Source: Clostridia bacterium (GTDB lineage Bacteria; Bacillota; Clostridia; Oscillospirales; CAG-272). Taken from it: a DNA stretch of 34,516 nt. The notes beneath the pieces were generated by a model. The model worked only from the letters and a program-made list of their open reading frames with translations. It was not told where the DNA came from and searched no databases. Position 1 is the first letter of the stretch. Every line of letters starts with the position of its first letter. Location: NCBI GenBank assembly GCA_017481495.1, contig JAFUPC010000074.1, positions 1-34,516 on the forward strand. The letters run 5' to 3'. Shown here piece by piece: positions 1 to 34,516 of the stretch. Both the position numbers and the translations under genes were made by a program.

Positions 1-1
1 C

Positions 2-907
2 TCTCTGATCGACGACATGGGCATCCGCGGGCACGAAATCGGCTGGATCACGGGCATTCCCGACGGCGGACTCGTAGAGCGCATCAAAGCACTCTGCCCC
101 GTTGACCGCATCGCCACCTGCGGGGAATTTGACCTCGGTCTGCACGCGGCGGGACTGTTCGGCGACGGTCTGCTGGCACTCTCCGGAACCGGTGCAACCA
201 TGTTCGCCTCCTGCGGCGGAAAACGGTACGCGACCGGCGGCTACGGTGCCGCGGTATCCGATGCCGGTTCCGGCTACTGGATCGGCCGCGCCGCGTTCAA
301 TGCCGCCATCGAAGACGACGAGGGCCGCGGCCCGCGCACCCAGCTGACCGATCTGCTTGCCGAAAAGCTCGGCGGCACGCGCGAATCGTTCGGTCATGCC
401 GTGTTTTCCATCTACAGTCAGAACAAGGTCTCCCCGACCGCATATGTTGCCTCCTGCACGCCGCTCGTTTCTCAGGCCGCGCTGGCGGGAGACGGTGCCG
501 CTCTACGCATTCTGGAGCGCGCCGGGTATCTCATCGGTTCCCAGCTCGTTGCGCTCGTCAAAAAGCACCGCCTGCCCCGTTCCCTGCCCGTGACCATCTC
601 CGGCAGTGTCTGGCGGTCGCATCCCCTGCTCTTTGACACGTTCCGTGACACGCTCGCCGAAGCCGGTCTGGACGGCAATCTGCACATTCCCGCCTTTGAA
701 CCGATTGTGGGGGCGGTCATCGGGCATTATCACGCACTGCACGGCGATTTTTCCCTGTCCGACCGGGAACGGTTCGCAGAGCAGTTTTCCGCACACGCTT
801 TCACGGTCTCCTCTGACCTTTACAAGCGCCCCAATCCCCAGAAGATCATTCCGACCGTCCGCGCAGATGCACCCGCACCGCAGCACGATCCGAATCAGTC
901 ATTATAA
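2..907 (+). CDS. BadF/BadG-type sugar kinase, 5' end missing
   Basis: The reading frame is open to the left edge of the window (Ser-Leu-Ile-Asp-Asp precede the first Met at base 17), so the N-terminal phosphate-binding part of the ASKHA ATPase fold is cut off and the Met at 17 is probably internal. What remains, about 300 residues, has the family's second-half signatures: a Gly-rich adenosine-type motif LALSGTGATMFA, then GGYGAAVSDAGSGYWIGR, the pattern seen in N-acetylglucosamine kinase-like members of the BadF/BadG/BcrA/BcrD family. It would phosphorylate an amino sugar in the cytoplasm. The next gene, 33 bases downstream, encodes a SIS phosphosugar-binding protein, which supports a sugar role over the activase role of other family members. 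The exact substrate cannot be read from the sequence. Confidence 0.78.
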   Translation, partial: SLIDDMGIRGHEIGWITGIPDGGLVERIKALCPVDRIATCGEFDLGLHAAGLFGDGLLALSGTGATMFASCGGKRYATGGYGAAVSDAGSGYWIGRAAFNAAIEDDEGRGPRTQLTDLLAEKLGGTRESFGHAVFSIYSQNKVSPTAYVASCTPLVSQAALAGDGAALRILERAGYLIGSQLVALVKKHRLPRSLPVTISGSVWRSHPLLFDTFRDTLAEAGLDGNLHIPAFEPIVGAVIGHYHALHGDFSLSDRERFAEQFSAHAFTVSSDLYKRPNPQKIIPTVRADAPAPQHDPNQSL

Positions 908-940
908 TCAATAATCTTTTCCCCAAAGGAGAACAACCAA

Positions 941-1597
941 ATGGAACTCATGAAACGCTATCAGAGTGCCGTTGACGACCTGTTTGCAAAAGTCCGCGAC
1001 ACCCAGACCGAAACCATCCTCAAAGCCGGTGAAATGATCGCCGATGCCGTTGCCAACGGCGGCAAGGTGTATCTCAATGACATCTGCCATTCCATCGAGA
1101 TGGATCTCATCTACCGCGGCGGCGGCCCGATCTTCTACAAGAAGTTCAAGAAAGACGAACACATGGATGCGCTGAAAAAGGGCGACATTCTGGTCGTTTC
1201 CTCCGTCTCCGGCAGAACCGCGGCGGTCGTTGACCTCGCATGGGAAGCGATGGAGCGCGGCGTCAATGTCATTGCGTTCACCAGCATGGAATACGCCCGT
1301 CAGGTCGATCCCGTTCATCCGTCCGGAAAGAAATTGTACGAATTTGTCACGCTGGCGGTCGACAACTGCGCGCCTGCGGCAGAAGCCATGCTGGAAGTGG
1401 ACGGCATCGAAGCACGTTTCGCCGCCGCATCCGGCATTGCATCCGACTACATCATGTGGAACATCACGTCTGTCGTTGTGGAGAAGATGCTTGAGCGGGG
1501 TCTGACACCCGGTATTCTCAAGAGCGCGAACTTCCCCGGCGGCAACGATTACAACAAGCAGATCATCGAACCGCATTACGACGAGTTCGGGTGGTAA
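941..1597 (+). CDS. SIS-domain phosphosugar-binding protein
   Basis: This 218-residue protein is a single SIS (sugar isomerase) domain of the COG4821 type. Visible are the segment ICHSIEMDLIYRGGG (residues about 50-64), which matches the GHS-x-x-x-E-x-x-x-RAGG motif of the family, and SSVSGRTAAVVDLA (about 87-100), the Ser/Thr-rich phosphate loop. The start is set by an AAAGGAGA ribosome site about 8 bases upstream of the ATG. It follows a BadF-type sugar kinase and a two-way terminator comes right after it, so the pair is probably the end of an amino-sugar operon. It could be an isomerase, etherase or regulator; SIS domains alone do not tell which. Confidence 0.75.
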   Translation: MELMKRYQSAVDDLFAKVRDTQTETILKAGEMIADAVANGGKVYLNDICHSIEMDLIYRGGGPIFYKKFKKDEHMDALKKGDILVVSSVSGRTAAVVDLAWEAMERGVNVIAFTSMEYARQVDPVHPSGKKLYEFVTLAVDNCAPAAEAMLEVDGIEARFAAASGIASDYIMWNITSVVVEKMLERGLTPGILKSANFPGGNDYNKQIIEPHYDEFGW

Positions 1598-1611
1598 AAT
1601 TTCAGAATCAT

Positions 1612-1650
1612 AAAAGAGGTGCGGCATTCGGGCGGCACCTCTCTTTGTTT
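1612..1650. terminator. Two-way intrinsic terminator
   Basis: Bases 1615-1622 (AGAGGTGC) pair perfectly with 1635-1642 (GCACCTCT). The plus strand continues with CTTTGTTT and the minus strand with TTTTATGATT, so the hairpin can end both the SIS gene and the convergent spoVA operon. Its 3' side touches the spoVAE stop codon. Confidence 0.8.
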
Positions 1651-2020
1651 ACGTCTTCGGCTTTCCGCGGAACACCAGCGCTGCGATAAATCCGCAGGTC
1701 ATGGCGGCGGTGATGCCGCCGGCGGTACCGGTAAGACCTCCTGTCAGCGCACCAACAAGTCCTCTGTCCCGCACCGCGCTTTCCACGCCGCGCGCAAGGG
1801 AGTAGCCGAAGCCCGTCAGCGGTGTCGATGCGCCGCATCCGGCGAGCTTGACAAGCGGCTCGTACACGCCGACCGCGGTCAGAATCACGCCGGCGACGAC
1901 ATAAGAGACCAGAATCCTTGCCGGGGTGATTTTGGTATAGTCGATGAGCAGCTGTGCGATCACACAGAATCCGCCGCCGACCGCGAATACCAAAAGAAAA
2001 TCAATGCAGATCTCCCTCAT
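1649..2020 (-). CDS. spoVAE: Stage V sporulation protein AE (SpoVAEb type)
   Basis: A 123-residue hydrophobic protein with about four membrane segments and the conserved stretch ITPARILVSYVVAGVIL and a C-terminal Gly-rich helix pair. SpoVA proteins form the inner spore membrane channel that carries Ca-dipicolinic acid into the forespore and releases it during germination. The ATG overlaps the spoVAD stop codon by four bases (ATGA), so translation is coupled. It is the last gene of a three-gene spoVAC-AD-AE unit and ends at a terminator. The length matches SpoVAEb; the separate soluble SpoVAEa protein is not present here. Confidence 0.92.
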   Translation of the reverse strand: MREICIDFLLVFAVGGGFCVIAQLLIDYTKITPARILVSYVVAGVILTAVGVYEPLVKLAGCGASTPLTGFGYSLARGVESAVRDRGLVGALTGGLTGTAGGITAAMTCGFIAALVFRGKPKT

Positions 2021-3066
2021 CCGTTGCTTCCCCCTCTCTCCTCCCCAGATACAAGTGTCCCGGGCAGTTCCGACGAAATGCGCACCAGATGCGCGATGCC
2101 CGCGATCGGCATTCCCTGCTGGACACTGCCGGGACTCATCAGCGCACCCGTGCCGATGAACAGCACGTTTTTATAGATACCCTGCCGCAGGCGCTTCATG
2201 ACCGGCCCACAAATGACTGTTCCTGAGCATCCGCATCCGGAGCCGCCTGCGTGGACGTCCTGTTCCTTTGCGGAATAAATCATGAGACCGCAGTCGTTGT
2301 AGACGGAGCGGATATTAAAGCCGGATGAATACAAAAGCTCCATCGTGATGTCATGTCCGATGGCTCCAAGATCGCCGGTCAGGATCACATCGAAATCCTC
2401 GGGCACCGTGCCGGAACAGGAAAAATAGCGCGTGAGCGTATCGACCGCCGCCGGTGCCATCGCCGCGCCCATGTTGTTTGCATCCGTGATACCTTTCTGC
2501 ACGCTGATACCGGGCATGACCTCCGTGACATACGGGCCGCCGCCGTCGTTTGCGACCAGCATCGCGCCGGAACCGGTCACCGTCCACTGGGAGGTCGGGG
2601 TACGCTGTCCGCCGTATTCGATGGGAAAGCGGAACTGCCGCTCGGCGGAACAGAAATGGGACGAGCAGACCGCCGCCGCACGGTTGAAAATGTTATTCCC
2701 GACAGTCAGTGCCGCCAGCATCAGGCTTTCCGCCATGGTGGAGCAAGCGCCGTACAGACCGAAATACGGAATGCCGAAATCGAGCAGTCCGAACGACGAT
2801 CCGGTACACTGGTTGAGCAGGTCTCCGGCAAAGATCGCATCCACATCATCCTCGCGCATCCGGCATTTTTTCAGCATCAGACCGAACGCCAGCCGCTGCA
2901 TCTCCGATTCCGCTTTTTCCCAGGTATCCATGCCGAAGCGGTCGTCCTCCGCGTGCAGATCGAAATCCGCGCCGAGCGGCCCATCATGTTCTTTCTTTCC
3001 GACAACAGCGGCGGAGGACAGAATCGTCGGCGGATTCTGGATGCGGATCAGACCTTTGTTTTTCAT
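2017..3066 (-). CDS. spoVAD: Stage V sporulation protein AD
   Basis: A 349-residue protein with the thiolase-like fold of SpoVAD, the dipicolinic-acid-binding subunit of the SpoVA channel. It contains YGACSTMAESL (around residues 115-125), the segment equivalent to the thiolase active-site loop, as well as AAAVCSSHFCSAERQFRFP and a C-terminal GTGALMSPGSVQQGMPIAG. The frame stays open upstream to 3111, but I chose the ATG at 3066: it has a GGGGAGGT ribosome site about 8 bases ahead, it starts with the family's usual MKNKG-type N-terminus, and its A overlaps the last base of the spoVAC stop codon (TGATG). Length is normal for the family. Confidence 0.94.
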   Translation of the reverse strand: MKNKGLIRIQNPPTILSSAAVVGKKEHDGPLGADFDLHAEDDRFGMDTWEKAESEMQRLAFGLMLKKCRMREDDVDAIFAGDLLNQCTGSSFGLLDFGIPYFGLYGACSTMAESLMLAALTVGNNIFNRAAAVCSSHFCSAERQFRFPIEYGGQRTPTSQWTVTGSGAMLVANDGGGPYVTEVMPGISVQKGITDANNMGAAMAPAAVDTLTRYFSCSGTVPEDFDVILTGDLGAIGHDITMELLYSSGFNIRSVYNDCGLMIYSAKEQDVHAGGSGCGCSGTVICGPVMKRLRQGIYKNVLFIGTGALMSPGSVQQGMPIAGIAHLVRISSELPGTLVSGEERGGSNG

Positions 3067-3518
3067 CAGACAATACCTCCCCTGTGCAGAAAATAGTAGA
3101 TGACGCCCCACACGACCGATGCAAGCGTGCCGTAAACGATGACAGGGCCTGCGATGATGAACATTTTCGCACCGACACCGAGAACGAATCCCTCCGCCTT
3201 TGTATCAATGGCAGGTGAAACGACTGCATTTGAAAATCCCGTGATCGGGACGAGCGTCCCCGCGCCCGCGAATTTGGCGATCTTATCAAACCAGCCGAAT
3301 CCCGTCAGAAGTGCCGCCAGCGTGACCATCGACACAGGTGTCAGGATGCGGACATTGGTCTCCGGGATTCCGAGATGCAGATATAGCCGGTATAAGCCTT
3401 CCGCGATACAGCAGATGATCCCACCGACCAGAAACGCACACGCGCAGTCCCGCAGAACAGGTGATTTTTTCCCATAACCTTTGGCGTAGACCTGATAGGT
3501 ATTGGCATCCAAATTCAT
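3066..3518 (-). CDS. spoVAC: Stage V sporulation protein AC
   Basis: A 150-residue membrane protein with about four to five hydrophobic segments and the SpoVAC hallmark stretch TGFGWFDKIAKFAGAGTLVP followed by ITGFSNAVVSPAIDTKAEG. In Bacillus SpoVAC behaves as a mechanosensitive channel component for dipicolinate. It is the first gene of the operon; a GGAGGG ribosome site sits about 11 bases upstream of the ATG. A forespore-type promoter lies about 45 bases farther up, and the pyrimidine operon ends only 86 bases upstream on the same strand. Clostridial spoVA loci often keep just AC, AD and AE, as here. Confidence 0.94.
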   Translation of the reverse strand: MNLDANTYQVYAKGYGKKSPVLRDCACAFLVGGIICCIAEGLYRLYLHLGIPETNVRILTPVSMVTLAALLTGFGWFDKIAKFAGAGTLVPITGFSNAVVSPAIDTKAEGFVLGVGAKMFIIAGPVIVYGTLASVVWGVIYYFLHRGGIV

Positions 3519-3562
3519 AAAACAAAACTCCCTCCGACCTCGGTTTTCAATGGTTTCAAAAG

Positions 3563-3592
3563 CATTGTTTCCGGCGGAGGGGATTTTTATGC
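3563..3592 (-). promoter_or_regulatory. Forespore sigma (F/G) promoter of spoVA
   Basis: Read on the minus strand, GCATA (3592-3588) is followed after 15 bases by GGAAACAATG (3572-3563). As I recall them, the consensus elements for SigF are GYWTA and GGNRANAHTR with about 15-16 bases between; every position fits. SigF and SigG share most promoters, and spoVA is SigG-dependent in Bacillus and Clostridioides, so SigG use in the late forespore is likely. Transcription would begin near 3556, leaving a short leader before spoVAC. Confidence 0.7.
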
Positions 3593-3603
3593 ACTTATGA
3601 ATT

Positions 3604-4023
3604 TTACTTTTCTGCCTTGGTATCGCAGTACATACAGCGGTACACGCCGTGCTCGCGGTCGGTCAGACGGAACACGTGCGGCAGTTCCTGCTCACAGGAG
3701 GTAATACAGCGGGGATTTTTGCACTTGATCAGATGAACGATGGTTTCCGGCAGTGCGGGATGGATTTTTTCCGCCCGCTGACCGTCGCGGATGATGTTGA
3801 CGGTGATGCCGGTGTCGATGTAGCCGAGAATATCGAGATTGATGTCGATGGGCGCACCGATCTTGATGATGTCCTTTTTACCGCGCTTGCCGCTCTCTGC
3901 ATTTTTGATGAGCGCAACCTCGCAGTCGAGCCGTCCGAGCTTCAGATAGGAATACAGCTCCATGCCGCGCCCCGCGGGGATGTGGTCGATGACGATACCG
4001 TCACGGATGCTTCCGATGATCAT
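3604..4023 (-). CDS. pyrI: Aspartate carbamoyltransferase regulatory subunit
   Basis: A 139-residue PyrI. The N-terminal two thirds is the nucleotide-binding allosteric domain, and the C-terminal zinc domain shows four Cys ligands, C101-x4-C106 and C130-x2-C133, which make the contact to the PyrB trimer. It lets CTP inhibit, and ATP stimulate, the first committed step of pyrimidine synthesis. It lies 17 bases after pyrB with a GGAGGAAG ribosome site and is the last gene of the pyr operon. No clear terminator follows it, so some transcripts may run into spoVAC. Length is slightly under the E. coli protein. Confidence 0.95.
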   Translation of the reverse strand: MIIGSIRDGIVIDHIPAGRGMELYSYLKLGRLDCEVALIKNAESGKRGKKDIIKIGAPIDINLDILGYIDTGITVNIIRDGQRAEKIHPALPETIVHLIKCKNPRCITSCEQELPHVFRLTDREHGVYRCMYCDTKAEK

Positions 4024-4040
4024 AGTTCTGTGCTTCCTCC

Positions 4041-4967
4041 TTACTTTACTTCAATGCCGAGCAATTTCAAAAACAGCGCCATGCGGATGAATTTTCCGTT
4101 TCTGACCTGTCTGAAATACGCCGCGCGCGGGTCTTCGTCGACCGCAACGGAAATTTCGTTGACGCGGGGAAGCGGATGCAAAATGCGCATTTCCTTTTTA
4201 GCGGTGACGAGCTTGTCCGGGGTCAGGATATAGCTGTCACGCAGGCGGAGATAATCGGCTTCGTTGAAGAAACGTTCTCTCTGCACGCGGGTCATGTAGA
4301 GAATATCAAGTTCCGGCATGACGTCTTCCAGCGACGTGGTCTCGACATACGGAATGTTGTGTGCATCCAGCACCTCCGAGCGGACGTGTTCGGGAATGCG
4401 CAGTTCCTCCGGCGAGATGAACACAAAGCGCACGCCGGGATACCGGCTCATCGCGGTGACAAGGGAATGCACCGTGCGGCCGAATTTCAGGTCGCCGCAG
4501 CAGCCGATGACGAGATTGTCCAGATGCCCGAGTTCCCGCTTGATGGTGAACAGGTCGGTCAGGGTCTGTGTCGGGTGATTGTGACCGCCGTCGCCCGCGT
4601 TGATGACCGGAATGCCGACGTTCATCTGTGCGACGAGCGGCGCGCCCTCCTTGGGATGGCGCATGGCGATGACATCGACAAAGCATTCGACGGTACGCGC
4701 GGTATCCGCAACGGATTCGCCCTTTGAGACGGACGAGCTCTGCGCATCGGAGAAGCCGATGACGGAACCACCGAGATCCAGCATCGCGGATTCAAAGCTC
4801 ATGCGGGTACGGGTGGACGGTTCGTAGAACAGCGTTGCGAGCTTTTTGCCCTTGCAGGACTCTGCATATTTTGCGGGGTTTTCAACGATGTCGAGCGCGA
4901 CGTCCATCATGGCGTCCAGCTCTTCGGTCGTCATCTCCGCAATATCAATGAGGCCCCGGGTCTTCAT
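4041..4967 (-). CDS. pyrB: Aspartate carbamoyltransferase catalytic subunit
   Basis: A 308-residue PyrB that condenses carbamoyl phosphate and aspartate to carbamoyl aspartate. The carbamoyl-phosphate loop S51-T-R-T-R55 is intact, as are H131-P-T-Q134 and the 264-268 HPLPR motif of the aspartate domain. It works with PyrI directly downstream, which implies the regulated dodecameric enzyme. Its ATG overlaps the pyrE stop codon by four bases (ATGA), so it is translationally coupled. Length and motif order are normal. Confidence 0.96.
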
Positions 4968-5620
4968 GCCTTTGCTCCGTTGACGGCAAGGTAATTTCTG
5001 ATGCGCGCGACGTTCTCTGCGTTCGCCTCATCCTCTTCCAGATATTCGATGATGTCATAAACATCGACGACGGAGTAAACCGGGAAGCCATATTCTTCCT
5101 CCAGCTCTGCCATTGCAGACTTTTCGGTTCTGCCCTTTTCCTTTCTGTCGACCATGATGAGGACAGCGGCGACCTTCATGCCGTCGATGGCGGACAGCTT
5201 GCCCATGCTCTCGCGGATGGCGGTTCCGGCGGTAATGACGTCCTCGGTGATGACGACCTCCTCGCCTGCCTTCGGCACATAGCCGACGAACATACCGCCC
5301 TCTCCGTGATCCTTGACCTCCTTGCGGTCAAAGAAGAACGGAACGTCCAGTCCCTCCTTGGACAGCGCAACTGCCGCGGAAACGGCGATGGAAATGCCCT
5401 TGTATGCCGGGCCGTAGAGGACACAGCGCTTGTTTCCGACCTTTTCGAGATAGCTCTTTGCGTAGAACTCGCCGAGCTTTGCGATCTGCTCGCCTGTCTT
5501 GATGTCGCCTGCATTGATGAAGTACGGAATCTTTCTGCCGCTCTTTGCGGTGAAGTCGCCGAATTTCAGGACACCGGCACCCTCAAGGAACCGGATAAAT
5601 TCTCTTTTATAGTTTTCCAT
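4964..5620 (-). CDS. pyrE: Orotate phosphoribosyltransferase
   Basis: A 218-residue enzyme that transfers phosphoribose from PRPP to orotate, giving OMP. The PRPP-binding signature [16 protein letters not shown] is plain, and a flexible-loop segment with K and H ([11 protein letters not shown]) precedes it. The frame is open upstream to 5689, but the start at 5620 (MENYKREF) is chosen because AAAGGAG lies about 11 bases before it and because the longer version would run into the end of pyrF. It overlaps pyrB by four bases and is separated from pyrF by 28 bases. Confidence 0.95.
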
Positions 5621-5648
5621 AATGATTGATTTCTCCTTTTGTTTTTGA

Positions 5649-6350
5649 TTATCCAACGAATTCCGCAACACATCTTCTGTATGCCGCAACGGGATCTTCC
5701 GCTGCTGTGATCGGTCGGCCGACGACGATGTAGTCAGAGCCGATCTCCTTTGCCTGTGCGGGGGTCATGACGCGCACCTGGTCGCCGATGTCGCCGTCCG
5801 CGAAACGGACACCGGGGGTGACGGTGACAAAAGACTTGCCGCAGGTATCGTGAACCTTTGCTGCTTCCAGGGGGGAGCAGACAACGCCGTCCAGACCTGC
5901 GTCAGCGGCATTCTTTGCGTAGTGCATGACCGTCTTGTCGATGGGCGCGTTGATGAGCAGTTCCTCTCTCATGCGTTCCTCGGAGGTGGAGGTCAGCTGG
6001 GTGACAGCGATGAGCATCGTGTTCCGGGTGCCGTCCTCCTTCGTCAGACCTTCAAGTGCCGCTTCCATCATGGCTTTTGTGCCGGCGGCGTGCAAGTTTG
6101 TCATATCGACATCGAGATTCGAGAGAACCTTCATTGCCTTTTTGACGGTGTTCGGGATGTCGTGCAGCTTGAGGTCAAGGAAAATCTTGTGGCCGCGTTC
6201 CTTGATGGCGCGGACAATGGACGGGCCTTCCGCATAATACAGCTCCATGCCGATCTTTACAAAAGGCTTCTCGTTTTCAAATTTGTCCAGAAATGCGAAT
6301 GTGGCTTCTGCGGACGCAAAGTCGCAGGCGATGATGACGTCTTTTCCCAT
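5649..6350 (-). CDS. pyrF: Orotidine 5'-phosphate decarboxylase
   Basis: A 233-residue TIM-barrel enzyme that decarboxylates OMP to UMP, the last step of de novo UMP synthesis. The catalytic Asp-Lys-Asp array is seen in DLKLHDIPN (residues 59-67, K61 and D64), and the phosphate-binding end VTPGVRF and [12 protein letters not shown] is complete. The open frame extends upstream to 6437, but that part lies inside pyrD; the ATG at 6350 has GGAGGAG 7 bases upstream and overlaps the pyrD stop by one base (TGATG). Length is that of the short bacterial class. Confidence 0.95.
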
Positions 6351-7276
6351 CAGTGTGCTCCTCCGATAATTTCTTTCAGTGTGTTGATATTGTATTTGTC
6401 CATCACTTCGGGCAGTGCGGCGATGATGTCGCGGCACGCGAAGGGATTGCGTAGATTTTCGGCACCGACCTCAACGGCGGTGGCTCCGGCAAGCATCATT
6501 TCGATGACATCCTCGGCACATGACACACCGCCCATGCCGACGACCGGAATCTTGACGGCTTTCGATACCTGATAAACCATCCGCACGGCGACCGGGAAAA
6601 CTGCCGCACCGGAGTAGCCGCCGGTGGTGTTGGCAAGCAGTGGCTTCTTTTTGCGCAGATCAATGCGCATACCGAGCAGGGTGTTGATGAGCGATACACC
6701 GTCCGCACCCGCCGCCTCCACGGCTTTTGCGATCTCCACAATGTCCGTGACGTTGGGGGAAAACTTGACGATCAGCGGCTTTTTCACAACATCGCGCACC
6801 GCTTTGACAACGGTTTCCGCAGAGCCGGCGCAGGTGCCGAATGCCATACCGCCGCCGTGGACGTTCGGGCAGGAGATGTTCAGCTCGATCCAGCCGACCT
6901 GCTCTTCCCTGTCAAGACGGGAGGAGACCTCCACATATTCGTCAAGCGAGAAGCCGGAGACGTTTGCCATGACCGGCTTGTCAAAGACGGCTTTCAGGCG
7001 GGGCAGTTCTTTTGTTACGACCGCATCCACACCAGGATTCTGCAGTCCAACTGCGTTGAGCATACCGGACGGGCATTCCGCAATGCGGGGCGTGGGATTG
7101 CCGAAGCGCGCTTCGCGGGTCGTTCCCTTGAACGAAAACGTGCCGAGCACATTGATGTCGTACAGCTCCGCAAATTCGTAGCCGTAGCCGAATGTGCCGC
7201 TTGCCGGAATGATGGGGTTGTCGATGTCAATGCCGCAGAGATTCACGCCGAGACGTGCTTTTGTTACTTCTCCCAT
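6350..7276 (-). CDS. pyrD: Dihydroorotate dehydrogenase 1B, catalytic subunit
   Basis: A 308-residue FMN-containing TIM-barrel subunit, closely resembling Lactococcus PyrDB. The catalytic base is a Cys (C136) in NISCPNV, which marks class 1 enzymes rather than the Ser of membrane-bound class 2. [19 protein letters not shown] and the FMN phosphate loop [11 protein letters not shown] are also present. It oxidises dihydroorotate to orotate and passes electrons to PyrK, then to NAD, as expected for an anaerobe. It overlaps pyrK by 13 bases. Confidence 0.95.
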
Positions 7277-8004
7277 ACGATCTCCTCCTTTTCAAGGACA
7301 GGGCCGTCCTTGCAGATGCGTTTGTTTCCGTACAATGTCTTGCAGGAGCATCCCATGCACGCGCCGAAGCCGCAGCCCATGCGTTCCTCAAAGCTGTACT
7401 GACCGGATGTTTTGGATGCGTTGTATACCGCGCGGAGCATCGGCTCCGGGCCGCAGCAATAGGTGTAGGTATAATCCCCGGCGAAATCAAAGGCGTTCGT
7501 GACAAATCCCTTGATGCCGGCACTGCCGTCCTCGGTCGTCACACAGACCTTTGCCCCCAGCGCTTCAAATTCGTCTTTGTAAAAGACATCCCGCGCGGAA
7601 CGGAAACCTAAGATCACAGTGACGTCCTTTCCCTCTCCGATGAGCTGTTTTGCCAGCATATAGAGGGGCGGAACGCCGACACCGCCGCCGATGAGCAGAG
7701 GGCGGCCGCCGGATTTCTTCGTGTCGTAGCCGTTGCCAAGGCCTGTCAGGATGTCAAGCTCCTCGCCTGCACCCATTTTCGACATTTTTTCGGTGCCTTT
7801 GCCAACGATCTTGTAAATGAGGGTCAGGGTATCCTCCTCCGCATCGTTGACGGAGATGGGGCGGCGGAGATACATCCCGTCAAGCAGGATGTTGACGAAC
7901 TGTCCGGGGGATGTGATGTCCCCGGTATCGCCCAGAAGCGTCATCTTCATGATGTCGTGGGTCAGGGCGATATTGTCTTTTACGGTGAAAAAGGATTGCT
8001 TCAT
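7264..8004 (-). CDS. pyrK: Dihydroorotate dehydrogenase 1B, electron-transfer subunit
   Basis: A 246-residue flavoprotein of the ferredoxin-reductase type. RRPIS (residues 47-51) binds FAD, LLIGGGVGVPPLYML (about 103-118) starts the NAD-binding half, and four Cys in the pattern C211-x4-C216-x2-C219-x11-C231 hold the [2Fe-2S] cluster. It forms a heterotetramer with PyrD and reduces NAD with the electrons from dihydroorotate. The ATG overlaps the carB stop codon by four bases, and its own end overlaps pyrD by 13 bases. Confidence 0.95.
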   Translation of the reverse strand: MKQSFFTVKDNIALTHDIMKMTLLGDTGDITSPGQFVNILLDGMYLRRPISVNDAEEDTLTLIYKIVGKGTEKMSKMGAGEELDILTGLGNGYDTKKSGGRPLLIGGGVGVPPLYMLAKQLIGEGKDVTVILGFRSARDVFYKDEFEALGAKVCVTTEDGSAGIKGFVTNAFDFAGDYTYTYCCGPEPMLRAVYNASKTSGQYSFEERMGCGFGACMGCSCKTLYGNKRICKDGPVLEKEEIVWEK

Positions 8005-11000
8005 ATCGCGGAAACCTCCATGGTGATTTCTTCAAGAACGTCAAGCAGAACGCGCACGGTATCCAGTGCTGTGAAGATGGTGACACCGTTTTCCACGGCA
8101 CAGCGGCGGATCTCCACACCGTCGGAAACGGTATTCATGCCGCCGGATGCGCTCAGATCTCTTGTGTTAATGACATAAGTGACATATCCGCCGCGGATGG
8201 AGTCGAGGATCTCCTCGGAGCCTTCGTTGAGCTTTTTCTTTACGCGCGTGCGGATGCCGTTGGCTTTTAAGAACATCGCCGTTCCGTGCGTGGCTTCGAT
8301 GTTGAAGCCCATATTGTAGAAGCGGCGGATGAGGGGCAGTGCTTCCTCCTTGTCGCGGTCGGCAAGGGTGACAAGAATCGTGCCGTAATTGAGCACCTGC
8401 ATTCCGGATGCCTGGAGTGCTTTGTACAGCGCTCTCGTCATCTTGCGGTCGTAGCCGATGGCTTCACCCGTGGACTTCATTTCGGGGGAGAGGTAAACGT
8501 CCATGCCGCGCAGTTTCGAGAACGAGAACGCGGGAACCTTGACATACCATTTTTCGGGCGCAGTGTCGGGATAGAGTTTATCATACCCCTGCTCTTTCAG
8601 CGACACACCCAGAATGACAAGCGTACCGATGTCCGCCAGATTGCACCCAGTCGCCTTGGATAAGAACGGCACGGTTCTGGACGAACGCGGGTTGACCTCG
8701 ATGATATAGACCCGGTTGTCAGGGTCGACAATAAACTGGATATTGAACAGTCCGATGATGCCGATGGCAAGACCGAGCCGTTTCGTGTAGTCGAGAATTG
8801 TCTCTTTGACGGTGTCATTCAGGGTAAACGGCGGATAGACCGAGATGGAGTCGCCGGAGTGGACACCGGTGCGTTCGACCAGCTCCATGATGCCGGGAAC
8901 GAAGACGTCCGTTCCGTCACAGACCGCATCGACCTCGACCTCACGGCCGACGATATATTTATCGACCAGAACCGGCTTGTCCTCGTCGATCTCGACGGCG
9001 GTTTTCAGATAATGGCGCAGCTGCTCCTCGTTTGCGACAATCTGCATCGCGCGGCCGCCAAGGACGAACGATGGGCGGACGAGCACCGGATACCCGATCT
9101 CTGCGGCGGCGCGCACACCGTCTTCCAGCTTTGTGACCGCATGACCCTTCGGCTGGGGAATGCCGAGAGAGGTCAGCACCTTTTCAAACGCATCGCGGTT
9201 TTCAGCGCGGTCGATGGCTTCCTTGTCTGTGCCGATGATGCGCACCCCGCGTGCGGCAAGCGGTTCTGCCAGATTGATCGCCGTCTGACCGCCAAGCGAT
9301 GCGATGACGCCCCACGGTTTTTCGATGTCAATGATGTTCATGACATCCTCCGGGGTCAAGGGCTCAAAATAGAGCTTGTCGGAGCAAGTGTAGTCGGTGG
9401 AGACCGTTTCGGGGTTGTTGTTGATGATGATCGCCTCACAGCCATGAGATTTGATGGTCATGACGGCGTGGACGGTGGAATAGTCGAACTCGACACCCTG
9501 TCCGATGCGGATGGGGCCGGCACCGAGCACGATGATCTTCTTCCGGTCGGTGATGACCGACTCGTTCTCATCGGCGTAGGTGGAGTAGAAATACGGGATA
9601 TACGAATCGAATTCCGATGCGCAGGTGTCGATCATCTTGTAAACGGGCAGAATACCGTGTTCCTTGCGCAGATCGGTGACGGCAAGCTCCGTCATGTTCC
9701 ACAGTTCGCCGATCTCCCGGTCGCAGAAGCCGGACTTCTTTGCGGCGCGGAGCGCTTTTATGTCGCACGGATTGCTTTCGAGATACGCTTCCATGCGGAC
9801 GATGTTGTGGATCTTATCGACAAAGAAGCTGTCGATCTTCGTAATTTTACAGATCGTATCCACATCCGTGCCGCGGCGCAGAAGCTCTGCGATCGCAAAC
9901 ACACGGTCGTCGGTGCCGTCTTTGATATAGGCAAGCAGGTCGGTGGTTGTGAACGCATCGAATTTCTTCATGTGCAGGTGGTACACACCGCATTCCAGCG
10001 AACGGACGGCTTTCAGGAGGCTTTCCTCCATCGTGCGCCCGATGCTCATGACCTCACCGGTCGCTTTCATCTGGGTGGACAGACGGTTGTTCGCATCAGC
10101 GAACTTGTCAAATGGGAAGCGCGGCATTTTCGTAACCACATAATCGAGCGTCGGCTCAAAGGATGCCGGGGTGTTCGCAATGCGGATCTCATCCAAGGTC
10201 ATACCGACGGCGATCTTTGCGGAGACCCGTGCAATCGGGTAGCCGGATGCCTTGGAGGCAAGTGCGGATGAGCGGGAGACACGGGGATTGACCTCGATGA
10301 CATAATAGCGGAACGACTGCGGATCGAGTGCAAACTGCACATTGCATCCACCCTCGATTTTCAACGCACGGATGATGCGCAGGGCGCTGTCGCGCAGAAG
10401 ATGGTATTCCTTGTTCGTCAGCGTCTGCGATGGGCAGACGACGATGGAGTCACCGGTGTGGATGCCGACGGGGTCGAGATTTTCCATATTACAAACGGTG
10501 ATGGCGGTGTCGTTTGCATCGCGGATGACCTCATATTCAATCTCCTTGTAGCCGCGGATGGATTTTTCGACGAGAACCTGGTGTACGGGGGAAAGCTTCA
10601 GCGCGTTCTTCATGATCTCGCGCAGCTCCTCCTCATTGTCCGCAAAGCCGCCGCCGGTGCCGCCCAGCGTAAAGGCGGGGCGCAGAACGACCGGGTATCC
10701 GATGTCCTCCGCCGCCCGTACACCCTCCTCAATGGAGTTTGCGATCTCGGACGGGCAGACCGGCTCGCCGATCTGTTCACACAGCTCCTTGAACAATTCT
10801 CTGTCCTCGGCGCGGGCGATAGAATCGGAGGATGTGCCGAGCAGCTCGACCTGGCATTCCCGCAGAATGCCCTTCTTTTCCAGCTGCATGGCAAGATTGA
10901 GTCCCGTCTGACCGCAGATACCGTGAACAATGGCATCGGGGCGCTCGAGACTGACTAATTTTTCGACATATTACAGGGAAAGGGGTGCCATATAGATCTT

Positions 11001-11186
11001 GTCGGCAATGGCGCGGTCGGTCATGATGGTCGCGGGGTTGGAGTTGGCTAAAATGACCTCATACCCCTCCTCACGCAGTGCCAGACACGCCTGTGTTCCT
11101 GCGTAGTCGAATTCCGCCGCCTGACCGATGACGATGGGGCCGGAACCGATGACCATGATCTTGTGAAGGTCTGTTCTCTTAGGCAT
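8001..11186 (-). pseudogene. carB: Carbamoyl-phosphate synthase large subunit with in-frame stop
   Basis: The gene spans 1061 sense-length codons plus the end codon, the normal CarB size, in one unbroken frame except for a TAA at 10973-10971 (codon 72). The residues before it ([12 protein letters not shown]) and after it (YVEKLVSLERPDAIV) are ordinary CarB, where Glu (GAA) usually stands, so one G-to-T change explains the stop. Downstream, both ATP-grasp halves are complete, including LRPAFTLGGTGGG and VRPSFVLGGRAM. The first Met after the stop is codon 100 (10889), which would remove the N-terminal part of the first domain and has no clear ribosome site. The enzyme makes carbamoyl phosphate for pyrimidine and arginine synthesis. 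The change may be a sequencing error or a real recent mutation. Confidence 0.85.
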
Positions 11187-12276
11187 TGACGTTCGCCTCC
11201 TTCATAAGTGCGATGAACCGATCGAACAGATAGCCGGAATCCTGCGGACCCGGTGCGCTTTCGGGGTGATACTGCACGGAAAAGATGCGGTCGCGCATAC
11301 TTTCCACGCCCTCTGCGGTATTGTCAAGCAGATTGATATGGGTGAGTTCCAGACCTGTTCCCGCAAGGGAATCCACATCAACTGCATACGAATGATTCTG
11401 GCTTGTGATCTCCACTTTTCCGGTTTTCAGATTCTTGACCGGATGGTTGCCGCCGCGGTGACCGAATTTCAGTTTGTACGTTTTTGCGCCGTAGGCGAGA
11501 GCGATCATCTGGTGACCGAGACAGATGCCGAAGATCGGCAGCTTTCCGCGCAGGGCGCGCACCAGCTCTATGACCGGGGTGACATCCTCCGGGTCGCCGG
11601 GACCGTTGGAGAGGAACAGTCCGTCGGGCTTCATCGCAAGGATGGTCGCGGCATCGGTGTTGTACGGAACAACGGTCACGTTGCATCCGCGGGCGTTTAA
11701 GGAACGGACGATGTTGAGCTTGATGCCGCAGTCCACGGCGACGACGTTGTATACATGGTCGGGCGTGCGGGAGAACCAGCGCTTCTTGCAGGACACGCGG
11801 GAGACCGCATCGTGCGGGACGGGGGTGTTCCGGATGATTTCCAGACCCGTTTCCAGACTGGTGCCGATACTTGTGATGAGCACGCGGCGGGAACCGTGGT
11901 CGCGGATGGAGCGGTTCAGCTTTCTTGTGTCAATGCCTTCGATGCCGGGAATGTGATATTCTTCCAGGATCTCGTCCAGGGTCTTGGTGCATCGGAAATT
12001 GGAGGGGCGGTCGTTGTATTCGGAGACAATGAGTGCGCCGAGGGTCGGCGTGCGTGTCTCAAAATCCTCGTCCGTGATGCCGTAATTGCCGATGAGCGGA
12101 TAGGTCATGACGACCGCCTGATCGGTATACGACGGGTCGGAGACAATCTCCTGATACCCTACCATTGAAGTGTTGAAAACGATTTCGCAGACGCGGTCCT
12201 CCCAACAGCCGAAGCCGTAGCCGAGATATTCCGACCCGTCCTCCAAAATCAGTTTTCTGTTGTAGCTGCGTTCCAT
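11179..12276 (-). CDS. carA: Carbamoyl-phosphate synthase small subunit
   Basis: A 365-residue glutaminase subunit that supplies ammonia to CarB. The C-terminal class I amidotransferase domain shows the nucleophile in FGICLGHQM and the His/Glu of [11 protein letters not shown]; the N-terminal CPSase domain has [12 protein letters not shown] place the start at 12276 (MERSYNRKL): AAAGGA lies 8 bases before it, whereas the ATG at 12282 is only 2 bases from that site and the one at 12309 has none. This start overlaps pyrC by 28 bases. Its end overlaps carB by 8 bases. Confidence 0.94.
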
Positions 12277-13442
12277 ACACATCTTCCTTTCCAGAACGTC
12301 GCAATGCATTTGCCGAAAACTTCCATGCCATCAAACGGCGTACTGCGTCCCATCGACGCAAATGCCGCCGCATCCACTGTTGTCTTTTCATTCAGTGCCC
12401 ACACGGTACAGTCGCCGTGTTCATAACCTGCCGCACCGAGGGAGAACCGTCTGCGCGGGTTGTCCGACATCAGGGCGATGAGCTTTTCAAGGGTCAGAAT
12501 GCCCGGCTTCACCAGTCCCGTGTACAGAACCGGGAACGCGCATTCCAGTCCGACGATGCCGTTCAGACTGCCCGCAAAGCCCTTTGCCTTTTCCTCTGCG
12601 CTGTGCGGTGCATGGTCGGTGGCGATCATATCGACCGTCCCGTCATGAAGTGCCACGATGAGTGCTTCCCTGTCTGCGGGTGCGCGGAGCGGCGGATTCA
12701 TTTTCCAGTTTCCGCTGTCCGCCCGCATGGTCTCATCGAGAAGCAGGTAATGCGGCCCCGTCTCGCAAGTGACGTCGATACCGTCTTTTTTTGCCTGCCG
12801 GATAAGCTCCAGCGACACGGCGGAGGAAACGTGGCAGACGTGGAGTGCCGCACCCGTTTCCTTTGCAAGCAGGATGTCCCGTTCTACCTCCGACCATTCA
12901 CTTCTCGGGTCGGCCGGTGCATACGTCAGGTCTTCGCAGTGCGCGACGATGATCTTGCCGAGTGCCTTTGCCCGCACCATCGCCTCCCGCATCAGTGCCG
13001 CATCCGCGACCCCGCGCCCATCGTCGGAAAAGCCGGCGACATCCTCTGCCATCGCTTCCAGATCTGCGAGAACCTGTCCGTTTTCCCCGACGGTGATGGC
13101 GCCCATCGGACGGGCATCCACACACGCATCACGCCGGATGCAGTCGAGCTGAACATCGAGGTGTTCCCTCGAATCGGGAACGGGATCGAGGTTCGCCATC
13201 GGACAAACCGCTGTATAACCGCCGTGTGCTGCCGCGCGCGTTCCCGTCTTCACCGTCTCCTTATAAGAAAATCCCGGTTCACGCAGATGCACATGCACAT
13301 CCGCAAAGCCGGGAAACACATAATATTCGGAATTTTCGGAAACAATACCGCCCTTGTCCCCTGCCGATACGTCAAGAGAGACCTCTTCCGGGGAGAAAAA
13401 GCCGCCGCGGTAAACCATTGCATTCCGTTTCGTTTTGGTCAT
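12249..13442 (-). CDS. pyrC: Dihydroorotase
   Basis: A 397-residue amidohydrolase that closes carbamoyl aspartate to dihydroorotate. The zinc site is visible as DVHVHLREPG (H50 and H52), AHCED (H168), the VCHVSS His (H204) and ATDHAPH (D276); KMNPPLR is the substrate loop. The form resembles the class I enzymes of Gram-positives. It is the first gene of the pyr operon, with AAAGGA about 11 bases upstream of the ATG. It follows a leader of about 265 nt with an attenuator-like terminator. Confidence 0.94.
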   Translation of the reverse strand: MTKTKRNAMVYRGGFFSPEEVSLDVSAGDKGGIVSENSEYYVFPGFADVHVHLREPGFSYKETVKTGTRAAAHGGYTAVCPMANLDPVPDSREHLDVQLDCIRRDACVDARPMGAITVGENGQVLADLEAMAEDVAGFSDDGRGVADAALMREAMVRAKALGKIIVAHCEDLTYAPADPRSEWSEVERDILLAKETGAALHVCHVSSAVSLELIRQAKKDGIDVTCETGPHYLLLDETMRADSGNWKMNPPLRAPADREALIVALHDGTVDMIATDHAPHSAEEKAKGFAGSLNGIVGLECAFPVLYTGLVKPGILTLEKLIALMSDNPRRRFSLGAAGYEHGDCTVWALNEKTTVDAAAFASMGRSTPFDGMEVFGKCIATFWKGRCVWNAATTEN

Positions 13443-13530
13443 AAAAGTGCCATTCCTTTCCGATAAATCAATCTGTACGCGGTATCACCGCACGCAGACA
13501 TTCTGCACGCAGAACAAACGCCGTTTCCGC

Positions 13531-13574
13531 AAAAAAGTCCCGCCCGGATATCAGCATTCCGATACAGGCAGGAC
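13531..13574 (-). terminator. Attenuator-like terminator in the pyr leader
   Basis: On the minus strand GTCCTGCCTG (13574-13565) pairs with CGGGCGGGAC (13546-13537), ten consecutive pairs of which two are G-T, and an inner TATC/GATA pairing follows. Six T residues come straight after the stem (13536-13531). This is an intrinsic terminator between the promoter and pyrC, about 90 bases before the start codon. It must be bypassed for the operon to be expressed, so it is probably the regulatory attenuator. Confidence 0.78.
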
Positions 13575-13667
13575 AAAGGAACACGGAGCGCATTCCGGGG
13601 GCCGCCGTAATTTCCGCGCGGCTCCTGCCAAAATCATCCACCGTTTCGTCTGAAGAATATGCTTCAT
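13551..13667 (-). CDS. Possible 38-residue leader peptide of pyr operon
   Basis: A small frame from ATG at 13667-13665 to TGA at 13553-13551 would encode 38 residues, starting MKHILQTKRW and ending LPVSEC. It begins about 40 bases after the predicted transcription start, and its stop codon lies in the loop region of the attenuator hairpin, the arrangement known for the E. coli pyrBI leader. Codons 13-15 contain the arm of a competing pairing. Against it: the ribosome site is weak (only AGAGA-like bases well upstream), and the peptide resembles nothing I know. Confidence 0.35.
   Translation of the reverse strand: MKHILQTKRWMILAGAARKLRRPPECAPCSFVLPVSEC
13567..13629 (-). promoter_or_regulatory. 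Possible antiterminator pairing in pyr leader
   Basis: On the minus strand GGCAGGA (13629-13623) is exactly complementary to TCCTGCC (13573-13567), which is also the 5' arm of the terminator stem. The two pairings exclude each other, so the upstream copy can act as an antiterminator. I found no match to the PyrR-binding loop consensus, so the signal that selects the fold is unknown. Confidence 0.5.
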
Positions 13668-13714
13668 CTTGTCGGTATCTCTGTACAGACTTAAAGATTG
13701 CTTTTATCCTGAAT

Positions 13715-13743
13715 ATTATACCACACAATGCCTGTTTTGTCAA
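13715..13743 (-). promoter_or_regulatory. Sigma-A promoter of the pyr operon
   Basis: On the minus strand TTGACA (13743-13738), a 17-base spacer and TATAAT (13720-13715) match the consensus at all twelve positions. The start would be near base 13708, about 265 bases before pyrC. The spacing from TATAAT to the leader structures fits a regulated leader transcript. Confidence 0.88.
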
Positions 13744-13845
13744 GCAGAAATCCGGGATTGCGCGGTGTTTTTTCCATTTTCGGCGATTTTCACGAATGGG
13801 AATCTGATAGCAATAAAAAATTCAAAAATGAGACATATAATTTTC

Positions 13846-13874
13846 TTGACATTCCGCCCGTAACGGTGTATAAT
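13846..13874 (+). promoter_or_regulatory. Sigma-A promoter of the zinc-ribbon gene
   Basis: TTGACA (13846-13851), 17 bases, TATAAT (13869-13874): a full consensus promoter. AAGGAGG at 13904-13910 is the ribosome site for the gene at 13920. It points away from the pyr promoter, with about 100 bases between the two -35 boxes; that stretch is AT-rich and holds no gene. Confidence 0.9.
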
Positions 13875-13919
13875 ATATAATAGTGAAATTATTATATCCG
13901 TCCAAGGAGGAAACATACA

Positions 13920-14414
13920 ATGGACTTTTTCAAGAATCTTTCCAACAGCCTGACCAAAGCCGCGGAAGCAACCGCAAAGAAAGCCGGTGAGCTGACCGAT
14001 ACCGCTAAGCTGAAGTTGAAGCAGAACCGCATCACCACTGACATCAACGATGCTTACACCGACATCGGCAAGCTCATCTACAAGCAGTACAAGGAATCCA
14101 CGGACGAATCCGCCGCAATCGCCGAAAAGTGCCTTGCCATCGACAAGAGCAACGAAGAACTCGCCGCTGTCACAGCCGAAATCGAAGCCATCAAGGCTGC
14201 CGCCGAAGCCGCAAAGGCACAGGCTGCTGAAGAAAAAGCACAGGCTGCGGAAGCCGCTGACGAAACTGCTGCCGAAGAAGCTCCTGCCACAGAAGAAGCA
14301 CCCGCTGACGAAGCAGCTGCTGAAACTCCCGCCGGCAAGACCTGCTCCGCGTGCGGTGCAGAACTGCCCGCAGATGCCCTGTTCTGTAACAAGTGCGGAC
14401 AGAAACAGGATTAA
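13920..14414 (+). CDS. Zinc-ribbon protein with Ala/Glu-rich coiled coil
   Basis: This 164-residue protein has an N-terminal amphipathic helical part (residues 1-100) rich in Lys and Ala, a strongly Ala/Glu-rich stretch (about 95-138), and a C-terminal zinc ribbon CSACGAELPADALFCNKCG with two CxxC knuckles. No signal peptide or membrane helix is seen, so it should be cytoplasmic. A consensus promoter and a perfect AAGGAGG suggest strong expression. Similar small zinc-ribbon proteins are common in Clostridia and have no known function; I do not assign one. The stop codon lies in the loop of a hairpin that may be its terminator. Confidence 0.8.
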   Translation: MDFFKNLSNSLTKAAEATAKKAGELTDTAKLKLKQNRITTDINDAYTDIGKLIYKQYKESTDESAAIAEKCLAIDKSNEELAAVTAEIEAIKAAAEAAKAQAAEEKAQAAEAADETAAEEAPATEEAPADEAAAETPAGKTCSACGAELPADALFCNKCGQKQD

Positions 14415-14430
14415 AATCCTGTTTCTTATA
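14401..14430 (+). terminator. Hairpin at end of zinc-ribbon gene, possible terminator
   Basis: AGAAACAGGATT (14401-14412) is exactly complementary to 14415-14426. The stop codon forms part of the loop, and TATAG follows instead of a clean T run. A second hairpin, GAGATTTT with AAAATCTC (14431-14451), lies next to it, also without a T run. Either could slow or end transcription before the DUF4234 gene. Confidence 0.45.
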
Positions 14431-14486
14431 GAGATTTTCTGCGAAAATCTCCTCACAAAAACAAGACACAATTTATCTACTGCAAC

Positions 14487-14867
14487 ATGAATTACGAAAA
14501 ACGAAGTCCCGTGGCAGTGCTGCTTCTGTCCATCGTGACCTGCGGCATCTACCAACTGTATCTCATTTACAAAGTATCGCAGGAGATCCGCGATTTCCGC
14601 GGCGACAACAGCATCAGTCCCGGAACGGAACTTCTGCTCTCTATCATTACCTGCGGGCTGTATGAGATCTACTGGTTTTACAAATACGGCAGGTTGGTAT
14701 TCGATATGCAGCAGCGCGTCGGCGTTCCCGGCGCATCCGATATGTCCCTTGTCCTGCTTCTGCTTCCGGTTTTCGGATTCGGTGTCGTCTCCATGCTTCT
14801 TTTGCAGACGGAGCTCAACCGTATCTGGGACACCATCACCCCGGGCGGCACGGACGGCGTATCATAA
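14487..14867 (+). CDS. DUF4234-type membrane protein
   Basis: A 126-residue membrane protein with two copies of the pattern LLLSIxTCGxYxxYxxYK (around residues 12-30 and 49-67) and a third hydrophobic segment near 90-110. This repeated TCG-Y motif is typical of DUF4234, a family of unknown function often found next to zinc-ribbon proteins. No good ribosome site is present before the ATG, so the start is uncertain, though the next Met would cut the first motif. It lies 72 bases after the zinc-ribbon gene and ends at a strong terminator. Confidence 0.75.
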   Translation: MNYEKRSPVAVLLLSIVTCGIYQLYLIYKVSQEIRDFRGDNSISPGTELLLSIITCGLYEIYWFYKYGRLVFDMQQRVGVPGASDMSLVLLLLPVFGFGVVSMLLLQTELNRIWDTITPGGTDGVS

Positions 14868-14894
14868 CATTCAGCAATGCACCACCAAAGCAAG

Positions 14895-14930
14895 AAGGGA
14901 CTGCCGCATCACGCCACAGTCCCTTTATTG
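14895..14930 (+). terminator. Intrinsic terminator after DUF4234 gene
   Basis: AAGGGACTG (14895-14903) pairs perfectly with CAGTCCCTT (14917-14925), followed by TATTGTCTGTT. It separates the DUF4234 gene from the ABC-F gene, whose own ribosome site begins about 25 bases farther on. Confidence 0.72.
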
Positions 14931-14963
14931 TCTGTTATATCAATTTATTCCCAAGGAGTACCC

Positions 14964-16907
14964 ATGATCAGCATCAGCTGTGACAATTTAAGTCTTTCCT
15001 TCGGCATCGACACCATACTCGAAAACGTATCGTTTTCTCTGAACGACGGCGACCGGCTCGGCATTGTCGGTGTCAACGGCGCAGGCAAATCAACGTTGTT
15101 CCGTCTCATCACCGGCGAATACAAGCAGGACACAGGCGCGGTCTACATTGCCAAAGACAAAACGGTCGGACTACTCGAGCAGAACACCGGTCTTGACAGC
15201 GAAAAACCGGTTTATGAAGAAATGCTCTCGTCCTTCCCCGCGCTCGTTTCCCTGGAACAGCGCATTGCCGACACGCAGGCCGCCATCAATGCCTATGAAA
15301 CCGAACGCAAGCCGCACGACGATGCGTTTCACCGGCTCATCTCCGATTTCTCGGAAATGAACGAGACCTTTGAATCCGAGGGCGGCTATTCATACAAAAA
15401 CCGCATCCGCGCCATGCTCACGCAGATGGGCTTCGGTGAGGAATTCTGGGACATTCCCATCGCAAAGCTGTCGGGTGGTCAGAAGACCCGTCTCGCGCTC
15501 GTCCGTCTGCTTCTGTGGGAGCCGGACATCCTGATGCTCGACGAGCCGACCAACCATCTCGACATCGACACGCTGTCGTGGCTGGAAGAGCATCTGCGCG
15601 GGTATAAGAAAACGATTCTCGTCGTCTCCCACGACCGCTATTTTCTCGACAAAATCACAAACAAGATCCTCGAAATCGAACACAAGCGCGGAACCCTGTA
15701 CAACGGCAACTACTCGTCGTATCTGGAACAGAAAGCAAAAAACCGCGAAGTGGAGGAAAAGCATTACCAGAACCAACAGCGCGAGATCGCCCGCATTGAA
15801 GCGTACATCGAACAGCAGCGCCGCTGGAACCGGGAACGCAACATCATCGCCGCCGAAAGCCGCCAGAAGCAGCTGGACAAGATGGTGAAGCTGGACAAGC
15901 CGAATGCCGCACCCGACAAAATCCGCCTGCAGTTCTCCAAGTCCGGCGAATCGGGCAACGACGTTCTGGAGCTGAACCGCCTCTCAAAAGCCTATCCCGG
16001 AAAGCCGCTCTTTTCCGACGTGTCCGCGATGGTGAAAAAGCACGACCACGTTTTCGTCTACGGCCCCAACGGATGCGGTAAATCGACCTTACTGAAGATC
16101 ATCATGGGTCGTGTCGCGCCCGACCGCGGCGACTATGAATACGGCTACAACGTCACCGTCGGCTATTACGACCAGGAACAGCAGGAGCTGGACGAAAACA
16201 ACACCGTTCTGGAAGAGCTGTGGTCGGAATACGAAAATCTGACCCAGACGGAGATACGCAACACGCTTGCGCTGTTTCTGTTCCGCGGAGACGACATTGA
16301 AAAGAAGGTCTCCGTTCTCTCCGGCGGTGAAAAGGCACGTCTGACACTGGCGAAGCTGATTCTCTCCAAGATGAACGTGCTGATCCTCGACGAGCCGACG
16401 AACCATCTAGACATTCCGTCCAGAGAAGCACTGGAAACGGCACTGCTCGCCTTTGACGGAACGATCATCGCCGTCTCCCACGACCGTTATTTCATAAACA
16501 AGCTCGCCAACCGCATCTTTGACTTATCTGACCACACACTCGCAGATTTCCGTGGCACTTATGAAGAATATCTTGCGTATAAGGAACGGCAGAAAACCGG
16601 CAATGCAAGTGCTTCCGGCATAACGGCGGGTACACCGTCCGCCGCCCCCGCAGAACCCCTTTCCGCCGGCAAGGAGCAGTTCTTAAAGAACAAAGCCGAT
16701 GCCGCCCAGCGCAGAAAGGAAGAACGCGCCCGGCAGAAGACCGCCGATGCCATTGCAAAGACCGAGCGGGAAATTGAGGACATCGACGAAGAAATGGCGG
16801 GCGACGCATCGTCCGACTACAAACGCCTGTCGGAGCTTCAGACCAGAAAGGACGAACTGGAAGAACAGCTTCTTTTGCTGTATGAGGAAGCAGAAGCGCT
16901 CGGCTGA
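14964..16907 (+). CDS. ABC-F family ATPase (YdiF-like)
   Basis: This 647-residue protein has two ATP-binding cassettes and no membrane segments. The first has Walker A GVNGAGKST (residues 36-44), signature LSGGQKTRL (about 169) and Walker B LMLDEPTNHLD (about 190); the second has GPNGCGKST (about 367), LSGGEKARL (about 451) and LILDEPTNHLD (about 473). A charged helical linker lies between them and a coiled-coil tail at about 571-643. ABC-F proteins act on the ribosome, often freeing it from stalls or antibiotics. The start was set at 14964 because of AAGGAG a few bases upstream; the frame extends to 14877 but that part contains a terminator. Subfamily is a guess from the long C-terminal coiled coil. 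Confidence 0.88.
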   Translation: MISISCDNLSLSFGIDTILENVSFSLNDGDRLGIVGVNGAGKSTLFRLITGEYKQDTGAVYIAKDKTVGLLEQNTGLDSEKPVYEEMLSSFPALVSLEQRIADTQAAINAYETERKPHDDAFHRLISDFSEMNETFESEGGYSYKNRIRAMLTQMGFGEEFWDIPIAKLSGGQKTRLALVRLLLWEPDILMLDEPTNHLDIDTLSWLEEHLRGYKKTILVVSHDRYFLDKITNKILEIEHKRGTLYNGNYSSYLEQKAKNREVEEKHYQNQQREIARIEAYIEQQRRWNRERNIIAAESRQKQLDKMVKLDKPNAAPDKIRLQFSKSGESGNDVLELNRLSKAYPGKPLFSDVSAMVKKHDHVFVYGPNGCGKSTLLKIIMGRVAPDRGDYEYGYNVTVGYYDQEQQELDENNTVLEELWSEYENLTQTEIRNTLALFLFRGDDIEKKVSVLSGGEKARLTLAKLILSKMNVLILDEPTNHLDIPSREALETALLAFDGTIIAVSHDRYFINKLANRIFDLSDHTLADFRGTYEEYLAYKERQKTGNASASGITAGTPSAAPAEPLSAGKEQFLKNKADAAQRRKEERARQKTADAIAKTEREIEDIDEEMAGDASSDYKRLSELQTRKDELEEQLLLLYEEAEALG

Positions 16908-17384
16908 TCACTCTTTTGCAAAGCCGTGCAGAAATCCGTTCACCTCCGCCGAACAGATGTCTCCCCCGACGACCTTGTCTTTATAAACGAGGATCGTCGC
17001 AAGCACCGTGCCGTCGTATCCCTCGTAATTTGTCACGGGATAGGTATACCGCATGACCTTTTTTCCGCGGTACCGTTCCAGATTGAGTCCCTGCGCCCGC
17101 TGGATGGCGTTGTAGTCCTCATACACCGCATCGAACCGCGCGGGAACCGTTACCTCCACGCAGTCCGCGTTTTCCTCGTCCACCTCCCAGCCGAACTGCG
17201 AAAGAAATGCGGCGCGGCTCTCCGGGGAGTTGACATGGTTGTAGGAAACGGTATCCTCCGAAACAAACAGGGACACCGGCACATAGGTCGGAACGAACGC
17301 GACCAGCGCCGCAAGCGCGATGACGGACAGCACAATGACGCTGACGAAGCGCACAGCGGACGCGCGGACAGAATAAACAAACAT
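16908..17384 (-). CDS. DUF4830 membrane-anchored protein
   Basis: A 158-residue protein with one N-terminal membrane helix (about residues 11-31) and an external domain. The external part has the DUF4830 pattern: RAAFLSQFGWEVDEEN, then YNAIQRAQGLNLERYRGKKV, then YPVTNYEGYDGT and VVGGDICSAEVNGFLHG. Function is unknown. I chose the ATG at 17384 because the other candidate, 17396, touches the GGAGG site with no spacer. Its stop codon abuts that of the convergent ABC-F gene with no base between, so the transcripts must overlap at their 3' ends. Confidence 0.78.
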   Translation of the reverse strand: MFVYSVRASAVRFVSVIVLSVIALAALVAFVPTYVPVSLFVSEDTVSYNHVNSPESRAAFLSQFGWEVDEENADCVEVTVPARFDAVYEDYNAIQRAQGLNLERYRGKKVMRYTYPVTNYEGYDGTVLATILVYKDKVVGGDICSAEVNGFLHGFAKE

Positions 17385-17490
17385 TGTAAAACACATCCTC
17401 CGTATCTCATGGTTTCATGCCGTCCCGGATGCTGCACAGAATCCCGTCTGTGCGCCCGTGCGGCTCTGTGATTCCATTGTATGCGGAAAA

Positions 17491-17512
17491 ACAGGACAAC
17501 AGACCTGTTGTC
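17491..17512 (+). repeat. Inverted repeat upstream of the egsA operon
   Basis: GACAACA (17495-17501) and TGTTGTC (17506-17512) form a perfect 7-base inverted repeat with a 4-base loop, directly before the AGAGG ribosome site at 17514-17518. ACAGG and CCTGT overlap it as a second option. It could be an operator or an RNA hairpin. No convincing sigma-A promoter is seen in the 140 bases before egsA. Confidence 0.4.
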
Positions 17513-17526
17513 AAGAGGTATTCCAC

Positions 17527-18828
17527 ATGAACATTACCGAAGTTCTCCATCAATTCCGGAAGCCCTGCCGCTGCGGCAGACAGCACACCCTTGTTACCGA
17601 CGCCGTTTATATCGGCGAAAATGCACACACCCCGCTCGGTGAGGACATCGCGCGGCGCGGCTTCTGCCACGGCGTTGTCGTAGCGGATGAAAACACCGCC
17701 CCCATTGCAGGAGAAGCGCTTGCCGCATCCCTTTCCCTGCCCCTGCTCATTCTGCCCGGCAGCGCGCACGCGACCGAGATCATCTGCGCGGATTTACTGA
17801 AGATGCTTGCAGACCTTCCCCATGCGCCGGAATTTTATATCGCCTGCGGCTCGGGATCGCTTCACGACATCGTGCGCTATACTGCGTGCGAAAACGGTAT
17901 TCCGTTCTACTCCTACCCGACGGCGGCAAGTGTAGACGGCTTTGTTTCCGGCATCGCGGCGATGACCATCCGCGGAACGAAGGTGTCCTATCCGTCCCGT
18001 TCCCCCATCGCCCTGTATGCGGATCCGGCGGTCTTTGCTTCTGCTCCTGCGCGCCTGACGGCAAGCGGTGTCGGCGATCTGCTCGGAAAATACATCTGTC
18101 TTGCAGACTGGCGCATCGCGAAAGCTCTGACGGGGGAGGAGATCTGCCCTGCCCTCATGGAGCTTGAATACAAGGTCATTGACGAGTTGGAAGCTGTAAT
18201 CGCCTCCGCCGGGGATGCCATTCTGTCCGACGGCCCCGCGCACACGGAATTTGTCTGCCGGGTCATGGAAGGTCTGGTGCTGTCCGGTCTTGCGATCCAG
18301 CTCAATGGCAATTCCCGTCCGGCATCGGGTGCGGAGCATCATCTGTCCCACTTCTGGGAGATGGCGCGCATCAATCCCGACATTCCCGCCCTGCACGGAG
18401 AACAGGTCGGCATCGCCTCACTTCTGATGCTCGACTACTACAAAAAAGCGGCGGAATTTTTCGACCGACCGTTTGCATACAAGCCGGAAATGCTTTTTGC
18501 GCGTGAAAAGCTGGAACCCGTTTACCGGGAGCTGACCGACGACATTCTCCGCGAAAATATGCCCGACAGCTGTTCCCTTGCCAAAATCGCGGCGCAGTCG
18601 CCACTCGACAACGCGCAGGCGGTGCGTGACATCCTCGCATCCCTGCCCGCACACGAAAAGCTGCTTGCCGAAATGAAAGCCTGCGGCTGTAAAACGACCC
18701 TTGGGGAAATTGATTTACCGGAGGACGATGCGTTTCTGTATCGCAGTATGCGCTTTGCGCCGTATGCGAGAAACCGCCTGACGTTCTTAAAATACCTGGA
18801 GGCACAGAACTTTATCCATGAAACTTGA
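17527..18828 (+). CDS. egsA: Glycerol-1-phosphate dehydrogenase (AraM/EgsA)
   Basis: A 433-residue member of the iron-alcohol dehydrogenase superfamily that makes sn-glycerol-1-phosphate from dihydroxyacetone phosphate. Seen are GSGSLHD (108-114) in the NAD-binding half, PTAASVDGF (131-139), the metal Asp in GVGDLLGK (D184), and metal His residues in ASGAEHHLSHFWEM (about 267-280) and ALHGEQVGI (H290). In Bacillus the enzyme (AraM) feeds heptaprenylglyceryl phosphate synthesis. The ATG at 17527 is preceded by AGAGGT; an upstream frame to 17458 lacks a site. It overlaps the permease gene by 11 bases and is followed by glycerol kinase, so a glycerol-phosphate context is firm. Confidence 0.9.
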   Translation: MNITEVLHQFRKPCRCGRQHTLVTDAVYIGENAHTPLGEDIARRGFCHGVVVADENTAPIAGEALAASLSLPLLILPGSAHATEIICADLLKMLADLPHAPEFYIACGSGSLHDIVRYTACENGIPFYSYPTAASVDGFVSGIAAMTIRGTKVSYPSRSPIALYADPAVFASAPARLTASGVGDLLGKYICLADWRIAKALTGEEICPALMELEYKVIDELEAVIASAGDAILSDGPAHTEFVCRVMEGLVLSGLAIQLNGNSRPASGAEHHLSHFWEMARINPDIPALHGEQVGIASLLMLDYYKKAAEFFDRPFAYKPEMLFAREKLEPVYRELTDDILRENMPDSCSLAKIAAQSPLDNAQAVRDILASLPAHEKLLAEMKACGCKTTLGEIDLPEDDAFLYRSMRFAPYARNRLTFLKYLEAQNFIHET

Positions 18829-20128
18829 CTGGAACAAACGCGACACCACGCGGATGGTTCTGACGTTCCTCGTCATTCTGTTCGCGGTAGTATGTATCTT
18901 TATCTTTCTGCGCTTTGAAGCATTCGGCGGCGTGCTGTCCACAGTCATTGACGTCTGCAAACCGCTCATCTACGCGATCGGCATTGCCTATATTCTCTGG
19001 CCGATGCTCCGCTTCTTTGAAAAGAAGGTCTTTGCCGGTCTTGAAAAAAACAAACCGCGTAAAAAGCTGATGCGGACGCTTTCCGTCATTTCCACCTATA
19101 TCATCTTTCTTCTGCTTCTTACCCTGCTTTTCAGCATCGTCATCCCGCAGATCATGGACAGTGTGCGGATGCTGATGGACAAGATGAACGTCTACATTTC
19201 CACGGCGCAGACCTGGATTGACGACATTATCATCAGCAACCCGCTCGTCGACGTTGACTTCATCAACGAACAGCTTGACAAATTGAACGACCTCATCAAT
19301 CAGCTGATCACCTGGATCTACGACAATTTCAAGCACCTGTTCTCCGGTGTGACCTCCTATGCGGCATCGTTTGCAACGGAGATCTGGAACATCGTGCTCG
19401 GCATCATCTTTGCCGTCTATTTTCTCTTGTTCAAGGAACACCTTATCGCGCAGGTCAAAAAGCTGTTTGCGTCGCTTCTGCCGGAAACATGGTTTCAGAA
19501 AGCGGTTCACTATACCTATGTCACCGACCGTACGTTCGGCGGCTTCATCAACGGAAAACTGCTGGATTCGCTCATCATCGGCATTCTGTGCTTTATCCTG
19601 ATGAGCATTTTCCGGATGCCGTATGCGCCGCTCATCAGTCTGATCGTCGGCATCACGAACGTCATTCCGTTCTTCGGGCCGTTCATCGGTGCGATTCCGA
19701 GTGCATTCTTCATTTTCATTGCTGACCCCGGCATGACCATCTGGTTCGTTGTGATGATCTTCGCGCTCCAACAGCTGGACGGCAACGTCATCGGGCCGAA
19801 GATCCTGGGCGATTTCATCGGACTGTCGCCCTTATGGATCATCGTTTCCATCACCGTGATGGGCGGGCTGTTCGGTGTATTCGGAATGTTCCTCGGCGTG
19901 CCGACCTTTGCGGTCATTTACGCCATCATCAAGGAGATCACGGAGCGGAATCTCTCAAAAAAGGGACTTCCGACCGAAACGGATGCGTATTATGCTGAAC
20001 CCGGCTACCGCGATATTGTCGGGGGAAAACCGCATGACAATGCAAAGGAGACGTTCACACAGCGTGAAAAATTTACACAGCGCGTGAAAAAAGCCATATC
20101 GGAACGCAAAAACAAAAAGGAGAAATAA
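18818..20128 (+). CDS. AI-2E family transporter (PerM-like permease)
   Basis: A 436-residue membrane protein with about eight helices in the arrangement of the AI-2E/PerM family: an N-terminal helix pair, a long amphipathic region (about 110-185), then a C-terminal bundle with GFINGKLLDSLIIGILC and PLISLIVGITNVIPFFGP, both typical of the family, and QQLDGNVIGPKILG. The tail is a charged cytoplasmic stretch rich in Lys. Family members have been linked to small-molecule or ion export, and the name AI-2 reflects one case. It starts inside the end of egsA and glpK follows after 3 bases, so it may serve glycerol or polyol transport, which is inference. Confidence 0.88.
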   Translation: MKLDWNKRDTTRMVLTFLVILFAVVCIFIFLRFEAFGGVLSTVIDVCKPLIYAIGIAYILWPMLRFFEKKVFAGLEKNKPRKKLMRTLSVISTYIIFLLLLTLLFSIVIPQIMDSVRMLMDKMNVYISTAQTWIDDIIISNPLVDVDFINEQLDKLNDLINQLITWIYDNFKHLFSGVTSYAASFATEIWNIVLGIIFAVYFLLFKEHLIAQVKKLFASLLPETWFQKAVHYTYVTDRTFGGFINGKLLDSLIIGILCFILMSIFRMPYAPLISLIVGITNVIPFFGPFIGAIPSAFFIFIADPGMTIWFVVMIFALQQLDGNVIGPKILGDFIGLSPLWIIVSITVMGGLFGVFGMFLGVPTFAVIYAIIKEITERNLSKKGLPTETDAYYAEPGYRDIVGGKPHDNAKETFTQREKFTQRVKKAISERKNKKEK

Positions 20129-20131
20129 GGC

Positions 20132-21646
20132 ATGGGCAACTATATTCTCGCGCTCGACGAAGGCACGACCAGCGCACGCGCGATTCTCTTTGACCGAAAT
20201 GGTCAGCCGCTTGACATGGTGCAGAGGGAATTTCCGCAGATTTACCCCCAGCCCGGCTGGGTAGAGCAGGATCCGATGGAGATCTGGGCAAGTCAGTACG
20301 GGGTCATGATGGAGCTGATCGCCAAAAAGGGGCTCTCCCCCGACGACATCCACGCCATCGGCATCACCAATCAGCGGGAAACGGTCATCGTCTGGGAACG
20401 CGCGACGGGCAGACCCATCTGCAACGCCATTGTCTGGCAGTGCCGCCGCACCGCGCCCCTGTGCGAACAACTGAAAGAAGAGGGACTCACAGACTACATC
20501 CGGGAGACGACCGGTCTGCTCATTGATGCGTATTTCTCAGCGACCAAGCTGTCGTGGATCCTCGATCATACACCGGGCGCGCGGGAGCGGGCAAAACGCG
20601 GGGAGCTGTGCTTCGGCACGGTTGATTCGTGGCTTCTCTGGAAGCTGACGGGCGGCGCGGTTCATGCGACTGATTTATCAAACGCTTCCCGCACGATGCT
20701 GTTTGACATTAAAAAGTGCGACTGGGACGACACCCTGCTCGCCCGCTTTGACATTCCGCGCGAAATGCTTCCCGCCGTGTATCCGTCCGGACACCTCTAC
20801 GGCTATCACCGCATGAACGGCATCGACATCCCAATCGCGGGCATGGCGGGCGACCAGCAGGCGGCACTGTTCGGTCAGCGGTGCGTGCATAAAGGGGAAA
20901 GCAAAAACACCTACGGCACCGGATGCTTTCTGCTCATGAACACAGGCAGCACACCCGTGTTCAGCGAAAACGGTCTGCTCACGACGGTCGCGGCTTCGCT
21001 TGACGGACAGGCACCGCAGTATGCGCTGGAGGGTTCTGTTTTTGTCGGCGGTGCGGTCATCCAGTGGCTGCGGGACGGGCTCGGCATCATCCGCGATGCG
21101 GAGGACTCCGAATATTTTGCGGCAAAGGCAAAGGACACGGGCGGCGCGTATCTCGTTCCCGCATTCACGGGACTCGGTGCACCGCACTGGGATATGTACG
21201 CCCGGGGAACCTTGGTCGGCATGACCCGCGCAACGGGCAGAAACCAGATCGTCCGCGCCGCGCTGGAATCCATCGCATTCCAGACAAACGACATCCTGAC
21301 CCTGATGGCAAAGGAAAGCGGCATTCCCCTCTCCACGCTCAACGTGGACGGCGGCGCATCCGCAAACGACCTGCTCATGCAGATGCAAGCGGATTATTCC
21401 GCTGTCACCGTGCGCCGTCCCGCCGTCAGGGAATCCACTGCACTCGGCGCGGCGTTCCTTGCGGGCATCACGACCGGATTCTGGGATGCGGATGCGCTCT
21501 TCTCCCACGCCGGCGGAAATTCGTATTTTACGTTCACGCCGCATATGGCAGAGGAGGAGCGCCGCCGGGCACTTGCTGGATGGAAACGCGCCCTGCGAGC
21601 AGTACGCGCATGGTCGGAAGCGGAGGCGGATGACGATGAAGCATAA
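20132..21646 (+). CDS. glpK: Glycerol kinase
   Basis: A 504-residue FGGY kinase that converts glycerol to glycerol-3-phosphate. The N-terminal ATP-phosphate loop reads [10 protein letters not shown], the glycerol-binding segment includes [11 protein letters not shown] and WQCRRT, and the second half has [11 protein letters not shown] and the family signature [15 protein letters not shown]. Length matches the family. An AAGGAG site lies upstream and the gap from the permease gene is 3 bases. The reading frame shares its last 11 bases with the following lipoprotein gene, so the operon is compact. No glpF or glpD gene is in the window. Confidence 0.95.
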
Positions 21647-22580
21647 CGGACATCCCGGGACAAAACGGATTCTGCCATTTGTTCTGGCATCGGTTCTGTG
21701 CCTTATCGTTCTGTTTACCGCCTGCTCCGGCGGCAGTGGGGACACGGCGGAGACCGGTTCCGTCACCGATCCCGTGCCAGCGGAAACCGGCATCTATGTA
21801 AATGAACTATTTTATGACCTGACACGCGATGAGGGCATCATGGAGCTTGTCATGTTCCGTGTCGGGAAAGCGGATGCAATGCTCATCACGACGGAGAACT
21901 GCAATATTCTGCTTGACACCGGCGAAAAGGACGACTTTGATGCCGACAAGATCATCGAATACTGCAAAACGCAGAACATCAGCCATCTCGATGCGGTCAT
22001 CGTCAGCAATGTCCTGACCGACAACATCGGCGGTTATGAAAAGATCTGCCAGGCTTTGACTGTGGATGAGGTCATCGAGCCGTCCTACAACGCCACCGGT
22101 CACCGCTACACGAAATTTCTGCGCACCGTCATCGGCTCCGGTGCTTCTCTGACTTCCCTTTCGGAGGTCACCGAGCGCACCTTTGACGACGTGACGTTCA
22201 CCTTTTATCCGGCGGAAAATCCCATCGTTTACGACACAGAACAGGATATGTCGCTGGTCGTCTCGATGACACACGGAAAGAACACGTTCCTGTTCTGCGG
22301 CAACATCCGCGAGGAACGCATTGCGGAAATCACGGAAACTGTCACCGAACCCCATACCGTCGTCAAGCTTCCCGACCACGGATTCCTCTTTGACGGCATG
22401 GATGCGTTTTTATCGCAGTACGCGCCGGAATACGTGCTGATCTCCGATTCTGCGCTGAACGAAGTCTCCTACGAGCTGCTTTCCATGCTTGCGGAGAAGA
22501 ACATCACCTATTACCGCACGCGCGATGCGTATGTGTGCATGAAATCGGACGGCAAGAATCTCACATTTTCACAGAAATAA
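21636..22580 (+). CDS. Lipoprotein with metal-less MBL-like (ComEC C-terminal) fold
   Basis: This 314-residue protein has a lipoprotein signal peptide ending in LFTAC (C30) and then a domain laid out like the metallo-beta-lactamase part of Com[27 protein letters not shown] matches the beta-strand start. The zinc motif (normally THxxxDHxGG) reads [10 protein letters not shown], the later GD is GN (CGNIREE), and the PHHGS-like motif is PDHGF. All expected metal ligands are changed, so hydrolase activity is unlikely. The ATG at 21636 has GGAGG 9 bases upstream; the one at 21630 is too close. It overlaps glpK by 11 bases and ends at a strong terminator. Role unknown. Confidence 0.8.
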
Positions 22581-22585
22581 AATTT

Positions 22586-22618
22586 GGGTGCTGCATTTAC
22601 GTGCGGCACCCGTTTTTT
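22586..22618. terminator. Strong two-way terminator
   Basis: GGGTGCTGCA (22586-22595) pairs with TGCGGCACCC (22602-22611) through one G-T pair; GTTTTTTG follows on the plus strand. On the minus strand, AAATTTTATTT follows, so it also serves the convergent solute-binding protein gene. Confidence 0.88.
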
Positions 22619-22622
22619 GTTA

Positions 22623-24110
22623 TTACGATCTGTTTTCGTCGTAGAATTCCTGAAGCTTTTCCACGCGCGCGGTCTGGGTCTTTTCGTTCTTTGCGCACCA
22701 GGAGGCGACGTCTGTGGACGGATTGTTTGCCTTGAACAGCGTTTCGAGCAGAATGTTGTAAATACTCTTGTAGTCGCCGTTCAAATAGGTGAAGCTGATG
22801 ATGACATTGTCATGAGCAAGGTCAAGCATATTCGCATCGTCCGTCTGGTCGGCGTAGCGGGTCTTCATGGCGATTTCGTAATATGCAGGATACACCTGCT
22901 TGTAGCCCTCGGCGTTCAGCGCTTCGATGATGATGCCGAGATTGTTCATGTCGGCTGTCACCGTGACCGGAACCGCGATGGGACGGTCGGTCGAGCCGCC
23001 GTAATAGGTATCCTGCGATTCGTCATACTTGGGCATCGGGAGGACACCGTAGACGACGTCGGAGTTGGCATAATAGGTGACGGCTTTTCCGAGTGCGGTA
23101 TAGGAGAACATCGAACGCCCCTCGGCAAAGATTGTGTGCGCGATCTTTTCGCTGTCGCTGTTGTCGGTCGCCGCCGCAAGATAGCCGCCCTCGTCAAAGA
23201 TAAGGGAGTAGAATTTTTCCGTCAGCGTCGAGATCTTATCCAGATCGACCTCATAATAGAGGTCGCCGTTCTTGTCTTTTTTGTACGGTTCGACCCGGAA
23301 CGGTTCAAACCAGCAGTAATAATACGTCGGGTTGATAAAACCGTACTGGTCGTTTTCATCTTGCTGCCCGTTACCGTTCAAGTCCTTGTAGCCGTAGGCT
23401 TTCAGCTCCAGCATCTTGTCAAGCGTCCACTCACCGTCATAAACCAGCTGGTACGGGAATTCGACGTCCAGGGACTGCAATAAGGTCTTGTTGAAAAACA
23501 CCACGCGCGTGGATGCCAGGTTGTTGTAGGAGATGTTGTTGAACATCATGTACATCTGGTCGGCGACCGTCATACTTTCGAGTGTCGCATCCGGCCACCA
23601 GGGCTTGGAAAAGTCCAGATACGGGATGTCGCAGACGTTGAGGAACAGACCTTCCAGCGCGCAGTTTGCAAAGCCAATGTCGTGACCCTGCACCAGTTCC
23701 GCGATGTCATCGCCTGCCATGATGGCATTGCGCATGACGGTCGTACTGTCGTCAGTATTGATCGCGCTCTCCGCCATCACGATGTCCACGTTGAAGCGTT
23801 CCTCGACGGTCGTTAACTTGGAATAGACCGCATCGTTGACGATGTTGCCGGTCTGCCCATCGACGATCGTCTGCTCCTGCCGTTCCTCGATGCCGTAGAT
23901 ACCCATGCGGAACATCCAGCCGTCCATATCGACCTCAGGCAGACCGTCCTCCAGTTCCGGATCCTCGGTGACGGCGGCGGTCTCCGTACCGGTGCCGGTG
24001 GCATCGGCTTCCGTTCGCTGTTCATTGCCCGTGGAATCACCGCAGGACAGGATACATCCTGTCGTGAGCAGTGCGAGCAGGACAGATGCAAGGCTGTACT
24101 TGTGTTTCAT
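22623..24110 (-). CDS. Extracellular solute-binding lipoprotein (sugar ABC type)
   Basis: A 495-residue secreted lipoprotein. The signal peptide ends near ILSC (C23), with a Thr/Glu-rich spacer (residues 26-56) after it, then a two-lobed binding fold of the family 1 type: TVEERFNVDIVMAESA, AGDDIAELVQGHDI, and DLNGNGQQDENDQYGF, which resembles an EF-hand calcium loop. Such proteins deliver oligosaccharides to ABC permeases, but no permease or ATPase gene adjoins it, so it works with subunits encoded elsewhere. It has its own sigma-A promoter and an AAGGAGG site. Downstream lies a terminator. Confidence 0.85.
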   Translation of the reverse strand: MKHKYSLASVLLALLTTGCILSCGDSTGNEQRTEADATGTGTETAAVTEDPELEDGLPEVDMDGWMFRMGIYGIEERQEQTIVDGQTGNIVNDAVYSKLTTVEERFNVDIVMAESAINTDDSTTVMRNAIMAGDDIAELVQGHDIGFANCALEGLFLNVCDIPYLDFSKPWWPDATLESMTVADQMYMMFNNISYNNLASTRVVFFNKTLLQSLDVEFPYQLVYDGEWTLDKMLELKAYGYKDLNGNGQQDENDQYGFINPTYYYCWFEPFRVEPYKKDKNGDLYYEVDLDKISTLTEKFYSLIFDEGGYLAAATDNSDSEKIAHTIFAEGRSMFSYTALGKAVTYYANSDVVYGVLPMPKYDESQDTYYGGSTDRPIAVPVTVTADMNNLGIIIEALNAEGYKQVYPAYYEIAMKTRYADQTDDANMLDLAHDNVIISFTYLNGDYKSIYNILLETLFKANNPSTDVASWCAKNEKTQTARVEKLQEFYDENRS

Positions 24111-24155
24111 GCTGTATTTCCTCCTTCATTTGAACTCCGTAAATCTCATACAGTA

Positions 24156-24184
24156 ATGATAACAGATTCCGGCGGATTTGTCAA
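24156..24184 (-). promoter_or_regulatory. Sigma-A promoter of the solute-binding protein gene
   Basis: On the minus strand TTGACA (24184-24179), 17 bases, TATCAT (24161-24156). The start is near 24149, about 40 bases before the ATG at 24110, which has AAGGAGG upstream. Confidence 0.75.
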
Positions 24185-24219
24185 GAGATTTTGCGTATTT
24201 CTGCGAAAAATTTGTAAAA

Positions 24220-24260
24220 AACGATAAAACGGGAAGCCGCATCACACGGTATCCCGTTTT
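24220..24260. terminator. Terminator after nahK
   Basis: AAAACGGGA (24226-24234) pairs with TCCCGTTTT (24252-24260), with an inner CCG/CGG pairing. On the minus strand the stem is followed by ATCGTTTTTTAC. It closes the nucleotidyltransferase-nahK unit just before the promoter of the next gene. Confidence 0.75.
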
Positions 24261-24284
24261 CTTTTTATTACATGATTGTAATAT

Positions 24285-25397
24285 TTATCTGTACTTTGCC
24301 ACGATCTTCTTCATATCCTCGATCTGCGCTTCCATATCGGCAACAAGCTTCATCTGGGTTCTTGCGCGGTAGAGGTTCTGGTTTTCATAATGCAGGCTGA
24401 AATAGACGTCGCCGTTTAAGTGGTCGCCCAGGAACCGCATACCGCATTCCAGTGTCATGAGGATGGCGGACATCGGGAGCAGATCCTTTTCGGTGTCGTT
24501 CAGCGCTTCCTTTGCCTCGGAGAGGAAGCCGCGGGTATACGCTTCAAACAGCTCCGGTACAAAGTAGACCTTGGAGAGATCCTGTTCGTCCTCGGCGGCA
24601 GAAGATGCACCGAAGCGGATGGAGTCGCCGAAGTCATACAGCGCGGAGCCTGGCATGACGGTGTCAAGGTCGATGACGCAGATACCCTCGTCGGTGGTAT
24701 TGTCGATCATGATGTTGTTGAGCTTGGTGTCGTTGTGCGTGACACGGAGCGGAATTTCGCCGCTTGCGATGCGGGAGGTGATTTCGCCGCAGATGTCCTT
24801 GTGCGCAAGATAGAATTCGATCTCGGGCTGGCAGTCCTTTGCGCGACCGGAAATGTCGTTCTTCACCGCTTCCTCAAAGTCGTGGAAGCGCTTGACGGTG
24901 TCATGGAACTTTGTAATGGTCTCGTGCAGGGTATCCGCCGGATAGTCAGCAAGCTGCTTCTGGAACTTACCGAATGCCTTTGCCGCATTCTCAAACAGGA
25001 TCGGGCGTTCCACAGACTGATAGCTCGTTGCATCCTCGATGAAGTTGTACATTCTCCAATAGCGGTTGTCGGCATCGACGTGATAGATGCTGCCGTCGGT
25101 CGTCTCGATGCAGGTCAGCGTTTCGCGGTTGACGTCGCCGCCCTCTGCGCGGATGATGTTTTTGAGATAGTCGGTGACATTCTTGATGTTCTCCATCAGG
25201 GACACGGGGTCGGTGAAGACCTTGGTGTTGATGGTCTGCAGGATGTAGCGGATGGGGGAACCGTCGGACTTTTCGCACGCGATGACATAGGTTGCGTTGA
25301 TATGTCCGTTTTCGATCTTGTCAATGCCGACAACAGGGCCTTCCATTTTGAAGCATTCGGCATACGCCTTTACTTCGGGATACTTGATCATTTCCAT
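24285..25397 (-). CDS. nahK: N-acetylhexosamine 1-kinase (NahK/LnpB-like)
   Basis: A 370-residue APH-fold kinase strongly similar, as far as I can recall it, to Bifidobacterium NahK, which phosphorylates GlcNAc or GalNAc at C1. Diagnostic stretches are NGHINATYVI in the N-lobe, RVTHNDTKLNN (about 217-227) as the catalytic loop with the base Asp, and VIDLDTVMPGSALYDFGD (about 240-257) for magnesium. Length fits the family. It overlaps the upstream nucleotidyltransferase by 10 bases, so the two are co-translated and the sugar-1-phosphate may pass on to form a nucleotide sugar. No lacto-N-biose phosphorylase or galE gene is in the window. Other anomeric kinases of the family cannot be fully excluded. 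Confidence 0.85.
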   Translation of the reverse strand: MEMIKYPEVKAYAECFKMEGPVVGIDKIENGHINATYVIACEKSDGSPIRYILQTINTKVFTDPVSLMENIKNVTDYLKNIIRAEGGDVNRETLTCIETTDGSIYHVDADNRYWRMYNFIEDATSYQSVERPILFENAAKAFGKFQKQLADYPADTLHETITKFHDTVKRFHDFEEAVKNDISGRAKDCQPEIEFYLAHKDICGEITSRIASGEIPLRVTHNDTKLNNIMIDNTTDEGICVIDLDTVMPGSALYDFGDSIRFGASSAAEDEQDLSKVYFVPELFEAYTRGFLSEAKEALNDTEKDLLPMSAILMTLECGMRFLGDHLNGDVYFSLHYENQNLYRARTQMKLVADMEAQIEDMKKIVAKYR

Positions 25398-26293
25398 AAA
25401 CCTCCGGGATAAACATTGTCCGCGATGCAGTCAGCGATGAATTTCTGCACCGTTTCCTTATCTTCATGATATGTGACACCATACCACTTTGCCATTGTCT
25501 GGAGTACCGTGACATCGGCATCGCCCGCTTTCATCGTCTCATCGACCATGACGGGAAGCAGAAATTCATCTTTCAGCGGGTTCTTTAAGTTGTCAAAGAA
25601 CGCACACTCGCGCTTTTCGATCTCGTCAAAGAAAGACGCGGTGAAGCCCCACATATTCATGGAGACAATAGAGTCCTCGGAGACATCGGTCCAGCCGGTC
25701 TCGTCCTCGTAGAACTGGGTCTGACCGTCGTTGCGCATGATCTTCGTGCGCTCGGTGATGGAGGTCAGCATATGGTTCTCGTCCTCGGTGCAGATGCCGC
25801 GGGCGACATGACCGTTTTCGGACAGGGTGTTTTTCAGAATGAAGCCGCACATACAGTAGTGCTGCTTGCCGTCGTTTTTCGCGGTCTTTAAGAAGCCTGC
25901 GATCTTTTCATAAGAATCCCGGCCGTAGAAGTCGTCGGAATTGATGACGGCAAAGTTGTCGCCGTCGACCGCTTCCTTTGCGCAGAGCAGTGCGTGCGCG
26001 GTTCCCCACGGCTTGACACGTCCCTCGGGAACGGTGTAGCCTGCCGGAATATCATTGATATCCTGGAACGCATACCGGACTTCGATTGCGCCGCGGACAC
26101 GCTGTCCGACAGTCTCCTCAAAGATCTGGTGGTTCTCTTTTTTGATGATGAAGACCACACGGTCAAAGCCCGCGCGGATGGCATCGTAAATGGAGTAGTC
26201 GATGATGAACTCTCCGCCGGGTCCCAACGGATCGATCTGTTTGAGCCCGCCGTAGCGGCTGCCCATACCGGCTGCAAGAATGACAAGTGTCAT
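25388..26293 (-). CDS. Sugar-phosphate nucleotidyltransferase
   Basis: This 301-residue protein has the NTP-transferase fold: the signature AAGMGSRYGGLKQIDPLG (residues about 7-24) binds the nucleotide, and NSDDFYGRDSYEKI (from about 119) carries the metal Asp pair. It would join a sugar-1-phosphate to a nucleotide, releasing pyrophosphate. The partner kinase NahK is encoded right after it, with a 10-base overlap, so the likely substrate is N-acetylhexosamine-1-phosphate or a similar sugar; the nucleotide used is not clear from the sequence. The start has GAGGAAA upstream. The leader contains a strong hairpin. Confidence 0.85.
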   Translation of the reverse strand: MTLVILAAGMGSRYGGLKQIDPLGPGGEFIIDYSIYDAIRAGFDRVVFIIKKENHQIFEETVGQRVRGAIEVRYAFQDINDIPAGYTVPEGRVKPWGTAHALLCAKEAVDGDNFAVINSDDFYGRDSYEKIAGFLKTAKNDGKQHYCMCGFILKNTLSENGHVARGICTEDENHMLTSITERTKIMRNDGQTQFYEDETGWTDVSEDSIVSMNMWGFTASFFDEIEKRECAFFDNLKNPLKDEFLLPVMVDETMKAGDADVTVLQTMAKWYGVTYHEDKETVQKFIADCIADNVYPGGLWK

Positions 26294-26334
26294 GATAATT
26301 TCCTCGCTTCTGATACAAGATTCGGGTGATTTTG

Positions 26335-26356
26335 GCGCACAGTTTCCGCTGTGCGC
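26335..26356 (-). promoter_or_regulatory. Perfect hairpin in nucleotidyltransferase leader
   Basis: GCGCACAG (26335-26342) and CTGTGCGC (26349-26356) form an exact 8-base stem with a 6-base loop. It lies between the predicted promoter and the ATG, without a T run on either side, so it is more likely an RNA-stability or protein-binding element than a terminator. Confidence 0.5.
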
Positions 26357-26369
26357 ATATCTGTTTAAT

Positions 26370-26398
26370 ATTGTATCACATTTTGCGGGAAAATGGAA
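26370..26398 (-). promoter_or_regulatory. Probable promoter of nucleotidyltransferase-nahK
   Basis: On the minus strand TACAAT (26375-26370) is a good -10; the -35 position, 17 bases upstream, holds TTCCAT (26398-26393), a poor match. The site lies about 75 bases before the nucleotidyltransferase ATG and just after the spo0A end. Confidence 0.45.
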
Positions 26399-26403
26399 GA
26401 CCT

Positions 26404-26432
26404 TTTTGAAAAAATTTTATCTTTTTTCAAAA
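26404..26432 (-). terminator. AT-rich inverted repeat at spo0A end
   Basis: TTTTGAAAAAA (26404-26414) and TTTTTTCAAAA (26422-26432) are exact complements with a 7-base loop. The repeat includes the spo0A stop codon. The stem is weak and no T run follows beyond the arm itself, so termination is only possible, not certain. Confidence 0.4.
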
Positions 26433-27377
26433 GTTGGCTTTATTTTTCAGCCGGAGATTGTCGGCAATCATCGCAATGAACTCGGAATTGGTCGGTTTGC
26501 CGCGATTGTTCTGGATGGTATAGCCGAAATAGGAATTGAGAATTTCAACGTCACCTCTGTCCCATGCGACCTCAATCGCATGACGGATGGCACGCTCGAC
26601 ACGGGAGGAGGTGGTCTGGTACTGCTTTGCGACGGTCGGATACAGCATTTTCGTGATGTAATTGATGATCTCGGAATCATTGATCGCCATCAGAATGGCG
26701 GTGCGGAGATACTGATACCCCTTGATGTGTGCCGGAACGCCGATCTGGTGGATGACCTGTGTCACCTGCGTTTCCAGATCGTCCTTCGGCTTGCCGTCGT
26801 TCATACCATCGGAACGGAGCATCATCGTGCGCCCCGGAACGGACGGAACTGTCGCCGCGGTTTCCGGAGAACCGACCAGACGGTAGTCATATGCCGGATG
26901 TCCGACTTCCTTGTTCGGCGGAGTTTTCGAGTCCGCCGTCACCTCAATGGGCGCACATTCCCCGTCTGCGGGATGCGCGTTCATGCGCTGCATCTCACCT
27001 GCATTCAGCTTGTCGCCGAGCATCCGGATGCGCTCCCAGAGCATCGTATAATTGAACGGTTTTGTGACACAGTAGGATGCACCCGCCATGGAAGCCTCCG
27101 CAAACAGATTTGCCTGTCCCTCGTAGTTGATGAAAATGAACTGCGGCCGCGTCATATGAATACCGCCCATTCGTCTGACCGTCCGCACCACCTGCAGACC
27201 GTCGATCTTCGGAAGCCACGCATCGACCACAACGACATCGGGATCCAGCCGCACGATGCTCTGGATAGCATCTTCACCGTTCGCCGCTTCCTCGACCGAC
27301 TCCGCGCCGAAGCGCAGCATATTTTCTTTGAACAGCATTCTCGTTTCCGTGGAATAATCCGCAATCATGAGTTTCAT
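26427..27377 (-). CDS. spo0A: Sporulation master regulator Spo0A, diverged receiver
   Basis: A 316-residue response regulator. The C-terminal DNA-binding domain is plainly Spo0[17 protein letters not shown] (about 210-225), [19 protein letters not shown] (258-276, the recognition helix region) and [13 protein letters not shown] (294-306). The receiver keeps the phospho-acceptor D52 in VVDAWLP and K106 in VTKPF, but the acidic pair is reduced to D7-Tyr8 and the Thr/Ser switch position is Asn84 (FINYEG). A linker of about 75 residues makes the protein roughly 50 residues longer than usual. The start has GGAG about 9 bases upstream. The usual upstream neighbour spoIVB is absent. It controls entry into sporulation. 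Confidence 0.93.
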
Positions 27378-27467
27378 ATCGTTTTCTCCGCCTTTTTCGA
27401 AAAATTAACATTATCATTATCGACATCTGCCGTCCCGCGGACAGCCCGCCGTTTGTTTTCATGTAAT

Positions 27468-27496
27468 ATGATAACACAGATGGCAGAAATTGTCAA
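27468..27496 (-). promoter_or_regulatory. Sigma-A promoter of spo0A
   Basis: On the minus strand TTGACA (27496-27491), 17 bases, TATCAT (27473-27468), giving a leader of about 85 bases before the ATG at 27377. A small GTCC/GGAC hairpin (27432-27442) lies within that leader. Confidence 0.78.
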
Positions 27497-27547
27497 CGGA
27501 TATTTTTCATTTTCCCGTAAGTTTCGTAAACGATTATTTGACTTTTT

Positions 27548-27570
27548 GTCCTTTTATTCGTCAAAAGGAC
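27548..27570. promoter_or_regulatory. Inverted repeat containing a 0A-box-like site
   Basis: GTCCTTTT (27548-27555) and AAAAGGAC (27563-27570) are perfect complements. The loop holds TTCGTCA (27557-27563), which on the minus strand reads TGACGAA and fits the Spo0A box TGNCGAA. It lies about 60 bases upstream of the spo0A -35 box. Short motifs like this occur by chance fairly often in 500 bases. Confidence 0.4.
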
Positions 27571-27631
27571 GGGATTTTTCCACCTTTTTGACGTGTCTTG
27601 TCCGCCTATTCCGTCATATTGTGTCAATTTT

Positions 27632-27638
27632 TGTCGAA
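27632..27638 (+). promoter_or_regulatory. 0A-box-like site
   Basis: TGTCGAA matches the core Spo0A box exactly, within the AT-rich gap between the divergent spo0A and NusG-domain genes. With the site at 27557 it could allow Spo0A autoregulation. Apart from these sites and the two promoters, the 27378-27875 gap shows no gene. Confidence 0.4.
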
Positions 27639-27812
27639 TTTATTATATTTGTGTTCCTTTGGAAAAAGGCGTTCTGTACCGTCGCTTCCGTCTTGGCGGG
27701 ACATCCGCACATCTCCCAATGCCGAACTTTCCGAACCGGTCTGTTATATGCCGGTTTTCCTTTTCGGGAACACTTTTTTCGTGCCGTGGTCCCATCCCTC
27801 CCGCTTTTTCTC

Positions 27813-27841
27813 TTGCATATTTTCCGGTTTTATGGTATAAT
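27813..27841 (+). promoter_or_regulatory. Sigma-A promoter of the flavin/quinone-type operon
   Basis: TTGCAT (27813-27818), 17 bases, TATAAT (27836-27841). The gene begins at 27876 with AAAGGAGG upstream, giving a leader of about 28 bases. Confidence 0.78.
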
Positions 27842-27875
27842 GGATATATTACAGTCAAAAAAGGAGGCTCTGCCC

Positions 27876-28304
27876 ATGCCGCACCCGAAAGACCGGACAA
27901 AAGAATATCCCGCGCCGCTCTGCCGCGGCGACCGGGCGGTGTATCTCATTCTGCTTCTGCTCCTTGTCTCGGTTTCCGTACTGTTGTATGCAAAACCCGT
28001 TTCTGCCGCGGATGCCGCATCCGTACACATCCAAAGCGACGGTGCGGAATCCGTTTATCCATTGTCGGAAGACCGCACCGTTTCCCTTACCTCGTGCGGG
28101 TATCATCTGACCGTCACCATTGAAAACGGTTCGGTGCGCGTCACACAGTCCGACTGCCCGGACAAAAGCTGTACTGCAATGACACCGCTTCCCATGTCCG
28201 GCGGTGCGATCGTCTGCCTGCCGGCACAGGTCATCATCACCGTGGAAAGGGAGGGGGGAGATGACGATGATGAAATATCATCCGCCGACATCATCCTCGG
28301 CTGA
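27876..28304 (+). CDS. NusG-domain-II membrane-anchored protein (EetA-like)
   Basis: This 142-residue protein has one N-terminal membrane helix (about 21-39) and an external NusG-domain-II fold, with the family core DCPDKSC (C94 and C99) and GAIVCLPAQVIITV. The start is at 27876 because AAAGGAGG lies about 9 bases before it; the same frame is open upstream to 26280 but only across other genes. As I recall, the NusG-II protein of the Listeria and Lactobacillus flavin-based electron transfer locus (EetA) has this form, and it is followed there by a Gx transporter, as here. Its end overlaps the next gene by 44 bases. Confidence 0.8.
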   Translation: MPHPKDRTKEYPAPLCRGDRAVYLILLLLLVSVSVLLYAKPVSAADAASVHIQSDGAESVYPLSEDRTVSLTSCGYHLTVTIENGSVRVTQSDCPDKSCTAMTPLPMSGGAIVCLPAQVIITVEREGGDDDDEISSADIILG

Positions 28305-28839
28305 CACACGGCATCCCGCGCGCAGACTTGCCATGCGGGGACTGCTTCTGTGTCTGGCACTTGTGTTTTCCTATCTGGAAGCACAGCTGCCGCTGTCCTT
28401 TCTGCCCGTTCCCGGGATCCGGCTGGGGTTTGCGAATCTCGTTGTCACGTTCTGCGCATATGTCTGTGACCTGAAAACCGCGCTGTCGGTTTCCGTTGCC
28501 CGTGTGCTCATCACCGCACTTCTGTTCGGGAACTGGTCGGCATTCTGGTTTTCGCTGTGCGGCGCGCTGTTTGCGTTTGCACTTCTCGCACTGCTTCTGA
28601 CATTTGCCCGGAACACCGTTTCCCCGCTCGGTGTTTCCGCCGCCTGCGCCGCCGCGCACAATACCGGACAGCTCCTCGCCGCCGCGGTACTGATGAAGTC
28701 CGCCGCCGTGTTTTCGTATTATCCCGTTCTGCTGATCGCGGGGACTGTCACCGGAACGCTGACGGGAATTCTGATGATTCTGCTCCTGCGTGCGCTCCCG
28801 CCGTCTGTTCTTGTCAAAGCAAAGAAAGGAACCCCATGA
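28261..28839 (+). CDS. Gx transporter family membrane protein (EetB-like)
   Basis: A 192-residue membrane protein of the Gx / heptaprenyl-diphosphate-synthase-component-I family with about five helices. It shows the ECF-S-like signature LSFLPVPGIRLGFANLVVTF (about residues 44-63) and a following Arg in VARVLITALLFGNW. The ribosome site is the GGGAGGGGGG just before 28261; ATGs at 28267 and 28270 are also possible. Such proteins are thought to carry or anchor quinone or isoprenoid precursors, and in the electron transfer locus it is EetB. It overlaps its neighbours on both sides, at the end by ATGA with apbE. Confidence 0.83.
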   Translation: MTMMKYHPPTSSSADTRHPARRLAMRGLLLCLALVFSYLEAQLPLSFLPVPGIRLGFANLVVTFCAYVCDLKTALSVSVARVLITALLFGNWSAFWFSLCGALFAFALLALLLTFARNTVSPLGVSAACAAAHNTGQLLAAAVLMKSAAVFSYYPVLLIAGTVTGTLTGILMILLLRALPPSVLVKAKKGTP

Positions 28840-29873
28840 AACGAACTGTTTTTCTCCTGCTTTTCATATGCGCATTTACCGCATTCTTGTTGTCCGGCTG
28901 TACCGGTGCTGCCGAAACATATACCGACACTGCGTTTTTTGCAATGGATACCGTCATCACGCTGCGGCTTCCCCGGGAAACGGAGTTTCCCTGGGGTACG
29001 GAAGAAAACATTTGTTCTCTTGTGGAGGATCGTGTTGCGGTGCTGGAATCCGTTTTCTCCCGCACAAAGGCGGGCAGCGAGATTTCCCTTTTCAATCATG
29101 CCGGTGCGGGGAACATGACCCTGTCCGATGAAACCGCGGCGGTGCTGTCTGCTGCCCTCTCCGTTGCCGCGGCAACAGACGGTGCGTATGACCCGACGGT
29201 CGCCCCCCTGTCGGAATTGTGGAACATCACGGGTGCCTCTCCCGCCGTTCCCACAGACACTGCCATCCGCGACGCCCTCTCCCGGGTGGGATACGAACAG
29301 CTTTCCCTTGATGGGAATACGCTTTCCAAAACGGATGGGGACGTGATGCTCGACCTTGGCGGATGCGCAAAGGGATACGCCTGCCACGCAGCGGTGGAGC
29401 TGCTTTTGGATGCGGGTGTCTCACACGGCATCGTGTCCTTTGGCGGCAATATCGGCGTATTCGGCAAAAAAACGGACGGAACGAAGTGGAAGGTCGGTAT
29501 AAAAGATCCCGCATCCCCCGATTCCGTTGCCGGTTATCTTTCGGTGGATGCGGGGTACGTCTCCGTCTCCGGTGATTATGAGCGATATTTTGAAGAAAAC
29601 GGCATCCGGTATCACCACATCTTCAACCGGGAGACCGGATATCCCGCCGACAGCGGTGTGCGCTCGGTCGCGGTTTTTTCAACAGATGCCGTGCTTGCGG
29701 ATGCGCTCTCGACCGCCCTGTTCGTCATGGGGGCAGAGGACGGGATGGTGCTGTACGACACCGGCACCTTCTCCTTTGAAGCTGTGTGGTATCTTTCCGA
29801 TGGAACGACCGTTCTGACACAGGGCATTATACCGGACTACGAACACGTCTCGGCAAATTTTACCAAGCCTTAA
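28836..29873 (+). CDS. apbE: FAD:protein FMN transferase (ApbE), lipoprotein
   Basis: A 345-residue secreted lipoprotein (signal peptide to LLSGC, C22) that attaches FMN covalently to Thr residues of partner proteins outside the membrane. AMDTVITLRL (about 36-45), the FAD motif DLGGCAKGYA, FGGNIGVFG, and the metal/active segment IFNRETGYPADSGV followed by DAVLADALSTALFVMG are all recognised. Its start codon overlaps the Gx gene stop by four bases. Rnf complex or PplA/FmnA-type acceptors are its usual substrates; none are in the window. It ends 9 bases from the convergent sigG gene. Confidence 0.92.
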   Translation: MKRTVFLLLFICAFTAFLLSGCTGAAETYTDTAFFAMDTVITLRLPRETEFPWGTEENICSLVEDRVAVLESVFSRTKAGSEISLFNHAGAGNMTLSDETAAVLSAALSVAAATDGAYDPTVAPLSELWNITGASPAVPTDTAIRDALSRVGYEQLSLDGNTLSKTDGDVMLDLGGCAKGYACHAAVELLLDAGVSHGIVSFGGNIGVFGKKTDGTKWKVGIKDPASPDSVAGYLSVDAGYVSVSGDYERYFEENGIRYHHIFNRETGYPADSGVRSVAVFSTDAVLADALSTALFVMGAEDGMVLYDTGTFSFEAVWYLSDGTTVLTQGIIPDYEHVSANFTKP

Positions 29874-29882
29874 AGATGAAAA

Positions 29883-30665
29883 TCACATATACCGCCGCAT
29901 TCTTGCAAGCGCGCCTTTTTCCAGTCTTGACACCTGCGCCTGCGAAATGCCGATCTGTTCCGCAATTTCCATCTGCGTTTTGTTTGCAAAGAAGCGCAGA
30001 TGGATTATTTTTCGCTCCCGTTCGCCAAGGGTCTTCATGGCTTCCCGCAGAGCGATGTTTTCCAGCCACTGCTCGTCGGTGTTTTCGTTGTCGCCGAGCT
30101 GGTCCATGATGAACACGGAATCCTCGCCGTCGGAATAGACCGGTTCGTAAAGCGACACCGGCTCCACGATCGCCTCCATCGCACAGCTGACATTTTCCGG
30201 TGTTTCACCGAGTGCCTGCGCGATTTCGTCCACTGTGACCTCGCGGCCGAGTTCCTTTGTCATGCTGTCGCGGGTCTGCAATGCCCGGTAGGCAAGGTCG
30301 CGCGTTCCGCGGCTGACACGCACGGCGTTGTTGTCGCGCAGATACCGCCGGATTTCCCCGATGATCATCGGCACGGCGTAAGTGGAAAGCTGAACGCCCG
30401 CCGCCGTGTCGAAGCGGTCAATGGCTTTGATGAGCCCGATACAACCGACCTGAAACAGGTCGTCCGGATTCTCGCCGCGCCCGGAAAACCGCCCAACGAT
30501 GCTGAGCACCAGCCGCAGATTTCCGTCGATGAGTTCCTGTCTTGCCTCCCTGTCCCCGGCGGATGCCCGCCGCAGAAGCTCTTCCTTTTCCTCCTGGGTC
30601 AATGTTTTCAATCCTTGTGTGCCGATACCGCAGATGTCCACCTTGTGTTTTGCTCCGTATCGCAT
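29883..30665 (-). CDS. sigG: Forespore RNA polymerase sigma factor SigG
   Basis: A 260-residue sigma-70 factor of the sporulation group. The N-terminus (VDICGI) and region 2 (LVNGNLRLVLSI-like INGNLRLVLSIVGRF, DLFQVGCIGLIKAIDRFD, TYAVPMIIGEIRRYLRDNN) match Bacillus SigG closely, as does region 4 with TQMEIAEQIGISQAQVSRLEK. It directs late forespore transcription, including spoVA. The start has a GGGGAAC-like ribosome site. Its usual partners spoIIGA and sigE are not upstream; instead a giant cyclic-glucan synthase-like gene ends 18 bases before it. SigF is similar but its typical N-terminus differs, so SigG is preferred. Confidence 0.9.
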   Translation of the reverse strand: MRYGAKHKVDICGIGTQGLKTLTQEEKEELLRRASAGDREARQELIDGNLRLVLSIVGRFSGRGENPDDLFQVGCIGLIKAIDRFDTAAGVQLSTYAVPMIIGEIRRYLRDNNAVRVSRGTRDLAYRALQTRDSMTKELGREVTVDEIAQALGETPENVSCAMEAIVEPVSLYEPVYSDGEDSVFIMDQLGDNENTDEQWLENIALREAMKTLGERERKIIHLRFFANKTQMEIAEQIGISQAQVSRLEKGALARMRRYM

Positions 30666-30683
30666 AGTTTGTTCCCCGTTTTT

Positions 30684-33600
30684 CTATCTGTTGCCTGTAT
30701 TTGCGTTGTTATTGTCATGATTGCCGCTGTCAGAACCGTCCCCGCCGTCATTATTCCCGCCGAACACTTCATACAGAAGCCGGTAATACCACGCGGCGGA
30801 GCCGGTGTACTGGCTCCATCCGCCCTCGCCTGCACGCCCCGGGGCAAGCAGGACGTCCCCGCACAGTGCCCACGGCTCCCGTTTGTAGCGCAGGATGTCT
30901 GCCGGAGTCGCCGTGTGTGCGGCGGGACTGATACCGCGGAGAACCCGCATTCCTTTTTCCGTTTCCCCGACGGCAAACAGACCCATTGCCCCCCAGACAG
31001 CGGCGTGGGTGTACTGTCCGCCGTTTTCGCGCGTTCCGGGGATATAACCGGCAATATAGCCGGGATTGTGACCGTCCACACCGCCGACAAAGGGATGATT
31101 TTTGTCAAACGGCGGCGAGAGAAGCGCAAACAGCGACCGCTTTTCGTCATACATCTTTTCATATGCGGCATTCATCGCACGGTGTACGCGCTCTGTGTCA
31201 AACGGTTTTGCGCCGTTTTTCAGCCGGACACACCGGTTGAGCATTGCGGCAAACGCCTGCGGCAGAATGTCGATTTCCGCACACGGATCTCCGGGATTGC
31301 CCATCGGTGTGCCATCGTCGTACCATGCGCGGCGGTACCAGTGACCGTTCCACGCCTCCTCCTCGACCGCCCGCGCCATACGGGCGATCTCTGCTTCATA
31401 ACGTCTGATCCCGTCCTCGTCGCCGCGCGCACGGCAGACGGGCAGAAATGCCCCCAGAACCAGCATCCGGAACATCCCGCAGAACACGCTTTCGCCGCTC
31501 CCTTGACTCCCGACCCGGTTCATGCCGTCGTTCCAGTCACCGATGCCCATGAGGGGAAATCCGTGCGCGCCCTCGCCGACCGCAAAGCTGTGTTCAATGG
31601 CGCGAATGCAGTGCATATAGAGATCTTCTTTCAGATCGGAAAACAAGGGAGCTTCGTACCGTTCGCTCTCGTCCTCCGCCAGCGGCGGACTTTCGAGATA
31701 CCGCACCTCGCGGTCGAGAACCGTGTGGTCTCCCGTCAGGGTAAGATACCGTGCGGTCGCCAGCGGCAGCCACAGATAATCGTCCGAGCAGCGGGAACGG
31801 ATGCCGCGGTGGGATTTTGCGCGGTCGGACAGCGGAAGCGGGTGCCACCAGTGCTGAACGTCTCCCGCCGTGTACTGGTGCGCCGCACAACGAAAAATCT
31901 GCGCCCGGAGCAGTTCCGGTGCAAAGATCGCCGCCGCCATTGCATCCTGCAGCTGGTCGCGGAAACCGTATGCGCCGCCCGGCTGATAGAATCCGCACCG
32001 TCCCCACATCCGCACATACACAATCTGATGCGGAAGCCACGTTTGCGCGAGTGCATCCAGCGACGGCACACCGATCACAATCACAGGCGGCTTCAAGCGC
32101 TTCGGCGGCACAAGAAGATTTCCAGCAAGAGACCTGCCTGCGGGAATGGCTCTCTGCCCCCGGCGGACAATTTCCAGAACGGCATCCGCCGCCCGTCCTT
32201 CGCCCGGGGGAACGGTTAGGGCTCCGGCGGCGAAGAGCGCGCTGTTCCCGGCAGCTGCCGCATCAGATGCCATCCCGCCGACCGGGTCATAGCATCCCTC
32301 AACGGACAGCCGCGCACGGTAGTCGTGACAGGCGTCATTGGCAGCGGAAAACGCCGTCATCGCGCCCTCCCCTCTCTCAAACGACCACCGAATCACGTCC
32401 CCCTCCTCCCGCTGTGCGCCGAGCAGGATCTCCGCCTGATACCGCAGAACGCAGGTGAGAGGCATTTTACCGTCGTTCTGTAAAAATACCCGCATCCGCT
32501 TGCGCCGTCTCCGGTCGGGAATGGAAACACTGACCCGGAACGACAATGGCACACCGTGCACCCCGTGCACCCCGTGCACACCGTCAAGAATCCCCAGATA
32601 ATGCACCTCGTCGGGCGTGATGACCACGGTCTTTGATGTGCGGCAGAGGTCGTAGTACGCCGTTTCTTCTCCAATGCGCAGAAGAAGCTGTTCCCCGCAC
32701 CGTTCCGACAGAACATCCCCGAACCACGGTGTCACGCGGCACTCTCTGGCATTCGTGAAAAACGTAAACCCGAGCGTGTCAAGCGACACAAGCGTTCCCA
32801 TCACGCTGTTTGACAGCATATACGTCCACGGGGACGGCTGAATGCCCTTTTCGATGACGATCTGTCCCGCATCCATCCGGTACGAGACGACGGCGTTCGG
32901 ACTTTTTACCGGACAGATCACGACCGGTGCCGTATTGTTTTCTGCCGGGGCAGAATGTTCCCCGTCCAGCACACAGACCGCGGACGCAAGGATTCCGTCT
33001 GCCTGTGCATCGGCGTGGGAGAGAATGAAAATGCCGTGTCCGGAAAAGAAACCGAGTCCCGCCGCACCGATGCACCGCGTGACAAGCGCGGACACCGGAT
33101 GTCCGTAATGGTCTGTTTCCGAAACCGTGATGACAAGGTCGAGCGCGATGCCGGAAATCAGAAGATATTTCCATGCGTTCAAGACCTCCGTCAGACGGTG
33201 TTCCAGTGCTGTACTCTCTTTTTCGTTTGCCGTGACAGCGGCAATCGGTTTGTCACCCGAAATGCCATGCTTCCAGAAGCGTTCCCGCCCGCGCCCGGTG
33301 ATGGGGACGTCAAGCGTTTCCGCCTCATAGAAATGCGTTCCATGATTTTCTCTTATGGCGGCAAGCAGAGCGGAGACCGTTTCGTTCATCGGGGTGATAC
33401 CGCCCGAGAGCATCCGGTGTTCCGCGCGCAGATGTGCCATCCGTCCGGCATCGTGGGCATCGGCGGGAACGGACACCGCACCCGTCTCCTGTCTTCGCAC
33501 CTGCAGATGAAGCACCGCCCGCCCGTTTGTTTCCCCGCGTACAAACACCACTGGAACGACGGCAGAGGTACGCGGCGAAGCCGATTTTCCGCTGACCGCA

Positions 33601-34516
33601 CCGTCATCCGACAAGGTCGAACCGAGCTGCATCACGTCCTCCGCCGTATACCCGACAGGCAGGAGCGCACCGGCATCCGTCTGCGCCTGCATAGCATCCA
33701 GACCGCCGGCAGACAGCAAGAGCAGTCTGTCATGCTCCCCCTCTCCCCGCGCACGGCGGGTGAAGGACATGAGCCGCTTTTCCCTGTCCACTGCGGAAAC
33801 GAGAAACAGGTCTGCAAAGGTTCTGTGCACGCTCCACGCCGATGCGGGATACAATACCGGCCGGAACAGATACGTCAGGGTAAACGGAACCGCATTTCCC
33901 GCACGGGACAGCGCACAGTCAAACGAAAAGGTCGTGTCCCTGTCCGATACGGAAATGGCAAGCATAACTGTCGTTCCGTCCGCATACGCTCCCGTATACC
34001 GGATCTCCTCATCGGTGCAGACAAAGGAAAACTGTGCGTCTCCCCCGTCCGCGCACATGGGAAACGGCGCATATACCCGTTTGCTTTCCGTATCAAGGTA
34101 AAAGAACAAGGGCGGCAGTGCGGTGATACCCTGCTCCGGAACAGTGACGGCATCCGCACCGTCGGAGAGGTACAGCTGCCCGGAAGACGATGCCGTTACG
34201 GATGCGTGGGTGTTCGACAGCACCGCGTAAAATGCACCGCGCGCCGTATCCCCTCCCGGCTCCGTCAGAACCGGCGGCACCGATACGGCGGGGCGTGACC
34301 GGGCGAAAAGCGTATTTTCCGGGAGCTTTGCATCCCGGTACACATTTGCCGGCGGCGCATCTGCGGGAATCTGCTCCCAGAGCAGAATCTGCGCCGCTTC
34401 CATGCGGTCATCGGCGAGAAACCGGCGCACGAACAGGCCGTCGTACAGCGCATTCGTGATCGCCGCCATTGACATTCCCAGATGATGCGCCATCACACTT
34501 CTCACAACAGCAAAGC
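30684..34516 (-). CDS. Cyclic beta-1,2-glucan synthase-like protein, C-terminal part
   Basis: The frame is open to the right edge (the codon read as a start at 34505 is GTG and is internal), leaving about 1276 residues. The first part, SVMAHHLGMSMAAITNALYDG, is the end of the glycoamylase-like domain found in NdvB-type proteins. The rest is the C-terminal GH94-like phosphorylase region: GFYQPGGAYGFRDQLQDAM (about 838-856), GDWNDGMN with the catalytic Asp (about 985), GTRENGGQYTHAAVWG and GGWSQYTGSAAWYYR. In full-length enzymes the GH94 part trims the beta-1,2-glucan chain. The last 25 residues are a polar Gly/Asn/Asp tail. A stand-alone beta-oligoglucan phosphorylase is possible if the missing part lacks the GT domain. 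Confidence 0.82.
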   Translation of the reverse strand, partial: FAVVRSVMAHHLGMSMAAITNALYDGLFVRRFLADDRMEAAQILLWEQIPADAPPANVYRDAKLPENTLFARSRPAVSVPPVLTEPGGDTARGAFYAVLSNTHASVTASSSGQLYLSDGADAVTVPEQGITALPPLFFYLDTESKRVYAPFPMCADGGDAQFSFVCTDEEIRYTGAYADGTTVMLAISVSDRDTTFSFDCALSRAGNAVPFTLTYLFRPVLYPASAWSVHRTFADLFLVSAVDREKRLMSFTRRARGEGEHDRLLLLSAGGLDAMQAQTDAGALLPVGYTAEDVMQLGSTLSDDGAVSGKSASPRTSAVVPVVFVRGETNGRAVLHLQVRRQETGAVSVPADAHDAGRMAHLRAEHRMLSGGITPMNETVSALLAAIRENHGTHFYEAETLDVPITGRGRERFWKHGISGDKPIAAVTANEKESTALEHRLTEVLNAWKYLLISGIALDLVITVSETDHYGHPVSALVTRCIGAAGLGFFSGHGIFILSHADAQADGILASAVCVLDGEHSAPAENNTAPVVICPVKSPNAVVSYRMDAGQIVIEKGIQPSPWTYMLSNSVMGTLVSLDTLGFTFFTNARECRVTPWFGDVLSERCGEQLLLRIGEETAYYDLCRTSKTVVITPDEVHYLGILDGVHGVHGVHGVPLSFRVSVSIPDRRRRKRMRVFLQNDGKMPLTCVLRYQAEILLGAQREEGDVIRWSFERGEGAMTAFSAANDACHDYRARLSVEGCYDPVGGMASDAAAAGNSALFAAGALTVPPGEGRAADAVLEIVRRGQRAIPAGRSLAGNLLVPPKRLKPPVIVIGVPSLDALAQTWLPHQIVYVRMWGRCGFYQPGGAYGFRDQLQDAMAAAIFAPELLRAQIFRCAAHQYTAGDVQHWWHPLPLSDRAKSHRGIRSRCSDDYLWLPLATARYLTLTGDHTVLDREVRYLESPPLAEDESERYEAPLFSDLKEDLYMHCIRAIEHSFAVGEGAHGFPLMGIGDWNDGMNRVGSQGSGESVFCGMFRMLVLGAFLPVCRARGDEDGIRRYEAEIARMARAVEEEAWNGHWYRRAWYDDGTPMGNPGDPCAEIDILPQAFAAMLNRCVRLKNGAKPFDTERVHRAMNAAYEKMYDEKRSLFALLSPPFDKNHPFVGGVDGHNPGYIAGYIPGTRENGGQYTHAAVWGAMGLFAVGETEKGMRVLRGISPAAHTATPADILRYKREPWALCGDVLLAPGRAGEGGWSQYTGSAAWYYRLLYEVFGGNNDGGDGSDSGNHDNNNANTGNR
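30749..30758 (-). promoter_or_regulatory. SigF-like -10 element upstream of sigG
   Basis: On the minus strand GGGAATAATG fits the SigF -10 consensus GGNRANAHTR at every position, about 85 bases before the sigG ATG. No matching -35 stands at the right distance (GTATG is only 11 bases away), so this is a weak candidate. Confidence 0.3.
32550..32585 (-). repeat. Nine-base tandem repeat inside the glucan synthase-like gene
   Basis: Four units of nine bases (plus-strand CACCCCGTG or one-base variants) lie in tandem, encoding Gly-Val-His three times and then Gly-Val-Pro, at about residues 640-651. The two middle units are identical. The insert lies in a loop between strands of the beta-sandwich part. 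Confidence 0.75.

Follow-up and report, generated by a model that had tools for sequence, protein, structure and literature searches.

The window analysed here is a stretch of 34,516 nucleotides that makes up the entire contig C27 of a Clostridia bacterium genome (3.23 Mb in 126 contigs, scored as 86.3% complete). It carries a pyr operon on the minus strand, in which carA and carB, the genes for the two subunits of carbamoyl-phosphate synthase (CPSase), lie between pyrC and pyrK. We identified carA, carB and pyrB by profile score and the remaining genes as open reading frames in synteny with the congeneric genome G006, with their names recognised by eye.

3604..4023, minus strand: pyrI (open reading frame; synteny with G006)
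4041..4967, minus strand: pyrB, aspartate carbamoyltransferase (TIGR00670, 333.1 bits)
4964..5623, minus strand: pyrE (open reading frame; synteny with G006)
5649..6353, minus strand: pyrF (open reading frame; synteny with G006)
6350..7276, minus strand: pyrD (open reading frame; synteny with G006)
7264..8004, minus strand: pyrK (open reading frame; synteny with G006)
8001..11186, minus strand: carB, carbamoyl-phosphate synthase large subunit (1061 codons plus stop; TIGR01369, 1451.5 bits; one internal TAA)
10971..10973, minus strand: in-frame TAA, codon 72 of the pyr-operon carB (frame read; also in the genome record, G000:C27)
11179..12276, minus strand: carA of the pyr operon (TIGR01368, 461.6 bits; Cys/His/Glu triad present)
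12249..13442, minus strand: pyrC (open reading frame; synteny with G006)

The frame of carB runs from 11186 down to 8001. Codon 72 (10973-10971) is TAA, a disabling change of the kind expected of a pseudogene, and the frame is open otherwise; a search that read through the stop gave a full-length match to TIGR01369, above the curated cut-off of 1027. An earlier, sequence-only reading of this DNA had placed the stop at this codon and in this frame, and both direct reading and the genome record of C27 bear it out. It had also expected Glu at this codon, and rightly: among 90 orthologues at least 70% identical, the residue is Glu in 87, Gln in two and Ala in one, and the TAA is one base off a Glu codon. 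The same reading held the other pyr genes to be intact, in agreement with our alignments to the syntenic operon of G006, which cover pyrI, pyrB, pyrE, pyrF, pyrD, pyrK, carA and pyrC over their full length or almost so. Its suggestion of a restart at codon 100 is possible, as the first in-frame ATG, GTG or TTG past the stop is an ATG at that codon (10889). The frame so restarted would lack the first 98 positions of the family.

8001..10889, minus strand: open reading frame left by a restart at the ATG of codon 100 (962 amino acids; matches TIGR01369 positions 99-1051)

The open frame past the stop would also allow a full-length CarB to be made by readthrough of the TAA, as had been proposed, or by its reassignment. 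We consider this highly improbable as a habit of the organism. TAA terminates 14 of the 27 frames taken as genes in the window, and is thus in use as a terminator. Across 59 genomes (the window's and 58 relatives), the window's carB is the only one of 67 CarB entries over the cut-off to contain an internal stop (entries counted from the listing, 63 directly and four as halves of two genes). Readthrough would, moreover, leave unexplained a set of further changes that surround the stop.

These changes came to light in a comparison with P0001, the closest database protein to the 962-residue remainder among the best 120 of 7,988 hits, whose ENA contig is listed at 67,861 bases. Of the 1007 residues compared between P0001 and the window's CarB, 11 are different (codons 59, 67, 70, 72, 75, 77, 79, 80, 88, 91 and 873). 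Ten of these differences fall in the span of codons 59-91, nine of them from codon 67 on, while outside that span only one of 974 residues differs, that of codon 873. Codon 59 varies among relatives, and the idea that the residue of P0001 there is anomalous was dropped, as the locus L085 shares it. The nine remaining changes form a patch that is absent from P0001, to judge from its near identity another copy from the same species.

10914..10988, minus strand: patch of nine residue differences from P0001, including the stop (codons 67-91; comparison with P0001 and orthologues)

We evaluated the patch against the 90 orthologues, which were drawn from 110 full-length sequences (109 distinct) of 111 loci. 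Over the whole gene, the window departs from columns conserved in at least 95% of the orthologues at six sites (codons 67, 72, 75, 79, 88 and 91), all of them in the patch. These six are the highest number of departures within 25 codons in any of the 91 sequences; the runners-up are two sequences with five, which have 26 and 31 departures overall. Six positions placed at random fell together within 25 of the 1061 codons in none of 200,000 trials. At codons 67, 79 and 91, a single residue occurs in 90 of 90 orthologues, and the residues of the window occur in none. The CarB of G006, which is 95.3% identical to that of the window, shows two departures from conserved columns, neither of them in the patch. 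When the identity threshold is relaxed to 50%, which gives 101 sequences, the patch sites that still depart from 95% conserved columns are 67 and 91 alone, so the strength of the test depends on close orthologues.

Other ways of assessing the patch were set aside. Clustering of differences against G006 alone was rejected as a diagnostic, because ordinary variable regions cluster too: 12 other open reading frames in three compared regions, like carB, have clusters reached by none of 500 shuffles each. We relied on conservation across many species instead. All nine patch changes are transversions by the minimum path, which has a probability of about 0.045 under uniform random errors, and eight of 12 residue-changing single-base codons elsewhere in the comparison with G006 are transversions as well; the spectrum was dropped as weak proof of error. 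Retroelement-type hypermutation affects adenines only, and an adenine-targeted process of this type was ruled out, as the changed sites are not confined to adenines on either strand (codons read by eye). A repeat or hairpin as a source of assembly trouble was also discarded, as the arms that we found are weak and far apart (15 nt at 80%, 13 nt at 85%).

The description of carB as otherwise intact is not borne out: the flanks of the stop, which had been taken for normal CarB sequence, hold, with the stop, nine differences in codons 67-91. Nor is the stop a lone single-base change, as had been supposed. A single nonsense mutation in an otherwise normal carB would account for a TAA one base from a Glu codon, but it leaves eight more residue differences within the same 25 codons, and we give it hardly any credence. 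A patch of this kind is more suggestive of a local sequence error than of a simple nonsense mutation. The rest of the gene shows no decay beyond the disabling site, as departures from conserved sites are confined to codons 67-91. In comparison with G006, carB has 472 silent and 50 residue-changing codons, nine of the latter in the patch; judged by these codons over its full length, the gene is under purifying selection of the ordinary kind. Apart from the patch, the CarA and CarB of the pyr operon are ordinary members of the glutamine-dependent CPSases (TIGR01368 and TIGR01369), from which the window's CarB differs in its stop and the eight neighbouring differences.

Similar carB genes are abundant in metagenomes, and the patch could have been brought in from one of them by gene conversion or as an assembly chimera. 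This origin seems very unlikely. At the DNA level, the loci compared match the patch at 79.8% over 104 bases at best, and neither they nor the window nor the C114 stretch, which carries the genome's own second carB, yielded a good donor. That second carB itself differs. For the first 71 codons, the best 120 of 7,998 database hits, as listed, include no match above 92%. Since codons 67, 79 and 91 are invariant in 90 of 90 orthologues and the window's residues there occur in none of them, chimerism with a different functional CarB fails to account for the patch.

Given these analyses, we propose that the TAA and the whole patch at codons 67-91 are likely an error in the assembly consensus, with a probability of about 0.75, and that the organism itself most likely has no stop at codon 72. 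The wrong bases would have come from one or a few poor reads across a place of low coverage in the metagenome assembly, and the living cell would carry an unbroken pyr-operon carB and make full-length CarB. Consensus errors in metagenome-assembled genomes are a known class of artefact, for which the literature searched yielded no relevant paper. The window resembles such cases in that a conserved housekeeping gene has an internal stop and clustered substitutions that another copy lacks, and differs from a generally error-ridden assembly in that the other tested pyr genes look clean. Similar bursts were found in none of the eight other testable pyr genes, which counts against a generally poor assembly; seven further genes of the window had too few orthologues. 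As for controls, rpoB has no internal stop in either genome compared, and rplB gave no match in either, so that the comparison of ribosomal operons was dropped. A search of a plasmid collection gave no match.

The site of the patch seems to be hard to assemble, which lends the proposed consensus error circumstantial support. P0001 begins only at codon 55, where, to go by its listing, its contig ends. The short start could instead mean that the gene of P0001 is truncated or damaged, which would count against an error. In the database, a carA identical to that of the window is found on three contigs, none longer than 4,860 bases (a count that evidently omits the window's own contig), and thus not on the 67,861-base contig of P0001. 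In the congener G005, contig ends interrupt carB between codons 136 and 145.

Alternatively, the stop may be real. A recent, localized burst of mutations would then have broken carB, with a second CPSase compensating for it, as a step toward the absence of carA and carB seen in congeners. The genome does contain a second carA-carB pair without stops; the sequence-only reading had thought a second carB possible. The profile search of the genome placed the second CarB at C114:30432-33557, with no internal stop. It is preceded by carA and fused in frame to a domain resembling diaminopimelate epimerase (DapF), for a total of 1344 residues, and the pair sits beside his genes (names recognised by eye).

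L002:595-4629, also L116, minus strand: CarB and DapF-like fusion, 1344 amino acids, MCGN cysteine replaced (G000:C114)
L002:4648-5697, minus strand: second CarA, with Gly/Thr/Asp for the triad Cys/His/Glu (G000:C114)

The genome also encodes argG, ornithine carbamoyltransferase and upp, all without internal stops. With these genes and the second carAB pair present, the dependence on outside pyrimidine and arginine that had been envisaged does not follow from the stop. By its gene content, the organism is not missing a carbamoyl phosphate synthase even if the stop is real.

The congeners offer further support for a real stop. In G002, G003 and G004, pyrC is followed directly by pyrK, with neither carA nor carB between them and no N in the sequence (L179, L180 and L181); the contigs of G002 and G003 start inside pyrC. 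The pyr operons of G005, G006 and the window retain carAB, and the contig of G008 ends in pyrF, so that its pyrC-pyrK junction lies outside it. A tree built on six pyr proteins of 13 sources, with G001 and G007 left out, places G005 at the base of the genus, followed by the window with G006, and by G004 with G003, G002 and G008. G002, G003 and G004 thus stand beside the window and G006, with a support of only 0.67 and 0.57 for the two inner groupings, so that carAB may have been lost once or twice. From the operons of these three congeners, the pyr copy of carAB looks dispensable in the genus.

Two congeners have further features in their pyr-type genes. In G005, one internal TGA is reported in carA (C267:1882-2898; L135 and L176), and tblastn from residue 23 shows no stop; contig C267 ends inside carB, at about codon 136. 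The listed congener G007, scored as 58% complete, has two different carB genes nearer the pyr type (C74 and C82; L171 and L172), which are 68.8% and 74.6% identical to that of the window, the second being cut by a contig end.

A real loss of the pyr-operon carAB is biologically plausible, as congeners without these genes exist, and given the second carAB pair a real stop would probably be survivable. However, a real stop requires that nine changes cluster while the remainder of the 1061 codons shows no decay, and genes released from selection do not usually drift in this way; P0001, which is near-identical elsewhere, also lacks the patch. We therefore regard a real break of carB as unlikely and retain a consensus error as the preferred explanation.

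The second carAB pair is, in our opinion, a better lead than the stop, as its CarA lacks the glutaminase triad and its CarB has a DapF-like tail. In the second CarA of the window genome, the Cys, His and Glu of glutamine hydrolysis are replaced by Gly, Thr and Asp, the triad loss expected of an ammonia-only CPSase. As in the window genome, the second CarA of G001, G003, G004, G006 and G008 lacks both the catalytic Cys and the His, with Asp in the position of Glu, while that of G005 keeps all three residues. Across the genus, the triad is present in five of 11 CarAs and absent from six. The triad-less CarA is the sole CarA over the cut-off in G001, G003, G004 and G008, and G002 has none over the cut-off; these five genomes are scored as 75-94% complete.

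We also examined 16 genomes chosen from 22 non-congeners that have a CarB frame 1325-1432 residues long; the remaining six (G016, G029, G031, G042, G050 and G053) also carry other CarBs over the cut-off. Among the 18 CarAs of the 16 genomes, seven lack the Cys (one of these, in G036, scores below the cut-off), one has Cys and His but no Glu, and 10 are complete. In G010, G021, G025, G051 and G055, scored as 95-98% complete, every CarA over the cut-off lacks the Cys. G025 (98% complete) has two CarAs over the cut-off, on C24 and C18 (L204 and L212), both without the catalytic Cys. Overall, nine of the 25 genomes examined, a chosen and not a random set, have only Cys-less CarAs over the cut-off. 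Loss of the triad thus extends, in other forms, to five genomes of other genera and families. By analogy, the enzymes with Cys-less CarAs would be ammonia-only bacterial synthases.

The C-terminal domain of the second CarB resembles DapF by profile score (TIGR00652, 260.3 bits against a cut-off of 114.65). Unlike DapF, it is fused in frame to CarB, and in most fused loci the cysteine of the MCGN motif is replaced. Such in-frame fusions occur at 12 of the loci compared (13 of 32 entries, one place appearing twice). Nine of the 12 have another residue for the MCGN cysteine, which all 19 unfused copies retain, and none of the 12 has lost the second cysteine motif; we take the two motifs to hold the two catalytic cysteines of DapF. 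A separate DapF is encoded in the window genome, at C31. We compared replacement of the DapF cysteine with the state of the CarA triad across loci, and the two changes are not consistently associated.

According to PMC4655335, human CPS1 lacks the catalytic Cys and uses free ammonia, and all CPS types except CPS1 use glutamine. The second CarA of the window genome resembles this CPSase I of ureotelic animals, as there described, in lacking the catalytic Cys, and by analogy ammonia would be its nitrogen source. In contrast to CPS1, the enzyme is bacterial, has a separate CarA chain in which His and Glu are also replaced, and has a CarB fused to a DapF-like domain; it is known here from sequence. 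The literature searched, which excludes most subscription journals, yielded no report of a bacterial CarA without the triad or of a CarB-DapF fusion.

We speculate, at even odds, that in this genus an ammonia-only CPSase, consisting of the triad-less CarA and the CarB-DapF fusion, made the glutamine-using pyr CarAB dispensable. The absence of operon carAB from three congeners supports this, and the stop in the window, if real, would be an early step. Triad loss is also seen in CarAs from three further genera of the family and from two further families of the order, so bacteria may repeatedly have evolved a counterpart of animal CPSase I.

For draft genomes, the lesson is that an in-frame stop should be read together with the changes that neighbour it; here the surrounding cluster betrays the stop. 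For the bacteria studied, the gene content raises the possibility of ammonia-only CPSases and of a genus able to do without the carAB of its pyr operon. If true, a triad-less bacterial CPSase would be an exception to the use of glutamine by all CPS other than CPS1, as stated in PMC4655335, and pyrimidine and arginine synthesis would be tied directly to free ammonia.
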